64,000 nt of DNA. Origin: Chlorobium sp. GTDB taxonomy: Bacteria; Bacteroidota; Chlorobiia; Chlorobiales; Chlorobiaceae. Made by a program: the position numbers and the translations under genes. Shown piece after piece: positions 1 to 64,000 of the stretch; positions within the stretch are counted from its first letter, which is position 1, and each line of letters opens with the position of its first letter. The notes beneath the pieces are model-generated. The model did no database searches. It saw only the letters and a program-made list of their open reading frames with translations, and had not been told where the DNA came from. The stretch spans positions 186,001-250,000 of the forward strand of contig SZXV01000010.1 in assembly GCA_005862225.1 (NCBI GenBank), given 5' to 3'.

Positions 1-2
1 TT

Positions 3-29
3 GAAAAAGCCCGCGATATTTTCAGTTAA
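3..29 (+). CDS. 3' end of an upstream gene (partial)
   Basis: Frame 3 reads EKARDIFS and then TAA at 27-29, fifteen bases before an intrinsic terminator. That placement suggests the tail of a gene lying left of the window. Only eight residues are visible, so no function can be given. Confidence 0.35.
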   Translation, partial: EKARDIFS

Positions 30-43
30 GATCCTGACAAAAG

Positions 44-77
44 AAAAGGCCGGTTTGTTTCCGGCCTTTTTCTTTTT
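44..77 (+). terminator. Intrinsic terminator
   Basis: A perfect 10-bp stem (AAAAGGCCGG at 44-53, CCGGCCTTTT at 61-70) with a 7-nt loop runs into a T-rich tract to about 79. It would end the gene entering from the left edge. Confidence 0.8.
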
Positions 78-90
78 TTCCTGTTCAGTT

Positions 91-216
91 GGCAATACCT
101 GCCAGCAGCTCTGCCAGCTCACATGCATCCCCAGTGCAACCTGACTCCCCTTCCGTTTGTGCAATAACGTTGACGATATTGCGCACAACATCTTTCCTGA
201 CTTCGCCACATTTCGC
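91..216. repeat. Displaced copy of malic-enzyme 3' end (left copy)
   Basis: Positions 91-195 match 4023-4126, the last ~100 bases of the malic-enzyme gene, at roughly 90% identity by eye. Positions 196-216 match 3912-3932, the sequence just beyond that gene, in 20 of 21 bases. In the left copy the two pieces are joined directly, in the opposite order to the right-hand locus. The copy has no open frame and is decayed. The left and right copies bracket the transposase remnant and adhesin cassette at 284-3709. Confidence 0.8.
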
Positions 217-283
217 TTAAATCGTACCCTCCGGAAAATAACTCATTATTTATCATAGGGTTCACTAACTGTATTTTTTCCCT

Positions 284-721
284 ATGCGTGGTGACTTGAC
301 AATCAGGAAGGTTAAAACCGCTTCAAGGGCAACCGCCGTTCAGGTTGTCCGCAATGAGGGAAAGAAGCGGGCCATCATCAGGCACTTAGGCAGCGCTCAC
401 AGCGAAAGTGAATGCGATCTCTTGCTGGCTGAGGCTGAATCCTATGCCGAAGCGCATAGCAGACAACCGAACATGTTTGCCGGGATATCGGCGCCGGCCA
501 TACCCTCATCGCCACTGGATCCATCCCACGCCAAGCTTGTCAGCGTAACGCACCAGTTTTCCCGAAACGTCCTGCTTGCCTGTGCCCGAAAATGCGGCCT
601 TGGCGGCTTGCCGGAGTTGTATCTGGATCTGGCTCTCATGCGCATCATTGAACCGACTTCAACGATGCGCACCCTGGAGTTGCTATTAGCCCTGCAGTGC
701 CACTACTATGTTTTTTTTTAA
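284..721 (+). pseudogene. IS1634-like transposase, N-terminal remnant
   Basis: The first ~45 residues (TIRKVKTAS, ATAVQVV, IRHLGSAHSESE) match the opening of IS1634/IS4-superfamily transposases, which normally read like xIRKVxTxSGATAVQVV...HIGSAHxExE. The segment LDLALMRIIEPTSTM matches the conserved 'LxRIIEPTSK' block near residue 110. The frame then ends in a run of T at 145 residues, whereas full-length family members are about 450-600 residues. The catalytic DDE core is therefore missing. This is a dead fragment, but it shows that an insertion sequence once entered this island, just ahead of the adhesin genes. Confidence 0.75.
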
Positions 722-777
722 AAAAAATTATAAATTAACAGTGGAAGTATCTTACTCATGGCGTAACATGGTAACTT

Positions 778-2427
778 ATGATACCAAAAACAAGTATTAA
801 AGGTACTGATTTTTGGTACCGTAAAAGTCATGGTTTACGATTAGTTGTGAATGTGAGTTTTGGCTTGGCATTATTATCTGCCATTCCGCCAAGCTCGGCC
901 ACGACGCTTTTCGCACAAGAGAATCTGCCAGCATTAAGCCGCAATCTTCAGGATTTCTCGAAATCCATGACGGCTGAAGCATTATCCGATCGCCTTCCCG
1001 TATCGGGTTTACCCGGATCAGTTGCCAGCCTCCTTGCCAGTACAGCATCGGGAATGCAGAGAGCCGGAAACACCAGTGACGCATTGAATCAGCAGTTTCT
1101 GCCCAGTGTTGAAGGCATGCTGCCGTCACTTCCTTTGGCTTTTGCCGATGGGGCGGTTTCGGGCACAGTCAGTCCGGGCAGCACGTTACTGCGGTACCAC
1201 GACAAAAAAGTCCTCGGGAGCATAAGCCTTGGTTCAGGGTATCTCAAGCAAGAAAACAGCAGAGCCGGAGTCACAGGAAGAGCTGAGCTTGCAGTGCTTC
1301 CACTCGATAATATTGCCATAGGCTCCACCTTGACCCTGACCGACACTATCCGCAAAGATCTTGTCCTGAACACCGTGTGGCAGCTTCCCGATACCGGAAT
1401 CCGCATGAAGGCAACCGGCGGCCTGCTCAGGGGCAACCAGACCTTCACCTTCCCTTCAGGGCCGGCAAATATTGAACTCGAACAATTCAGCTACGTTGTT
1501 TCGACCCAGTACATTATTCCAAAAACAGATGCCGCCAGCGCTCTTCATTCTGTCGGTCTTTCAGTATGGGGAGCACGTGCCACGCAACTCTCCCATGCTG
1601 ACGGCCCACGCTTTTTTGAAGTGGAGTCTGCAACCGACTATGCGATCTACAGCGATCCACTGTCGCTTTCGGAAGGCCGTCTGTTTGGCGCCTCAGCCGA
1701 TGCGCAAATTGCCCTTCAGTCAAACATTGTTACCAAAGGCTCAATAGGTTACGAACAACTCCGCTATCCCTTTGCTGATGGCAGCAGCGAAACCAGCCGC
1801 TCAGCGTATTACAACCTAAGCATGCTGTGCGAAACACATGCCGGCATAACCATTGGTGCCGGATACAAGTCCGGCGCCGGAGAAAATCGTATAGACCTTT
1901 CTGCTCAAACAGGCAACTGGCAACTTTCGATGTACCAAAACAGCGGCCAGCACGGCGTTGCAGACAACAGGGGCGCTATGCTGACCTTTCAGCTCATGCT
2001 GTCGGGCCGCACCAAGCCACAAGGGCCGCTTGCCAGCCGTATGCAGCCACTCCAGAGTAACGACAGCATGACCCTGCTTGCCGCCGCCACAACGCGTCCG
2101 TCGCAGTTGCCCCAATCATTTCTTGCAAAAGTTGATGCAACAGCTATCAGCCAGGTGCTGACGGTCAATAAAGCAGGGCTGGCTCCCGGTGTCAGTATCA
2201 ACCTTGAAGGGGACATTTTCATCACCGTCGGCACCGGAGCGCCGACTATCACGGGCATAACGCGCAATGGAGCGCCGGGTGACCCGACGCTTTTTGGCAC
2301 CATGGGGACACAGGTTGTTCTGCATGGCAGCAAGTTCCCGGAGGCCGCCACTGGAGGCGACACGTATATCATCAGTGTGACCGACGGCACGAGCACACTC
2401 TACAACGTCACCATTACGACAGAGTAA
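778..2427 (+). CDS. Secreted/outer-membrane beta-barrel-like protein, partner of the adhesin
   Basis: A protein of 549 residues. Residues ~18-45 are a basic then hydrophobic stretch ending in an Ala/Ser-rich region, consistent with a signal peptide. Residues ~125-400 alternate polar and hydrophobic residues in short strands with Gly/Asn turns (e.g. GSISLGSGYL, LSMYQNSGQHG), as in outer-membrane beta barrels. Residues ~475-549 look like an IPT/TIG or other Ig-like domain (PTITGITRNG, TQVVLHGSKF). The gene ends 31 bases before the Ig/lectin adhesin gene, so the two are probably co-transcribed. By analogy with intimin/invasin (barrel, then Big_1 Ig domains, then a lectin tip), this may be the membrane anchor of a split adhesin; that role is inference. 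I cannot assign a named family. Confidence 0.7.
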   Translation: MIPKTSIKGTDFWYRKSHGLRLVVNVSFGLALLSAIPPSSATTLFAQENLPALSRNLQDFSKSMTAEALSDRLPVSGLPGSVASLLASTASGMQRAGNTSDALNQQFLPSVEGMLPSLPLAFADGAVSGTVSPGSTLLRYHDKKVLGSISLGSGYLKQENSRAGVTGRAELAVLPLDNIAIGSTLTLTDTIRKDLVLNTVWQLPDTGIRMKATGGLLRGNQTFTFPSGPANIELEQFSYVVSTQYIIPKTDAASALHSVGLSVWGARATQLSHADGPRFFEVESATDYAIYSDPLSLSEGRLFGASADAQIALQSNIVTKGSIGYEQLRYPFADGSSETSRSAYYNLSMLCETHAGITIGAGYKSGAGENRIDLSAQTGNWQLSMYQNSGQHGVADNRGAMLTFQLMLSGRTKPQGPLASRMQPLQSNDSMTLLAAATTRPSQLPQSFLAKVDATAISQVLTVNKAGLAPGVSINLEGDIFITVGTGAPTITGITRNGAPGDPTLFGTMGTQVVLHGSKFPEAATGGDTYIISVTDGTSTLYNVTITTE

Positions 2428-2458
2428 TCCGAGAGTAACAGAACAGACAAAGACAACC

Positions 2459-3709
2459 ATGAAGTTCATGACAGCATCCCGTTATACCCTTATCGGTAAA
2501 GTGATTGCGTTCATTGTTCTTGCATGTGCAGCCATACCCGGCATGCTGTCAGCCTTGACGTTCCGAACGATCACAGTGACAGAAACAAACCCGTTGAGCG
2601 CGACGTTATCAACACTGACGCCCGGCGCAGCTTCCATCACAGCAAATGGCAGCAGCACACAGGTGCTGACCGTGACAGAACGAGGTCCCCAGGGTATCCG
2701 GCAGAGTTCCGGAGGTGCAGCGGTTACGATCACCAAACAGAGTGGGACGGGCAGCATCAGAGCTGTAACCGATAACCATAATGGCACATACACCGCTACA
2801 GTGACAGCTCCCACTGCAACTGGCAGCGGGAGCTTTGTTGCAACCCTCAATGGCGCTGAAGTCAAGAGTGGGACAGGCACACAGACGCAGGCTACGGTAA
2901 CTTACGTTGCAGGCGCGGCGACGCAGATAGCGGTGAACGGTGGTGATGCCCAGTCGGCAAAAGTTGGAACGGCAGTAACAACAGCGCCGAGTGTGATTGT
3001 GAAGGATGCGAATAACAACCCTGTAAGCGGCGTGAGTGTGACGTTTGCCAACGGGACAGGCGGTTCAGTCAGTGGGACGCTGACGGCGACCACCGGAATT
3101 AATGGAATCGCTCTTTTTGAGGGTACATGGACGCTTAACACTGTCGACTCCAATACTCTCACTGCAACGAGCGGCACTTTGGGCGGTTCTCCTGTAACGT
3201 TCACCGCAAGTGGCACCGTCGCCATTGGCGACAGCTACGGCGGCGGCATAGTGGCGTACATCCTGCAATCTGGCGACCTGGGCTATGTAGCAGGCGAAAC
3301 ACACGGCCTCATCGCTGCCACTGCCGACCAGAGTACGGCCACTATACCATGGGCGTTAGACCAAAATTATTTCAGTTCAGTTCCCGGAGGCACCAGTGCA
3401 GCGATTGGGACAGGTTCGGCAAATACCGACAATATTATCGATCAGAATGGATCGGGACAAGACTACGCTGCCGGGTTGGCTCGTGCTTACAACGGAGGAG
3501 GTTACAGCGACTGGTACCTTCCGAGCAAGGATGAGCTGAACCAGCTCTATATCAACAGAAGTGCGGTTGGCGTTTTTTCTGGCCACGACTACTGGAGTTC
3601 TACGGAGAAAATTTTCGATCTCGCGTGGAACCAGAGCTTCTTCTATGGCAACAATTACCCCGAACACAAGCAAAATACGTGCAGTGTTCGGGCTGTGCGG
3701 GCTTTTTAA
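2459..3709 (+). CDS. Ig-like (Big_1) surface adhesin with DUF1566/C-type-lectin C-terminus
   Basis: A protein of 416 residues. A signal peptide spans residues ~10-32 (LIGKVIAFIVLACAAIPG). Two tandem bacterial Ig-like group 1 domains follow at ~47-150 and ~151-255; each has the invasin-type pattern (ANGSSTQVLTV; NHNGTYTATVTA; VIVKDANNNPVSGVSVTF; GINGIALF). Residues ~256-416 are a DUF1566-type C-type-lectin-like fold with its signature DWYLPSKDELNQLY (351-364), YWSSTE (378-383) and terminal VRAVRAF. The last ~40 residues look like a DGR variable region (see separate entry). It is predicted to be a surface ligand-binding protein, secreted or anchored with the gene just upstream. The ligand is unknown. 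Confidence 0.8.
   Translation: MKFMTASRYTLIGKVIAFIVLACAAIPGMLSALTFRTITVTETNPLSATLSTLTPGAASITANGSSTQVLTVTERGPQGIRQSSGGAAVTITKQSGTGSIRAVTDNHNGTYTATVTAPTATGSGSFVATLNGAEVKSGTGTQTQATVTYVAGAATQIAVNGGDAQSAKVGTAVTTAPSVIVKDANNNPVSGVSVTFANGTGGSVSGTLTATTGINGIALFEGTWTLNTVDSNTLTATSGTLGGSPVTFTASGTVAIGDSYGGGIVAYILQSGDLGYVAGETHGLIAATADQSTATIPWALDQNYFSSVPGGTSAAIGTGSANTDNIIDQNGSGQDYAAGLARAYNGGGYSDWYLPSKDELNQLYINRSAVGVFSGHDYWSSTEKIFDLAWNQSFFYGNNYPEHKQNTCSVRAVRAF
3590..3709 (+). other. Candidate DGR variable region (VR)
   Basis: Codons 378-416 keep the frame seen in DGR targets with this fold: YWSSTE, then five free residues, AWNQ-x-F, xxG, a run of free residues, K, then VRAVRAF and stop. The free positions (384-388, 393, 395-396, 400-403, 408-409) can all be derived from Asn-type AAC/AAT template codons by changing adenines only, while the constant codons between them are left intact. 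This is what adenine-specific mutagenic retrohoming produces. No template repeat or reverse transcriptase is in the window, so the assignment rests on pattern alone. Confidence 0.6.
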
Positions 3710-3754
3710 CCATGTGCGACGTGAAGTCGAGTAACCGAATTGTTCTTTGCAGAA

Positions 3755-3806
3755 CCAACTGTGTCGTCAGTTGGCCCCACCGACATACGCAGGGCGAGTA
3801 ATCGCC
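3755..3806 (+). other. Two hairpins just downstream of the candidate VR
   Basis: CCAACTG (3755-3761) pairs perfectly with CAGTTGG (3768-3774) around a 6-nt loop. GGCGA (3793-3797) pairs with TCGCC (3802-3806) around a GTAA loop of the GNRA class. Small hairpins downstream of the VR are known to promote retrohoming in the Bordetella phage DGR. There is no T tract, so these do not look like terminators. Confidence 0.45.
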
Positions 3807-3911
3807 TTGAGTGAAGCTGACGGAAAAGTACCCGCTTCAAAGCATCCGTTGATGAAAATATGTATCAACCCGAAATACATTACCCCTGAAGGCAGGAGCA
3901 AAAAGCTCACT

Positions 3912-4126
3912 CCTGACTTCGCCACATTGCGCCGAATTTTCTCACCACGAATAATAAGATGTTTTTTTTCATAGGGTTAATTTTTTCTGATTCTTCATTG
4001 TCCGCACTAACTGGCGAAGTCAGGAATACCTGCCAGAAGCTCTTCCAGCTCACATTCATCCCCGGTGCAACCGGACTTCCCTTCCGTTTCTGCAATAACG
4101 TTGACGATATTGCGCACAACATCTTT
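3912..4126. repeat. Right copy of the bracketing repeat, with internal inverted repeat
   Basis: Positions 4023-4126 are the 3' end of the malic-enzyme gene, and 3912-3932 lie just beyond it; both are duplicated at 91-216. In addition, TCCTGACTTCGCCA (3911-3924) is the reverse complement of 4012-4025, a 14-bp inverted repeat covering the malic-enzyme C-terminal codons. This right-hand copy contains the intact gene end and is presumably the parent. Confidence 0.75.
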
Positions 4127-5230
4127 GTTAAAGGCAGTCGGCATAAGGTGGTCATGTGTCGGTTCGATGGAATAGGCAATTGAGGTCGCTACAGCCATTT
4201 TGATTTCCGGAGTAACCTTTTTAATGCCGCTTGTAAAGAGGCCCCGGAACAATCCGGGAAACACAAGCGCATTATTCACCTGGTTTGGCATATCGGACCG
4301 ACCCGTTCCTACAATGCTTGCTCCTGCCTTGTAGGCAAGCTCAGGCATGATTTCCGGCTCAGGGTTTGCCATGGCAAAGATAAATGGCGAACTGTTCATC
4401 CCCTCAATCATGGCAGGAGTCACAATATTGCCGATAGAGACGCCAACAAAAACATCTGCGCCAATCAGCGTACTCGGCAAATCACCCTTGTGCTTCGCCT
4501 TGTTACTTATTTGAGCAATATTCTGTTTAATGGCATTCATACCCGGACGGCCATCATAAATTGCTCCCTGCGTATCAACCAGAACCACCTCTCTGACCTG
4601 AGCATGAATCAAGAGCCTTGCAATGGCAATCCCCGCAGCTCCGGCACCATTAATGACTATGGACAACTCTTTCAGCTCCCGTCCTGTTACCCGACAGGCA
4701 TTGATGATGGCAGCCAGAGTAACAATAGCCGTTCCATCCTGGTCATCATGAAAAACCGGAATGGATAACTCTTTTTCAAGGCGCTCAAAAATTTCAAAAC
4801 AACGCGGTGCTGAAATATCTTCAAGGTTTATGCCTGCAAAACTTGGCTCAATAAGTTTGCAGAATTTCACAATATCTTCAACATCGGTAGAGTTGATGCA
4901 GAGCGGAATAGCATCGATATCCGCAAACTCCTTAAATATTATGGATTTGCCCTCCATGACCGGCATCGCTGCTTCCGGGCCAAGGTCACCAAGACCCAGA
5001 ATAGCCGTCCCGTCAGACACAATCGCAACCTGATTGGCCCGGTTGGTCAAGGTATAGGATTTTTGCTTGTCCAAGCCAATTTCCATGCAAACGGCAGCCA
5101 CACCGGGTGTATACGCCAACGACATGTCGTTTTTGGTCATTAAATCAACCTTCGACTTTATTTCAATCTTTCCCCGTGTTTTGAGATGTAACTCTATTGA
5201 TTTTTTAGAATAATCCTTATTCGTCAACAC
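4007..5230 (-). CDS. NAD(P)-dependent malic enzyme
   Basis: Catalyses oxidative decarboxylation of malate to pyruvate, a link between the reductive TCA cycle and pyruvate in green sulfur bacteria. The 407-residue protein has the short bacterial malic-enzyme layout: the YTPGVA motif with the catalytic Tyr (40-45), Lys in EGKSIIFKEF (~95), metal-binding acidic residues in NLEDISAP (135-142) and HDDQDG (161-166), and the Rossmann NAD(P) loop INGAGAAG (193-200). The start is GTG at 5230, preceded by AGGGGAG; TTG at 5227 is an alternative. The gene stands alone on the minus strand. Its last ~100 bases are duplicated at 91-195. Confidence 0.93.
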   Translation of the reverse strand: MLTNKDYSKKSIELHLKTRGKIEIKSKVDLMTKNDMSLAYTPGVAAVCMEIGLDKQKSYTLTNRANQVAIVSDGTAILGLGDLGPEAAMPVMEGKSIIFKEFADIDAIPLCINSTDVEDIVKFCKLIEPSFAGINLEDISAPRCFEIFERLEKELSIPVFHDDQDGTAIVTLAAIINACRVTGRELKELSIVINGAGAAGIAIARLLIHAQVREVVLVDTQGAIYDGRPGMNAIKQNIAQISNKAKHKGDLPSTLIGADVFVGVSIGNIVTPAMIEGMNSSPFIFAMANPEPEIMPELAYKAGASIVGTGRSDMPNQVNNALVFPGLFRGLFTSGIKKVTPEIKMAVATSIAYSIEPTHDHLMPTAFNKDVVRNIVNVIAETEGKSGCTGDECELEELLAGIPDFAS

Positions 5231-5503
5231 TGACTCCCCTGTCGTGATCTGATAGCATGATCTGATCGTGATATAAAATTAGCTTGTCATACTGAACTCT
5301 TCCTGTAAACATTTACAATCATTCAAAAAGGGATAAGGAGACAAGGTATTAGAGAACGGCTCAATATAGACTTTTCCTGATTTTTACAGCCCGAAGTATA
5401 TAGTTTATGGTATTTTCCTGGGAACACCCTTTTCTCTTTCTTTCAGGCATGAAGAATCAATAACGAAATAGTTGCAGCGCCCTCCAGAGCTTGAATTATA
5501 AGG

Positions 5504-5956
5504 CTACTTGCTCTCTTTTTTCCAGGCTTCGTTCAGCTCATCAATATATTTTGCAATGACTGCTGGATCTGAACTCTGAGCCGGCGCAAAGATTTTTTCG
5601 GCAAGAATGGTGCTGCCGATAAGGTTCAGCTTCAACTGTGGAAGATAAAGAAGATTTGCCATCAGCTCTGGACTTCCGCAGGTTAAAAACAGTGCAATTT
5701 TTTTGCCTTGAAGACAGCTTTTCAGGTTGCTCTGCATCAGCGCTCCAAGAAGTTCTGACGATACAACCAGATAGTAAATCGGGGCTCCCATGATGACAAC
5801 GTCAAAATCCTTGACGAAGCTGTAATCACCGGTACTCTTGCATTTTGCCTTTTCCACATACGCCCCTGTTTCTGCAAGTTTTTGACCAATAGAATCAATA
5901 AGTCGGTCGGTTGAACCACCTGAAGTCTTGCTGTCGAAGAGGATTATGGCTTTCAT
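5504..5956 (-). CDS. Flavodoxin-like FMN protein
   Basis: A ~150-residue flavodoxin-fold protein. It opens MKAIILFDSKTSGGSTDRL, where the STDRL-type loop corresponds to the FMN phosphate-binding T/S-x-T-G-x-T loop in altered form. It continues with VIMGAPIYYLVVS (~60-75) and ALFLTCGSPE (~95-105), the other two flavin-contacting segments. It probably carries electrons or acts as an NAD(P)H:FMN-type reductase; the partner is not shown by the context. I favour the ATG at 5956. An ATG at 5980 would add MTHSAATP, and neither start has a clear ribosome-binding site. It lies downstream of gapdh but is separated from it by a terminator. Confidence 0.75.
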   Translation of the reverse strand: MKAIILFDSKTSGGSTDRLIDSIGQKLAETGAYVEKAKCKSTGDYSFVKDFDVVIMGAPIYYLVVSSELLGALMQSNLKSCLQGKKIALFLTCGSPELMANLLYLPQLKLNLIGSTILAEKIFAPAQSSDPAVIAKYIDELNEAWKKESK

Positions 5957-6040
5957 GGGTGTCGCGGCAGAGTGTGTCATAGGAAAAAAGGATGGTTGCG
6001 TTGAAACACTGAACTGGAATAGTTGAAAAGAAAGGTATAA

Positions 6041-6070
6041 AAAAAAGGCGCCCTGTGAGAGCGCCTTTTT
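6041..6070 (-). terminator. Terminator after the GAPDH gene (bidirectional shape)
   Basis: GGCGC (6047-6051) pairs with GCGCC (6061-6065), flanked by an A run on the left and T5 on the right. Read on the minus strand, it follows the GAPDH stop by about 25 bases and gives a stem plus a U tract. Confidence 0.75.
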
Positions 6071-6095
6071 GATAAATCCTGCTGAAGAGTTGCTT

Positions 6096-7166
<1,071 letters not shown>

Positions 7167-7295
7167 TCATTCATGAAAATACCACTTAAAAAGATAATAT
7201 AAAACCGGAATTCTTTCACACAGCTTTAATACTCTGTTCAGTAATTTGATCTTCATGTTATTGCATAATAATCTCTCTGAATCAGGTATTAATGT

Positions 7296-10157
7296 TTAGT
7301 ATTCGCCCTCAAACTGCGGATGCACCCACAAAAATTCCTGATGTTTGTTCATGACACGGATGAGGCCGCCGAAGCCGGGATCTTTGGCTTTGAGTAGAGC
7401 GTGGAATTTGCGAAGGGTTGCGCCATCGGCGCTGATAGCGATACCATGTTCAAGCATAGTTTTGTCGGGAGTGCCGATGAATTCGCCTATTTTGGTTACT
7501 TCGCCAATGGTTGCGTCAATGGCGCTTTTGCAGAAATCAAGTTGCTCTTCGATGGCTTTGTATGTGGTGTCATCTAACCCTAATTTTATCGCGGATGAGG
7601 CTACTGGCAGAACCAGACTCAAGGTGCTTGTCATCAATTTCAGATAAGGCGCCGCTTTTTTGAACCATTCACGTTCAAGTTCGATCTCATAAACGCCTTC
7701 CTTGCCCTCTTTGCCATTCAGTGCAGGAAGCGGTAGTTGTGAGTGTTCACACCAGAGCGTTAAGCGAAATGTTGCACTTTTCCATTTGCGTGGATTGACA
7801 TTGCTAAGATCAACTGGCATAAGGCTGAAGAGACGAGGCCCCTCTTTTGCTTCATCAGTGAAAGCATGAATCAGATTGTTGAAAGAGGCATCGGCTTTGC
7901 TGAGAAGCTCTTTGTCTGTGGCATCAAGATTGTCAAAGCGCCCCATTGTTTCTTCGTTGTGCTGAATCAAAATGTTTCGAACACTATCCAGTTTTTCCAG
8001 TACCACTTTATTTGCAAGGGCATCAACTGTAATCACGGGTTGAGCAGCAGGTGCATTAAGTAACAGACTGTCTATGTTTTGCCACTCATTGCAAACAGAA
8101 CAAGGTTGTTCAGGACGTCCTCTTTTTTTGTTTTCAATGAGTTTTCGGACTTCAAACAAGCCAATACATGGCTCTGGATTCAGACAAGGAACCATAATGT
8201 CACAGCGCAAACCTTCCCAGAAACTTTCGACCAGATATTTCACCTCCTCAGTCAACATAGCGAGAAAGCGTTCGGGGTAGGGAGCATGAACAGTGATATG
8301 CACATCGTTGCCTTTGTGTTCAAGAAGGGCTCGTCCATTGTAATCGTCGTCAAGCACCAGACCGCGCTGCCAGTGGATGCTTTCGTGATAATTTACACGA
8401 CCAAGAGAGTATTTGTGCAGGCGGACAATCAATTGATAGAACAATCCTTCAGCAGAGGCGGAGTTCCCTTTCTCATCTACAATCCGGCAAATCTGAGTCT
8501 GCTGAAGCTCTCCTGCGGATGGACATGAAAGCCATTCACCAGCAAAACTATCGGGACGATTATCTGGCACAAGTTGTGCGATCAGACTCTGCGGATCTAC
8601 TTCGCCTCGCAGTGTGGGATCGGCCACACGGTAGGAAAGATCGAAGCGCCCCATCAGGCGGAGAAAGATCGCGTGAAGCGTTGCCGGGTAATGTGTTTTT
8701 TCCGGTCTGGTTGGGTTATTCCATAACTCCGTCAAACGTGAAAATTTCACCAAGCCATGTGCCTTGCGTGTTTGCTCATCGTCAAGCACGTAACTGATTG
8801 CTGTAGCAAGCCAGTCAGGTTTCAGTATGACAATGTCGCGTAGAGTAGGATCATGCTGGTAATGGGTAAAATGACCGAGCCGGTGAGAAATGGTGATGAA
8901 GAGGTTTGCAACTTCATCATTCATCTTGTGCTCATGGCAGATGTCAAGTACCTCTTTCAATGGCAAATAGGGAACCGCGCGATCTTTCAACGCTTGGCGG
9001 ACATCAGCAAAACTTTTCGGCACGGTTCTTCCCACTTCAGGCAATGTTGATGCGATACGGACAATGGCTAACTTGAGTTCATCAATCCCTCTACGCTTAT
9101 CTTGCTCATCGGGCTTGCTATCCACAAATAAGAAATCGAGAACAGTTTCTTTGCCGAAGAGATCCCAGAGTTCTTGACGGTCGATATCTGGCTGTCGTTG
9201 CTGTGGGCCACCATGTGTTGCAACAACCAAAATCTTAGCCTCCGGTTCTCGGTGCTTTATGAGTTTGATCCACTCCTTCACATAACCTTGTTGGAGTCCT
9301 TCACGTGGTTTCCATACTACAAGATAAACAGCGGGCGCACTGAAGAATAACTGGTGTGTTGAGCGGTAAACACGCTGACCACTAAAGTCCCAGCCGTTGA
9401 GGGTGATTTCGGTTTTCGTCTTAGGATTGAGAAATTGAATGGGATTAATTTCAATACCGTGTGTTGAATCATGTTCCTGCCACTCGTTGCCAAGCAGTGC
9501 ATCAACCAAACAGGTTTTGCCCACTTCGCCTTCACCAACGAGAATGAGCTTGGCTTCATTCAGGATGATGTGCGCTTCGGCTTTTGCGCGAAGATATGCT
9601 TTGACGGAATCAAGACCTTGTTTGTATGCTTCGGAAAGTTCTGGATTGAGATAGTTGCCATTGAGTTCAAGTATTTCTAAATGGTCAAGTTGCGATATAG
9701 AGGAGGGAAGATCAATACATTGGTTCTCAGTTAGATGCAGCTCTTGTAACTGTCTAAGTTCTCCGATCGACTCCGGTAGCTCCGTAAGTTGATTGTGCTC
9801 AAGATGCAGCGCATGTAACTGTGTGAGTTGCCCAATCCCTTCAGGTAGTGAAGTCAGTTGGTTGTTGTAAACACGCAACCATTTCAACTGAGTGAGTTTT
9901 CTGATCGACTCAGGCAGTATCTTTAATTGGTTGCCGTAAAGAACCAGTGACTGCAACTGCACAAGTTGTCCGATTGTCTCAGGTAGTATCGTCAGTTGGT
10001 TGTTGTATAATAATAGCCATTTCAACTGTTTGAGTTGCCCGATTGATTGTGGTAATTGAGTGAGTTCCATATCACTGAGGTCAAGTTCCCTTGTACCCGA
10101 GCATCGAGCTTTTTCGATTTCCTTTTCTGCTTTGAAATATGCTCTGTCATGCGCCAT
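7296..10157 (-). CDS. Roco protein (LRR-ROC-COR GTPase)
   Basis: A 953-residue member of the family that includes human LRRK2. Leucine-rich repeats fill residues ~22-175 in ~23-residue units of the form 'LPexIGxLxxLxxLxLxxNxL'. The ROC GTPase follows, with P-loop GEGEVGKT (208-215), switch II DFSGQ (257-261, the usual DxxG plus Gln) and THGG (314-317) in the place of N/TKxD. A COR dimerisation region runs to ~620. The C-terminal ~330 residues include a CSVC pair near 710 and are not recognised. Bacterial Roco proteins are GTPases regulated by dimerisation; their cellular role is unknown. The gene stands alone. The 210 bases downstream of its neighbour mpl (10158-10367) hold a small GGCC/GGCC hairpin near 10330 and nothing else. 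Confidence 0.9.
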   Translation of the reverse strand: MAHDRAYFKAEKEIEKARCSGTRELDLSDMELTQLPQSIGQLKQLKWLLLYNNQLTILPETIGQLVQLQSLVLYGNQLKILPESIRKLTQLKWLRVYNNQLTSLPEGIGQLTQLHALHLEHNQLTELPESIGELRQLQELHLTENQCIDLPSSISQLDHLEILELNGNYLNPELSEAYKQGLDSVKAYLRAKAEAHIILNEAKLILVGEGEVGKTCLVDALLGNEWQEHDSTHGIEINPIQFLNPKTKTEITLNGWDFSGQRVYRSTHQLFFSAPAVYLVVWKPREGLQQGYVKEWIKLIKHREPEAKILVVATHGGPQQRQPDIDRQELWDLFGKETVLDFLFVDSKPDEQDKRRGIDELKLAIVRIASTLPEVGRTVPKSFADVRQALKDRAVPYLPLKEVLDICHEHKMNDEVANLFITISHRLGHFTHYQHDPTLRDIVILKPDWLATAISYVLDDEQTRKAHGLVKFSRLTELWNNPTRPEKTHYPATLHAIFLRLMGRFDLSYRVADPTLRGEVDPQSLIAQLVPDNRPDSFAGEWLSCPSAGELQQTQICRIVDEKGNSASAEGLFYQLIVRLHKYSLGRVNYHESIHWQRGLVLDDDYNGRALLEHKGNDVHITVHAPYPERFLAMLTEEVKYLVESFWEGLRCDIMVPCLNPEPCIGLFEVRKLIENKKRGRPEQPCSVCNEWQNIDSLLLNAPAAQPVITVDALANKVVLEKLDSVRNILIQHNEETMGRFDNLDATDKELLSKADASFNNLIHAFTDEAKEGPRLFSLMPVDLSNVNPRKWKSATFRLTLWCEHSQLPLPALNGKEGKEGVYEIELEREWFKKAAPYLKLMTSTLSLVLPVASSAIKLGLDDTTYKAIEEQLDFCKSAIDATIGEVTKIGEFIGTPDKTMLEHGIAISADGATLRKFHALLKAKDPGFGGLIRVMNKHQEFLWVHPQFEGEY

Positions 10158-10367
10158 GATAGATGCCCCTTTTTGAAACGTGAATAGGCTGATGCCTTAT
10201 TATGCACAGAAGTTACTCCCTATTTCACTTCTGGAAAAGCGTCATTGTAATTTATTGTGATGCTCTGGTGATTGCAAAAAACTGAGTGCGAGTAATCGAC
10301 CACCGTGGATTCTGCAATGCGCCTCGATACGGCCTTCGGCCTACACAGCGACCAGCGTATAGATGTG

Positions 10368-11789
10368 TCACCCCAACCTCTCCACCATCAAATTCTTCAA
10401 CCCACCGAAGCCGCCATTACTGAGCAGCACAACCACATCTCCTTCTTTCCATTGCGATTGAAGGTATTCAACAATGTCACTAGGATAGTTTGCAGGATCT
10501 TTTCCGGCAATAAAAACAGCTTTTCCCTGTTCTTGCAGTTCATGTTTCAGTTGAACAGTATCAAGAGACTTGTCTGGCGCATAGCGATCAGGCCGGTGAA
10601 CCTTGCCCAGCACCACAACAGAGGCAGGCCCGAAACATTCTGAAAGTTCCTGCTGAAAAATGTTCCTGGTGGTCGTGTTTGAACGGGGTTCGAAACAGGT
10701 GATTATCCTGCGACCTGCATAGAGCTGGCTGAGCGCCTCAAGGGTGACCCTTATTGCGGTCGGGTGATGGGCAAAATCTTCGACGAGAGTGATGTTCCGG
10801 GAATAAGTTCCAACAATTTCCATCCGGCGTTTTGGGCGTTTGAAGCGCGGCATGGCGCGTGTAACAGCGTCAAGAGAGAGTCCGCTCCTCATTGCAGCAG
10901 CAATTGCGGCAATGGTATTCATGATATTGTGACTACCGAAAAGCGGAACATGCAGTGTCCCGATAATTTTGCCATGATGGAGCAGGTCAAAGGTTGATAC
11001 CTCGCTGTCAGCCTTGATATTGGTGGCGCTCCATTCTGAATCGGTACTCAAACCGAACCGTTCTACTTTGCAGAAGGCACGTGCGGCAATGTCAACAGCA
11101 ACCGGATCGTCACCGTTAACAAGAAGCAGGCCACTTCGGGGTATCAGATTGACAAAAAGACGGAAACTGCGCTTGATATCTTCAAGAGAATCAAAAATAT
11201 CGGCATGATCAAATTCGATATTATTGATGATGGCGATATCGGGCCGGTAGAGCAGAAACTTGCTTCGTTTATCGAAAAAGGCGGTATCATACTCATCTCC
11301 TTCCGTCACAAAGAAACCCTCTTCAATGCGTCCTGAAGCCCGGCAACCGATAGAAAAGTTTTCTGGAATACCACCAACGAGAAATCCCGGTTTAAGGCCA
11401 CCATCTTCAAGCAGCCAGGCAAGCAGCGAGGTGGTGGTTGTTTTGCCATGCGTACCAGCAACAACAAGAGAGGTGTTTTGCCCGATCAGGTGATGGCGAA
11501 CAAGATCCGGCATGGAAATAAGTTCAAGATGGTGATCGAGGGCATACTCAAGTTCCAGATTTCCCCGACTTATTGCATTGCCCACAATAACGGCATCCGG
11601 CAAAACGCTTTGGAGGTTCTTGTCCGAAAAGCCGCTGAAATACCGAATGTTATGATCATCCAGAAAAGTGCTCATTGGAGGATAGAGCTGTGTATCAGAG
11701 CCGGTAACAGCATGACCTGCATGAGAAAGCGCAACGGCCACCGAGGCCATTGCCGTTCCGCCGATACCGAGAAAGTAAAAAGAGCTCAT
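10368..11789 (-). CDS. mpl: UDP-N-acetylmuramate:tripeptide ligase (Mpl), murein recycling
   Basis: Mur-ligase family, 473 residues. It joins recycled L-Ala-gamma-D-Glu-meso-DAP tripeptide to UDP-MurNAc in the cytoplasm. The N-terminal motif FLGIGGTAMAS, the Mpl-typical YPPMST (~37-42), the ATP-binding GTHGKTTTTSLLAW (~110-125) and VEDFAHHPTAI (~340) are present. YPPMST and the overall length favour Mpl over MurC. The gene is single and diverges from the aminotransferase gene to its right. Confidence 0.88.
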   Translation of the reverse strand: MSSFYFLGIGGTAMASVAVALSHAGHAVTGSDTQLYPPMSTFLDDHNIRYFSGFSDKNLQSVLPDAVIVGNAISRGNLELEYALDHHLELISMPDLVRHHLIGQNTSLVVAGTHGKTTTTSLLAWLLEDGGLKPGFLVGGIPENFSIGCRASGRIEEGFFVTEGDEYDTAFFDKRSKFLLYRPDIAIINNIEFDHADIFDSLEDIKRSFRLFVNLIPRSGLLLVNGDDPVAVDIAARAFCKVERFGLSTDSEWSATNIKADSEVSTFDLLHHGKIIGTLHVPLFGSHNIMNTIAAIAAAMRSGLSLDAVTRAMPRFKRPKRRMEIVGTYSRNITLVEDFAHHPTAIRVTLEALSQLYAGRRIITCFEPRSNTTTRNIFQQELSECFGPASVVVLGKVHRPDRYAPDKSLDTVQLKHELQEQGKAVFIAGKDPANYPSDIVEYLQSQWKEGDVVVLLSNGGFGGLKNLMVERLG

Positions 11790-11964
11790 CGGTGTTGATC
11801 AATTAACTTCATATTATTAGGAGGCCGTGACACTGTAGTACACAATATATCAGGAAGAGCGCAAAATGCCAGAGATGGAGAATAACCGATTTGCGACATG
11901 TAACTAATCTCGAAAGAATCTGTATTTTGCAAAAAAATTTAAACGATTTCAAGGAAGAGACATT

Positions 11965-13077
11965 ATGCAATTTATCGACCTGCTTTCTCAAAAAGAGCGT
12001 ATACGCACATCACTGCTCAAGCGCATTGAAGGTATTCTCGACAGTGGCCAGTTTATTATGGGATCAGAAGTGACCGAACTTGAATCTCGACTTGCCGCTT
12101 ATGTCGGGTCACGGCACTGCGTCTCCTGTTCGTCAGGAACCGATGCCCTGCTTATGCCTTTGCTTGCAAAAGGGGTTGGCCCGGGTGACGCCGTCTTGAC
12201 CACACCATTTACCTTTGTTGCAACGGCTGAAGTGATCAGCCTTGCAGGAGCCACCCCATTTTTTGTTGATGTTTGCCCGGATACCTTCAATATCAATCCC
12301 GAGCTTGTCGGGCAAGCTGTTGATGAGGCGGTGCAGCGCGGATTGAAACCAAAAGCACTTATTCCTGTTGATCTGTTCGGTCTTCCTGCGGATTATGACC
12401 GCCTCACAACGGTTGCTGAAGATTACAGATTATGGATTCTTGAAGATGCCGCACAGAGTTTTGGCAGCAGTTTCCGTGGACACAAGGCGGGAAGTTTCGG
12501 ACTTGTCGGTGCGACCTCATTTTTCCCCGCCAAACCACTTGGCTGCTATGGCGATGGAGGCGCAATATTCACCGATGATGACGAACTTGACCATCTGTTG
12601 AGATCGATAAGAGTTCATGGCAGTGGGGTTGATAAATACAGCAATGACCGTATCGGTATCAACGGACGGCTTGATTCAATCCAGGCGGCAGTTCTTCTTG
12701 AAAAGCTCACCATTTTTGATGATGAACTTGAAGCACGACAACGTATTGCCGACGCTTACAGCTCAGCATTACAGGAGAGGTTTGTTGTTCCCCGAATTCC
12801 GAAAAACTACAGGTCTGCATGGGCACAATACTCACTCCTTGCGGAGTCGGGTGAAGAGCGTGAACGACTCATACAAGCGATGCAGCAAGCTGGCATTCCT
12901 GCGATGATCTATTATAAAATTCCTCTCCATCTGCAGAAAGCCTATACATTCCTTGGGTATAACGCTGGTGATTTTCCGGTTTCTGAAGATTTGAGCAGCA
13001 GAATTTTTTCACTCCCGATGCACCCATATCTGAAAAATGAGGAGATTGAGCTGATCTGCTCCGTGCTGCTCACATAA
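11965..13077 (+). CDS. DegT/DnrJ/EryC1 aminotransferase (WbpE-like)
   Basis: A PLP-dependent sugar aminotransferase of 370 residues. SGTDAL (57-62), EDAAQS with the PLP-nitrogen Asp (160-165), SFFPAKPLGCYGDGG with the Schiff-base Lys190, and the NGRLDSIQAA block are all present. Residues around 80-95 (TTPFTFVATAEVISLAGA) are like WbpE/WlbC enzymes that make 3-amino sugars for O-antigen. The neighbours are not polysaccharide genes, so the substrate is uncertain. The gene ends at a strong bidirectional terminator. Confidence 0.88.
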   Translation: MQFIDLLSQKERIRTSLLKRIEGILDSGQFIMGSEVTELESRLAAYVGSRHCVSCSSGTDALLMPLLAKGVGPGDAVLTTPFTFVATAEVISLAGATPFFVDVCPDTFNINPELVGQAVDEAVQRGLKPKALIPVDLFGLPADYDRLTTVAEDYRLWILEDAAQSFGSSFRGHKAGSFGLVGATSFFPAKPLGCYGDGGAIFTDDDELDHLLRSIRVHGSGVDKYSNDRIGINGRLDSIQAAVLLEKLTIFDDELEARQRIADAYSSALQERFVVPRIPKNYRSAWAQYSLLAESGEERERLIQAMQQAGIPAMIYYKIPLHLQKAYTFLGYNAGDFPVSEDLSSRIFSLPMHPYLKNEEIELICSVLLT

Positions 13078-13100
13078 TTCCATCCGGTACAGCTATAATG

Positions 13101-13145
13101 AAAAAGCGGTCATTGATTGCAATAATCAATGACCGCCTCTCTTTT
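13101..13145. terminator. Bidirectional terminator
   Basis: A perfect 13-bp stem (13106-13118 with 13124-13136) and a 5-nt loop. An A run lies to the left and CTCTCTTTT to the right. It sits between the convergent aminotransferase and pyrophosphatase genes. Confidence 0.85.
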
Positions 13146-13181
13146 CAAATCTTCATGAAGGGATCGAAGGCACTCAACAGC

Positions 13182-13715
13182 CTACGCATAAACCTTTTTG
13201 TAGTTATCAATAGCATGAATAATGCTCTGGCGGGCAGTTTCAGCGCTCTGGAACTCCTCGACAAGAACAGTTTTCTGCTCAAGGGACTTGTACTCTTCAA
13301 AGAAGTGCTTCAGCTCCGACGCAAAATACGGAGGCAACTGATCGATATTCTGAATATTATTCATACTCACATCATCTTCAGCAACTGCAATAATCTTGTC
13401 GTCGCCCTCTCCATGGTCAACCATGCGCATAACACCGATAACCCTTGCCCTCACCATGCACATCGGCACAATATCACACTGTGAAATCACAAGAATATCA
13501 AGCGGATCGTGGTCATCTCCGAGAGTTTTCGGAATAAAACCGTAATTGGCCGGATAAAAAACCGCTGAAAAAAGGACGCGGTCAAGCTTCAACATTCCGG
13601 TCTTTTTATCGAGTTCGTATTTCGTTCTACTACCCTTTGAAATCTCGATAATGGCCGTAACAACACTTGGCTGACCTTCTCCTATCTCAACATCGTGCCA
13701 TGGATTAAAATTCAT
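13182..13715 (-). CDS. ppa: Inorganic pyrophosphatase (family I)
   Basis: Soluble Mg-dependent pyrophosphatase, 177 residues, the usual length. The signature [10 protein letters not shown] (~69-78) holds the metal-binding Asp residues. The N-terminal block ([19 protein letters not shown]), [18 protein letters not shown], and the C-terminal FFEEYKSLE are all typical. It hydrolyses PPi to drive biosynthesis. It is transcribed divergently from hisF. Confidence 0.96.
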
Positions 13716-13912
13716 AGTGTAAACACGCTATATTATTATTAAAAAAGCAGTCCAATAATAGCGATTTTTTTAACATCCGGCAATCAAATAAAGCGCGTCT
13801 GACTGAACATGAGCCTGATTCTGTAATACTTGAAAATATTGTTGTAGAGTTCAAACTTTATTGATTTCTTGTCATCAAGATTTTTTTAAATGAAATTCAG
13901 TTTTTTACGGTC

Positions 13913-14668
13913 ATGTTAGCCAAACGGATCATCCCCTGCCTTGATGTGCGTGACGGGAGAGTGGTAAAAGGAATAAACTTTGAAGGGCTGAGAGATGCGG
14001 GCTCCATCCTTGAGCAGGCACGCTTCTATAATAACGAACTGGCTGACGAGCTTGTTTTTCTGGATATTTCGGCCTCGCTTGAATCCCGCAGAACGACACT
14101 CGAAGAGGTGTTGAAAGTTTCCGGTGAGATCTTTATCCCTCTTACCGTCGGCGGTGGAATCAGTTCCGTTGAACGCGCCAAAGAGGTTTTTCTGCATGGA
14201 GCCGACAAGGTGTCGGTCAATACTGCCGCAGTCAACGACCCGCACCTTATCACCCGCATTGCTGAAAAATATGGTTCTCAGGCGGTTGTCGTCGCTATCG
14301 ATATTAAAAAAATCGGCAATGACTATATTGTTCATACCCACTCAGGAAAAAATCCAACCCGATTTGAAGCGCTTGAATGGGCACATATAGTTCAGGAACT
14401 TGGCGCAGGAGAACTTCTTGTGACCAGTATGGATCGTGACGGCACCAAAGAGGGATACGATAACAATATTCTGTGCAGGATATCGACATCAGTGCATATT
14501 CCAGTCATAGCATCCGGAGGTGCCGGCAACCTTGAGCATCTCTATGAAGGATTTACCAACGGTCACGCAGATGCTGCTCTTGCCGCCTCAATCTTTCACT
14601 TTCGCCAACACTCAATCCTTGAGGCAAAGGAGTACTTACGAGAACGAGGCATCCCCGTCAGGATATGA
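13913..14668 (+). CDS. hisF: Imidazole glycerol phosphate synthase cyclase subunit HisF
   Basis: A TIM-barrel enzyme of histidine synthesis, 251 residues. It uses ammonia from HisH to close the imidazole ring. The catalytic Asp lies in IIPCLDVRDGRVVKG (Asp11) and the second in VVVAIDIKK (~130); phosphate loops GGGISS and ASGGAGN are present. No other his gene is adjacent, so the pathway is dispersed. A small secreted Sel1 protein follows after 24 bases. Confidence 0.97.
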   Translation: MLAKRIIPCLDVRDGRVVKGINFEGLRDAGSILEQARFYNNELADELVFLDISASLESRRTTLEEVLKVSGEIFIPLTVGGGISSVERAKEVFLHGADKVSVNTAAVNDPHLITRIAEKYGSQAVVVAIDIKKIGNDYIVHTHSGKNPTRFEALEWAHIVQELGAGELLVTSMDRDGTKEGYDNNILCRISTSVHIPVIASGGAGNLEHLYEGFTNGHADAALAASIFHFRQHSILEAKEYLRERGIPVRI

Positions 14669-14692
14669 CAACCCTATAATGAGAACAAGCCC

Positions 14693-15073
14693 ATGCTTCA
14701 AAAATCACTGTTTGCTCTTGTCTCGCTGATGCTGTTCTGTGGAACAGCATATCCCGATTCCAGGGAAAAGCTTCAGGTAATACAGCTTGAAGCGGAAAAG
14801 GGTAACGCTCAGGCCCAGAATAAACTCGGAGTCTTCTACGAAATCGGCCTGAATGTCAATAAAGATGATGTTGAGGCTGTCAGGTGGTATCGCCTGGCTG
14901 CCGAACAAGAATATGCAGAGGCGCAGTTCAACCTCGGAGAAATGTATGAAGAAGGCCTAGGCGTTACAAAGGATGAGGCGATAGCAAAAGCATGGTACGA
15001 AAAAGCTTGCAAAAACGGATGGGAATGCGGATGCAAAAAGTACCGCCATTTGAGCGAAAATGGCTGTGAATAG
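14693..15073 (+). CDS. Secreted Sel1-repeat protein
   Basis: A protein of 126 residues. A signal peptide (LQKSLFALVSLMLFCGTAYP) is followed by two Sel1/TPR-like repeats at ~36-110, with the 'A.xxLGxxYexGxxVxxDxxeAxxWyrkAAeqg' pattern. Two or three repeats make a short helical adaptor. The tail has four Cys (CKNGWECGCKK...GC), possibly disulfide-bonded in the periplasm. It may be co-transcribed with hisF, but no functional link is evident. Confidence 0.8.
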   Translation: MLQKSLFALVSLMLFCGTAYPDSREKLQVIQLEAEKGNAQAQNKLGVFYEIGLNVNKDDVEAVRWYRLAAEQEYAEAQFNLGEMYEEGLGVTKDEAIAKAWYEKACKNGWECGCKKYRHLSENGCE

Positions 15074-15099
15074 TATTGATCCATAAACAGATCAATCAA

Positions 15100-15978
15100 T
15101 CAGTCACTCTCTTCGGTCAGACGTTTGCGAATATCCGCCAACTCCCGGAGACGTTGCTGGCTTGCTTCAGGATATGACAACCCGAGAGCTGTCAGTGTAT
15201 TGACAATTATTTGTGACACTATCAACCGGGCATTCTGTTTGTCATCAGCAGGAACAACATACCATGGCGCACGTTTCGTACTTGTTGCCATGAAACAGGC
15301 CTCATAAGCCTGCATATACTCTTTCCAGTACTTTCTCTCCTCAATATCAGCGGCACTGAATTTCCAGTTCTTTACTGGTGAGTCAATTCGTGCCAGAAAT
15401 CGTTTCCGCTGCTCCTCTTTTGAGAGATGAAGAAAAAATTTAACAATTCTGGTACCATTGCGATAGAGATGATTTTCCATATCAACAATGGACTGATAAC
15501 GGTGTTCCCAGACTTTGCCATCATTAATAAATTCATCAGGAATACCCTGTACGGCAAGTATCTCTGGATGCACACGAACAATAAGCACCTCCTCATAATA
15601 GGAGCGATTGAAAATACCGATACGACCACGCTCCGGCAGACATCGGTTGCTTCTCCAGAGAAAATCGTGGTCAAGCTCTTCGGCTGAAGGATGCTTGAAA
15701 CTGAACACCTGGCACCCCTGTGGATTGACACCTGACATCACATGCCTGATGATACCGTCCTTTCCGGCTGCATCCATTGCCTGAAAAATGAGTATCAGAG
15801 AATAGCGGTCATCAGCATAATGAACCTGCTGTAATTTGCTCAATTGCTCAACTTGAGCAGCAAGCATCTCCTTGTACTCTTTTTTTGAACCGTACACCGG
15901 ATCAACAAGCGTCGGACGTTTGGTGAGATTGACCCGCTCACCTTCACGGATCCTTAGTGCATCATGGTCAAAATGCAT
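15100..15978 (-). CDS. Polyphosphate kinase 2 family enzyme
   Basis: A protein of 292 residues. It transfers phosphate between polyphosphate and nucleotides. Walker [11 protein letters not shown] (~68-77), Walker B-like [19 protein letters not shown] (~125-143) with the lid Arg residues, and the C-terminal [13 protein letters not shown] are all present. The single-domain form resembles the AMP/ADP-phosphorylating PPK2 branch; the nucleotide preference cannot be read from sequence alone. The 160 bases between this gene and the next, divergent operon hold both promoters. Confidence 0.92.
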
Positions 15979-16139
15979 CAGTCACAGTATTAAGTGAATG
16001 ATATGGAACACTCATGGTTTTAAGCTAAATTTAAGCTTCCCTTTGGACTTCTTTAAGAATACCGGCGATACATTGGTTACAGTTAAAACGTATAACAACT
16101 TTACAACATACTAAAATTCAAGTCGATCAACGACACTCC

Positions 16140-16670
16140 ATGAGCACAACGATTAAAACCTTGGCAACCCCTCTTGCTGTTGGGGCATTTACCATTTCAG
16201 CAGTTACGGGTCTTTTGATTTTTTTTGATATCGAGATTGGATTGGTTGAACCTGTCCACAAGTGGCTGAGCTGGCTTCTTGTCAGCGGAGTAACCCTCCA
16301 TATCGTTGCAAACTGGAAACAATTTACCAGCTACTTCTCTAAAAAACCTGCTATCGGCATTATTGGCACTGCACTCATTGTGACCATTGCATCGGTCCTT
16401 CCAATATTCGGCGAAAAAGCGGAAAACGAAAATCCCGCAAAAGTAGCCGCTTATGCTCTTGCATCATCGTCACTTGAAACCGTTGCCCTGGTGGTAAAAA
16501 CCACACCGGCGATTCTTGTAGAACAACTTGGGAAAAAAGGCATCATAGTCAAGGATCCATCGGCCACTGTTGAACAAATAGCCAGTGCCAACGGCAAGCA
16601 CCCAAAAGAAGTTCTTGGTGACATTTTAGCCCTTTCCAAAGGCACTGCAAAAAATGGGGATAAAGATTAA
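16140..16670 (+). CDS. DUF4405-like membrane protein of the two-component operon
   Basis: A protein of 176 residues. Three hydrophobic segments (~10-29, ~42-57, ~70-90) carry conserved-type His residues in VHKWLSW and TLHIVANW, as in DUF4405 and small cytochrome-b-like proteins. The soluble C-terminal part (~125-176) has an EQIASANGKHPKEVLGDIL helix pair that recalls a small helical DNA- or metal-binding fold. It starts 18 bases ahead of the response regulator and probably supplies or is controlled by that signalling pair. A haem-binding role is possible but unproven. Confidence 0.75.
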   Translation: MSTTIKTLATPLAVGAFTISAVTGLLIFFDIEIGLVEPVHKWLSWLLVSGVTLHIVANWKQFTSYFSKKPAIGIIGTALIVTIASVLPIFGEKAENENPAKVAAYALASSSLETVALVVKTTPAILVEQLGKKGIIVKDPSATVEQIASANGKHPKEVLGDILALSKGTAKNGDKD

Positions 16671-16688
16671 TCTTTCAACACAAAACGC

Positions 16689-17366
16689 ATGAGACTGCTT
16701 ATTATTGAAGATGAGCCAGGAATAGCCGGTTTTCTTAAGGATGGACTCGAAGAAGAGTACTTTGCCGTTGATATTGCATACGATGGCAAAACTGGCCTTG
16801 ATATGGCTTTGATCAATGAATATGACTTGATCATCGTTGACTGGATGATTCCCGCTCTGAGTGGTATTGAGGTATGCCGGCAGATTCGAAAATCCGGCAA
16901 CCTCTTACCGATTCTTTTTCTGACTGCAAAAGATACCCTCGAAGACGTTGTATTCGGACTGGATGCCGGAGCTAATGACTACATCAAAAAACCTTTTGAG
17001 TTTGAAGAGTTGCTGGCGCGTATCAGAGTGCAGCTCAGAACGAAAAACAAGGCTGATGACTCGTTAAGTGCCGGAATAGTCAGTATCAATCCGGCAACCC
17101 ATCAGGTATTTTCCGGTTCACAGGAAATAACCCTCACTCCCAAAGAGTTTGCCCTGCTTGAATACCTGATACGCAATAAAGACCGGGTATGCACCAGAAG
17201 TCGCATCATCGAGCATGTCTGGGATATCCATTTCGATTCAGACACGTCGGTGATTGACGTGTATATCACTTTTTTACGTAAAAAACTTGATGCCGCTGGT
17301 TCAGGGAACCTTATTCAAACCATTCGCGGGGTAGGATATATTGTCCGGGAACCAAGCGTCTCATGA
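16689..17366 (+). CDS. OmpR-family response regulator
   Basis: A protein of 225 residues. The receiver domain has the acidic pocket at 7-9, phospho-acceptor Asp51 in LIIVDWMIP, Thr in FLTAKD and Lys in NDYIKKPF. A winged-helix DNA-binding domain covers ~125-222 (LTPKEFALLEYLIRN, IRGVGYIV). Its last four bases (ATGA) overlap the start of the kinase gene, so the two are translationally coupled. Confidence 0.95.
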   Translation: MRLLIIEDEPGIAGFLKDGLEEEYFAVDIAYDGKTGLDMALINEYDLIIVDWMIPALSGIEVCRQIRKSGNLLPILFLTAKDTLEDVVFGLDAGANDYIKKPFEFEELLARIRVQLRTKNKADDSLSAGIVSINPATHQVFSGSQEITLTPKEFALLEYLIRNKDRVCTRSRIIEHVWDIHFDSDTSVIDVYITFLRKKLDAAGSGNLIQTIRGVGYIVREPSVS

Positions 17367-18862
17367 GCATGAAACCAGCAAATCCTGTCAAAAAGCGAGA
17401 CTTTTTCTTTACAGATTGGTCGGTCATGAGTTTGCGGAACCGGATTGCATTTTATTATACCAGTGCGACCGCAGTTTTAATTGCCCTGATGTTTACAAGC
17501 ATCTATTTTATGGTTGAAAGTGTCGTCTACAGGCAATTTGATGATGAGATAAGAAATCAGATTTCAGCAATTCTTTCAGAGTCACATATTTCAGCTCATG
17601 ATTTTAAAGGGTTTGATAACATTAAAGAGATTGATAATGAAAATAACGATAACGACAATGACAATGACATAGATTCAAAAAAGAAAAAAAAGGTAAATGT
17701 TGATACTGACTTTGTTCAACTGGTGAACAAAAATGGCGAAATAGTCAATAAATCCACAAACCTTTCATGGTGCTCTCTCGCATTTAATCCTAATGAATCC
17801 GGAGCGACGTTTTTCAACAGTCACTTTGAGGGCTCTATGGTCCGGCAGGCTCAGATTCCTCTCATCAATAGCCAAGGGATAACAGAGGGCTACCTTATCT
17901 TTGCTGTTCCTGTAAAAAATGCGATTATTGTCCTGAATGATCTACGAGCTATTTTTTTATTTTCGTTTCCCGTTATTATTCTGACTCTTTTTGTCCTTAC
18001 CCGCCTCATCGCAGGCAAAAGCATCCGTCCTATTGAAAAGGTAATAGCAACGGCTGAAAAAATGTCACAGACAAATCTTGATCAGCGCATTCCGCTGCCC
18101 TATCATCATGATGAATTGTATCGTTTGTCGGCAACCATGAATGCGCTGCTCGACAGAATGGAGGATGCTTTTCAGCGCGAAAAAGATTTTACAGCAAATG
18201 CTTCGCACGAATTGAAGACACCCCTTTCGATTGTCAAGGGAACCCTTGAAGTACTGGTGCGCAAACCGAGAGAAAGAGAGCACTACGAAACAAGAATCCA
18301 GTTCTGCCTTAAAGAATTAAACCGTATGGCACGGTTAATCGACCAGTTACTTATGCTGGCGCGACATGAGAGCAACAAGATCAATCCTCGTATTGAGATG
18401 ATAGCACTCTACCCACATCTTGAGAGTGTGATTGAAAGAATGCGTCTGTCAGCATCAGCTAAAGGTATTGCTATAACTGTTGATCACACAGAAAACGACA
18501 GAATTGCTGCAGATACCGGTATGCTTGAAATAATTATAGAAAATATTCTTTCAAATGCAATCAAGTACTCACCATCAGGCTCATCGATATCCATAGTCAC
18601 AGAGCGCTCTGCCAATACACTTGTCTGTCGAATAACCGATCAGGGAATCGGTATCCCTGAAGAAAAACTGCTGGCTATTTTTGAGCGGTTTTACCGGGTT
18701 GATGAATCGAGAAACTCAGGTACCGGAGGGTTTGGCCTGGGATTATCGATCGTAAAAAAACTTGCAGACCTTCAGCAGATCAAGGTATCGGTGAGCAGCA
18801 AAGAAAACAGAGGAACAACATTTACCCTGATCTTTCCTGACGGGGTGACGAAGAGTTCGTAG
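17363..18862 (+). CDS. Sensor histidine kinase (HAMP-HisKA-HATPase)
   Basis: Membrane kinase of 499 residues. TM1 is at ~28-50, the periplasmic sensor at ~50-185 and TM2 at ~190-210. HAMP follows at ~212-265, HisKA contains His282 in ASHELKTPL, and the HATPase domain (N box ENILSNAIKYS, G1 DQGIGI, G2 GFGLGLSIVKK) ends the protein. The sensor carries an odd low-complexity insert of alternating Asn/Asp followed by Lys (about residues 92-113). CusS/CopS-like metal sensors have this architecture, but nothing here proves a ligand. Confidence 0.93.
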   Translation: MSMKPANPVKKRDFFFTDWSVMSLRNRIAFYYTSATAVLIALMFTSIYFMVESVVYRQFDDEIRNQISAILSESHISAHDFKGFDNIKEIDNENNDNDNDNDIDSKKKKKVNVDTDFVQLVNKNGEIVNKSTNLSWCSLAFNPNESGATFFNSHFEGSMVRQAQIPLINSQGITEGYLIFAVPVKNAIIVLNDLRAIFLFSFPVIILTLFVLTRLIAGKSIRPIEKVIATAEKMSQTNLDQRIPLPYHHDELYRLSATMNALLDRMEDAFQREKDFTANASHELKTPLSIVKGTLEVLVRKPREREHYETRIQFCLKELNRMARLIDQLLMLARHESNKINPRIEMIALYPHLESVIERMRLSASAKGIAITVDHTENDRIAADTGMLEIIIENILSNAIKYSPSGSSISIVTERSANTLVCRITDQGIGIPEEKLLAIFERFYRVDESRNSGTGGFGLGLSIVKKLADLQQIKVSVSSKENRGTTFTLIFPDGVTKSS

Positions 18863-18882
18863 GTTTTTGTTCCTGAAAAACC
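18862..18882. terminator. Weak bidirectional hairpin between convergent genes
   Basis: GGTTTTT (18862-18868) pairs with AAAAACC (18876-18882) around a 7-nt loop. It fills the whole 21-base gap between the kinase stop and the radical SAM gene stop. Confidence 0.5.
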
Positions 18883-18883
18883 T

Positions 18884-19843
18884 TCAGCCAACACTATCCT
18901 TGATCACCCAGTATGGCTCACCATGATGCTCAACACGATTGAACCGCCCGGAGGCAAAGAACTCAACCATGAGATCATCTGTCTTTTTGGGTTCCTCGGG
19001 AAAACAGTCAGCAATCGCCTTATGCAGTTCACTCTGCTGAACCGGATGACGGGAGACAATGCCAGTAATCGCCTCAAGCATGTCGTGGGTATTACGAAGA
19101 TCCATATTTCCCTTGAGAGGATGAACAACCATCGCCGCTTGTGAGAGAATGGCAATCGCCTTCTCAAGGCGTTCATCAGAGGGTAACCGAATCTCCTGCT
19201 CGGGAGCAGGTCTGGTGGGAAGCACAAGGTGCACCATATCAGGTTTGATCTCTTCAAGAACATGCACAAGATCATTGAGAGCTTCATCGGTGTCGTTTAT
19301 TCCACCAAGCAGCATCACCTCAATCCAGAGGCGCCCTTTGTACTCCCGTCGAAAAGCTTTAAGCCCCTCTTTATGCTGAAGAAAGGTCAGCCCTGAGGCA
19401 GGACGATCAATCAGCTCATAGAGAACTTCTGATCCTGCATTGAGTGACGGAAGAACAGCATCAGCCTGAAACAGCTCCTCTCGGACTTCGGGAAGGTAAA
19501 GAAGCGAACCGTTGGTAATCACCGCGACAGGAATGGTGGTCAGCTTTTTTACCTCTGTAATCAGCCATCCGATTCCCTTGTACAGCAAGGTTTCACCAGA
19601 ACCAACAAAGGTAATCCAGTCAAGACGGTCGTTGACCTTGAGTGACTCACGTATCTCCTCCAGAATATCTTCACGGGGAAAAAATTCCTGCCGATCAGTA
19701 ACAAATTTCCTTGTTTTGCCCAACTGGCAATACATGCAGTTCCAGGTACAGCTTTTTGGAGGAAGCAAATCCACTCCCAGCGACTGCCCCAGGCGTTTTG
19801 ATGATACCGGCCCGAAAACATATTTCATGTTTGGTGATTTCAT
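18884..19843 (-). CDS. Radical SAM protein (COG0731/wyosine-synthetase-like)
   Basis: About 319 residues from the ATG at 19843; a longer frame runs back into the upstream gene but is unlikely. The [4Fe-4S] motif CTWNCMYCQ (~27-35) is the canonical CxxxCxxC, followed by FVGSGETLLYKG and VITNGSLL as SAM-binding strands. The fold resembles COG0731 proteins; in archaea these modify tRNA, but bacterial members are uncharacterised. The C-terminal ~90 residues (VSRHPVQQSELHKAI, DLMVEFFASGRF) look like a winged-helix. Start and stop are 7 bases apart from the pigment-carrier gene, suggesting co-translation. Confidence 0.85.
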   Translation of the reverse strand: MKSPNMKYVFGPVSSKRLGQSLGVDLLPPKSCTWNCMYCQLGKTRKFVTDRQEFFPREDILEEIRESLKVNDRLDWITFVGSGETLLYKGIGWLITEVKKLTTIPVAVITNGSLLYLPEVREELFQADAVLPSLNAGSEVLYELIDRPASGLTFLQHKEGLKAFRREYKGRLWIEVMLLGGINDTDEALNDLVHVLEEIKPDMVHLVLPTRPAPEQEIRLPSDERLEKAIAILSQAAMVVHPLKGNMDLRNTHDMLEAITGIVSRHPVQQSELHKAIADCFPEEPKKTDDLMVEFFASGRFNRVEHHGEPYWVIKDSVG

Positions 19844-19850
19844 TTTATCA

Positions 19851-21209
19851 TCAACCGGCCTTCGCACCAACGGCGAATTCCGACATTTTCGCTTCGCTCT
19901 CGGCCTCGAAAGCCTCCTTTGAAATATGGGGCAACAAGAGACTCGATGACGTAAACGCAATGATCTCAATAACAAATATAACGGCATAGGCCAACATGTG
20001 GTTGCCGGAGAGTGTGTAGATCACATCACGGATCACCCCTGCTCCGGAATGACCGATAAAGATGGCAAGGCTCTGGGCGGTACCCCAGAGGCCGATATAG
20101 ATACCGCTGCGACCCGCTGTCATGTTCATCATCATCGAGATGTTGGAAACACTTGCCGCACCGAGACCCATACCGGTCACCACAAGACCGATGCGAAGCA
20201 GTGACTGGTCGTGCATAAAACCTGCGGCAATGATGATGGCGAATCCGACAGCACTGAACGTATTACCGAAATACGCACCACGCTTGAACCCGATCCGTGA
20301 AAGAAGAAAGCCGGTAACAAGCATGAAAATGAGCTGCGTACCGCCCATCATCGGTTTGAACAGCTTGGTCGTTTCTGAAACCGGCATCCCGAACACTTCC
20401 GCACCAAAAGGATCCATGACAACTTCGTTGGCAAAGAGGGCAAAGATGGAGATAAAAATGTAGAAGGCGAACTGCAACGTCCTCGGAGAGGAGGAGAGCA
20501 GGCGCACCGACTGGGCAAAGCTGATGCTGTGCTTTCCCTTGCCCTGAGCGGTTCCCGTATTGCGGTTTTCCACTCCAAGAATGGCCACAAGCCCGAAACA
20601 TAGGGTGATGAGACCGCCGATTTCAGCCACCTGTGTCAACCGTTCAGGAGTAAAAACCTTCAGATAATTGCCAATGTTCCAGTTAGAAATGATAGCGGTC
20701 AGAACCATGAGAGTCCAGCTCGCTCCGGTTATCTTGCCGATATGCTCTTCGGGCACGACATCGGCAATCAGTGCGTAATAGGCAGTGGTCGCGACCTGCA
20801 GACCAAAACCGAACAGGAGAAAAATAAGGGCAAGCTTCCAAAGACCGACATCGGTCAGAAGAGCCGGCAGCATCTCTGAAAATGCCGTACCGCCTATCTT
20901 TACTTCATAGGCCGCCGTGGGTGAAAGCACGAAGGCAACAACGCAGCTCAACAGCCCGAGAAGGACGTAGGGCGTCCTGTGGTAACCGAAAACGCTGTGC
21001 CGGTCCGACATGTTGCCAATCCATACCTTGACGCCGAAAATGGCCAGAAGCTCCTTAAGGCTTATAAGCCCGAGTGCGATAGTTGCCGGCAGCAAAAGCT
21101 CCTTGATCATGACCCGGTTCAGGATATCCTGAATAAAACCGAGCATAAGGCCGAAACCCATCTGGAACATACAGAGACGTACCAGATTAAATGTCTTCAC
21201 GATCTTCAT
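19851..21209 (-). CDS. PucC/Bch2-family MFS (bacterio)chlorophyll carrier
   Basis: Twelve-helix major-facilitator protein of 452 residues. The start (LVRLCMFQMGFGLMLGFIQDILNRVMIKEL) and the loop WIGNMSDRHSVFGYHRTPYVLLG are characteristic of the PucC/LhaA/Bch2 group. That group handles bacteriochlorophyll or light-harvesting complex assembly. In a green sulfur bacterium it would act in the inner membrane on pigment delivery to the reaction centre or chlorosome; the exact substrate is inference. It is followed by the radical SAM gene. Confidence 0.88.
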   Translation of the reverse strand: MKIVKTFNLVRLCMFQMGFGLMLGFIQDILNRVMIKELLLPATIALGLISLKELLAIFGVKVWIGNMSDRHSVFGYHRTPYVLLGLLSCVVAFVLSPTAAYEVKIGGTAFSEMLPALLTDVGLWKLALIFLLFGFGLQVATTAYYALIADVVPEEHIGKITGASWTLMVLTAIISNWNIGNYLKVFTPERLTQVAEIGGLITLCFGLVAILGVENRNTGTAQGKGKHSISFAQSVRLLSSSPRTLQFAFYIFISIFALFANEVVMDPFGAEVFGMPVSETTKLFKPMMGGTQLIFMLVTGFLLSRIGFKRGAYFGNTFSAVGFAIIIAAGFMHDQSLLRIGLVVTGMGLGAASVSNISMMMNMTAGRSGIYIGLWGTAQSLAIFIGHSGAGVIRDVIYTLSGNHMLAYAVIFVIEIIAFTSSSLLLPHISKEAFEAESEAKMSEFAVGAKAG

Positions 21210-21295
21210 AAAACAGTGCTAATGATTTCGGAAATACCTGCCTGCTTGCACTCATAAGGAACAAATGGCACGTAATATAACAAAAAACCGGATGA

Positions 21296-23503
21296 TTACT
21301 GACGCAGGTGATCGTCCGTTCCACCCGAAATCATGGCCGCAAGACCGGTCAGCCTTTGAGAAGAGCGTTTGTTGCCTACAGCCGTGGCAAGCGCTTTTGG
21401 ATCACCAATGATCATCACCAGCTTTTTTGCTCTGGTTACGGCCGTATAGACAAGGTTGCGCTCAAGCATTGAAAAGTGCTGCATTGAGAGAGGTATCACC
21501 ACCGCCGGATACTCCGAGCCCTGGCTTTTATGAATGGTGATCGCATAAGCAAGCGCAATCTCCTCCAGCTCCCCCGACTCATAGAGCACCTCCCGTCCGT
21601 CATAAAGCACACTGATGGTAATCTCATCCTCGTCAACAGTCGCAATCTGCCCGATATCGCCATTGAAGACCTCCTTGTCGTAATTGTTGACCATCTGTAT
21701 CACCTTGTCGCCTTCAGCATAAGTGGTTTCATACCGGACAATTTTCCGGCGGGCATTCGGGTTCAGCCGCTCTTGCAGCAACATGTTCAGCGCCCTGGTT
21801 CCAAGCGGACCCTTGTTCATGGGAGTCAGCACCTGAATATCGTTAAGCCGATCCATCCCGAAACGCTCAGGAATACGTTCGGCCACCACAAGAAGAAGTC
21901 TGCGCTGAATATCCGCCGTACTCTCCGATGGGACGACGTAAAAATCAGAAAGCTCAGTTCCCGAGTTATGAGAAAGCGTACACTCTCCACGGTTGATACG
22001 GTGCGCATTGACAATAATCATTGAACTTTCAGCTTGCCGAAAAATTTCGGTCAAACGCACCACAGGAATGGCGCCCGAATTGATCATGTCGGCCAGCACA
22101 AATCCCGGCCCAACCGGTGGAAGCTGGTCAACATCACCCGCAAAAATCAGGGCTGAACGGCTTGAGATGGCCGCCAGAAGGCGGTTCATCAGCACCACAT
22201 CAATCATCGATGCCTCATCAACAATCACCAGATCAGCTTCAAGAGGATTCGAGTAACCACGTCTGAAGTCGCGCAGAAAGGGATCAAACTCAAGCAGACG
22301 ATGGATGGTTTTTGCCTCCATGCCGGTCGCCTCCGAAAGTCTCTTGGCCGCTCTGCCTGTTGGAGCACAAAGAAGCACCTTCAGCTCATCCCCTTCAAGA
22401 ATATCAAGAATGGTGTTGATGATGGTGGTTTTACCGACACCAGGGCCGCCGGTAATGACGATAAACTTGCTCGACAGCGCAAGCGACACTGCACTGCGCT
22501 GCGAATCCGACAATTCAATGGATGACCTCTTTTCTGCCTGCGGAATCACTTTTTCCGAATCAAGGTCCTTCCATGGAAGCGGCCCCTGCATGATACGGCG
22601 GATGCTTTTGGCAACCCCTGTCTCGGCACGAAAAAGTGAAACCATGTAGTAACTTTTTTTGCCCTCCTCCTCGACAACAACGATGGTGCCAATGGAGAGT
22701 TCCTGCCGGAGCGCATCTTCCAGAACCGATTCAGGCATGGTCAACAGCCTCCGGCAGGCAGCAAGCAGCATTGCTTCAGGCACCTTGCAGTGCCCCTCAA
22801 GGGAAAGCTCCTGAAGCGTATAACCAATGCCCGCCCGAGCACGCAACGGCGAATCCATGGGTATGCCGATGTTCCGGGCAATCTGGTCGGCACTTTTAAA
22901 ACCGATTCCGGGGATATCATGAATAAGGCGGTAGGGATTGGCGCTCACTATAGCCACCGCATCATCACCATAGACACGAAAAATTCTGGCGATTCGAGAC
23001 GTGCTCACACCGTGTGAATGAAGGAAGAGCATAATCTTTTTAATCGCCTTCTGCTCCGCCCAGCCAGCAACAATCTGCTGCAACTTTTTTTTGCCAATGC
23101 CGGGAAGCGCAAGCAATTCGTCGGGATTATCCTCAATAACCGTGAAGACCTCCATTCCGTAAGCCTTCACCAGCACCTTCGCCAGATGTTGACCAATCCC
23201 CTTGACCATGCCGGAGGAGAGATATTTCGTGATGCCCTCAAGCGTATCAGGAGGAATAACGACGAGATGCGTTGCCTTGAACTGGATCCCCCAAGTCTTG
23301 TCGTTCTGCCAGCCGCCGACGGCTTCGATATGTTGACCCTCATTGACCGCAGCAATACAACCCACAACGGTTACTGACTCACGTTCACCTGTTCTGACAA
23401 GACGGAGTACCGAAAAGCCGGATGTTTCGCTGAAAAAGGTCACCTTCTCGATGACGCCGGTAATGCGCTCCTGACCGGGCGAGAGGGTGGGGCTTTCAGT
23501 CAT
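21296..23503 (-). CDS. recD2: RecD2-type ATP-dependent DNA helicase
   Basis: Superfamily 1B 5'-3' helicase, about 735 residues from the ATG at 23503 (MTESPTLSPGQERITG), the normal RecD2 length. The frame could extend 42 residues upstream but without family similarity. The N-terminal OB region and helix-hairpin-helix motifs (LLALPGIGKKKLQ, IPGIGFKSADQIA) precede Walker A ITGGPGVGKTT, Walker B DLVIVDEASMID, and the C-terminal UvrD_C2 block AYAITIHKSQGSEYPAV. It probably acts in DNA repair without RecBC. No partner gene is adjacent. Confidence 0.94.
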   Translation of the reverse strand: MTESPTLSPGQERITGVIEKVTFFSETSGFSVLRLVRTGERESVTVVGCIAAVNEGQHIEAVGGWQNDKTWGIQFKATHLVVIPPDTLEGITKYLSSGMVKGIGQHLAKVLVKAYGMEVFTVIEDNPDELLALPGIGKKKLQQIVAGWAEQKAIKKIMLFLHSHGVSTSRIARIFRVYGDDAVAIVSANPYRLIHDIPGIGFKSADQIARNIGIPMDSPLRARAGIGYTLQELSLEGHCKVPEAMLLAACRRLLTMPESVLEDALRQELSIGTIVVVEEEGKKSYYMVSLFRAETGVAKSIRRIMQGPLPWKDLDSEKVIPQAEKRSSIELSDSQRSAVSLALSSKFIVITGGPGVGKTTIINTILDILEGDELKVLLCAPTGRAAKRLSEATGMEAKTIHRLLEFDPFLRDFRRGYSNPLEADLVIVDEASMIDVVLMNRLLAAISSRSALIFAGDVDQLPPVGPGFVLADMINSGAIPVVRLTEIFRQAESSMIIVNAHRINRGECTLSHNSGTELSDFYVVPSESTADIQRRLLLVVAERIPERFGMDRLNDIQVLTPMNKGPLGTRALNMLLQERLNPNARRKIVRYETTYAEGDKVIQMVNNYDKEVFNGDIGQIATVDEDEITISVLYDGREVLYESGELEEIALAYAITIHKSQGSEYPAVVIPLSMQHFSMLERNLVYTAVTRAKKLVMIIGDPKALATAVGNKRSSQRLTGLAAMISGGTDDHLRQ

Positions 23504-24048
23504 GCACGAACATCTTTGGTTTTCCCTGAAAAAATCAAAACTTCTTTGGAACTTAACCCAAACATCGGAAAGTTCAAGGCCCCAGAAAGATGATCGCATC
23601 AGAAATAAACAATCAGCAAAATTCAGCATTTTCAGTTGAAGGGAAGCTGAAGCTCAAGCATGGAAACGCAAAATAGAGAAGACCATTCACATCAGGATTG
23701 CGATCTTGCTTTGACAGACCGCACGTGGGCATACGAAGGTGATCCATAAATTATGAGACCGGGAGTGATTCAAAAACATAGGGAGAGTCAGAACAATGAT
23801 GCATGCCAGCATCTCGTAAACACTGCCATGCAGGAATGACAGCAATCCTCAGCAGCTCTTCCCTCTCGCTGCATCGCTGCATAGGATCCCGCCATATCCG
23901 GATCAGGAGAAAGCCGATTTTGGTTGCTCCAGAAAGAGAGTAAAACTTTTGCCCCCCGGCAATAATCAGGCGAGCGTCGCCAACAATCCCCTTGCTTTAT
24001 CCAACCAAAATAAGTATCTACATTGTATAAATAAAATGGAGCACATAT
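23504..24048. other. Gene-free interval with decayed coding traces
   Basis: About 545 bases between recD2 and mazE. Minus-strand translation around 23800-24000 gives broken protein-like pieces in different frames (e.g. LDKARGLLATLA, then KIGFLLIRIW), which suggests a dead gene I cannot identify. No RNA gene or terminator was recognised. Confidence 0.4.
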
Positions 24049-24291
24049 ATGCTGACAAAGGTTCAAAAATGGGGTAACAGTCTGGCATTGAGAATACCAA
24101 AAACCTATGCACTTGAGGCCAAGCTGGAAAACGACTCTGATGTAGATATCTCAATGGTCGAGGGACAACTTGTTATCCGTCCAATCGTCACCATCAACCC
24201 GGATCTCGCTCATCTGCTTTCCGGCATTACTGAAAATAATCTGCATAACGAATTCGACACCGGTGAGGTTGTCGGCAACGAAAACTGGTGA
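24049..24291 (+). CDS. mazE: MazE-type antitoxin (AbrB fold)
   Basis: A protein of 80 residues. The N-terminal swapped-hairpin AbrB/MazE DNA-binding domain reads VQKWGNSLALRIPK...VDISMVEGQLVIRP (residues 4-47). The acidic C-terminal tail (GITENNLHNEFDTGEV) would neutralise the toxin. ATGGAGC about 7 bases ahead of the ATG gives a ribosome-binding site. It overlaps the toxin gene and is expected to repress its own promoter. Confidence 0.92.
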   Translation: MLTKVQKWGNSLALRIPKTYALEAKLENDSDVDISMVEGQLVIRPIVTINPDLAHLLSGITENNLHNEFDTGEVVGNENW

Positions 24292-24632
24292 TCTTTATGG
24301 CTTACACTCCCGATCGTGGGGATCTGGTATGGATTGCATTTAATCCACAAGTTGGACATGAACAGGCTGGACGTCGTCCTGCGTTGGTACTCTCTCCGGC
24401 TGCATACAACTCCAAAGTTGGTTTGGCGCTTCTTTGCCCCATTACCACACGGATTAAAGGATATCCTTTTGAAGTGCTACTTCCTGAAGGGTTGAAAATC
24501 AATGGAGCGGTGTTATCTGACCAGATAAAAAGTCTTGACTGGAAAGTCAGGCAAGCTGAGTTTATTTGCCAGTTGCCAACAGCAGCATTTGATGAAGTGC
24601 TGCAAAAGCTCAATGCCTTATTGTGTTTATAG
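24288..24632 (+). CDS. mazF: MazF-type endoribonuclease toxin
   Basis: A protein of 114 residues from GTG 24288, or 111 from ATG 24297 (MAYTPDRGDLVW). The PemK/MazF fold shows the motifs RGDLVWIAFNPQVGHEQAGRRPALVLS, where the Arg/Gln-rich loop holds catalytic residues, PITTRIKGYPFEV, and SDQIKSLDW. It cleaves mRNA at short sequence motifs until bound by MazE. The GTGA overlap with mazE couples translation. All expected motifs are intact, so the module looks functional. Confidence 0.93.
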   Translation: MIFMAYTPDRGDLVWIAFNPQVGHEQAGRRPALVLSPAAYNSKVGLALLCPITTRIKGYPFEVLLPEGLKINGAVLSDQIKSLDWKVRQAEFICQLPTAAFDEVLQKLNALLCL

Positions 24633-24662
24633 AACAATTTTGCCCTTTTTATGACCGGCCTT

Positions 24663-25103
24663 CTATCCAGGAACCAGCTCTCCCCATCCTGCAACAACCC
24701 TGCCAAACTCTTCCTGAAATGCCGGTCGGCGGATGTTATCACCCTTCACCTTACCAGCAAACGATTTCCATCTGGCTTCATCCTTGATGACATCAACCAT
24801 CATAGAGCGAACTTTAACCATAACTCCAGCTTGCCTTGCATACTCCTTGCGTTGAGCATTACTGTTCAGATTACCGAGACCGGATTTATAGTAAGAGAGA
24901 ATCTGTTCGGGAAAACGCTGTTCGAGTTGTTTCGCTGCCTGGAGTTCAGTGCCTGAATCGCCTGCATAAGAGGGATAATTGCACGTGGGCAATATTGCCA
25001 ATGCCTCTTCGTATTCCTCTCGCTGCATCCGTATCTTGAGACGCTCCGAGCCTCTTCTTCAACCTCTGACTCCTCCAGTATTTCCTGGATCTCCTGCCAT
25101 AAT
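24663..25103 (-). pseudogene. C-terminal remnant of a SWIM/DUF6880-like protein
   Basis: The last ~120 residues (YEEALAILPTCNYPS..., QRKEYARQAGVMVKVRSMM, FQEEFGRVVAGW) resemble the helical C-terminus seen in SWIM zinc-finger and DUF6880-type proteins. About 25 bases upstream of the apparent start the coding continues in another frame (WQEIQEILEESEVEEEA), showing a frameshift near 25050. Everything further upstream is gone. It is a degraded fragment next to MazEF. Confidence 0.6.
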
Positions 25104-25115
25104 AATCATCAACTA

Positions 25116-25134
25116 CCCGGCAGCAAAGCTGCGG
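25116..25134. repeat. Small GC palindrome, REP-like
   Basis: CCGGCAGC-AAA-GCTGCGG is a short imperfect palindrome followed downstream by GAATTC. It resembles the REP-like elements at 28146, 44014 and 44065 but is the weakest of the four. Confidence 0.3.
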
Positions 25135-25212
25135 AGTAAGAATTCATATTTAAGAATTCATTCACGAAGCACCGCTTTGCGTCATAGATGTTAACGCCAA
25201 ACACCAGAACAT

Positions 25213-26388
25213 TCAGACTTCCAGAAACACAATATCATCCGGAAGATCACTCAACCTCTGGCCTCCATCATCAGTAACAATAAAAGTATTTTCAATACCA
25301 ATAACTCCTTTCCCCGGAATAACAAACTTTGGCTCAACGGCAATCACCTGACCAGCCTGCAATGGCGCTGTAAATCCTTTCGCAAGCACAGGCAGTTCAT
25401 CGAGTTCCAGGCCCACGCCATGTCCGACAAATTTTGCCTGTTCACCCGGCATACCCATAAAGCATGAGCCCAATCCTGCCTTGTCAGCCATTGATGCGGC
25501 GGCAAGAAAGAGTTCTTCGCTGATTGCGCCGGGTTTCATCGCCTGACTCACCATCTCCTGGATATCGATGGCAACGTCAAACGCCCGTTGCAATTCAGCA
25601 TCAAGCGAACCGATAACAAACATGCGGGTCATGTCGGCAATATATCCATTGAAGACCCCGGCGTAATCCAGAAGAATCGGTTTGTTGACGAGAATCTCAT
25701 CATAGGAAGCCCCATGAGGCGAGGCGCTTGACAAGCCCTTGCCGGTTACCGGGCCATCAAAAAATCCACCATCTGCCCCTCCACTGGAAGAGACTGCCAG
25801 ACCAAAGAAAAGTTCCTGGTTAAACGCCCGCATCCTTACATATCCCTCATGCCCTGCCTTGCGAAGACGATATTCCATTTCGGCAGAAAGATCAAGTTCT
25901 CGCATTCCTGCCTTTAAAAACTGAGGCACCTCGGCAAAAACCGAGGCAAGCTTGCCAGCACTCTTCCTTAGCTGCTCAAGCTCAAAGGGAGATTTAACCG
26001 ATCTGAGTTCACGAATCATCATTGAGATATCCACAAAAGTACGCCCTGGCAGCGCCCGACTATAGTAGGTGTGCTGCTGAACCGGAATGGCGTCAAAGGT
26101 CATTCCAATAGTGAGATACGCCTCACTGAAAACAGAGGCAAATTCCTTGCTTGAGGGAAAAGGACGGATATCGGCAATCGGACTCTCCTCCCTTGCCCGA
26201 GAGAGGCTTTTGCGAACCAGGAGCAAAGGTTGGCCATCTGCCGGAATCCAGAGTATGGCATTCTGGCGGGTACCGGTGAAATAGTAGATATCAATCGGCA
26301 GAACAAGGAGAGCTGCCTGCACACCCTTGTTCCTGAGCATTTCCTGCAAACGGAATACCCGCTGTTGTGATTCTTTTTCTGTCAGCAT
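25213..26388 (-). CDS. Xaa-Pro aminopeptidase-like M24 metallopeptidase
   Basis: A protein of 391 residues. The N-terminal creatinase-like domain (~1-140, LLVLPIDIYYFTGTRQNAILW) is followed by the pita-bread catalytic domain. Metal ligands are visible as Asp in ILLDYAGVFNGYIADMTRMF (~240-260), His in VGHGVGLELDELP and Glu in VIAVEPKF and GIENTFIV. It is predicted to remove N-terminal residues ahead of proline in cytoplasmic peptides. It diverges from the adenosine deaminase gene. Confidence 0.9.
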   Translation of the reverse strand: MLTEKESQQRVFRLQEMLRNKGVQAALLVLPIDIYYFTGTRQNAILWIPADGQPLLLVRKSLSRAREESPIADIRPFPSSKEFASVFSEAYLTIGMTFDAIPVQQHTYYSRALPGRTFVDISMMIRELRSVKSPFELEQLRKSAGKLASVFAEVPQFLKAGMRELDLSAEMEYRLRKAGHEGYVRMRAFNQELFFGLAVSSSGGADGGFFDGPVTGKGLSSASPHGASYDEILVNKPILLDYAGVFNGYIADMTRMFVIGSLDAELQRAFDVAIDIQEMVSQAMKPGAISEELFLAAASMADKAGLGSCFMGMPGEQAKFVGHGVGLELDELPVLAKGFTAPLQAGQVIAVEPKFVIPGKGVIGIENTFIVTDDGGQRLSDLPDDIVFLEV

Positions 26389-26565
26389 GGTTGGTTCCTG
26401 GATTTAATTCTTTCAGTTTCGGAAAATCATCAAATATACCGTTTCCACAAGGCAGGCAAAAGAAATTTTGATGCTCTTATGTATATATTGGCTGTAGCAC
26501 TTGCGCTGATCAATACATCGCAAGGGATGGTCAAATCTCATGCAGACAACCATCGAAACATCACC

Positions 26566-27585
26566 ATGAATACACTTGCAAGTTTTATAGCAGGAATGCC
26601 AAAGGCGGAGCTGCATGTCCATATCGAGGGCACACTTGAGCCGGAGATGATGATTGCAACAGGCAAACGGAACAACATACCGCTTCCCTGGCCAGACGCT
26701 ACCGCCGCACGCAAGGCCTATAATTTTAACAGCCTGCAGTCATTTCTCGATATCTATTATCAGGCAACTGCTGTACTGATAACCGAAGAGGATTTTTACG
26801 ATCTGACCATTGCCTACCTTAAAAAGGCTGCATCGCAGAATGTCCGTCATGTCGAACTCTTTTTTGATCCACAGAGTCATACGGCAAGGGGTGTCGGGTT
26901 TGAAACGGTGCTTTGCGGAATTGAACGTGCTTTTGTTGAGGCAAACAACTCCCTCAATATTTCGACCAAACTTATTATGTGCATTCTGCGCCATCTGAGT
27001 GAAAAGGAGGGCATGGAGATACTCGAAAAAGCGCTTGCATGGAAACCGTGGATAGCAGGCATTGGACTTGACTCATCGGAAAAGGGCAACCCTCCAAAAA
27101 AGTTCAGAAAGCTTTTTGAATGGGCACATCAGGAGGGATTTTTTACGGTGGCTCATGCTGGAGAAGAAGGAGATGCCGCTTCGGTAAAGGAAGCTCTCGA
27201 CACCCTGCATATCAGCCGTATTGATCATGGCGTGCACTGCATGGAAGATGAAAAGCTTGTCACTGAACTTGTCAACAAGCAGATTCCGCTGACCGTCTGT
27301 CCATTATCAAACGTCAAGCTGAAGGTCTTCAGAACCATGAGCGAACACAATCTTAAAACAATGCTGCAAAAAGGGTTGTGTGTCACCATCAATTCGGATG
27401 ACCCTGCCTATTTCGGAGGGTATATCAACGAGAATTATCTGGAAGCCGCAGAAGCTCTTGACCTTGATCATCATGACATTATAAAGCTGGCACAAAATTC
27501 TTTTGCGGCTTCATCACTCAGCGCCGTTCACAAGCAGCTTTATCTTAAAGAAATAGAGCGTTACGCCAGGCAACAGATCAACTGA
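26566..27585 (+). CDS. Adenosine (or adenine) deaminase
   Basis: About 339 residues from the ATG at 26566; the open frame runs 29 codons further upstream without family similarity. Zn-binding HVHIEG (~15-20), the catalytic HAGEEG (~200) and SDDPAYFGG (~285-293) are intact. It lies 18 bases before the HPRT gene, giving a short purine-salvage operon. Bacterial members of this group act on adenosine or on adenine; the sequence alone does not settle which. Confidence 0.9.
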   Translation: MNTLASFIAGMPKAELHVHIEGTLEPEMMIATGKRNNIPLPWPDATAARKAYNFNSLQSFLDIYYQATAVLITEEDFYDLTIAYLKKAASQNVRHVELFFDPQSHTARGVGFETVLCGIERAFVEANNSLNISTKLIMCILRHLSEKEGMEILEKALAWKPWIAGIGLDSSEKGNPPKKFRKLFEWAHQEGFFTVAHAGEEGDAASVKEALDTLHISRIDHGVHCMEDEKLVTELVNKQIPLTVCPLSNVKLKVFRTMSEHNLKTMLQKGLCVTINSDDPAYFGGYINENYLEAAEALDLDHHDIIKLAQNSFAASSLSAVHKQLYLKEIERYARQQIN

Positions 27586-27603
27586 GCAAAGACCCTTTTT
27601 CCT

Positions 27604-28137
27604 ATGAGCGACCTTCATTGCAACTCGGTTTCTCCTCTCTTTTCAGAGGAAACCATCAAACAACGTGTGAGAGAAATTGGCCAGCAGATTTCTGAAGATT
27701 ATGCCGGTGTAACTTCAGACTCTCCTCTCTCTCTTATTGTCACTCTTAAAGGAGCGTTTATGTTTGCCGCCGATCTGGTACGCTCTATAACGGTGCCCTG
27801 CTGCATTGATTTTATCCACGCCTCAAGCTATGGCTCGGGAAAAACCTCTTCCGGAAACGTCAGTATCAGGCACAACCTGAACGTTACCGGACACCATCTG
27901 TTGCTGGTAGAGGATATCGTCGACACGGGACTTACCCTGCAGCAGATTTCTGCTGAACTGATGGCAATGCAACCTGCTTCACTCAACATCTGCACGTTGC
28001 TTGACAAGCCGGAAGCGCGGAAATACCCTGTAAACGTTGCCTACAGCGGATTTACGGTTCCGAATGCTTTCATTGTCGGTTACGGTATTGATTTCAACGA
28101 GCGCTACCGTGAACTTCCATTTATCGGGGTTCTCTGA
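27604..28137 (+). CDS. hpt: Hypoxanthine phosphoribosyltransferase
   Basis: A protein of 177 residues, the normal length. The PRPP-binding loop LLVEDIVDTGLT (~99-110), the SYGSGKTSSG flexible loop and the VGYGIDFNERYRELPFIGVL C-terminus are typical. It converts hypoxanthine or guanine and PRPP to the nucleotides. It is co-transcribed with the deaminase gene, which would supply its substrate via inosine or adenine breakdown. Confidence 0.95.
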   Translation: MSDLHCNSVSPLFSEETIKQRVREIGQQISEDYAGVTSDSPLSLIVTLKGAFMFAADLVRSITVPCCIDFIHASSYGSGKTSSGNVSIRHNLNVTGHHLLLVEDIVDTGLTLQQISAELMAMQPASLNICTLLDKPEARKYPVNVAYSGFTVPNAFIVGYGIDFNERYRELPFIGVL

Positions 28138-28145
28138 CCGGAATA

Positions 28146-28174
28146 CCCCCCGCCGCAGGCGACGGGGGAAATTC
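28146..28174. repeat. REP-like palindrome
   Basis: CCCCCGCCG pairs with CGACGGGGG (one mismatch) around CAGG and is followed by GAAATTC. It lies between the convergent hpt and nitroreductase genes and shares the pattern CCCCGCCGCAAGC...GGGGAATTC with two sites near 44.0 kb. Confidence 0.55.
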
Positions 28175-28186
28175 ATCCATGAAAAA

Positions 28187-29044
28187 TTACCCCTCCGAAA
28201 CATCAGAAGAAGTTCCCTCAAGCGCCCTGTAAATCAGCGCCGGGCCATGCTGTACTGTACGGGCATAATGCACCGCTGGCATCCCAAACACCATGGCATA
28301 TCCAAACAGATGATCTTCCGGAATACCAAGGCGATGGCGTGTCTCCGGCAGGATGTCGTTCATCGCCCATTTTGCCAGACCGTTCCAGAGCGTGCCGACA
28401 CCATTGGCCTGGGCAAAAAGGTCAAAGCTTGTCAGTGCAATCAGACAGTCCTGCATTGGCGAAGCAAGATGCTGCGGCGCTGAGGCAATGATCAGATGGG
28501 GGGCATCACGGAAAATAATGTCTACACGATGCTTCTCCCAGATCGACACAAAATTGGCAAAATAGCCAAGCCTGTCCGTCAGAGCATTGTTATTCACCAG
28601 CTTTTTCAAGCCAGTGATCACTTCATTGCGCAATTGCACAACCTTGTCGTGACTGTCGAGCACCGTAAAACGAACCTGGCGGGAGTTCACGCCTGTCGGA
28701 GCCTGCCAGGCAACATCAAGCAACTTCTGGAAAAGCGCTGGATCAAGGTTATCCTGCTTGAAACGGCGTACTGAACGACGCCCTCTGATGAGCGTCTCAA
28801 GCGCATCTGGATCAGGAAATGCACCCTTCAGCGGACGACAGTCGGAAGCGTGCTGCCCAAGAATGGAGACCGAGCCTGTCGGGCAAATTGCAAGACAGTG
28901 CTGACAGCGATAGCAGGTACTCTCTTTTTCAGGAACAATGGCTGGATATCCATCCTCCGCCAGAGTGATAATCCGTGCCGGGCAGTCGGCTACACACTCA
29001 CCGCACATCGTGCATGTCTGCCTGTTAACGATAAAATCTATCAT
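28187..29044 (-). CDS. Nitroreductase fused to an N-terminal 2[4Fe-4S] ferredoxin
   Basis: A protein of 285 residues. Two ferredoxin clusters occupy ~1-65 (CTMCGECVADCP and CYRCQHCLAICP). A nitroreductase-fold FMN domain follows (RRSVRRFKQD ~90-99, APTGVNSRQVRF, GLAKWAMNDI, LFGYAMVFG). It probably takes electrons from ferredoxin for an FMN-dependent reduction of an unknown substrate. Such fusions are common in anaerobes. The gene stands alone, and its upstream region is shared with the thiC leader. Confidence 0.9.
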   Translation of the reverse strand: MIDFIVNRQTCTMCGECVADCPARIITLAEDGYPAIVPEKESTCYRCQHCLAICPTGSVSILGQHASDCRPLKGAFPDPDALETLIRGRRSVRRFKQDNLDPALFQKLLDVAWQAPTGVNSRQVRFTVLDSHDKVVQLRNEVITGLKKLVNNNALTDRLGYFANFVSIWEKHRVDIIFRDAPHLIIASAPQHLASPMQDCLIALTSFDLFAQANGVGTLWNGLAKWAMNDILPETRHRLGIPEDHLFGYAMVFGMPAVHYARTVQHGPALIYRALEGTSSDVSEG

Positions 29045-29198
29045 TGTGGGTTTTTATGTCTATGTTAGTTGCATTTATTTTTGCCGGGTGATTTGAAATA
29101 AACTCTTTTGCGTCCCTCGAATCGCCCCTCGAATACATTCCACAGCACAGGCGGCTTGTATAATACTATGAATTTAAGTATTGTGACGAATAGTTTCT

Positions 29199-29304
29199 CA
29201 TCTTGGGGGTGCTGAATCTTTTCCGACAAAAAAGCAGGGGGAAGAGGAGGCTGAGAGTAAACCCTTGTAACTTGATGCAGGTAATGCTGACGCAAGAAAA
29301 GATG
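29199..29304 (+). promoter_or_regulatory. TPP riboswitch (Thi box)
   Basis: Closing helix P1 is CATCTT (29199-29204) with AAGATG (29299-29304). The conserved core CTGAGAG (29251-29257), ACCCTTG and AACTTGATGCAGGTAATGCTGACGC (29269-29292) match the Thi-box consensus closely. The aptamer lies ~75 bases before the thiC start. No clear terminator hairpin follows, so control may be at the ribosome-binding site. Confidence 0.93.
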
Positions 29305-29370
29305 AAGCCGGCTCTGTGTTTCCCGATCGTCCCACTCTTCCCGCTTCTCCTGCATTGCCTGTCCGATTAA

Positions 29371-31014
<1,644 letters not shown>

Positions 31015-31027
31015 ATGAAGTGATAAT

Positions 31028-31054
31028 GGACAGTGGAAGGAATGACCACTGTCC
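31028..31054. terminator. Hairpin between convergent thiC and tpiA
   Basis: A perfect 9-bp stem GGACAGTGG (31028-31036) / CCACTGTCC (31046-31054) with a 9-nt loop. There is no strong T tract, so termination may be modest. Confidence 0.55.
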
Positions 31055-31069
31055 GGATATCATATAAAA

Positions 31070-31825
31070 TTAGTGCGATGCAGCTTTGACGATTGCAGCA
31101 AAATCGGCTGCATTCAGGCTTGCTCCACCAATCAACCCGCCGTCAATATTTGGCATGGCAAAAAGTTCTGCGGCATTGGATGGCTTGACACTTCCACCAT
31201 ACTGAATGCGAAGCGCTTGCGCTGCAGCATCACCATAGAGTTCGGTAATAAGCGTACGAATAAGGAGGTGAACCTCTTCTGCCTGTGCTGAAGATGCTGT
31301 TTTACCTGTACCAATAGCCCAGACAGGCTCGTAGGCAATAACGATAGCGCTGATATCGCTGATACCCTCCAACCCTTCTCTCACCTGGGATGAAATGATA
31401 GAGCCAGTAACACCACTTTCGCGCTCTGCAAGTGTCTCTCCAACACAGAAAATCACATTCAACGCTTCTGATAATGCCTTTTTAATTCTGAGGTTGACTG
31501 TGGCATTGGTTTCACCGAAGTACTGGCGACGTTCGGAGTGGCCAATAATAACTGAGGAACAACCGGCAGCATTAAGCATTCTTGCCGACACTTCACCCGT
31601 ATATGCTCCATCATTTTCATAATGACAGTTCTGGGCAACAAGCTGAACCTCACTGCCCTCAATAATCCGTCCTGCGGACTCTAAAGCAAGAAAAGTTGGA
31701 GCAATACCAACTTCACAGCCTGAAAAGTTATCACCAAGAGCGGCAAGCACTTCGGCGGCAAGAGTCTCTGACTCGGCAATGGTATTGTTCATTTTCCAGT
31801 TACCGACAACAATTTTTCTACGCAT
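31070..31825 (-). CDS. tpiA: Triosephosphate isomerase
   Basis: A protein of 251 residues. GNWKMN with the catalytic Lys (~7-12), [11 protein letters not shown] with the catalytic His (~94-104) and [11 protein letters not shown] with the catalytic Glu (~164-174) are intact. The phosphate loop GGSVKPSNA is present. It interconverts DHAP and GAP. It is the third gene of the greA-small protein-tpiA run, starting 3 bases after its neighbour. Confidence 0.97.
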
Positions 31826-31828
31826 TTG

Positions 31829-32053
31829 TTAATAGTCTGTTTTTACATCATAATAAATCCGGTCAATCTGATCTACAGTAAACCGGTGTTTTCCTGAGCG
31901 TGCATCTTTTACTTCAACATCGTTACTGCCAACAGCAATAACCCTGCCGTGCCATACTCTTGCCTCGGTGGTTACCAGGTTGATTTCACGATGGAGCAGC
32001 TCCTGATTGCCGCGAATACTCTCCTGACGATAGATAATCTGACGTTTCCCCAT
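31829..32053 (-). CDS. Small conserved-looking protein, possible SH3/LSm-type beta fold
   Basis: A protein of 74 residues. The C-terminal half reads VWHGRVIAVGSNDVEVKDARSGKHRFTVDQIDRIYYD when taken in pieces: strand, turn, strand, then a final I-R-I-Y strand, as in small RNA-binding or SH3-like barrels. The Arg/Lys-rich N-terminus would suit nucleic-acid binding. It sits 24 bases after greA and 3 bases before tpiA, so it is in an operon and very likely real. Its function is unknown. Confidence 0.6.
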   Translation of the reverse strand: MGKRQIIYRQESIRGNQELLHREINLVTTEARVWHGRVIAVGSNDVEVKDARSGKHRFTVDQIDRIYYDVKTDY

Positions 32054-32077
32054 GGGATAGCTGGTTTAATTTGTCCC

Positions 32078-32557
32078 TTATTTAACGAAAATCTCCAATA
32101 TCTCATAATGAAGTTCGCCTTTCGGCACCACGATCTGAACTTTTTCTCCGACTGCCTTTCCTATCAGAGCCCTTCCTACCGGTGAACGCACTGAAATTTT
32201 ACCGGCATCGGTATCAGCCTCTTCGGAAGAGACCAGCGTATATTCAATGATCTCTTTTGGATCATCGAGATTACACAGTTTTACTGAGGTAAGAATGTAA
32301 ACTTTATCAGTTTTGATATGTTTTGGATCAAGAATTGTCGCCGATGCAAGCTTGTTTTCAAGATCGGCAATTCGTGCTTCCGTGTGTGACTGCTCTTCTC
32401 TGGCAGCATCATATTCAGCATTTTCACTCAAATCACCATGAGCTCTTGCATCTGCAATTTTTTCAAGAACTTCCCTTCTGGTCTGATGAACCAGCACATA
32501 AAGCTCCTCTTTCAGCCGGTTATACCCATCACTTGTCAGGTAAATTCTGTCACTCAT
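32078..32557 (-). CDS. greA: Transcription elongation factor GreA
   Basis: About 159 residues from the ATG at 32557 ([19 protein letters not shown]), the usual GreA length; an upstream extension is not family-like. The N-terminal coiled coil has [21 protein letters not shown] with the acidic tip. The C-terminal FKBP-like domain reads [26 protein letters not shown] in pieces. It rescues backtracked RNA polymerase by stimulating transcript cleavage. Confidence 0.96.
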
Positions 32558-32640
32558 CTTTTGTGCTGTTTTGTTGAAAATAGAAAAAATCACTCCATAA
32601 ACACGATGTGCGCAAACGAACAGGATAGCAAACAAAAAAA

Positions 32641-32670
32641 AGTAAAGTCAGCGGCTTAGCTGACTTTACT
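32641..32670 (-). terminator. Terminator after degP
   Basis: A perfect 12-bp stem (AGTAAAGTCAGC 32641-32652 with 32659-32670) around a 6-nt loop. On the minus strand it is followed by a run of eight T. It separates trpE-degP from greA. Confidence 0.88.
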
Positions 32671-32714
32671 TCCATAAGCAATGTACAACTCTTAATCCTT
32701 CAGGCAAAAAAACT

Positions 32715-34223
32715 TTATAGATTAAACGCAAAATATATTTTATTTCCGGCCCGCTCAACAAGCAAGAACAACATGTCACCCTTTTTGGCTTTATTGACAA
32801 TGGCACTATACTCCGCGATAGAATTTATCATTCGCTTGTTGACCGAAAAAATAATATCCCCAGGTCGCAACCCTGCGCGATAGGCACTGGAGGATTGAGA
32901 CATCGCCGTGATGACCACTTTGCCCGAACCTGGCTTCAGTTTCATCTTCTGCGCTAACTCGGGAGTCAAATCTTCTGCCCTGAAACCAAGCGCCGTGCTT
33001 ACTTCACCTGCTTCGGTTCTGGACGCATCCGCCACCCTGGCCACCTGCTCTTCAAGACGAACAGAAAGACTCTGGACGTTCCCATCACGGAGAAGTCTGA
33101 GCGTAACCATCGATCCGGGAGACTGGCTTGCAATGGCATTACGCAGAGAAACGCTGTTCGTAACCTTTGCACCATTAAATTCCAGAATAACATCACCTGT
33201 TTTCACGCCGACTTTTGCCGCAGGACTTCCCTCAATAACTGTTCCGACCAATGCTCCTTCTCCTGCCTTGAGATGCATGGCTTTTGCAAGATTTTCATCA
33301 ATATCCTGAATGGTGACACCCAGATAAGACCTGGTAACTTTACCAGTGGCGATCAGCGAAGTCAAAACTTTTTTAGCCATATTCGAAGGCACAGCAAAGC
33401 CTATGCCTTCAAACCCGCCGGTACGACTTGCTATGGCTGTATTGATTCCAACAAGCTCACCATTGATGTTGACAAGTGGACCGCCGGAGTTTCCAGGATT
33501 AATGGCGGCATCAGTCTGGATGAAATCTTCATAATCGGCAAGTCCGACATTTGCCCGGCCTTTGGCGCTCACAATACCCTGGGTAACCGTTCTTGCAAGA
33601 TTTTCACCAAGAGGGCTGCCAATAGCAATGACCCATTCGCCCACCCTGAGTTTGTCACTGTCGCCGATAACAATTGGCTTAAGGTCTTTAACGTTAACCT
33701 TGATGACCGCAATATCCGTTTTTGGATCAGTCCCAATAACCTTCGCATCAATTTTTTTGTTATCAGAGGTTCTGACATAGACCACATCAGCGCCATCAAT
33801 AACATGATTATTGGTAAGAATATATCCATCAGCAGTCACAATAACCCCGGATCCGAGCCCACGCTGAACCTCTTTGCGACCATTCATTCCACCACCCTGC
33901 ATTCCGAAAAAGTCTTCAAATGGACTTCCAAAAAAGTTGAACGGGGAGACAAACCGCTGATTCACGGTTTTTTCAGTGAAAATCGTTACCACTGACGGAG
34001 TTGCCGACTCGGCAATCTGGACAAATGCCTCGTTAAATCCTTTCAGTGACTGAATCGGATAGTTTTCAATGTTGCTTGTTGCTGTTGCAAAATTCGGCTT
34101 GCTTGAAAGACTCGTTCCGTTAAAGGAGAAATTAAACTCCACATTGGAAAATACAAGAGCTCCAACAGCCACACCTGCAAAAACCAGAAGCAGGTATTTC
34201 ATGAATGATTGTTTGTTTTTCAT
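32715..34223 (-). CDS. degP: Periplasmic serine protease DegP/HtrA (Do family)
   Basis: A protein of 502 residues. An N-terminal signal anchor (~8-28) is followed by the trypsin-like domain with the triad His140 (LTNNHVID), Asp170 (KTDIAVIK) and Ser246 (NPGNSGGP). Two PDZ domains follow at ~310-395 and ~405-498. It degrades or refolds damaged envelope proteins. It starts 14 bases after trpE, so it may be read from the trpE promoter, which is odd for a stress protease. Confidence 0.94.
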   Translation of the reverse strand: MKNKQSFMKYLLLVFAGVAVGALVFSNVEFNFSFNGTSLSSKPNFATATSNIENYPIQSLKGFNEAFVQIAESATPSVVTIFTEKTVNQRFVSPFNFFGSPFEDFFGMQGGGMNGRKEVQRGLGSGVIVTADGYILTNNHVIDGADVVYVRTSDNKKIDAKVIGTDPKTDIAVIKVNVKDLKPIVIGDSDKLRVGEWVIAIGSPLGENLARTVTQGIVSAKGRANVGLADYEDFIQTDAAINPGNSGGPLVNINGELVGINTAIASRTGGFEGIGFAVPSNMAKKVLTSLIATGKVTRSYLGVTIQDIDENLAKAMHLKAGEGALVGTVIEGSPAAKVGVKTGDVILEFNGAKVTNSVSLRNAIASQSPGSMVTLRLLRDGNVQSLSVRLEEQVARVADASRTEAGEVSTALGFRAEDLTPELAQKMKLKPGSGKVVITAMSQSSSAYRAGLRPGDIIFSVNKRMINSIAEYSAIVNKAKKGDMLFLLVERAGNKIYFAFNL

Positions 34224-34237
34224 CGATAGTTATCAGG

Positions 34238-35734
34238 TTAATCGTTCGCTAAAGCCTCAATCGTTTCCACCGCAGTTAAACCTGCCTTCATTTTATTCAT
34301 CGTCTCATCATATTCCGCTTCAGGTCTTGAATCGGCGACAATACCTCCTGCAGCCTGAAAATAGATAGTCTTATCCTCAATAACCATAGTACGGATAGCA
34401 ATAGCGGTCGTGAGATTCCCTTTGAAATCAAGAAATCCGACAGCGCCACCATACAAACCCCGTTTTTCTTTTTCAAGTTCATAAATAATCTCCATCGCAC
34501 GAACTTTGGGAGCACCGGTCAGGGTACCAGCAGGAAAACATGACCAGAATGCATCCATGGTGCCAAGATCGTCCCGCAGCTCACCGCGCACATTACTGAC
34601 AATATGCATCACATGAGAATATTTTTCAATAACCATCATCTCATTTGTCTCAACCGTGCCGATTTTTGCAATTCTGCCAATATCATTCCGGCTCAAGTCG
34701 ATCAACATGAGATGTTCAGCCAGCTCCTTTTCATCGGCAAGCAACTCCCGAGCATTTTGCTCATCTTCTTCAAAACTGCTTCCACGATGTCTGGTTCCTG
34801 CGATAGGCCGGGTATCAACTATTCGTCGCCCTTTGCTGTCGCGCTCAACCTTGACCAGCAGCTCAGGTGATGAACCAACAATGTCGAACTCCTTCATGTC
34901 AAAATAGTATAAATAGGGCGAAGGGTTGATCGTGCGCAGCATCCGGTAGACATCGAAAGAGCGAGTATGCAGAGGACGACAAAGGCGCTGTGAAATCTGA
35001 ACCTGAAAAATATCTCCGGCGAGAATATAATCTTTGGCCTTCTTCACTTTCAAAAGATACTCTTCTCGCGACGTATTGGAATTTACCGGTTCCGAATGTT
35101 CCGCCCGGAACGCAATCTCTTCACGACCCAGTGGTCGAAACATCTGTTCGGCAATTTTTTCAATCTTGCTCAACGCAGCAGGTTTGTCTGTCTCGTCAAG
35201 ATAATTGGAGACAATAAAAACTTTTCGCATGACATTGTCGAAAACCACCAGTGTATCACAAAAGAGAAGAAAAATATCAGGAAGGCCCGCCGGGTCGGGC
35301 AGTTCAGGATTTGGAATCTTTTCTACAAGGTGCATGGCATCATACCCGAAATAGCCAAAAACACCTGAGGTAATCATCTGAGGAGAACCATTTTTTTTTC
35401 TTGGTATCTCTTCGGTATCAAAGGCAGCAAGACACCGGTCAATCTGGCGACGAAGATTCGGCTCACCCGCAGCAATATCACGAAGATTACTGAATTTTTT
35501 ATCCAGAATCTCAAGATCAGCAGATCCGCCCACAGAGCCTTTCAGAATCGCGACAGGATCAATGGCAATGTAGGAAAAGCGGGCAAGAAGCTCTTCTCCC
35601 TCAACAGACTCAAGCAGACATGAAAAAGGACGCTGCAGTTTGAGATAAACAGAAACCGGCGTTTCTGTATCTGCATGAAGTTCTCTGAAAAGCGGCTTGA
35701 GTAAATAGGGCGCATGCCGTTGTTGTTCTGGCAT
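34238..35734 (-). CDS. trpE: Anthranilate synthase component I
   Basis: Chorismate-utilising enzyme, 498 residues. It converts chorismate to anthranilate with TrpG. The feedback motif LLESVEGEE (~38-46), DIFQVQISQR, the SPELLVKVE block, TRPIAGTRHRG, and the C-terminal FPAGTLTGAPKVRAMEII are all intact. No trpG is adjacent. Upstream lie only 55 bases shared with a divergent gene, with no visible trp attenuator. Confidence 0.95.
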   Translation of the reverse strand: MPEQQRHAPYLLKPLFRELHADTETPVSVYLKLQRPFSCLLESVEGEELLARFSYIAIDPVAILKGSVGGSADLEILDKKFSNLRDIAAGEPNLRRQIDRCLAAFDTEEIPRKKNGSPQMITSGVFGYFGYDAMHLVEKIPNPELPDPAGLPDIFLLFCDTLVVFDNVMRKVFIVSNYLDETDKPAALSKIEKIAEQMFRPLGREEIAFRAEHSEPVNSNTSREEYLLKVKKAKDYILAGDIFQVQISQRLCRPLHTRSFDVYRMLRTINPSPYLYYFDMKEFDIVGSSPELLVKVERDSKGRRIVDTRPIAGTRHRGSSFEEDEQNARELLADEKELAEHLMLIDLSRNDIGRIAKIGTVETNEMMVIEKYSHVMHIVSNVRGELRDDLGTMDAFWSCFPAGTLTGAPKVRAMEIIYELEKEKRGLYGGAVGFLDFKGNLTTAIAIRTMVIEDKTIYFQAAGGIVADSRPEAEYDETMNKMKAGLTAVETIEALAND

Positions 35735-35788
35735 AAAAAGAGAAAACTGAATTGATTATTAAACAAGAAGGTAATAAAGGGAAAAATT

Positions 35789-36280
35789 TTGTATCGTAAA
35801 AAAAGAGCCGTCAAAAAAAAGCCGGAAACTGACAAAACCGATAGTAAAATCATGGTATGCCGATTTCCTGAAAAAAAATTCCTGAAAAACTGGCTTAAAG
35901 CTCTCATGCTCTCTCCCGGAGTACTCTTTCCGGCAGGTTATCTTCTCGTCTATCTCTCCATTAATATATATCTGAATGTGGAGTTCAAAAAAAACCTTTC
36001 TCAATCCATCTCCCAGGCAACAGGGAATACCTGGCAGGTGAGCATTAAATCGCTGAAACCTGGCTTGATTCTTGATTCGGTCACACTCAATCATATTGAG
36101 TTAACACAAACAAGGGGTAGCGAACAAAACGTAAAAAGTCCCGCTCAAACCATTACCATTCAAACCCTCAATATACCCTGCCCTGACCTTGAGAGACTTC
36201 TTTTCAGCCAAACCGAAAGAGTCTCATCAACGAAAGCGTTCTGCGAAAAAATTCTGGCCGATGAGCATCTTTTTCAGTGA
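35789..36280 (+). CDS. Hypothetical single-pass membrane protein
   Basis: A protein of 163 residues from a TTG at 35789, preceded by AAAGGG at good spacing; an ATG at 35852 (MVCRFPEKKF) is an alternative. A very basic N-terminus (RKKRAVKKK) is followed by one hydrophobic segment at ~42-60 (SPGVLFPAGYLLVYLSINIYL). A soluble domain follows (QATGNTWQVSIKSLKPGLILDSVTL) of the kind seen at the start of AsmA-like or DUF3971 envelope proteins. It may be the truncated first part of such a protein. Its stop overlaps lepB's stop by 7 bases on the opposite strand. Confidence 0.55.
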   Translation: MYRKKRAVKKKPETDKTDSKIMVCRFPEKKFLKNWLKALMLSPGVLFPAGYLLVYLSINIYLNVEFKKNLSQSISQATGNTWQVSIKSLKPGLILDSVTLNHIELTQTRGSEQNVKSPAQTITIQTLNIPCPDLERLLFSQTERVSSTKAFCEKILADEHLFQ

Positions 36281-37098
36281 ACCATCAACCCAGGACGCCG
36301 CCATCGAATAGAGGCAAGCTTGCCAATTGGATTGGTCAGTAAAGAAAGATCTGGATCCCATGACCAGTACACCATCAGCGCCTTGCCAACAAGATCTTTT
36401 TCCGGCAGAAACCCCCAGAAACGACTGTCAAGGCTGTTGTCGCGATTATCACCCATAGCAAAGTAGTAGTTTTCATGAACCGTATACTGCTGCGCTGGTG
36501 AACCATCAACAAACACCTCCCTCCCCTGTAAACTCACTTCATGTCCCTCATCGGCAATAAGAGCACTGTAGAGAGTGAAAGTTAACGCATTCAACCGAAC
36601 AACATCACCTTTGCGAGGTATGCGTATCGGTCCGAAATTGTCTTTGTTAAAATTTGAAAACTGCGGAAAGATCATGTAATCAGGCTCTCCTGGCGGTACA
36701 CGCTGTCCAATAAATTGTGCATGTTCTGGAAGAGGTACCGGTTTTCTGTTAATAGAGAGCTGCTGATTATGAATCTCAAGAGTATCTCCACTCAAGGCAA
36801 CACAACGCTTGATGTAGTTCAGTTCACGATCTTTCGGAAACTTGAAAACGATAATATCACCATGCTTCACCTTGTCAATCCCCGGCAGCCGAATCTCGGT
36901 AAAGGGGATTTTGGGGCCGTAAACATATTTGTTGACAAAAAGAAAGTCGCCGGCAAGTAACGTATTTTCCATTGAGCCGGTTGGAATACGATATGATTCC
37001 ACCACAAAAACTCGAAGAATCGTTGCAAATATCGCTGCAATAACAAGCGCTTCAAACCACTCCCGTGAATGTTTTTTTTCAGGTTTTCCCTTTTGCAT
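36274..37098 (-). CDS. lepB: Signal peptidase I
   Basis: About 274 residues from the ATG at 37098; a TTG at 37104 adds two residues. One N-terminal TM helix (~16-34) is followed by box B SYRIPTGSMENTLL with the nucleophile Ser42 and box D YIKRCVALSGD with the general base Lys97. Box E MGDNRDNSLDSRFWG is present. It cleaves signal peptides at the outer face of the inner membrane. It is the last gene of the def-fmt-lepA-lepB run, 56 bases after lepA. Confidence 0.95.
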   Translation of the reverse strand: MQKGKPEKKHSREWFEALVIAAIFATILRVFVVESYRIPTGSMENTLLAGDFLFVNKYVYGPKIPFTEIRLPGIDKVKHGDIIVFKFPKDRELNYIKRCVALSGDTLEIHNQQLSINRKPVPLPEHAQFIGQRVPPGEPDYMIFPQFSNFNKDNFGPIRIPRKGDVVRLNALTFTLYSALIADEGHEVSLQGREVFVDGSPAQQYTVHENYYFAMGDNRDNSLDSRFWGFLPEKDLVGKALMVYWSWDPDLSLLTNPIGKLASIRWRRPGLMVH

Positions 37099-37153
37099 GT
37101 CCAATGGTGTAGCGTTTTAATCGTTGAATAAAATCTGAAGAAACTAACCTATG

Positions 37154-38971
37154 TTATTCGTCAATATTCAATAATGCAAGGAAAGCCTCCTGTGGAACCT
37201 CAACCCTGCCAACCTGCTTCATCCTCTTTTTACCCTCTTTCTGCTTTTCAAGCAACTTGCGTTTGCGGCTGATATCACCGCCATAGCATTTAGCAAGCAC
37301 GTTTTTACGCATAGCCGATATGGTTTCGCGCGAAATCACCTTGCTGCCAATCGCCGCCTGAATGGCAACTTCATACATCTGCTTCGGAATAATCCCCTTC
37401 AGCTTCAGGCAAAGCTTCTTGCCCCAATCATAAGCCTTTGAGCGGTGAACCACAATAGAGAGTGCATCAACCGTATCTCCATTCAAAAGCACATCAAGTT
37501 TGACAAGATCTGACTCGCGATAACCAACATACTCATAATCCATTGAGGCATAACCTTTCGAAATGGATTTGAGACGGTCGTGAAAATCAAAGACAATTTC
37601 AGCCAAGGGGAACTCAAAATGCATGATCACCCTCGTAACATCAAGATAATCGGTATTCTTGTACTCGCCCCGGCGTTCTATGCCGAGTTTCATGATATTT
37701 CCGATATAGTCGGCAAGCGTAATGATCTGCATGGTCACATAAGGCTCTTCAACAAGAGTGATGCGACTCGTTTCGGTCATTTTTGATGGGTTATCAACAA
37801 TAACAACATCTCCGTTGGAAAGCACAACGCGATACTCCACATTGGGAACAGTCGTGATAATATTGACTCCATACTCCCGCTCAAGGCGCTCCTGGATAAT
37901 CTCCATGTGAAGCAACCCAAGAAAACCGCAGCGAAAACCAAAGCCAAGAGCAACTGACGTTTCTGGAGTATAAACTAGCGACGCATCGTTCAGAGCAAGC
38001 TTTTCAAGAGACTCACGAAGATCCTCAAATTCGTTTGAATTGATCGGATAGAGTCCGCTGAATACCATCGGCTTGACATCTTTGTAACCCGAAAGGCGTT
38101 CGTTAGCCGGATTGTCGGCAAGAGTCACCGTATCACCAACTTTGGCATCCTTGACATCCTTGATTGAACAGATAAGGTAGCCGACATCTCCTGATTCAAG
38201 AGAGGCCTTCGGTTGCCGCTTCATGCTCATGGTGCCAATTTCATCAGCAAGAAAAATTTTGTTACTGGCAAAAAACCTGACCTTGTCGCCCTTTCTCAAT
38301 GCACCTTCAACAATACGCAGGTAAACAACCGCTCCTCGATAAGAGTCAAAAACTGAATCAAAAATCAGCGCACGCAAGGGAAGGTGATTGTTATCTGCCG
38401 GAGCAGGAATACGTGCGACTATCGCCTCGATAAGCTCACTCACCCCAATGCCGGCCTTGGCCGATACCTGAAGAATCTCATCCCGTTTGACGCCCATCAG
38501 ATCCATAATCTGACGTGAAACACCCTCTACATCGGATGAGGGAAGATCTATTTTATTGATCACCGGAATAATATCAAGACCGGCATCAAGAGCAAGATAA
38601 AGGTTGGCTATGGTCTGGGCTTCAACGCCCTGAGTAGCATCAACAATGAGCAGAGCGCCTTCACAGGCGGCAAGAGAACGTGAAACTTCATAGCTGAAAT
38701 CGACATGACCGGGCGTGTCAATGAGATTCAACGTATAGTCCTTACCGTCAGCAGCTCGATATTTCATCTGGATGGCATGACTTTTGATGGTAATGCCGCG
38801 CTCCCGTTCCAAATCCATATCATCAAGAACCTGGGCAGAAGCCATCTGTGTACGATCAAGCGTATGCGTTATCTCCAGAAGGCGATCGGCCAGTGTGGAT
38901 TTTCCGTGATCAATATGAGCGATAATGCAGAAGTTCCTGATACGACTGACTTCTGTACTGGGCAATGCCAT
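37154..38971 (-). CDS. lepA: Elongation factor 4 (LepA)
   Basis: Ribosomal back-translocase GTPase, 605 residues. G1 AHIDHGKST (~18-26), G2 with [11 protein letters not shown]3 DTPGHVDF, G4 NKIDL. The LepA-specific C-terminal domain ([18 protein letters not shown]) closes the protein. The usual lepA-lepB pairing is conserved. Confidence 0.97.
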
Positions 38972-39049
38972 AAAAAGAGCGTTTGATTCTTGTGAAAAGT
39001 CAAGGTGACGAATATAAGCAAATATTATAATTGTGACATTGCCGCGCTG

Positions 39050-39994
39050 TTATACAAAAATTGAAGGCTCTGAATCATGACGATAGCCCCTGAGAAATTC
39101 ACCCGCCTCCATAGGTTTTCTGCCTTCAAGCTGCAACGACAACAACTCAATCCAGCCATCCCCGCCTTTTGCAAAAAGTTTTCCCTGACTGACCCGCACC
39201 ATTCCCGGAGAAGCTGAAAAATTGTCGGAAGATACCTCTCCTGGTGCCGCTCGAAATATCTTCATTGTTTTTCCCTCGAACGTTGTCCATGCCGTTGGCT
39301 TAAGGGCAAGACCACGAATAAAATTATGGATCTCGGCAACCGGCAGCGCCCACTGTATGCGAGTATTATCACGAGTCAGTTTTGGAGCCCTTGAGGCAAG
39401 CGCCTCATCCTGAGCTGACACCGTAACTGATCCTGAAGCTATAAGATGCAGAGTCTTAACCACAACACCAGCACCGATCACCGACAGACGACGCGCAAGC
39501 TCCGCTGCATTTTCATCGGGCGCTATCAGCGTTTTTTCCTGGAGAATGACCGTGCCGGTATCAACTCGCTGCTGCAAAAAAAATGTTGTAACACCGGTTT
39601 CCTGCTCTCCCTTGATTAGCGTCCAGTTGATGGGCGCAGCACCGCGATAGGCTGGCAGAAGAGATGCGTGAAGATTGAATGCCCCTTGAGCTGCCTGCTC
39701 ATAGACCGCAGGAGGCAGAATCCGGAAAGCGGCAACAACAATAACATCCGGACGACACTCTGCAACCGTGTGTGCAAAAACCGGATCCGTGACATCATCA
39801 ACCTCATACAGGGGAAGACCGAGAGCTACCGCCGCCTCTTTAACCGCAGAAGGCTCAGCAACAGCATGTTTACTCTTGCGCGGCTTGTCTTTTCCCGTGA
39901 CCACAAGCACAATGTCAAAATCACTCTTTTCAGCCGCAATTGCCTGCAACGAAGGAACCGCGAAATCAGGAGTTCCCATAAAAATAATCCGCAT
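39050..39994 (-). CDS. fmt: Methionyl-tRNA formyltransferase
   Basis: About 314 residues from the ATG at 39994 ([16 protein letters not shown]). A TTG at 40003 would overlap the def stop by 4 bases and is possible. The formyl-folate site [27 protein letters not shown] (in parts) with the catalytic Asn/His/Asp, and [12 protein letters not shown] of the C-terminal domain, are intact. It formylates initiator Met-tRNA. It works with Def, which removes the formyl group later. Confidence 0.95.
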
Positions 39995-39999
39995 GAGAC

Positions 40000-40566
40000 T
40001 CAAGAAAGTTTAGATGTCTGAACAACCGCAGGCACGACAACCGGATAGTCTGCATTGACAACTCCAGCAGCAAGCAGGTCAAGATCTTTCTGGATTTTTC
40101 GGCGATCCCGCTTTTCGAGCCTGTCAACAAAAAGCTTTCCGTCAAGATGGTCGATTTCATGCTGAATGACTCTGGCAATCATCCCGGAAAAATCACCAAC
40201 ACACTCCTCAAACTGCTCATTACGGTATTTCAGGGTCAGCGCAGCAGGACGAACCACATCACCCTGAACACCCGGAACACTCAAGCAGCCCTCCTCCATC
40301 TCATTATAGCCCCTGACCGAAAGAATGTGAGGATTAATCACCACCATCGGCTTCTCCTTCTCATAATTTTTAAGCGCAGAAACATCAAACACAAGCAGCC
40401 GCAGAGAATGCCCCACCTGTGGCGCAGCCAAACCGATCCCGGCCGCATTCCGCATCGACTCAAACATCGATTCAACGAGATCCTCAATCGCACCATCAAC
40501 ACCCTTCAACGGCTTCGCCTTCCGCCGAAGAACATCATCACTATAAATATTAATGGGTAATATCAT
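40000..40566 (-). CDS. def: Peptide deformylase
   Basis: A protein of 188 residues. Motif 1 [10 protein letters not shown] (~42-51), motif 2 EEGCLSVPG (~92-100) with the metal Cys, and motif 3 [14 protein letters not shown] (~139-152) with the HExxH-type ligands are present. It removes formyl groups from nascent proteins. Its ATG overlaps the stop codon of an inserted transposase gene (ATGA, 40563-40566), and the native promoter may have been displaced by that insertion. Confidence 0.95.
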
Positions 40567-41591
40567 AAGCCATAAGGGGACGTAGGTGATATTGTGTATT
40601 TATTTTTCACTGAACTTTTCATTGAAGCCAAACGTCGAAATATCTGATTAACCGCAGACGTTGAAATACCAAGTTGACGAGCCGTCTCGGCATAGGTCAA
40701 CCCAAACTCCATGACTGATTTTACAGCAAACTCTTTTCTCAGGGCAGTACATTCACGTCTTTTACTGCCGGACTGTAATAAATGCAACGAAACTCCCAAT
40801 GCCTCGCATCGTTTCAGAAGCTCCTCGGCGACCTCCTTCCGCAACCCGGCTGCCGGAACAAGACCTTTTACCGAATCATCCACCTGCTCAAGGATGTCCC
40901 GAACAAATTTCCCGCTTCCAAGAATTCTCTCGTCACTAAAATGTTTCTCGCCACGCTGTCTTAAAGACTTTACCTCCGACCACCCACCAACAGAACGAAT
41001 CAAACCTCCACCAGTCAATTCAGGTTGATGGCCTTTTCTGCTTGCCTCCTCGACAAAAGAGAGATACGCTGCTTTGGTCTGAGCATAATTTTCACCAAAA
41101 AACTTCAGCACAGCACCAACATCCTGCCAGTCGTGCCTGGCATATCTCAAAATGACTGCATGACCGCTCCAGCGATAACGACTGAGTTCATCAAATGAAC
41201 CAGCAAGTCCAGCCCTCAATGGATTAAGGTGAATATAGCTTACCAGTTTCAAAAAGTAGGGCTCTTCCTCACAGATTATTGATTTGTAACGGTTCTGGAA
41301 CAGATGCCCATGCCTCTTGTGGCGCTGGTTATACCATGTCGCATAACCTGTCAGCAGCTTGCGCATAAAGGATGAAAGACCCATTTCACCACTTTTGAGC
41401 AAAATATGAGCGTGATTGGTCATCAGCGCCCAAGCGTAGATGTTTGTGTTAGTCTCTTCTGCTAATCGTCCGACTCGATAGACAAAGAACTCACGATCAT
41501 CATCATCCATCACAATTTGGCATCCATCAATTCCGCGAACCATCACATGGTGCAGAGTCCCCGGAGTATCAAGTCGTGGCCCACGCGGCAT
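40563..41591 (-). CDS. Y1 (HUH) transposase, RAYT type
   Basis: A protein of 342 residues. The N-terminal Transposase_17/Y1 domain shows TLHHVMVRG (~12-20), the HUH metal motif NHAHILLK (~59-66) and the catalytic Tyr region (LTGYATWYNQRHKRHGHLFQNRYKS in parts, ~83-108). The C-terminal ~80 residues hold a DnaA/sigma-like HTH (YAETARQLGISTSAVNQIFRRL). The last residues are encoded by the inverted end and by a few host bases, so the stop codon falls on the def start. Confidence 0.92.
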   Translation of the reverse strand: MPRGPRLDTPGTLHHVMVRGIDGCQIVMDDDDREFFVYRVGRLAEETNTNIYAWALMTNHAHILLKSGEMGLSSFMRKLLTGYATWYNQRHKRHGHLFQNRYKSIICEEEPYFLKLVSYIHLNPLRAGLAGSFDELSRYRWSGHAVILRYARHDWQDVGAVLKFFGENYAQTKAAYLSFVEEASRKGHQPELTGGGLIRSVGGWSEVKSLRQRGEKHFSDERILGSGKFVRDILEQVDDSVKGLVPAAGLRKEVAEELLKRCEALGVSLHLLQSGSKRRECTALRKEFAVKSVMEFGLTYAETARQLGISTSAVNQIFRRLASMKSSVKNKYTISPTSPYGL

Positions 41592-41674
41592 ATCAAACCT
41601 TCTTTGTTTGCAGAATAAATTACGCTAAAGATAATAAATTTATCAGAAGTGCTCAATATCACCTACGTCCCCTT
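40574..41674. mobile_element. RAYT/IS200-like transposon with perfect 21-bp inverted ends
   Basis: The ends are exact inverted repeats: AAGGGGACGTAGGTGATATT plus G at 40574-40594, and its reverse complement at 41654-41674. They enclose one Y1-type transposase gene. IS200 elements usually have hairpin ends rather than long inverted repeats, while REP-associated transposases sit between REP-like palindromes. The element lies between a tRNA-Ser cluster and def. Confidence 0.85.
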
Positions 41675-41689
41675 TTTTTTCAGGAAAGC

Positions 41690-41715
41690 AAAAACCCCGA
41701 AATTCGGGGTTTTTG
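41690..41715 (-). terminator. Terminator after the tRNA-Ser cluster
   Basis: AAAACCCCGA / TCGGGGTTTT forms a 10-bp stem around AAT with U-rich flanks on the minus strand. It lies 4 bases from the last tRNA and 16 from the transposon end. Confidence 0.85.
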
Positions 41716-41718
41716 GGG

Positions 41719-41808
41719 CGGAGAGGGAGGGATTCGAACCCTCGATAGCCCTATAAGAACTATGACGGTTTAGCAAACCGTTGCCTTCAGCCGCTCGGCC
41801 ACCTCTCC
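41719..41808 (-). tRNA. tRNA-Ser (GCU)
   Basis: A class II tRNA of ~90 nt. Acceptor GGAGAGG pairs with CCTCTCC, the anticodon loop is TTTGCTAAA (anticodon GCT), it has a long variable arm, and the T loop is GGTTCGAATCC. It reads AGC/AGU codons. Genomic CCA is not complete. Confidence 0.95.
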
Positions 41809-41819
41809 AGATGGTATGG

Positions 41820-41902
41820 CGGAGGATGAGGGACTCGAACCCCCATGGGCGTGAACCCGGCAGTTTTCAAGACTGCTGCCTTACCAATTAGGCAAATCCT
41901 CC
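41820..41902 (-). tRNA. tRNA-Ser (UGA)
   Basis: A class II tRNA of ~83 nt. Acceptor GGAGGAT pairs with ATCCTCC, the anticodon stem-loop is GCAGT-CTTGAAA-ACTGC (anticodon TGA), and the variable arm is GGG-TTCACG-CCC. It reads UCN codons. Confidence 0.93.
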
Positions 41903-41988
41903 AATGATTTTCTTAAGAACAGGGTCGAAAGATAGTGAATCCTCCTGAAAAATCCTGAAAAAAAAGCTTGCGAAACAGATTTTCCTGG

Positions 41989-42076
41989 CGGAGAGGGAGG
42001 GATTCGAACCCTCGAGGGCTGTAACACCCTACCCGCTTTCCAGGCGAGCGCACTAGACCAACTATGCGACCTCTCC
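41989..42076 (-). tRNA. tRNA-Ser (GGA)
   Basis: A class II tRNA of ~88 nt. Acceptor GGAGAGG pairs with CCTCTCC, the anticodon loop is CTGGAAA (anticodon GGA), and the variable arm is long. It reads UCC/UCU codons. It is first in the cluster and shares its acceptor and T-arm sequence with the GCU gene. Confidence 0.95.
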
Positions 42077-42120
42077 GTAATCCTATAAATAAAAGGCACG
42101 CAATTTACATTCTATTTTAG

Positions 42121-43791
<1,671 letters not shown>

Positions 43792-43809
43792 TAATGACTG
43801 CCGTACCCT

Positions 43810-43852
43810 ATTCGTGAACATGCGTCACTGAAAGTCTCGCATGCTCACGAAT
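43810..43852 (+). terminator. Inverted repeat after guaB
   Basis: ATTCGTGAACATGCG (43810-43824) pairs with CGCATGCTCACGAAT (43838-43852) with one mismatch, around a 13-nt loop, 19 bases after the guaB stop. There is no T tract; it may block 3' decay rather than terminate. The ~250 bases after it up to 44098 hold no complete gene, only two REP-like palindromes and a short decayed coding trace ending near 44008. Confidence 0.5.
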
Positions 43853-44013
43853 GCTGGAATGATCTCAGAATCGAAAACCCATGAGCCGAGAAACTCACGT
43901 TAACAGATCAGTAAAACCCCGGAAGGAACGCTATGGATTCAGGTTCGTGTGCAATGCATTACTAACCTGAATGAAGGCATCAACCTGGATGTCAACTCGT
44001 TTTTATGAAGACT

Positions 44014-44033
44014 CCCCGCCGCAAGCAGCGGGG
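44014..44033. repeat. REP-like palindrome
   Basis: CCCCGCCGC-AAGC-AGCGGGG, a GC-rich stem closely like the 28146 and 44065 sites. Confidence 0.55.
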
Positions 44034-44064
44034 TATCTGGTTTTAGAAGAAGCTTAACATACTT

Positions 44065-44088
44065 CACCGCAAGCGGTGGGGAATTCAA
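44065..44088. repeat. REP-like palindrome
   Basis: CACCGC-AA-GCGGTG followed by GGGAATTCA. It lies 32 bases after the preceding palindrome, in the same orientation, so the two form a pair. Confidence 0.55.
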
Positions 44089-44098
44089 CCCTGAGAGA

Positions 44099-44344
44099 TT
44101 AAAGGTTTGGCGTTCCTCTACCCTTTGGTTTTACCAGATTATTTATGTCACCAAGTGCGCCTGCGGCTTTAACAACAAGCGAACCAACGGCAAAAATACC
44201 AAGCCCCACCACGGCAATGCCGGCAAGACCATGAAGAACAGGCAGAGCGACAGGGGCAACAACCGGAGCTGCTGGAGCAATTAACGCGGCACCTCCAGCA
44301 ACTCCGACAGCAGTTTTCATCATATTTGCAGGATTAGAATCCAT
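44099..44344 (-). CDS. Small hydrophobic Ala/Gly/Val-rich protein
   Basis: A protein of 81 residues with a strong ribosome-binding site (GAGGAGAG ~8 bases before the ATG). Residues ~9-65 are almost continuously small and hydrophobic (AVGVAGGAALIAPAAPVVA, then GIAVVGLGIFAVGSLVV), enough for two short helices. The tail is basic (NLVKPKGRGTPNL). It is a membrane peptide; some bacteriocins and magnetosome-type proteins look like this, but no family can be named. Confidence 0.7.
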   Translation of the reverse strand: MDSNPANMMKTAVGVAGGAALIAPAAPVVAPVALPVLHGLAGIAVVGLGIFAVGSLVVKAAGALGDINNLVKPKGRGTPNL

Positions 44345-44395
44345 ATCAGCACTCTCCTCACTTAATGTTCGTTAATGTTACTTTCTGCTTGTTCT

Positions 44396-44566
44396 TCAGT
44401 TGAGCTGATGCTCCCCATTACCCACCATTAATGTTTTCGCATATTTTTCACCAGCAACAAACCCCTCAATAAACACCATTTCAGCAAACTCTTCGAGAGT
44501 CATGCCCATATCAATCTTTTGACTGAGGTAGCTCTCTATTTTCTCTGAATCTATACAGTTATTCAT
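44396..44566 (-). CDS. Small acidic hypothetical protein
   Basis: About 56 residues from the ATG at 44566 (MNNCIDSEKIESYLSQK); an in-frame extension to 44695 (99 residues) lacks a clear start signal. Two amphipathic helices (EKIESYLSQKIDMGM, LEEFAEMVFIEGFVAGEKYA) are likely. It lies 52 bases upstream of the hydrophobic protein gene and on the same strand. Unknown function. Confidence 0.5.
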   Translation of the reverse strand: MNNCIDSEKIESYLSQKIDMGMTLEEFAEMVFIEGFVAGEKYAKTLMVGNGEHQLN

Positions 44567-44673
44567 TTTTCTTATGTATGAAATCCATGCCCCCCTTACA
44601 GCCTGCAGCCATAAAATTCTTATCATCATCAATGGTGTATAGTGGTTAATAAAGTTACCCGATTCATCACCCT

Positions 44674-44805
44674 TCATGCACAAGCTTCTGCGCAATCATT
44701 GTAAAAAGGCATCAGATCAAAAACGAAATCATCTTGAACTCCCTGACTTTCAGCAAAAGGGATGATGAGTGATGCAATTGCTGTCATGCCAACTCCGGTG
44801 AACAT
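44674..44805 (-). CDS. Possible micro-ORF (43 aa)
   Basis: An open frame with a hydrophobic start (MFTGVGMTAIASLIIPFAE) and an acidic, Cys-containing end (DCAEACA). A GGAG lies 5 bases before the internal ATG at 44787. Upstream in the same frame is CWVCHFSH, a CxxCH haem-type motif without a start codon. It may be the remnant of a larger protein. Weakly supported. Confidence 0.25.
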   Translation of the reverse strand: MFTGVGMTAIASLIIPFAESQGVQDDFVFDLMPFYNDCAEACA

Positions 44806-45440
44806 AACTCCGCTCACCGCATGAGAAAAATGGCAAACCCAACATGAAACTTAACGCACAAATATTACAAATTATGATCATGCAGCACTTCCCGACAGGG
44901 AAAATTCCGGCAGTAAATTCTGAGCTAAATGGATTTATAAAAATAAAATAAACGATTAATCACTTATACAACAACTCCGTATTCAACCTCCACGAGTAAA
45001 ATCATGATGTTATCAATTTCAATTTGAAAGTTAGAAATTTTAATATTTACCCGCAAAAAATTATATAATATTTTTTAGATTAACGATAAATTACCTACTA
45101 AAACTTATTAAGTATTACAGTTTATTTGTGGCTTAAGAGGCCGCAATGTTATTTGATCTTGCAAAAAAAAGATACTGTAATTATGCCATTCTGTTGGTTG
45201 AAAAAAGAATCGAAAGGGCTGCCATTGAGCTCACATTTGTCGTTAACAATATCCACACAAGCAACATGTGACAGTGAATGGAAACACGCTACAAACACAA
45301 ACATAACCAACAGCCCCGGATCTTCTGAACTCAATGCCAACAAGCTTGACAACAACGTCTTTATTCCGGAGTTCGACCAGGGACGCTGTGGATTTTCTAC
45401 AATAACACAAGAAGAAGTCCAACGATTAAGCAATAAAAAA
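44806..45440. other. AT-rich gene-poor interval
   Basis: About 635 bases, strongly AT-rich between 44860 and 45125. The only extended open frame is the in-frame region upstream of the Nif11-like gene (45126-45440, + strand), which might be an N-terminal extension of it. No RNA gene, terminator or repeat array was recognised. The base composition suggests acquired DNA or a strong promoter region. Confidence 0.4.
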
Positions 45441-45668
45441 ATGACAACAACAGAGACAAAGACCCTTCTTGAAAGTATTCATGCGGACAAACAATTTCGT
45501 GAAAAAGTGCTGAACGCTGACACCATGGCTGAACGCATGGAGATCATTTGGGCAAAAGGCTTCAGTTGCTCAACAAATGAGCTTTACATGATACTTGATA
45601 CTTTAATCGAAAAAAAAAGCGATGAGGGCGGATGTCTTTTCAGTTTGTGGGGAAACAAGATTTCCTGA
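45441..45668 (+). CDS. Nif11-like leader-type peptide
   Basis: A protein of 75 residues from the ATG at 45441. Residues 1-55 fit the Nif11/NHLP leader pattern: ETKTLLESIHADKQFREKV, then ADTMAERMEIIWAKGFSCSTNELYM, equivalent to 'fLekvxxDxxLrekl...Iakex GfxfSxeEl'. A GG lies at 63-64, followed by an 11-residue Cys-starting tail (CLFSLWGNKIS). Such proteins are often RiPP precursors with the core after GG. The frame is open back to 45126 (180 residues), so the start is uncertain. No maturation enzyme is adjacent. Confidence 0.6.
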   Translation: MTTTETKTLLESIHADKQFREKVLNADTMAERMEIIWAKGFSCSTNELYMILDTLIEKKSDEGGCLFSLWGNKIS

Positions 45669-45861
45669 AAAAAACCTGGATAGTAATAGCTGTAACCCTG
45701 AAAAGGCTTAAAGACGTCACTATTAAATGATTAATAATAAAGGAGATGAAGGCTTTTGGACTTGTGCCCGCCTGCTTGAGGTCTTGCTTGAGAGCATATC
45801 TCGGAAGCTGATTATCTCCTGAGACATAAAATTGTAAAAATTTAAACTGAGCTTGCTGCTT

Positions 45862-45984
45862 ATGTACAATACGGTAGTCCATTACACAACCATTATTGCG
45901 CCTGTTGCATTTTTTTTAGGGGGAATCGTTATGATCATCTTGTTAAACAAATTTATCGGTCAGGGCAAAAAAAAGCCAGACTGA
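45862..45984 (+). CDS. 40-residue single-helix membrane protein
   Basis: ATG at 45862 to TGA at 45984. One clear TM helix at ~9-29 (TTIIAPVAFFLGGIVMIILL) is followed by a basic tail (NKFIGQGKKKP), so the C-terminus should face the cytoplasm. The size and topology resemble small accessory subunits of membrane complexes, such as CydX-type or photosystem small subunits. No family is assigned. The neighbours give no clear hint. Confidence 0.5.
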   Translation: MYNTVVHYTTIIAPVAFFLGGIVMIILLNKFIGQGKKKPD

Positions 45985-46261
45985 GCAGCAGCCAATACGT
46001 AAGGAACAACATCACAAGTGCATCTCGCATCAAGGTTATAGAGAGGTTCTCCTTGACTGTATACACAACAAAGAAAATCATATCAGCAAGCTGATAAACT
46101 GACTTTCATTTCTTATTATTATTTGATAATGAGATTCAAAAAAAAGAGAGAGCAATAATCTCTTTATGGAGTGGATTGCCTTTTTTATGCTGCTACAGCG
46201 CAGCAATGAACAGCAACCCGGCTTTTCATCAGATGACATAACCTGATTTTCTTCTCTACCA

Positions 46262-49200
46262 ATGCACACGAAAGATATTTCTTCTGAGAGTAATCTGATC
46301 AACGACCAGGTTTTTCAATTACTGGAATCCCTTCCCGATGCCACTTGTCTTATCGACAGGAGTGGTGTGATTCTCAATCTCAATACTCTGTTTGCCTCAC
46401 TATTGCCAAAAGAACCTCAGCAGTGTATCGGCGAAAATATCTATTCCCTGATTGAAACGGTCCTGAAATTACCTGAACTTGCGGTGTGCCACCGAGAAAA
46501 AACTGAAGAAGTTCTTCACAGCGGAAAACGCTCCGCTTATGAGACAAAGCTGAACAACTGGAAAGTCACCATAAATCCTTTACTGTCACCAGAACAAGAG
46601 ATTACCCGATTGTGCGTCTCCATTCAGGACAACTCTGAACAACAACGCCTCGAACATGAGTTACAGAACGAACGCTCGCTTAAAACGGCTCTTCTTCAGG
46701 CAATACCCGGTTTTGCCGTTATTATTGATTCAGAAGGACAGGTCATCGGGTGGAATCACTATACCCATGATATTATTTTTGGCAAACAGGAAAATGAGAT
46801 GCGGAACATTGATTTTTCCGAGTTTGTCTATCCTGACGACATGAACTTTTTCCGTAAAAAATTTCTTGCTATTCTGAATTCAGGTGTTGAAACGAGCTGT
46901 GAAGCAAGAGTTCGGCCTCATGGAAAAGATTACTCTCTCTGGCTCCTGATCAATGCGAAACGGGTTATTATTGATGCCAGGCCCTGCGTCATCGCAATCG
47001 GCACAAATATCACTGAACGCAAACGTATTGAGACCGAGCTCATCGAAAGCAAGAAACGATTCAGTTATGCTCTGGACGCTGCACATTCAGGCATTTGGGA
47101 ATGGAATGTAATAACTGATGAGTTGAGCTGGTCAGATCAGGTATGGACATTATGCGGTCTCGACGTTAAGAGCGCCCCGCTGAACCACCAACTGTGTGTC
47201 CAGATCGTTCATCCTGATGACCGGGAGGTGACATCCCGGATTATCCGTGACGCAGTCAGTAAAGAGACATCAGCATCACCAGAATATCGAGTCTGTTACC
47301 CGGACGGCTCCATTCACTGGCTTGTATCTCGCGGCATGCCCCTCCACGATACTGATGGAAAGTTAATGCGATATATCGGCACCATTATCGACATCACTGA
47401 ACGCAAAAAAATAGAACTTGCGCTTCTTGAGAGCAAAGCACAGCTTAATCAGGCTCTTGAAGCTGCTCGTGCCGGAATGTGGGAATGGAATCTGGAAACC
47501 AACGATAATATCTGGTCGAACGAGATATGGACCCTCTACGGACTGGAACCAAGTAACGAAAAGCCATCATTCCAACTTTGGGTAAATTCCATTCACCCTG
47601 ACGACAGGGAGATGGCCATCAAAACGGTAACCGAAGCCGCCAGAAACGGACTTGAGTTAAATGTCGAATATCGTGTCTGTCACCCTGATGGCTCAATTCA
47701 CTGGCTCATGTCGCGCGGCAAACCCTTTACCGATGATAAAGGCCAAAAGATTCGCTACATCGGTACAGCTATTGATATCACTGAGCGAAAAGAAACAGAA
47801 ATAGCGCTCAGAGAAAACAAAACAAGGTTTACGTTTGCATTAGAAGCCACGAACGCCGGTGTTTGGGAATGGGACGTTAAAGCCGATAAGGTTACCTGGT
47901 CAGATCAGATATGGGCATTATACGGTTTAGAATTAAATTGTATGCCACCATCCCACAAACTCTGTGCAAGCACTGTGCATCATGATGACTGGGATATGAC
48001 TTTCCAAAAAATTATGGCCGCAGTCAACCATGGAGGCGAGGTCAATGTTGAATATCGTGTCTGTCACCGGGACGACTCAATTCACTGGCTCACCTGTCGC
48101 GGTATGCCCGTTTACGATACTGATGGCGAGATATCCTGTTATATCGGCACTGTTATGGATATTACTGATCGTAAAAACGCGGAGCAAAAAATTTCTGAAA
48201 GCAAGGCAAAATTGGAAGCGGCTTTAGCCAGCATGAGTGATGCTGTGTTTATTTCTGATCCGTCGGGAAACTTTAATGAGTTCAATAACGCTTTTGCAAC
48301 ATTTCACAGATTCCACAGTAAAGAGGAGTGTGCAAAAAACCTGGATGAATACCTCAAAATTCTTGATGTATTCATGCCTGACGGGACATTGGCTCCAAAA
48401 GAACAATGGGCCGTTTCAAGAGCTCTTCGAGGCGAAAGTGCCACGAATACCGAGTACTCCCTGCGTCGTAAAGATACGGGCGAAACATGGGTTGGAAGTT
48501 TCAGCTTTGCTCCGATTCGCGACAAAACAAGCAAGACTGTCGGTTCGGTAGTTTCAGGACGAGATATAACCGAACAAAAACTGGCAGAAACAGCAATTAA
48601 AGAGAGTGAATTGAAATTCAGGAGCATCTTCGACTATGCACCGTTTGCAATTGCCATCGCAGAAATCCAGAACGACAGACTGCTGGATGTCAATACCTCA
48701 TGGCTGAAGCTCTTTGGATATACAAAAGCAGAGGTCTTGAATTGTGGAATCTCGGAGCTTAATCTTTATGAAGACAACAACGAACGGGAAAGGATAATCA
48801 GGACGCTCAATGAAAAAAGCAGAATAATCAACCAGCGTCTCAAGTTGCGGAAAAAAAACGGCGAGTTTATTGATGTCCTTTATTCCGGGAAATTTATTAC
48901 TCTCGACAACCAATCCCTTCTTCTTGTCATGATGACAGATATCACCATACAAGAGTTACAACAGGAAAATATTATTAAACTGGAATCGATAGTAGCAGAT
49001 CGCACTCAGCAACTGAAAGAGGAGGTTGAACGTCTGCATCGTTTTTTAAGCATGATTTCTCACGAATATCGTACTCCTCTGGCCATTCTTCGTGTCAACC
49101 TTGATCTCATTGAGTTAAAAAATAAAAACGGGATCTATGAGAATCACAAAGAGATAAATAAAATTCAGCGCGCCATTAACCGCCTGGTGGAGGTGATGGA

Positions 49201-49705
49201 TGTCTCTATACAGGAGAGTCGCATTCTGGAATCCCAGCAAACCGACATGTTGATGTGTTTCAACATTGAGCCCATTATTGCCTCACAAATCGATGCTTTC
49301 CAGGCTTTATGGCCAGAATATTCAATTCGTTATTTCGAACCTGTGGATAAATGTGAAATTTTTGGCGACTCCTCCCAACTTAAATTGGCCATCTTTAACC
49401 TTCTGGATAATGCAAGAAAATACTCGATCCCGAATTTTCCGATAGATGTCGACTGCCGATGTGAATCGGAAGAGGTGGTCATCACCATACGCAACAAGGG
49501 AAAGAGTATAACACCGGAAGAAGGTGAACGGTATTTTGAAAAATACCTGCGCGGTAAACATGCTACCAATACAGCCGGTGCGGGACTCGGGTTGTGGCTC
49601 GTAAGGAATATCATCAACAGGCATAATGGTCAAGTCACCCTGACAGGCATACCCTCTGGTGTAGAAGCAACTATTCGCCTGCCTCTGGTCAAGAAGGAGC
49701 GCTGA
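46262..49705 (+). CDS. Multi-PAS sensor histidine kinase
   Basis: A soluble kinase of 1147 residues, with no TM segment seen. About seven PAS units are present. Three of them (about residues 265-645) are near-duplicate PAS_3/PAC units, each with 'W(E/D)WN...W.D..W.LYGL...HPDDR...EYRVCHPDGSIHWL.sRG.P...G...RYIGT.iDITERK'. A HisKA domain with His934 (MISHEYRTPLAIL) and a HATPase domain (N box NLLDNARKYS, G box GAGLGLWLVRNI) follow. The partner regulator gene begins ~98 bases downstream. PAS domains commonly bind haem, flavin or other redox or light cues; the ligand here is not evident. Confidence 0.92.
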   Translation: MHTKDISSESNLINDQVFQLLESLPDATCLIDRSGVILNLNTLFASLLPKEPQQCIGENIYSLIETVLKLPELAVCHREKTEEVLHSGKRSAYETKLNNWKVTINPLLSPEQEITRLCVSIQDNSEQQRLEHELQNERSLKTALLQAIPGFAVIIDSEGQVIGWNHYTHDIIFGKQENEMRNIDFSEFVYPDDMNFFRKKFLAILNSGVETSCEARVRPHGKDYSLWLLINAKRVIIDARPCVIAIGTNITERKRIETELIESKKRFSYALDAAHSGIWEWNVITDELSWSDQVWTLCGLDVKSAPLNHQLCVQIVHPDDREVTSRIIRDAVSKETSASPEYRVCYPDGSIHWLVSRGMPLHDTDGKLMRYIGTIIDITERKKIELALLESKAQLNQALEAARAGMWEWNLETNDNIWSNEIWTLYGLEPSNEKPSFQLWVNSIHPDDREMAIKTVTEAARNGLELNVEYRVCHPDGSIHWLMSRGKPFTDDKGQKIRYIGTAIDITERKETEIALRENKTRFTFALEATNAGVWEWDVKADKVTWSDQIWALYGLELNCMPPSHKLCASTVHHDDWDMTFQKIMAAVNHGGEVNVEYRVCHRDDSIHWLTCRGMPVYDTDGEISCYIGTVMDITDRKNAEQKISESKAKLEAALASMSDAVFISDPSGNFNEFNNAFATFHRFHSKEECAKNLDEYLKILDVFMPDGTLAPKEQWAVSRALRGESATNTEYSLRRKDTGETWVGSFSFAPIRDKTSKTVGSVVSGRDITEQKLAETAIKESELKFRSIFDYAPFAIAIAEIQNDRLLDVNTSWLKLFGYTKAEVLNCGISELNLYEDNNERERIIRTLNEKSRIINQRLKLRKKNGEFIDVLYSGKFITLDNQSLLLVMMTDITIQELQQENIIKLESIVADRTQQLKEEVERLHRFLSMISHEYRTPLAILRVNLDLIELKNKNGIYENHKEINKIQRAINRLVEVMDVSIQESRILESQQTDMLMCFNIEPIIASQIDAFQALWPEYSIRYFEPVDKCEIFGDSSQLKLAIFNLLDNARKYSIPNFPIDVDCRCESEEVVITIRNKGKSITPEEGERYFEKYLRGKHATNTAGAGLGLWLVRNIINRHNGQVTLTGIPSGVEATIRLPLVKKER

Positions 49706-49803
49706 ATGGACAATTTGAGATCGTCTCCATCAAAAAGGTTGTCATGACGCCCGATTTATTGTATAATTTACATCAGGACGAGGCAAAAACACTGTTTATT
49801 ACT

Positions 49804-50550
49804 ATGGCCAGCAGCAAACAAATAATCATTGTTGAAGACGATAATGACTTTCTGGACAGTATGATGGAATATCTTTCCCTGTCAGGATTTGAAGTTACAG
49901 GAGTAAAATCAGCATTAGAGTTCTATTACAGCATCTCGTTACAGCAATATCAACTGGTGATTCTTGATATCGGCCTGCCAGATCAGAACGGCATTGTGTT
50001 AGCTGACTACGTTCGAAAAAATACCGACATGCGAATTATCATGCTCACTGCCCAATCATCTCTGGAAAGCAAAGTCGCTGCCTACCAGGCTGGCGCGGAT
50101 GTCTATTTGGTCAAACCGATTGACTTTGCCGAATTGTCGGCCTCTCTCTACAGTCTTTTAGGTCGACTTGATACACAATTACAAACACTCCAGGATCCGA
50201 AGACGGCAAAAAAAAGAAAGCCTGCCCCTCTCACCACAAAACCTGTCTTGGGACAATGGACTCTTTCTCGCAGTAACTGGACACTCTGTACGCCCATGGA
50301 GGAAGAGATAAAACTGACTTCAAAAGAATTCAATTTACTTGAAAGTCTGGCATCAAACCCCAATGAGGTCATTGGGCGTCAAGAACTTTTAAATATCCTT
50401 GAGTATGAAAATGATGAATTCGGCAACAGCTCGCTGGATGCGTTAATTCATCGTTTACGCCATAAAAAGGGAGAATTCAACGACAAGATTCCTATTAAAA
50501 CCGCACATGGTACCGGATATTGCTTTTCATCGCCCATTATCATCACATAA
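49804..50550 (+). CDS. Response regulator with winged-helix output
   Basis: About 248 residues from the ATG at 49804; a start at 49744 would add 20 residues. Receiver: acidic pair EDD (11-13), phospho-acceptor Asp55 (VILDIGLPDQNG), LTAQ and YLVKPIDFAELS. A basic linker leads to a divergent OmpR/PhoB winged helix (~150-245, LTSKEFNLLESLASN, TAHGTGYCF). It is the probable target of the multi-PAS kinase upstream. It converges on bchH, so pigment genes are nearby but not obviously its regulon. Confidence 0.9.
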   Translation: MASSKQIIIVEDDNDFLDSMMEYLSLSGFEVTGVKSALEFYYSISLQQYQLVILDIGLPDQNGIVLADYVRKNTDMRIIMLTAQSSLESKVAAYQAGADVYLVKPIDFAELSASLYSLLGRLDTQLQTLQDPKTAKKRKPAPLTTKPVLGQWTLSRSNWTLCTPMEEEIKLTSKEFNLLESLASNPNEVIGRQELLNILEYENDEFGNSSLDALIHRLRHKKGEFNDKIPIKTAHGTGYCFSSPIIIT

Positions 50551-50583
50551 ACAAACAGCGACAAAAACTCGCACAGAAAAAGC

Positions 50584-50614
50584 GGCGTGACTTGCAGACA
50601 CCGCAAGTCACGCC
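50584..50614 (-). terminator. Terminator after bchH
   Basis: A perfect 12-bp stem GGCGTGACTTGC (50584-50595) / GCAAGTCACGCC (50603-50614) with a 7-nt loop. On the minus strand it is followed by GCTTTTT. It lies 8 bases beyond the bchH stop. Confidence 0.85.
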
Positions 50615-50621
50615 ACACTGG

Positions 50622-53600
50622 CTATTCATCATCAGTCATACCTTCCAGACGATCTTCAAGGTCAGCATAGATTTCCTGCAATTCATCAATCATACTCTGA
50701 TCTGCTTTCCACATACCACGGCCGTGCGCTTCGAGCATACGACCAACAATGTTCTTGATTGCCTGCGGATTGACGGTCGCCAGCCTCTCCCTCATTGCAG
50801 GATCAAGCGCATAGGTTTCGGCAGTTTTTTTGTAGACCCAGTCATCAACGCTCTTGGTAACAGCATCCCAGCCAAGCATATAGGTTACGCGGTTGCTGAT
50901 TTCGCCCGCGCCACTGTGACCATGCTTGAGCATGCCCTCAAACCATTTTGGATTGAGCAGCTTGGAACGATACTCAATACGTAACGATTTTTCAGCATCG
51001 TCAACCTTGATGTCGGAGGTAAAGGACTCAACATAGTTCAGCTTGATATCACCACCCTTCGTGTTCCTGCGGCGCGCTGCGAGCTGCAGCGACCCTGACG
51101 ACGAGAAATAGTGGTCGATATCCGAAATACCAAACTCTGTAGAATCGACCTGATGAACAACCCGGTCGACCGAACCAAGCATTTTCTGAAGAATCGCGGA
51201 CTCATTCTCCCCTTTCCGACCGCCACCGTAGGCACTGCTGTTTCTCCTGATAAAGAGATCATCAAGATCGTTTTCCGACTCCCATGCTGAATCCTCAATC
51301 ATATCATCAACATAGGTACCATAAGCGCCCGGCGCCTGTGTAAACTGGCGGGCAGTCGCACTCTCAAACTCCATGCCGGAGGCAAGAGCTTCGTCAACAT
51401 GTTTTTTGATATAGTTCATCTCTGCAGGCTCATCAGCCCCTGCCGCCTCCTTGACAAGCCGGTCAAGCTGATCCATCAGAAGACCAAAAGCATCCCGGAA
51501 AATCGGACTGAGCTGCATCAGCACATCAATGCGAGGACGCCCCAGCTTTTCAAGCGGCACCAGACTGTAATGGCTGATTTTTCCAAAAGCATCATAGGAT
51601 GGCTCGCCACCGAGCAGCCTGATGACAACTGCGACCGCCTCTCCCTTGGTTTTAATAGTGTCGAGGCCCCAGAGCACCTGGGCAATCGTTTCAGGATACT
51701 GGCCTTCATTTTCATCAAGATGCTTTTTAACAATGCGGTCCGCAATCAGCGAACCGCGCTTGAATGCCAGTACCGACGGAATTCTCCACGGATCAATAGA
51801 GTGGATATTGCGACCCGACGGAAGAACATTGATGCCGTCACGCACCAGATCACCACCAGGCCCTGACGAGATATAACGCCCGTCAAGCACCTTCAGAAGA
51901 GCATCCATCTCACCAGTATTGTCACGAAGCGCTGTGAGAAGCTGGAAGCCCTCCCTGATCAGTTGATCAACAAAGGGGATATATTCAGACGGAAGCCGGG
52001 CGCCTTCGGTTATCGATGAAAATGCGGTCACAGCATTTATACTTTCAAAGAGCACCTGCTGGATAAACTCTCGACACGCCGTATCAACCCATTCACGAAG
52101 TTGAATAGCATCCTCCTCGCCTTTTCTTGAACGACTGGCCAGCTCCTCATAGCTCCTGAAATGACCATTTTTCCCCGACTGAGTCAGAAGCAGGGATGGA
52201 AGCGTTTTGGTATCCTCTGCCCTGTTTTTAAGCGTCTCAGTAATCGTGACAATCTGCGATGCCAAAGGACTTGCATCACCAAACACATGAAGGGAATTGG
52301 AAATAAGACGGTTTTCAAGCTCACTGACATACATGTAAAGCCTGCTGACATATTCGCCAAATCCTTCATTTTCCCGACGGGGGCAATCATCAGTCAAATT
52401 GAGCAACTCAGCCTTCTGCATAATAGCCTCTTCAAAGCCCGACCCATCGCCCTGAGCTTCACCAGAAGATGATGATGAAAAATTTCTCTCCCGGAAATCG
52501 ACCAGCAACTCTTTCAATGCCGGCAGCTCCTTGTAGAGACCGGCACGCGACAGTGGAGGCACAACATGAGAAACCATGGTAGCAAGACCACGACGCTTTG
52601 CGATCGAAGACTCACTGGGGTTATTCACCGGATAAATATAGATATGAGGCACCTCGCCAAGAAGAGCGTCCGGCCAGCAGTCACCAGTGAGACCTGTCTG
52701 AAGTCCGGGCATCCACTCAACAGAGCCATGCATACCCACATGCACCATGGCGTGCGCCTGAAACTCGCGACTTATCCAGCGATAAAATGCGATATACTGG
52801 TGGTGCGGCGTATTTGACTTGTCGAACAACAACCGCATCGGATCACCCTGCACACCAATTCTCGGCTGTACACCAATAAAAATATTGCCAAACCGTATTC
52901 CACCGATAAAAAGCTCATGATCACCGATTGGTACAATTTCACCCGGAAACTGTCCCCACCGATCCTCAATACGTTCACGCTCTCTTGTCGCTGTCAGCCC
53001 CCTGAACTCATCATAACTGATCTTCAACGCGTCAGGTTTATTCTGCATGAGCTGATGATCTGTTGCATGGTCGAGGACCTTAAAGAGAGCTTCGGGAGAT
53101 TCAGGCAATTGACCGACATTATATCCCTCTTTTTTCAGCCGCTGAAGGGCTGCAAAAAGAGTACCTGGAACATCAAGCAACGCAGCACTCGCCTTTTTGC
53201 CAAGTCCCGGAGGATAATCATAGACAATAAAGGCAACTTTCTTGTCGCGGTTAGCCGTTGCACGCAGACGGAGCCACTGCTTCACCAGAAGAGCCAGACG
53301 GTCAAGACGCTCCTGCACCGTCTCTATTTTGCCATCCTGCAGTGCGCCAAGAATAACCGGACAGATAGCGCCATCCATTTCCGGAATGGCGTAGGTGAAG
53401 GTAATCTGCATTGGAGAGACGCCAAGCTCATTCCATGACTCGAATCCCTGGGTCAAGAGAGGCTGGGCAACAATATACGGCACATCCAGCTTGGTCATGA
53501 TTTCATGACGAGCTTCAGCCGCTGTTCCGGGCTTTGTCGATCCTGCTGGCCCCCCCACAAGACCAAAACCCATCATATTGACCAGAAGATCAATACTCTC

Positions 53601-54458
53601 CTTTGCCAGCCAGTCACGAACAAGAACATGACCTTCCACGCCCATCACAAAAGAGGGGAAAATATGAATCCCCTGCTTTTCAAGCACACGAATGGTGTTG
53701 TCGATATAGGTCTTCTCCTGCAATAGATGTTTGCGGAAAAACAAAAGCCCGATTTTCTGGCCTTTATCCATGTTGATTCCGCGTTTTTTCATCCAGTTTT
53801 TATAGCTCTTGACATCGGTAAAATATGCCGGAGCGTCAGGATGATACAGCCCCATGTTCGGGACATCAACAATTGCCCCCACATTGACTGGTTCATTAAA
53901 ATATTCACGAAGAATCAACCGGAACATGTTGGCAATATTCTCCGCTGTCGGCTGCATCCAGTATGAGTATACCATCAGCCAGTTCTTGAAATCCTTTGCC
54001 TTTTTCGGCACAAGCGGCAGAATGGTGCGCATGATTTTCATGAGCTTCATATAGCCGTAAAGGGCATCCTCATCACGCCCTTTTACCAGCATTTTTGCCA
54101 CCTTTTTAACCATATCCGGCATACCTGCCTTGCCGTCGCCGACTGAATAGTTGCCCACTTTGGTCAGCGCCATGGCCTCGGGCATAGACTCAAAAATAAA
54201 GATGGTCTTTTCGTTAGTACCCTGTTCAACCTGCTGTTTAAACCAGTCAATCTGCTCCTTGAAGTTGATCATGCTCATAAAGAGACAATCCGCCTCCTGA
54301 ATGGCCCTGGCAGCGTCCGGATTCTTTTTTTCAAGATCAACATCACTCAACTGCGTCAGTTGAGCTTCAGCGGAAAGAAGCCCCTTGATTTTTTTCCAGA
54401 GACCTGCATTATATTGCTCAAGACCAACTACAGCAACAATTTTACGAAGTTCAGACAT
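50622..54458 (-). CDS. bchH: Magnesium chelatase large subunit BchH
   Basis: Porphyrin-binding catalytic subunit, 1278 residues. It inserts Mg2+ into protoporphyrin IX, the committed step to bacteriochlorophyll, working with BchI/BchD. The CobN/ChlH family is clear along its length (e.g. YKNWMKKRGI, VNMMGFGLVGGPAG, HVGMHGSVEWMPG, AYGTYVDDMIEDSAW). Green sulfur bacteria have paralogues BchS and BchT; placement directly after bchI-bchD supports BchH proper. An intrinsic hairpin separates it from bchD. Confidence 0.93.
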   Translation of the reverse strand: MSELRKIVAVVGLEQYNAGLWKKIKGLLSAEAQLTQLSDVDLEKKNPDAARAIQEADCLFMSMINFKEQIDWFKQQVEQGTNEKTIFIFESMPEAMALTKVGNYSVGDGKAGMPDMVKKVAKMLVKGRDEDALYGYMKLMKIMRTILPLVPKKAKDFKNWLMVYSYWMQPTAENIANMFRLILREYFNEPVNVGAIVDVPNMGLYHPDAPAYFTDVKSYKNWMKKRGINMDKGQKIGLLFFRKHLLQEKTYIDNTIRVLEKQGIHIFPSFVMGVEGHVLVRDWLAKESIDLLVNMMGFGLVGGPAGSTKPGTAAEARHEIMTKLDVPYIVAQPLLTQGFESWNELGVSPMQITFTYAIPEMDGAICPVILGALQDGKIETVQERLDRLALLVKQWLRLRATANRDKKVAFIVYDYPPGLGKKASAALLDVPGTLFAALQRLKKEGYNVGQLPESPEALFKVLDHATDHQLMQNKPDALKISYDEFRGLTATRERERIEDRWGQFPGEIVPIGDHELFIGGIRFGNIFIGVQPRIGVQGDPMRLLFDKSNTPHHQYIAFYRWISREFQAHAMVHVGMHGSVEWMPGLQTGLTGDCWPDALLGEVPHIYIYPVNNPSESSIAKRRGLATMVSHVVPPLSRAGLYKELPALKELLVDFRERNFSSSSSGEAQGDGSGFEEAIMQKAELLNLTDDCPRRENEGFGEYVSRLYMYVSELENRLISNSLHVFGDASPLASQIVTITETLKNRAEDTKTLPSLLLTQSGKNGHFRSYEELASRSRKGEEDAIQLREWVDTACREFIQQVLFESINAVTAFSSITEGARLPSEYIPFVDQLIREGFQLLTALRDNTGEMDALLKVLDGRYISSGPGGDLVRDGINVLPSGRNIHSIDPWRIPSVLAFKRGSLIADRIVKKHLDENEGQYPETIAQVLWGLDTIKTKGEAVAVVIRLLGGEPSYDAFGKISHYSLVPLEKLGRPRIDVLMQLSPIFRDAFGLLMDQLDRLVKEAAGADEPAEMNYIKKHVDEALASGMEFESATARQFTQAPGAYGTYVDDMIEDSAWESENDLDDLFIRRNSSAYGGGRKGENESAILQKMLGSVDRVVHQVDSTEFGISDIDHYFSSSGSLQLAARRRNTKGGDIKLNYVESFTSDIKVDDAEKSLRIEYRSKLLNPKWFEGMLKHGHSGAGEISNRVTYMLGWDAVTKSVDDWVYKKTAETYALDPAMRERLATVNPQAIKNIVGRMLEAHGRGMWKADQSMIDELQEIYADLEDRLEGMTDDE

Positions 54459-54545
54459 GGGATAAAAATTAGAGTGTCACGTTCTTAAGGAGATTAATGA
54501 ACCTATATAGCTCTAATGTATAAAAGAAGGGGAATAATTCCGAAA

Positions 54546-54579
54546 AAGACCTTTCCAATAGATTTATCGGAAAGGTCTT
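54546..54579 (-). terminator. Terminator/attenuator between bchD and bchH
   Basis: AAGACCTTTCC (54546-54556) pairs perfectly with GGAAAGGTCTT (54569-54579) around a 12-nt loop. On the minus strand it is followed by TTTTT. It begins 7 bases past the bchD stop and 88 bases before the bchH start, so it could reduce read-through into bchH. Confidence 0.8.
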
Positions 54580-54585
54580 CGGCAA

Positions 54586-56442
54586 TCAAAAGCTCATTGC
54601 AGCCTCAACAATCTGCTCGGCCTTGGCGTTCGGCAGGTAAAAATAACGTCCTCCAAGCTTCTGGGCAAGCTTGGGTGCTTCACCCCTCGAAAGATAGTTC
54701 ATCTGGGTATCAATGACGATAGCGGCAACACCATCAGCCTGGATAGAGAGTGAAAGTGCCTCCACCTCCTTTTCAAGCTCCTCCTTGGTTGCTTTTTCCG
54801 CAGTTGGATCAAACGTTGCCTGCAAGCCTATATTACCACGACCATCAGTGATCAACACAAACATCACCTGCGTAATTCCTTTGGTGCGAGCCTGCTTCGC
54901 AGTCTCCCAGCCAAGATAGAGCGCAGAAGCAAGAGGCGTGCCACCTCCCGTAGGGAGCACATCAAGCTCACGCTTTGCACGATCAACGCTCTGTGAAGGA
55001 GGAAGAAGAACCTGGGCCTGCTTTCCACGGAATGAAATCAGGGCAACCTGATCTCGGTGCACATAAGCATTCTGCAACAAACTTGCAACGGCACCCTTGG
55101 CCTGACGCATACGGTTAAGCGCCATTGAGCCTGATGCGTCCACCATAAAAATAAAGAGGGTGCCAGATTTATCGCGGAAACGCTTGATCTTGACATCATC
55201 CTTGGTAATAAGAAGTGCGGTTTTTGGTCTGCCAGCCATTTTGCTGTCACGACGACGAGTCTCCTGCCACGGAGCCGCTGAAATCAAGGTCGGAATCAAA
55301 GCCACTTTGCCACTGCGCATCTCACCCGGCTGGGCCCTTACAAAGCGACCACGCTTGAAATTGAGCGCTTCGCCACGGCTTCCTGTCGTTGTCTTTTTCT
55401 TCGAGGCAAGTGAAATATTGAGAATATTATCAGGAAGCTCCATCTGAACAGCATCCATCATCAACTCCTCAATCATGTCGGGAGTCTCCTTCTGCTCCTC
55501 CTCTGCTTCTGCATCAGGAGTGTCCGATGGGGCCTCTTCATCCTCAGATTCCGGCTCCTCCTCTTGCGGCTGCTCCTCCTGGGGAGGCGCTTCATTCGAC
55601 TCGGCTTCCCTCTCAGGCATACGGGTAGCACGGGGAATAAGCACCAGCTTGATGGCCTGCTTCATATCCTCTTCCTCGACATCACTGCGCTGAGCAAGCG
55701 CCGCCGAAGCTATAGCCGCTCGAACCGTAAAGATATCAACACGATTTCCCTCAACTCCGAGACTGATTGCCGTCTGAATCAACGCCCGAATCTGCTCGTC
55801 AGTAATCGAAACATGCGGCAATTGCTCCCTGGCTGCCTGGATAAAACCGGCAAGCATATTCAGCTCATCACGGGTATCCTCTTCATCTCTCGTTCCGAGA
55901 ACAATGTTGACAATTTTTTTGCGTGCCCGGTAATCGTTCTGGGCAGTAAAAGGCACAATAATGCCTATCCTGTCGAGCAGCCCCATGCGAACCTCTCCAT
56001 CTGAGGGATCATAGGTGCCAACAAGCATGAACTTTGCAGGATGCACCTCGCTGAGGCCTTCGCGCTCAACAAGAACCTCGCCGCGCGAAATAGCATCCAT
56101 AATATGCGAGACCGCTGAACTGTCGAGCAGACTGATGGAGTCGACATAAAGCACACCACCATGCGCCTTTGAAAGCACGCCATGTTGCACCACACGAACT
56201 CCTGTAGCAAGCGTTGCTTCAAGATCAACGCCGCCGATCAAACGATCTTCGGTCACGTTCAGGGGTAGCTCCACAAAAGGAGTGTCTTGTGGAAGAATAT
56301 CAGCAAACGCCCTGGCAAGGGTTGATTTCCCCGACCCTACAGCCGAAGGGATAACAACGCCACCAAGTTCAGAATCAACGGCCAGCAGCATCAGCGCCTG
56401 CTTGGCCAGATCCATCCCTACAATATCGGTAAAAGCTATCAT
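54586..56442 (-). CDS. bchD: Magnesium chelatase subunit BchD
   Basis: A protein of 618 residues. The N-terminal AAA+ domain (~1-250) has a Walker A variant GSGKSTLA. A central acidic, Pro-rich linker (~285-330, with runs of EE and PPQEE) leads to a C-terminal vWA domain (~425-610) with MIDAS motif DASGSMALNRM and ITDGRGN. BchD bridges BchI to BchH. Its ATG overlaps the bchI stop by one base (TAATG), giving translational coupling. Confidence 0.96.
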   Translation of the reverse strand: MIAFTDIVGMDLAKQALMLLAVDSELGGVVIPSAVGSGKSTLARAFADILPQDTPFVELPLNVTEDRLIGGVDLEATLATGVRVVQHGVLSKAHGGVLYVDSISLLDSSAVSHIMDAISRGEVLVEREGLSEVHPAKFMLVGTYDPSDGEVRMGLLDRIGIIVPFTAQNDYRARKKIVNIVLGTRDEEDTRDELNMLAGFIQAAREQLPHVSITDEQIRALIQTAISLGVEGNRVDIFTVRAAIASAALAQRSDVEEEDMKQAIKLVLIPRATRMPEREAESNEAPPQEEQPQEEEPESEDEEAPSDTPDAEAEEEQKETPDMIEELMMDAVQMELPDNILNISLASKKKTTTGSRGEALNFKRGRFVRAQPGEMRSGKVALIPTLISAAPWQETRRRDSKMAGRPKTALLITKDDVKIKRFRDKSGTLFIFMVDASGSMALNRMRQAKGAVASLLQNAYVHRDQVALISFRGKQAQVLLPPSQSVDRAKRELDVLPTGGGTPLASALYLGWETAKQARTKGITQVMFVLITDGRGNIGLQATFDPTAEKATKEELEKEVEALSLSIQADGVAAIVIDTQMNYLSRGEAPKLAQKLGGRYFYLPNAKAEQIVEAAMSF

Positions 56443-57617
56443 TATACTGCTTCCGCTTCTCCTAAAACTTTAGCGAGTTCACGATCAATTTTCTCACCAG
56501 CATCAAGGGTTTCAAGAGGATCCTTGCGCAGACGGTGACGCAGACAGAGACCGGCAATTTCCTTGACATGCTTCATGCTCACCACTGTTTCACCAAGGAA
56601 GGCTGCATGAGCATGAGCTGTACGGGTAATGGTGAGCTCACCACGGTGACCGTCAATACCAAGATTCATACAGAGCTTCGCAATATCGGTCAACACACTG
56701 TCATCCATGGTGACTGATGGCAGCAACTCTTTGGCTGTCTGAATCTTCTTCTGCAACTTCTGCTGTTCGCGGTTGTACTTTTTCATGAAAGCATCCGGAT
56801 CTTCATCGAACTCACGACGACGCTTGACAATATCAACTCGTTTTGCAACATCAAGAATCGTAATGATGCGGGCATGAAGACCAAAACGGTCAAGAAGCTG
56901 GGGACGAAGTTCACCCTCCTCAGGGTTTCCTGAACCGACAAGCACAAAACGGGCCGGATGGCGAATACTGATACCTTCACGTTCAACCACATTCTGACCA
57001 CTGGCAGCCACATCAAGCAGCACGTCAACAAGATGATCATCAAGAAGGTTGACTTCGTCAATATAGAGAAATCCACGGTTGGCCTGGGCCAGAAGACCCG
57101 GCTCAAAGGCTTTGACGCCGCTGGTGAGCGCCTGCTCAATATCAATTGTGCCGCAAACACGGTCTTCGGTAGCGCCAAGTGGAAGGTCAACAACCGGGAC
57201 GGGAATTTTTTCAACTTTGAGAGATGCTGGCTCAATAGCCTTGCGACCTTTTTTGGCCTCTTCACCTTCAATATACTGGTCGATGGTACGATTGTAGGTA
57301 TCACCCTCAACTCTTTCAATAAACGGAAGCACTTCAGCAAGCGCCCTGACAGTCGTACTTTTTCCGGTACCACGGTGGCCCATAACCAGCACGCCTCCAA
57401 TTCGTGGATCAATGATATTGAGGATCAGACTGAGCTTCATTTCCTCCTGACCAACAATTGCTGTAAAAGGAAACGCCTGACCGGACTTTTTCTTTGCAGA
57501 AGGCTTTACTGCTTTTTTCAGTTCCGGAGTTGTTGCTACATCTGAACCCGCCTTCGCCTTTGCCGCAACCGGTTTTTTTGCTGCCGTTTTTTTTGCAGAT
57601 GTTTCAGTCTGAGTCAT
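56442..57617 (-). CDS. bchI: Magnesium chelatase ATPase subunit BchI
   Basis: AAA+ motor, 391 residues. Walker A GHRGTGKSTTVRAL (~80-93), Walker B FLYIDEVNLLDDHLVD (~185-200), sensor residues in LVGSGNPEEGELRPQLLDRFGLH. A ~45-residue Ala/Lys-rich N-terminal extension (KKTAAKKPVAAKAKAG) is unusual and probably disordered. It is the first gene of bchI-bchD-bchH, the order known from other green sulfur bacteria. The 190 bases upstream hold the likely promoter and no gene. Confidence 0.97.
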   Translation of the reverse strand: MTQTETSAKKTAAKKPVAAKAKAGSDVATTPELKKAVKPSAKKKSGQAFPFTAIVGQEEMKLSLILNIIDPRIGGVLVMGHRGTGKSTTVRALAEVLPFIERVEGDTYNRTIDQYIEGEEAKKGRKAIEPASLKVEKIPVPVVDLPLGATEDRVCGTIDIEQALTSGVKAFEPGLLAQANRGFLYIDEVNLLDDHLVDVLLDVAASGQNVVEREGISIRHPARFVLVGSGNPEEGELRPQLLDRFGLHARIITILDVAKRVDIVKRRREFDEDPDAFMKKYNREQQKLQKKIQTAKELLPSVTMDDSVLTDIAKLCMNLGIDGHRGELTITRTAHAHAAFLGETVVSMKHVKEIAGLCLRHRLRKDPLETLDAGEKIDRELAKVLGEAEAV

Positions 57618-57810
57618 AATTGATCATTTAGTTGATACCTTCACCCCGTGAACCGTGAACTTATTCACCGAAAAAGGCTTACTGTTTTTAGGATTAAATA
57701 ATTGAAACTGAATTTATGCTTTTAGAAAGACAATAGAAAATGGTTTTCAAAAAGTCACGCCAAGAGAACATTTTCTTTACCCAATCTCAGACTTTCCTGT
57801 CCATGAACGA

Positions 57811-58173
57811 TTACTTGTTAATGTACCCCTTACAGTGAGAAGCGCCACAACTACATTCGAATGGGGCTGCTATAGTGGACTCATTGAGCGAGTAATCGAA
57901 GGTGATCTCATCACCAATATTAATATCTCTAAGCGCAATCATAAGCTCTCGCGTTTTGTCAATGTAGCACGAAGGGTCACAATGATGGTTGACATATCTG
58001 CCAAAAGGATGGTCAATGTGTCGTGTCGATAGCTCAATAGTCCTGAGATCGCGAGTTGGACTTACATCACCCATGCTGAGATCCATTACGATTTCACCTT
58101 CTTTGTAATAATTGACAGCATAGACTCCCAAGAATCCCTTGCCTTTACCCACACCAATGCCAAAAACCTTCAT
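57811..58173 (-). CDS. Minimal SET-domain protein (SET 3 of the cluster)
   Basis: A protein of 120 residues, essentially a bare SET domain. GKGKGFLGVYAVNYYKEGEIV holds the first SAM loop (residues ~10-29). VNHHCDPSCYID (61-72) replaces the usual NHSC with NHHC. DEITFDYSLNE (88-98) carries the catalytic Tyr, and CSCGASHCKGYI (107-118) is a post-SET-like zinc knuckle. It is a predicted lysine methyltransferase on a protein or peptide. It is last in the minus-strand cluster, 105 bases after the ABC gene, so it may have its own promoter. Confidence 0.85.
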   Translation of the reverse strand: MKVFGIGVGKGKGFLGVYAVNYYKEGEIVMDLSMGDVSPTRDLRTIELSTRHIDHPFGRYVNHHCDPSCYIDKTRELMIALRDINIGDEITFDYSLNESTIAAPFECSCGASHCKGYINK

Positions 58174-58278
58174 TATAACCGGGTTAGATTTTGTTAAACA
58201 TTTCTATAATATAGCTTAAAGCCATTATACGCCTTTTATCTCAGCTTCCCGCCATTGGACATGCAAAAAAACTGTCGT

Positions 58279-60039
58279 CTATACGCTTGTGCATGTCACA
58301 TCTGATTCATCAAGTTTTTCGGAGTGATTCCAAAAGCGCATATACAAACCATTATTGTTTAAGAGTTGGGCATGGGTACCCTGTTCAACGATAGATCCTT
58401 TGTCTATAACAAAAGTCATATCCGCCTCAACTGCCAAATTAAGTTTATGGGTAATTGCCACTATCGTGCATTGGCTCCGGAGTTTCAGGATGGTTTTCAG
58501 GATTTCTTGCTCGGTCAGTGGATCAAGTGCGGATGTAGCTTCGTCGAGAAGCAGCATCAGGGGTTCACGCACCAAAGCGCGTGCCAGTGCAATACGCTGG
58601 CGCTGACCACCAGACAACAGCCCGCCTGATTCGCCGCAAAGTGTTTCGTATTGCTCAGGCAGTGAAATGATGAAGTCATGTATTTCTGCCAACTTTGCAG
58701 CCTTTTCTATAGCCTCCTGATCTGCATCCAGTTGGCCCATGCGGATATTTTGTGCAATAGAGAGATTAAAAAGATTGACTTCCTGGGCAACAATGCCAAT
58801 GCAATCGCGCAGTAACCTGGGATTGAGCAGACTGCTTGCCATTTTATTTATAAGAATAACCCCTGTAGTGGGTTCATAAAAACGCAGCAGTAAATTGATG
58901 AGGGTGGTTTTGCCTGCTCCGCTTGGACCGACAAAAACCGTGAAGCTTTTTGGGTCGATTTGGAAACTGAGGTCATTCAAAACCGACTGGCCGTTGTTGT
59001 AGGAAAAACCAACATGGCGATATTCCACTGCCCCCGTAAAGCAAAACAATTCATTATCATAGTGCTGCTCTCCTGACGGAAGAGGTATCTCTAACACTTC
59101 CTGCAAACGTTGCATGGCGGCCTTTGCGGATGAAAGGTTCGGAATTATCCAGGTCATGTGGTTAATCGCGGCACTCAAGCTGACAAAAATAATCTGGTAG
59201 GAGACCAGGGAGCCAACAGACATCTTGCCCTGCATCACAAGCAACCCGGCTGCAAACAGAACAAGTATATTTAACAGCAAAAAAGCCAAATTTGGCATCC
59301 GCTGTGAGATGTAGGAAAAAAAATTAGCTCTGCTTGCAACTGACACGAATTGGTTAAGCTGTTCACGGTATTGCCCGGTGACATGGTTTTCCAATCCATA
59401 AGCACGGATCATTTTAAAGGCGCTCAGATGTTCTTGTAAAAACACTCCCAACTGCCCGTTATAACGGCACAATTCATAATTGGTACTGTTGGTTTGCCTG
59501 GCAAAGAGCCTGGGTGAAAAGAGGCACAAAACTATACCGAACAGGACGCCGGAAAATAAAAGTCGACTGAGCTGAAACAGCAGTGCTGAGGAAACCAGTA
59601 ATTCACCTATGCTGAGGAAAGCGGCAGGCAGAACGATCACAAGGGCGTTATCAACAGTCGCTGCATCCGAGGAAAACCGCGACATCAGGTCACCAGTGCT
59701 TTGCCGCTCGTGGTATTCCAGTGGCAGCAACTGCAAATGGCGGAAGAGATCATGGCAAAGATCGCTGAAAATCCTGGAACCATATTTTGCCCAATAGTAA
59801 TCACAAGTGACAGAAAAAAAGCTGTAAACCAGACCACCCAATCCAAACAGGGCGAAAAGCATCACAAAAATATCCAGCTTATTTTTCAGGATAACATCGT
59901 CAACCAGAAACTTGAGACTATAGCGCAACCCCGCCTCGTAACAAAACTCGACAGTTAATCCCAGCAGGATGAACAGGACGTACCAACGATAAGGGCGAAT
60001 GTATTGCCACAGAGCAACTGCAAACTTAAGATTACTCAT
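58279..60039 (-). CDS. ABC exporter (fused TM and ATPase)
   Basis: A half-transporter of 586 residues. Six TM helices lie in ~15-310, and the nucleotide-binding domain in ~340-575 has Walker A VGPSGAGKTTLINLLL, signature LSGGQRQRIALARAL and Walker B LMLLLDEATSALD. There is no N-terminal C39 peptidase, so it would not itself cleave a GG leader. The family covers lipid, drug and peptide exporters. Its place inside the SET/ATP-grasp cluster suggests it exports that cluster's product, which is inference. Confidence 0.92.
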   Translation of the reverse strand: MSNLKFAVALWQYIRPYRWYVLFILLGLTVEFCYEAGLRYSLKFLVDDVILKNKLDIFVMLFALFGLGGLVYSFFSVTCDYYWAKYGSRIFSDLCHDLFRHLQLLPLEYHERQSTGDLMSRFSSDAATVDNALVIVLPAAFLSIGELLVSSALLFQLSRLLFSGVLFGIVLCLFSPRLFARQTNSTNYELCRYNGQLGVFLQEHLSAFKMIRAYGLENHVTGQYREQLNQFVSVASRANFFSYISQRMPNLAFLLLNILVLFAAGLLVMQGKMSVGSLVSYQIIFVSLSAAINHMTWIIPNLSSAKAAMQRLQEVLEIPLPSGEQHYDNELFCFTGAVEYRHVGFSYNNGQSVLNDLSFQIDPKSFTVFVGPSGAGKTTLINLLLRFYEPTTGVILINKMASSLLNPRLLRDCIGIVAQEVNLFNLSIAQNIRMGQLDADQEAIEKAAKLAEIHDFIISLPEQYETLCGESGGLLSGGQRQRIALARALVREPLMLLLDEATSALDPLTEQEILKTILKLRSQCTIVAITHKLNLAVEADMTFVIDKGSIVEQGTHAQLLNNNGLYMRFWNHSEKLDESDVTCTSV

Positions 60040-60077
60040 ATCAGCCCAAGAGAAAGGATGTTATCGCGCTCACAACT

Positions 60078-61556
60078 CTATACTGATGTCAGGGAAAGTC
60101 CGGCAATCCGTGTTTTGACATAATCAGAAACATGCCCCCGGTAGCGCAACATAAAGGGAAGCATGGCATCATTGCCTGTAATGATGTGACGGCACTCAGT
60201 TTCCCCGCATGCACATTCAAATTCTTCCATCGTAGCATGGCAGAACGTGGCATAATCGATAGTGATTTGTTCTCCGGAAGCGATAAAACGACGGGCTACA
60301 AGATTCATGTTTTCAAGCCAGGCATCGGGATTACAGGAGTGGTTAATGGGCTTCCAGTCACGAGGATATTTGCTCCACATCACCCAGATTTCATCGGTGA
60401 TCGGGTAAGCATATTGACGCAACCAACGCAACTGTTGAGCATTCCAATGTTTCTCGGCATAACTCAGCGATACCAGAACATGCCCTTGCTCTTCAAAGGG
60501 CTCGATAAGCTCACCCGGCTCAATATCCCGTGTTGCGTACATACCGTAAGCACCTCGCTGGCAATATTTTATCGCCCAGCTTTTCAGGCGGCTCCGACAG
60601 CGTTTCCATGCCGCTTCCTGCAACAAGCGAATAAATTCCTCGTGACCATCAGGGTAATTGAACAGGATAAAATCAGCACTTCCCGCATCTTCAGGGCTAT
60701 AGAACACCCCGCAGTTGGGATTGATTTCCAGCATAAACAACTCTCCATCACCATTCATCCGAATATCGCATCGGCCATAGCCGGAACCATTCAAACCAGT
60801 AAACATTTGAGCAGATATGGTTCGCAGACGATTGTCAAGCTCGGGGTTGTCTACCGGAATGCAGTTCATGTCCTGGTAGTTGGACCATTTCAGATCAAAG
60901 TGCTTGAAAGATTCACCTTCCGGAAATACAAACTCAACAGCAGGGAAAACGACAGGGTTGGACGGGTCTGCGGCATTCTCTGCGACCAGTACCGTAAACT
61001 CTCTGCCTTCAACAAATTCTTCAATCAATGCCTCACCAAACTCCTTGATCATTCGGTTAGCTTCCTCGTGCAATGCCATTGGTGTTTCTACACGGGATGT
61101 ACGGGTCATGCCAATACTTGCATAACTGTTTGGATGTTTGACAATAAGGGGAAATCTTAAATTTTGAGCAGCTTCCTCAATATCCGCCTCCGTTATCACA
61201 AAGCGATGCAGCGGTGTCTCTATACCATAAGAGCGGGCGACACGTTTCATGTCTTCACGGGTCGGATCGTAAAAATCAGAAGCCGCACCAGTAAAAGGCG
61301 CATTAAAATATTCAAGTGTCTGCACCACCTCTATACCTGCACAGTCTGAATCAAATGAGCCATCGCAGAGATTGATGAACAAATCGAAACCCTGCTGGAT
61401 GAGTGTTCGTACCTGTTGAACGGCAGTAGCTTTATGAATGTCAGCCATGTCAACTTCATGATCCTTCAGATAGGGTTTTATACCCCTCAAAGGGTCATAA
61501 TCTTTTGTCGGAGAATCAGAATATTCATAGGAAGAGTAGAGTACACATATTTTCAT
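60078..61556 (-). CDS. ATP-grasp ligase fused to a SET methyltransferase domain
   Basis: About 492 residues from the ATG at 61556; a longer frame overlaps the upstream gene and is unlikely. Residues ~1-315 are a D-Ala-D-Ala-ligase-like ATP-grasp: the ATP-binding strand IVKHPNSYASIGMT (138-151), EEFVEGREFTV (179-189), and Mg-binding Asp264, Glu277 and Asn279 in CDIRMNG and LEINPN. Residues ~335-465 are SET: GMYATRDIEPGEL, NHSCNP (405-410), ITIDYAT with Tyr435, and Zn Cys448/450/455. It could ligate a carboxylate to an amine and methylate a lysine. I know of no characterised enzyme with this fusion. Confidence 0.9.
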   Translation of the reverse strand: MKICVLYSSYEYSDSPTKDYDPLRGIKPYLKDHEVDMADIHKATAVQQVRTLIQQGFDLFINLCDGSFDSDCAGIEVVQTLEYFNAPFTGAASDFYDPTREDMKRVARSYGIETPLHRFVITEADIEEAAQNLRFPLIVKHPNSYASIGMTRTSRVETPMALHEEANRMIKEFGEALIEEFVEGREFTVLVAENAADPSNPVVFPAVEFVFPEGESFKHFDLKWSNYQDMNCIPVDNPELDNRLRTISAQMFTGLNGSGYGRCDIRMNGDGELFMLEINPNCGVFYSPEDAGSADFILFNYPDGHEEFIRLLQEAAWKRCRSRLKSWAIKYCQRGAYGMYATRDIEPGELIEPFEEQGHVLVSLSYAEKHWNAQQLRWLRQYAYPITDEIWVMWSKYPRDWKPINHSCNPDAWLENMNLVARRFIASGEQITIDYATFCHATMEEFECACGETECRHIITGNDAMLPFMLRYRGHVSDYVKTRIAGLSLTSV

Positions 61557-61566
61557 AGCAGTGTTA

Positions 61567-62073
61567 TCAATTAGTGTCAGTGTTATCAACAAATCGTTGT
61601 TCCAATAGCTGCTCATGAAGTTTTTCCATGATATGTGGTGTGAATTTGTAACGAGGCAGCAAATTCCTGTTCAAATACATCGCCCCTTTAATTTCACCTA
61701 AACAGTTCGCACTTCTGCACGCACAATGAAAAACCTGCTCCATAGCCCATTCAGTCGAAGGATAAAAAAAGGTAACCTCTTCATTCGCATCGATATCACG
61801 AAGGCATATAATCTCATGACGAGTTACATCAACATAAACATTAGGGTCGCAACTGTGATTGAGATATTGAAGAAATTCTGGTTCGAGATGAATATGGCGA
61901 TGATGGTCTATTTGCAGAGAAAGATAGGTTGGGTGAGCGACATACTCTCGAACAGAAAACTTATGTAACAAAGATCCCGCTGTATGCGTGCAGGTAGCGC
62001 GCAAATGATGTTGACCAGAAACAGGATCAATATAGAGGGCAAGTTTTTCAGTAAGTTCTGATAATTTTATCAT
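61567..62073 (-). CDS. SET-domain protein (SET 1 of the cluster)
   Basis: A protein of 168 residues. It has NHSCDP (72-77), an FFYPSTEW strand with the catalytic-region Tyr104, and CACRSANC (117-124) as post-SET-like zinc site. The usual N-terminal GxG SAM loop is hard to see, so this copy is divergent (CTHTAGSLLHKF near 28-39 may replace it). It is followed after 10 bases by the ATP-grasp-SET gene and is probably co-transcribed. Three SET proteins of different divergence in one locus is unusual in bacteria. Confidence 0.85.
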   Translation of the reverse strand: MIKLSELTEKLALYIDPVSGQHHLRATCTHTAGSLLHKFSVREYVAHPTYLSLQIDHHRHIHLEPEFLQYLNHSCDPNVYVDVTRHEIICLRDIDANEEVTFFYPSTEWAMEQVFHCACRSANCLGEIKGAMYLNRNLLPRYKFTPHIMEKLHEQLLEQRFVDNTDTN

Positions 62074-62404
62074 TTATAAAAAAAATTTCATTCTTTGTTA
62101 TCAATTAATAAACGGAAAATAACAAAAAAAAGACAGTAAAGCAGAAGAAGCACTCAATCTCTCCCTATTGATGACCTCATTCAGCCGCGTACCTCGGCAA
62201 TTACAGTGACTATTACTGGAATACAAATTTCCTTGAAGCCCTTAGCGTAGCATCATAGCCTCCAGTACCAGAGTCTGTTACACAAGTGCAACTGCACAAC
62301 CGGGCATCTTCGGTAACTGTTGAATGGAAAGCATAGAAGATCTGGGATGGTTTTGTTATAATGACTGCACAAGTGTTCTGGCGGTACTGTTCATACTCAA
62401 AAAA
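62074..62404. other. Intergenic region between the SET operon and rluD
   Basis: About 330 bases holding the divergent promoters of the two operons. The minus strand has an open frame (stop at 62213) that reads a Cys-rich peptide, with LCSCTC near its middle and GTGGYD after it. Its only ATG (62410) lies inside rluD, so it is not called as a gene. Confidence 0.45.
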
Positions 62405-63448
62405 ATGCAAACCCGGTTGCTAAAAAACGAATCCGAAGCAGAAGAAGTAACTTCTCTTGAACCCAAAAAACTTACCCTGCAGGTCAGCCGCGTGCAGACA
62501 CCGATGCGTATCGACCAATACCTGACTCGCCAGGTCGAAAACGCCACACGCAACAAGGTGCAGGAAGCAATTGAGGAAGGACGGGTGCTGGTTAATGACA
62601 AAACCGTCAAGTCGAACTACCGCGTCAAATCCTGCGATGTCATCCAGATGACCTTTCTTCGGCCACCCGCACCGGAACTGGGGCCTGAAGATATTCCGAT
62701 TGACATCATGTATGAGGACGACGATCTGATGGTGATCAATAAAAAGCCTGGCATGGTTGTCCACCCGGCATTCGGCAACTGGACTGGCACGCTGGCCAAC
62801 GCCATTCTGCACCACCTCGGCAAGGATGCCGAGGAACTCGACAAGTCTGAACTGCGGCCCGGCATTGTTCACCGGCTCGACAAAAACACCTCCGGGCTAA
62901 TCATCGTCGCAAAAAATCCCGTGGCTCTCCACCGTCTTGCCCGACAGTTCGCCGATCGCAAAGTGATAAAGATTTACAAAGCAATGGTTTGGGGAGTTCC
63001 CAACCCGCTCTCGGGCACCATAACAACCAACATCGGACGTTCAAAAAAAGACCGAAAGGTCATGGCAAATTTCCCCTATGAAGGGAAGGATGGAAAAACG
63101 GCCATTACCGACTACAGCATCACCGAAAACCTCCACTGGTTTTCACTCCTCTCGCTGACCCTGCATACCGGAAGAACTCACCAGATCAGGGCACACCTGC
63201 AACACCTTGGCCACCAGATCCTCGGCGACGAAACCTACGGAGGCGCATCACTGCGCACACTCCCCTTCAGCAAAAGCGAAGGCTTCGTCAGAAACCTGCT
63301 TGAGCTGCTGCCGCGCCAGGCGCTCCATGCCGAAACTCTCTCGTTTCAGCAGCCTACAAGCCGGGAGCCACTCTCTTTTACCGCACCACTACCTGAAGAT
63401 ATGCAGCTTGCGCTGGAGAAAATCCGTGGCATGGTAAGCTCTGTATAA
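62405..63448 (+). CDS. rluD: 23S rRNA pseudouridine synthase RluD-like
   Basis: About 347 residues from the ATG at 62405 (MQTRLLKNESEAEE). An S4 domain lies at ~38-85 (MRIDQYLTRQVENATRNKVQ). The catalytic loop RPGIVHRLDKNTSGLI holds the catalytic Asp. GRTHQIRAHLQHLGHQILGDETYGG closes the RluA-family fold. It converts specific uridines in helix 69 of 23S rRNA or a related site; RluD versus RluC is judged by the S4 domain and length only. Confidence 0.9.
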   Translation: MQTRLLKNESEAEEVTSLEPKKLTLQVSRVQTPMRIDQYLTRQVENATRNKVQEAIEEGRVLVNDKTVKSNYRVKSCDVIQMTFLRPPAPELGPEDIPIDIMYEDDDLMVINKKPGMVVHPAFGNWTGTLANAILHHLGKDAEELDKSELRPGIVHRLDKNTSGLIIVAKNPVALHRLARQFADRKVIKIYKAMVWGVPNPLSGTITTNIGRSKKDRKVMANFPYEGKDGKTAITDYSITENLHWFSLLSLTLHTGRTHQIRAHLQHLGHQILGDETYGGASLRTLPFSKSEGFVRNLLELLPRQALHAETLSFQQPTSREPLSFTAPLPEDMQLALEKIRGMVSSV

Positions 63449-63477
63449 CGTCATCGACACTTTCCGTTGTCTTGCGT

Positions 63478-63712
63478 TCAACGTTGCCGATGAGTCTCAA
63501 TCTGAAAAACAATATCATCCAGCGTAACGTTCAGCGCTTTGGCCACATGACAATAAGACATCCATCGTTCCAGTCCGTTTTCCAGTTTCGATTTGCGATA
63601 AATATGGTGTACTTATCTCCGCCACTTCCGCTAATTGCTGTTGAGGCTTTGCCATGGCTTCCGGCATCAGTTCGTGACATTCGCGCTTTCCGTGTCGAAC
63701 AATGGTCAGATT
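63478..63712 (-). pseudogene. Broken XRE-type HTH antitoxin
   Basis: The minus strand reads KRECHELMPEAMAKPQQQLAEVAEISTPYLSQIETGKRTGTMDVLL in segments, then continues in a second frame with VAKALNVTLDDIVFQIE, stopping at 63478. This is the HTH_3 antitoxin pattern (HELxPEAxAxxxxxG...LAexAGISkpYLSQIEtGKRtGtVDVLxxIAkALNVtLDDl). A frameshift lies near 63555 and several codons ahead of QQQLAE are lost. No start codon remains. Confidence 0.75.
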
Positions 63713-63814
63713 TCACCAATCTGATAAAGTCGTAGATACTTTACTATGATAGTGATTAACCCTCTTATCTGGACAGAAAAATCCGGTTGCATTTTGTGAA
63801 AAGGAGGAATGACT

Positions 63815-64000
63815 ATGAGCTTGACACAAATGATGCCAGACAAGGAGCTTACCAAAAAAGTCACCGAAATTCTTTTTAGAGAGCTGGGTTATAGCGATGC
63901 GATCCGGTTTTTATCTCTGCCAAAAGAGCAAAAAATGGAAAGTGTTGAACGACATCGCAACTGGCAGAACACCCTTGATAACGATAATTTTTACAACGAC
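63815..64000 (+). CDS. Start of a small protein, antitoxin-like (partial)
   Basis: It starts at the ATG at 63815 (MSLTQMMPDKELTKKV), with a perfect AAGGAGG at 63801-63807; an ATG at 63809 is too close to that site. The segment ILFRELGYSDAIRFLSL is like small proteins of unclear family that pair with toxins. It runs off the right edge at residue 62. Confidence 0.6.
   Translation, partial: MSLTQMMPDKELTKKVTEILFRELGYSDAIRFLSLPKEQKMESVERHRNWQNTLDNDNFYND

Follow-up and report, generated by a model that had tools for sequence, protein, structure and literature searches.

The window, i.e. the whole 64,000-nt stretch of Chlorobium DNA that was analysed, carries four minus-strand ORFs between positions 57811 and 62073, and these coordinates agree with those of the first-pass annotation (Table 1). 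That annotation saw there three SET-domain proteins, one of them fused to an ATP-grasp ligase, on the same strand as an ABC exporter, a description that the ORFs and their Pfam domains bear out. The cassette is flanked on one side by bchI, bchD and bchH and on the other side by an rluD-type pseudouridine synthase gene (Pfam, NCBIfam); the homology search names Chlorobium and uncultured Chlorobiaceae as its relatives. In Chlorobium the gaps between the cassette genes are of about 9–13, 38–146 and 22–128 nt. No amino-acid biosynthesis gene lies within the cassette, and a scan with Rfam gave no RNA element there. The ORF of the fusion extends over 512 aa (60078–61616), with Dala_Dala_lig_C in its N-terminal half (8.4e-19) and SET (2.5e-10). 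Its start is nevertheless most likely the MKICV at 61556 and not 61616, because this start comes directly after the SET1 stop and is conserved in relatives.

Table 1. Coordinates of the cassette genes and of the cassette edges, as positions of the window.
Feature	Positions	Strand	Description
SET1	61567–62073	-	168 aa; heads the cassette; single-domain SET with post-SET Cys motif, BurB-like; Pfam SET 1e-8
ATP-grasp-SET fusion	60078–61556	-	492 aa; Ddl-type ATP-grasp (residues ~1–320) and SET (residues ~330–465); Pfam
ABC exporter	58279–60039	-	586 aa; TM domain and ATPase, ABCB/MsbA-like; Pfam, NCBIfam and PDB ABCB-type matches
SET3	57811–58173	-	120 aa; closes the cassette; Pfam SET 6.5e-10
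SET1 upstream region	62074–62234	-	AT-rich, without conserved ORF; presumed promoter region
lpd (dihydrolipoamide dehydrogenase-like) 5' remnant	62235–62334	-	right insertion edge; aligns with the lpd start in L151 and L154
Left cassette edge	57776–57810		match to the bchI-rluD intergenic sequence of relatives stops near 57776 (empty-site loci L123, L124, L129–L135)

Elsewhere in the window lie an LRR-Roc-COR (Roco, LRRK2-like) GTPase gene of 953 aa (7296–10157, minus strand) and a TPP riboswitch (29195–29315, plus strand) directly upstream of thiC (29380–31014). Rfam also reports a group II intron D1-D4-7 element (3755–3886, plus strand; 53.7 bits for a gathering value of 34), and by Pfam the adjacent upstream ORF does not encode a reverse transcriptase.

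All eight related Chlorobiaceae loci have the genes in the order SET1, fusion, ABC, SET3 over the extent of their contigs, of which that of L035 begins inside SET1 and that of L041 ends inside the fusion. The dN/dS ratios among the Chlorobiaceae loci are between 0.03 and 0.25 for each of the four genes, indicating purifying selection. Furthermore, the ATP-grasp and SET catalytic residues of the fusion do not vary among Chlorobium, Bacteroidota and Gemmatimonadetes. Conserved order, selection and invariant catalytic residues together argue against a chance arrangement: the four genes form a real functional unit.

The fusion is found in nine of the 86 Chlorobiaceae genomes. At the thresholds used, SET3 and the exporter are present in eight of these nine and nowhere else among the 86; the ninth (G141) is cut off within the fusion by the end of its contig. 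Wherever the contig extends far enough, a Chlorobium cassette includes the ABC gene. In one Bacteroidota family a full-length fusion is carried by 34 of 118 genomes, and SET1 by exactly the same 34, three of which have SET1 unlinked from the fusion. Taking genomes as independent draws, such a match would occur by chance with a probability of 2e-30; genomes are not independent, but the 34 carriers represent 34 genera. At the 35 Bacteroidota loci a second ATP-grasp gene adjoins the fusion or lies within a few ORFs in every case, and SET1 likewise in 32. Of the 118 genomes, 14 encode a TM-only membrane protein (PF13748); all of these are among the 34 carriers, and the gene almost always follows the fusion immediately. 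For phyla beyond Bacteroidota, genome contigs and plasmids were sampled and yielded one fusion, in a Gemmatimonadetes MAG (L042), which is 47–48% identical to that of the window. No full-length fusion was found on plasmids by tblastn, and a scan of viral contigs gave no relatives.

The SET, ATP-grasp-SET and ABC genes had been proposed to be one undescribed modification-plus-export unit, with the co-occurrence of their homologues as the test. The outcome is decisive, as co-occurrence is all-or-none, and it supports a single unit. The same enzyme core is tied to a complete ABC exporter in Chlorobium and, in some Bacteroidota, to a different, TM-only membrane protein. Thus export appears as a part of the theme, while the PF13748 protein is dispensable in Bacteroidota, where 20 of the 34 carriers are without it.

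Between bchI and rluD, close relatives have either some 60–130 nt (L123, L124, L129–L135) or an lpd gene (L151–L156). In the present strain some 100 nt from the 5' end of lpd remain beside the cassette, and no lpd ortholog is left in the genome, the best remaining match being 35% identical. The cassette has replaced lpd between bchI and rluD in this strain (57776–62334). In the other Chlorobium genomes its flanks differ. The fusions of G141 and of the window are 91–92% identical, above the 84% identity of the rluD proteins, which hints at transfer within the genus.

One MAG contig (L037:1–4948, CAIQSY010000169.1) has an exact 97-nt terminal repeat that closes it into a loop of 4,851 bp, containing the cassette, a 5' piece of lpd and a 5' piece of rluD. 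It reads as an excised circle, a tandem duplication or an assembly loop. Some Chlorobium loci share a repeat, GAGCACCGCNCAACRAWGCAATCG... (L040:9577–9600, L047:9923–9946, L038:4116–4139), located in the gap between the fusion and the ABC gene or upstream of SET1; it is absent from the window.

SET enzymes are best known for histone marking and classically methylate the N-epsilon of lysine. The three cassette SETs all have the NHxC, catalytic Tyr and post-SET Cys motifs, which are features of histone-type SET domains. For SET1 the best PDB match is BurB (9l4t, 1.5e-13 versus 4e-5 for the best histone methyltransferase), and profile comparison gives 8e-22 for BurB versus 4e-13 for histone methyltransferase. 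For SET3 there is a tie between BurB (3.1e-10) and the Set1/KMT2 histone methyltransferases (3.0e-10). BurB is a SET-domain methyltransferase of the bur cluster, in a DMSP pathway, which converts free methionine to S-methylmethionine (PMC12542666, PMC7496086). Like SET1, it is a short single-domain SET protein with a post-SET motif, and it has a role in a small-molecule pathway. The two proteins have in common the stretch LQI..H.H..P.F..L.HSC.PNV..D....LRDI..E..T..Y.STE......F.C.C...NC...I.GA.

Disparities nevertheless appear between them. In the SET tree the SET1 proteins of Chlorobium and Bacteroidota form one clade (support 98), the fusion SET domains form a second with a Leptospira protein (99), and BurB forms a third with Eleftheria and Rhizobium proteins (99). 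The NHSC asparagine is replaced by L or A in the BurB clade (LHSC in BurB) and is retained in SET1. The BurI, BurD and BurE functions (decarboxylase, transaminase and dehydrogenase) have no counterpart in the cassette. SET1 as an outright methionine S-methyltransferase was rejected, since it keeps the NHSC motif and lies outside the BurB clade in the tree. From its similarity to BurB, it is reasonable to expect that SET1 would act on small molecules.

The contexts of other BurB-like SETs are diverse. The Eleftheria gene lies in a polyketide (PKS) cluster with an aminotransferase and an aldehyde dehydrogenase. That of Tabrizicola piscis, on a plasmid (L107:1124–6128), belongs to an apparent five-gene operon with a GHMP kinase, a PLP enzyme, a DMT transporter and an alanine racemase, likely another SET small-molecule pathway. 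In Rhizobium bangladeshense, also on a plasmid (L108:4742–6654), the gene sits between asparagine-synthase-like and AdoMet decarboxylase genes and looks like an S-methylmethionine branch. The Streptomyces and Deinococcus contexts say nothing on metabolism. A fourth SET gene, distant and stand-alone, is present on the same contig as the cassette, outside the window (L001:1501–1788; G000:C11:16235–16522); the post-SET cysteines are absent in its aligned part.

PDB profiles match the fusion to D-Ala-D-Ala ligases (2e-21) and also to SET proteins. In 12 sequences the invariant ATP-grasp residues are K104, K140, E179, E186, K223, R262, D264, E277 and N279, which we take to be those binding ATP, Mg and acyl phosphate in E. 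coli DdlB. In the SET domain NHSC (405–408), Y435, C448, C450 and C455 are invariant. Against the curated Ddl families of NCBIfam the ATP-grasp domain scores far under every cut-off (81.2 bits where 243 are required, 69 where 245.65 are), and the loop after N279 (PNCGVFYSPEDAGSAD or FTCSVFYTDGFEGSAD) differs from that of Ddl, where the corresponding loop binds the second D-Ala. Because of these scores and of this loop, we read the domain as an amino-acid ligase of a specificity other than that of Ddl. AlphaFold models, built from shallow alignments, have a mean pLDDT of 43.8 for the fusion and 35.9 for SET1, too low for the models to be of use.

The substrate had been suggested to be a peptide or a small protein, and a conserved short peptide gene was looked for. 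No conserved same-strand ORF of 15–90 aa was found in the cassette gaps, in the flanks or upstream. The conserved short frames that were seen correspond to an antisense shadow of SET3, to the lpd remnant and to flanking frames common to the nearest locus. The exporter matches the TM and ATPase domains of Pfam only (ABC_membrane 2.4e-31, ABC_tran 3.1e-29), with no match to a peptidase domain. A peptidase-containing (PCAT) exporter is common, without being universal, in RiPP and graspetide systems. With these two results, and with SET1 closest to a methyltransferase of a free amino acid, the suggestion of a peptide or small-protein substrate is not supported.

We therefore favour, with a probability of about 0.52, a cassette that makes and exports a small methylated, amide-linked metabolite derived from amino acids, and that is self-contained and horizontally movable. 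The ATP-grasp domain would use ATP to phosphorylate the carboxylate of one amino acid, giving an acyl phosphate, and would join this activated amino acid to the amine of another, as D-Ala-D-Ala ligase does, though with another acceptor pocket. The methyl of SAM would be placed on a side-chain N or S by SET1, SET3 and the fused SET, before ligation (on the free building blocks) or after it (on the product), the model for this step being BurB on free methionine. The ABC protein would export the product. In Bacteroidota the same core, i.e. SET1 and the fusion, would operate with the second ATP-grasp and, in 14 of the 34 genomes, with the PF13748 membrane protein. For each enzyme class the chemistry is known from named relatives, and we infer the substrates, the order of the steps, the product and the direction of transport.

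The analysis establishes the gene content and homology of the cassette, its intact catalytic residues, the selection acting on it, its all-or-none co-occurrence and its insertion site. The metabolite is supported by this co-occurrence, in the 86 Chlorobiaceae genomes and in 34 of 118 Bacteroidota genomes to which the membrane protein is confined, by BurB as the nearest solved relative of SET1, and by the metabolic genes found beside BurB-like SETs elsewhere. The intact Ddl catalytic residues, the exporter without a peptidase domain match and the lack of a conserved short peptide ORF point in the same direction. The metabolite reading is weakened by the NHSC asparagine that SET1 keeps, by SET3, which is as near to Set1/KMT2 as to BurB, and by the uninformative contexts of some BurB-like SETs. 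The absence of amino-acid biosynthesis genes from the cassette also weighs against it, as does the presence of the membrane protein in just 14 of the 34 Bacteroidota genomes.

One competing reading is a RiPP-like or protein maturation system acting on a genome-encoded peptide or small protein: the SETs would methylate its lysines, the ATP-grasp would introduce amide or ester links into it, and it would then leave the cell through the ABC protein. SET domains are indeed mostly known as protein-lysine methyltransferases, SET3 is no closer to BurB than to KMT2, and lysine methylation by the cassette SETs is possible, as one among several options. Graspetide RiPPs are moreover built by ATP-grasp ligases (PMC8939145). 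However, the cassette ATP-grasp is of the Ddl type, SET1 is BurB-like and the exporter is without a peptidase match; the search for short ORFs, which bears on linked precursors only, was negative in gaps, flanks and upstream. We consider such a system unlikely. A modifier of cellular proteins, the ATP-grasp adding amino acids to a side chain or terminus (cf. tubulin tyrosine ligase-like proteins), the SETs methylating and the ABC protein being secondary, is also rather improbable. It finds a precedent in human TTLL12, a fusion of SET-like and ATP-grasp-like domains in the protein-modifying TTL family (PMC3520985), and the 20 of 34 Bacteroidota genomes without PF13748 make export by this protein dispensable there. 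But the ATP-grasp of TTLL12 is of another family and the protein is reported to lack activity in vitro, and no Chlorobium cassette with a contig reaching the ABC gene is without it.

A special case of the metabolite reading concerns lysine-type diamino acids: the product would be a lysine-like dipeptide with N-methylation, which might serve as an osmolyte or a signal. Lysine N-epsilon is the classical SET target, the closest non-SET relatives of the ATP-grasp (E ~1e-23 to 1e-16) are often tandem pairs, in two Pfam-checked loci beside GNAT and KamA, and a homologue on a Thioflavicoccus plasmid is beside KamA and diaminopropionate genes. These KamA-associated ATP-grasps nevertheless form a separate deep clade, so that their context is just a hint toward diamino acids; the cassette has no KamA gene, and an exporter is ill-suited to an accumulated osmolyte. 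This product is thus doubtful, and it is equally doubtful that the cassette is the methylating counterpart of the ATP-grasp pairs found beside KamA and GNAT in other Bacteroidota. The patchy distribution, the replacement of lpd and the loop-like contig could also evoke a selfish or defence island, in which a movable cassette makes a toxic metabolite or blocks phage, with the ABC protein as immunity. This we regard as very improbable: PADLOC gives generic ATPase matches of the ABC protein only and matches no complete system, the cassette offers no immunity or toxin candidate, and 20 Bacteroidota cores are without the PF13748 membrane protein.

Bacterial SET proteins are usually labelled protein-lysine methyltransferases, the best-studied ones being read as host-chromatin effectors. 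The present gene set is widespread in free-living bacteria and strictly co-inherited, and it points instead to the methylation of metabolites. From the same data we tentatively propose, at somewhat less than even odds, a natural-product pathway of a new class, conserved from green sulfur bacteria to Bacteroidota, where short non-ribosomal peptides are assembled and methylated jointly by SET enzymes and a SET-fused ATP-grasp. If this is true, BurB would be just one member of a much larger family of bacterial SETs that methylate metabolites. SET1 and the fusion make up a small expressible unit, open to direct substrate screening, and the SET-ATP-grasp fusion is distinctive enough to guide mining for what may be a new class of compounds.

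Compared with known systems, the cassette combines partial likenesses. With D-Ala-D-Ala ligase the fusion shares the fold family and the catalytic Lys/Glu/Arg/Asp/Asn set, and differs from it by the joined SET domain, the scores below the curated cut-offs and the second-substrate loop. The partners of BurB are a decarboxylase, a transaminase, a dehydrogenase and an NRPS-PKS, those of the cassette SETs an ATP-grasp and an ABC exporter. TTLL12 is the only described protein found in which SET-like and ATP-grasp-like domains are joined; in contrast to the cassette fusion it is eukaryotic, has the reverse domain order and a TTL-type ATP-grasp, is not part of an operon and is reported to show no catalysis in vitro (PMC3520985). 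Graspetides also rely on an ATP-grasp ligase for bond formation, of the microviridin MdnB/MdnC type and not of the Ddl type, and on a precursor peptide, which was not found in or around the cassette (PMC8939145). The tandem ATP-grasp, GNAT and KamA loci of Bacteroidota (L111, L113–L119), possibly a beta-lysine dipeptide system, hold the nearest ATP-grasp relatives outside the SET system and are alike in their tandem pairs, but have no adjoining SET and fall in a separate deep clade; their GNAT and KamA-type lysine aminomutase neighbours were checked by Pfam in L116 and L117, and in several further loci ORFs of similar size and arrangement stand in their place. The same architecture is not described in the searched literature, which included ATP-grasp surveys checked for SET. 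The enzyme classes are known, and what is undescribed in this literature is their combination: an ATP-grasp amino-acid-ligase system using SET methyltransferases.

Follow-up and report, generated by a model that had tools for sequence, protein, structure and literature searches.

In a window of 64,000 nucleotides from Chlorobium sp. (contig SZXV01000010.1) a single gene encodes a protein that joins an ATP-grasp domain to a SET domain, with the catalytic residues of both retained, and this gene belongs to a four-gene cassette that was inserted into the genome as a unit and that also encodes two stand-alone SET proteins and an ABC exporter. The fusion recurs in distant lineages, where it is repeatedly associated with SET, ATP-grasp and ABC-type proteins. 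We propose, at about even chances, that the fused protein is a bifunctional ligase-methyltransferase whose product, a small methylated peptide or amino-acid conjugate, is exported.

Domain architecture and conservation of the fused protein

The mechanically called open reading frame of the fusion starts at 61616; we prefer the ATG at 61556, from which the protein reads MKICVL..., because its homologues start there. Two Pfam profiles match above their curated cut-offs: in the numbering of the longer ORF, Dala_Dala_lig_C covers residues 145-303 (E 8e-19) and SET covers residues 357-455 (E 2.5e-10). These matches and the intact frame bear out the preliminary description of the two domains as fused in one enzyme. 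The residues singled out there, namely D264, E277 and N279 in the ATP-grasp half and the NHSC motif at 405-408, Y435 and C448, C450 and C455 in the SET half, are present and correctly numbered for the 492-residue protein. The same description had proposed that a loss of catalytic residues across homologues would speak against it, and an alignment of 50 fusions reveals no such loss: K104, K140, E179, R262, D264, E277 and N279 of the ATP-grasp half, and N405, H406, C408, Y435, C448, C450 and C455 of the SET half, are invariant in all 50 sequences, with less strict conservation at S407 (47/50) and E180 (49/50). The fusion thus belongs to the ATP-grasp superfamily by its profile match and its ATP- and Mg-binding residues, and to the SET methyltransferases by its profile match, N-H-x-C motif, catalytic tyrosine and post-SET cysteine triad.

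Among nine genes of the Chlorobium group the median dN/dS is 0.085 for the ATP-grasp half and 0.088 for the SET half, against 0.34 for the linker and 0.36 for the tail; purifying selection is therefore equally strong on both halves. Together with the retained catalytic residues, these ratios indicate that the fusion is neither a chance reading frame nor a decaying one. An AlphaFold2 model of the fusion built from nine sequences had a mean pLDDT of 36 and was discarded.

Organization and insertion of the cassette

The four genes of the cassette (Table 1) are co-directional on the minus strand in the order SETa > fusion > ABC exporter > SETb, separated by gaps of 10, 38 and 105 bp. The transporter combines the membrane (PF00664) and ATPase (PF00005) domains in a single chain, as is characteristic of a full-length ABC exporter.

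Table 1. Coordinates of the cassette genes in the window and domain boundaries of the fused protein
Feature	Position	Strand	Description
SETb, small stand-alone SET protein	57811..58173	minus	120 aa
Full-length ABC exporter	58279..60039	minus	586 aa; 38 bp downstream of fusion
Fused enzyme	60078..61556	minus	492 aa; intact ORF
Fusion, ATP-grasp domain	residues ~1-304		
Fusion, variable linker	residues 305-335		
Fusion, SET domain with post-SET Cys triad	residues 336-465		followed by tail
SETa, stand-alone SET methyltransferase	61567..62073	minus	168 aa; 10 bp upstream of fusion; best PDB match by sequence, BurB
Inserted four-gene cassette, approximate extent	57777..62237		between bchI and divergent pseudouridine synthase gene (called rluD)

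The limits of the cassette were taken as the points where homology to cassette-free relatives breaks. In seven such relatives (L186-L192) bchI lies next to the pseudouridine synthase gene in divergent orientation, and homology of the window to these genomes ends near 57,776 and 62,237. This empty site in seven sister genomes indicates that the four genes arrived as one insertion of ~4.46 kb. The GC content of the cassette (about 0.40-0.48) is below that of most of the flanking DNA (0.47-0.54), and the bchI-side flank is common to the window and one further carrier (L006), the other carriers having different flanks.

At another locus (L008) the cassette is flanked on either side by pieces of the pseudouridine synthase 5' region (3-138 and 4694-4936), a pattern that could reflect a target duplication or an effect of assembly. 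In four more cassette-free relatives (L182-L185) the bchI-side match is separated from the pseudouridine synthase gene by ~1.3 kb of other DNA, and this site may be a hotspot. The genome of the window encodes a further SET protein outside it (L051:8095-8547), between genes for OsmC-like and Fe-ADH proteins. A search of the 300-bp flanks and of the gap between the ABC exporter and SETb for a precursor peptide of a graspetide-type RiPP found no small ORF common to the Chlorobium loci.

Phyletic distribution and conserved gene neighborhoods

A scan of genome contigs recovered the fusion from seven Chlorobiaceae at 82-93% identity and from one Gemmatimonadota genome at 48%. The culturable strain Chlorobium ferrooxidans DSM 13031 is a carrier of the cassette. 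Of the 61 genomes in the genus of the window, 9 possess the fusion; in one Bacteroidota family (f8) it occurs in 73 of 244 genomes, distributed over 37 of 101 genera; three further families with the fusion emerged from a broader draw of genomes. Searches of plasmid and phage proteins and two scans of viral contigs returned partial matches only and no fusion. ATP-grasp ligase operons are already known, as is the architecture combining a SET domain with a ligase in the eukaryotic, apparently inactive TTLL12; this was the only such case found in the open-access literature, which yielded no description of a catalytically intact bacterial ATP-grasp/SET fusion, an absence that is not proof. Reviews by the Aravind group on ATP-grasp amidoligases and on SET evolution may mention such neighborhoods.

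The search for the same domain pair and its neighbors that the preliminary description had called for thus shows the fusion recurring across lineages in cassettes with SET, ATP-grasp and ABC-type proteins. The order SETa > fusion > ABC exporter > SETb is kept in the Chlorobium relatives wherever the contig is long enough. In the f8 family the conserved order is SET > ATP-grasp > fusion > ABC_membrane_3 protein: at all 37 loci a separate ATP-grasp gene lies upstream of the fusion, at most of them a SETa-like gene adjoins, and at about half a protein with only the transmembrane ABC_membrane_3 domain follows the fusion. An ABC_membrane_3 protein without its own ATPase domain adjoins the fusion at L045:8384-9274 and L046:11419-12300.

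Four divergent genomes (L013, L175, L176 and L177) contain no relative of the SET, ATP-grasp or ABC proteins of the cassette around the fusion, within a search of roughly 7 kb or less per side (for L013 only about 1.3 kb downstream). The persistence of the fusion without such partners nearby suggests that the paired activities are self-sufficient. In one of these genomes (L176:2541-8292) genes for an FGase, a MATCAP/DUF1704 protein and an ATP-grasp protein of the glutathione-synthetase type (GSH-S) come after the fusion on its strand, an arrangement seen in this genome only. This ATP-grasp is of another type and was not picked up with the cassette proteins as queries.

These neighborhoods bear on the possibility that the fusion merely secures co-expression of two enzymes of one pathway that act on different intermediates, the substrate being neither shared nor channeled. 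As stand-alone SET and ATP-grasp proteins adjoin the fusion, the steps can be carried out by separate proteins, and the rapid evolution of the linker (omega 0.34) means that no tight interface is evident. Against this, the fusion has been kept over distant lineages and persists in the four divergent genomes lacking nearby partners. We consider such a purely organizational role rather unlikely.

Relationships of the ATP-grasp half

Both by family profile and in the PDB the ATP-grasp half matches Ddl enzymes best, sharing with them the ATP-grasp core and alignable ATP- and Mg-binding residues. These matches would favor a D-alanine-D-alanine ligase, or a resistance-type Ddl/Van variant, to which a regulatory SET domain has been added, yet several lines of evidence make this very improbable. 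The best score of the fusion against the curated Ddl/Van families is 81 bits, far under every cut-off (243 bits needed), and at the position of the Ddl motif EVNTxPG it has LEINPNCGVFY, a different substrate loop. In a tree of ATP-grasp domains, which was rooted only at the midpoint and carries a warning of long branches, the fusions and their partner ATP-grasps are split from all the rest, Ddl included, at 100/99, the fusions alone being grouped at 99/95. Moreover, two genomes (G033 and G091) encode a Ddl-like protein separately, in addition to the fusion. On the basis of the cut-off scores and the tree, identity as a D-Ala ligase was rejected.

In TTLL12, too, a single chain carries a SET-like domain together with a ligase domain that is ATP-grasp-like, but in the opposite order and with a ligase of the TTL rather than the Ddl type; the ligase of the fusion is N-terminal and matches Dala_Dala_lig_C, which separates it from the TTLL12 type. 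Critical residues are absent from both domains of TTLL12 and no activity has been detected (PMC3520985).

Relatives of the SET domains

SET domains are known chiefly as protein (histone) lysine methyltransferases, and the fold of SETa also resembles eukaryotic enzymes of this kind. Its closest solved relative is BurB (PDB 9l4t/9l4v), a SET-domain methionine S-methyltransferase that methylates free methionine in DMSP/malleicyprol biosynthesis (PMC12542666). BurB is the top PDB match of SETa by sequence, with moderate similarity (E 1.5e-13, 54 bits), and by Foldseek (5.8e-7), the latter with a low-confidence model of SETa (pLDDT 60). In VIA-align other SET proteins rank beside BurB with near-tied Z scores, so BurB is not singled out by that list. 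Both SETa and BurB are small stand-alone bacterial SET proteins with a post-SET cysteine triad; they differ in that BurB has LHSC where the cassette SETs have NHSC, and BurB lacks the fusion to a ligase. 

Three stand-alone SET relatives encoded on plasmids adjoin genes of small-molecule biosynthesis: one lies beside a polyketide synthase, an aminotransferase and an aldehyde dehydrogenase, a second beside a GHMP kinase, a PLP enzyme and an alanine racemase, and a third beside an asparagine-synthase-like gene and an AdoMet decarboxylase. Two other plasmid SET relatives that were examined have no biosynthetic context. NmbA, the N-methyl-bacillithiol synthase of green sulfur bacteria, was also considered but, being a Class I methyltransferase, was set aside.

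The prevalence of protein lysine methylation among SET enzymes, and the canonical NHSC motif and tyrosine kept in the fusion, would fit an enzyme that modifies proteins, its ATP-grasp half attaching an amino acid to some target protein in the manner of TTL/TTLL ligases and its SET half methylating a lysine on that target. We regard this as unlikely, given that by profile the ATP-grasp half resembles Ddl, that the cassettes contain an ABC exporter or an exporter-type transmembrane protein, that free methionine is the substrate of the closest solved SET relative, and that no obvious protein target is present within the cassette.

Functional predictions

In the ligase-methyltransferase that we propose, the ATP-grasp half would activate a carboxylate as an acyl phosphate and join it to the amine of an amino acid or short peptide, a chemistry predicted from its domain family, and the SET half would use SAM to methylate that small product or one of its building blocks. 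Within the genome of the window SETa and SETb might add to or diversify this methylation, and the ABC exporter would move the product out of the cell. The target is thus predicted to be a small molecule rather than a protein, and the order of the steps is likewise conjectural. We count in favor of the proposal the invariant catalytic residues and equal purifying selection, the conserved gene orders and unit insertion, BurB as the best solved match of SETa, the three plasmid SET proteins adjoining biosynthetic genes, the neighbors in L176, and the four divergent genomes that keep the fusion without nearby partners. To be set against it are the moderate similarity to BurB and its lack of the asparagine of NHSC, the resemblance of the SETa fold to protein-lysine methyltransferases, the two plasmid SET proteins without biosynthetic context, and the roughly half of the Bacteroidota loci in which no transmembrane neighbor was detected.

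The preliminary description went further and held that the fusion implies a common substrate; the fused enzyme itself stands, and the implication was too strong. From the sequence evidence it is plausible that both halves act on the same substrate, and the indirect basis for this is the persistence of the fusion at 35-52% identity over distant lineages, its presence without nearby partners in the four divergent genomes, and the cassettes with additional SET proteins, ATP-grasp and exporter.

More tentatively, and with the balance slightly against it, the fusions might represent a widespread, undescribed class of bacterial natural-product enzymes in which ATP-grasp and SET domains act in turn on one small molecule to produce SET-methylated peptides. 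If so, SET domains would regularly tailor peptide metabolites, beyond their role in protein methylation. BurB provides the precedent for a SET domain acting on a free amino acid, and a conserved SET domain joined to a ligase of the peptide-bond type, within a transferable cassette that includes an exporter, would carry this chemistry over to small-peptide metabolites, in a concrete and testable system in green sulfur bacteria and other bacteria of the Bacteroidota group.

Other operons with Ddl-like ATP-grasp proteins

Conserved operons with two ATP-grasp genes, a GNAT and a lysine-2,3-aminomutase (KamA), in this order, were observed at 15 of 23 Ddl-like ATP-grasp loci from other Bacteroidota families (L048, L050, L116, L117, L120-L122, L124, L125, L128-L132 and L135), and their product is possibly a beta-lysine-derived peptide or osmolyte. 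They resemble the cassettes in that Ddl-like ATP-grasps in tandem are accompanied by a group-transfer enzyme, but contain an acetyltransferase and a lysine aminomutase instead of SET proteins and an exporter, and their ATP-grasps form separate clades. An origin of the fusion from these tandem ATP-grasps was rejected, since the tree places them apart. On a plasmid of Thioflavicoccus mobilis (L167, 1467-6948) a Ddl-like ATP-grasp gene lies beside genes for a diaminobutyrate transaminase, SbnA, an ornithine-cyclodeaminase-like protein and a KamA-family protein.
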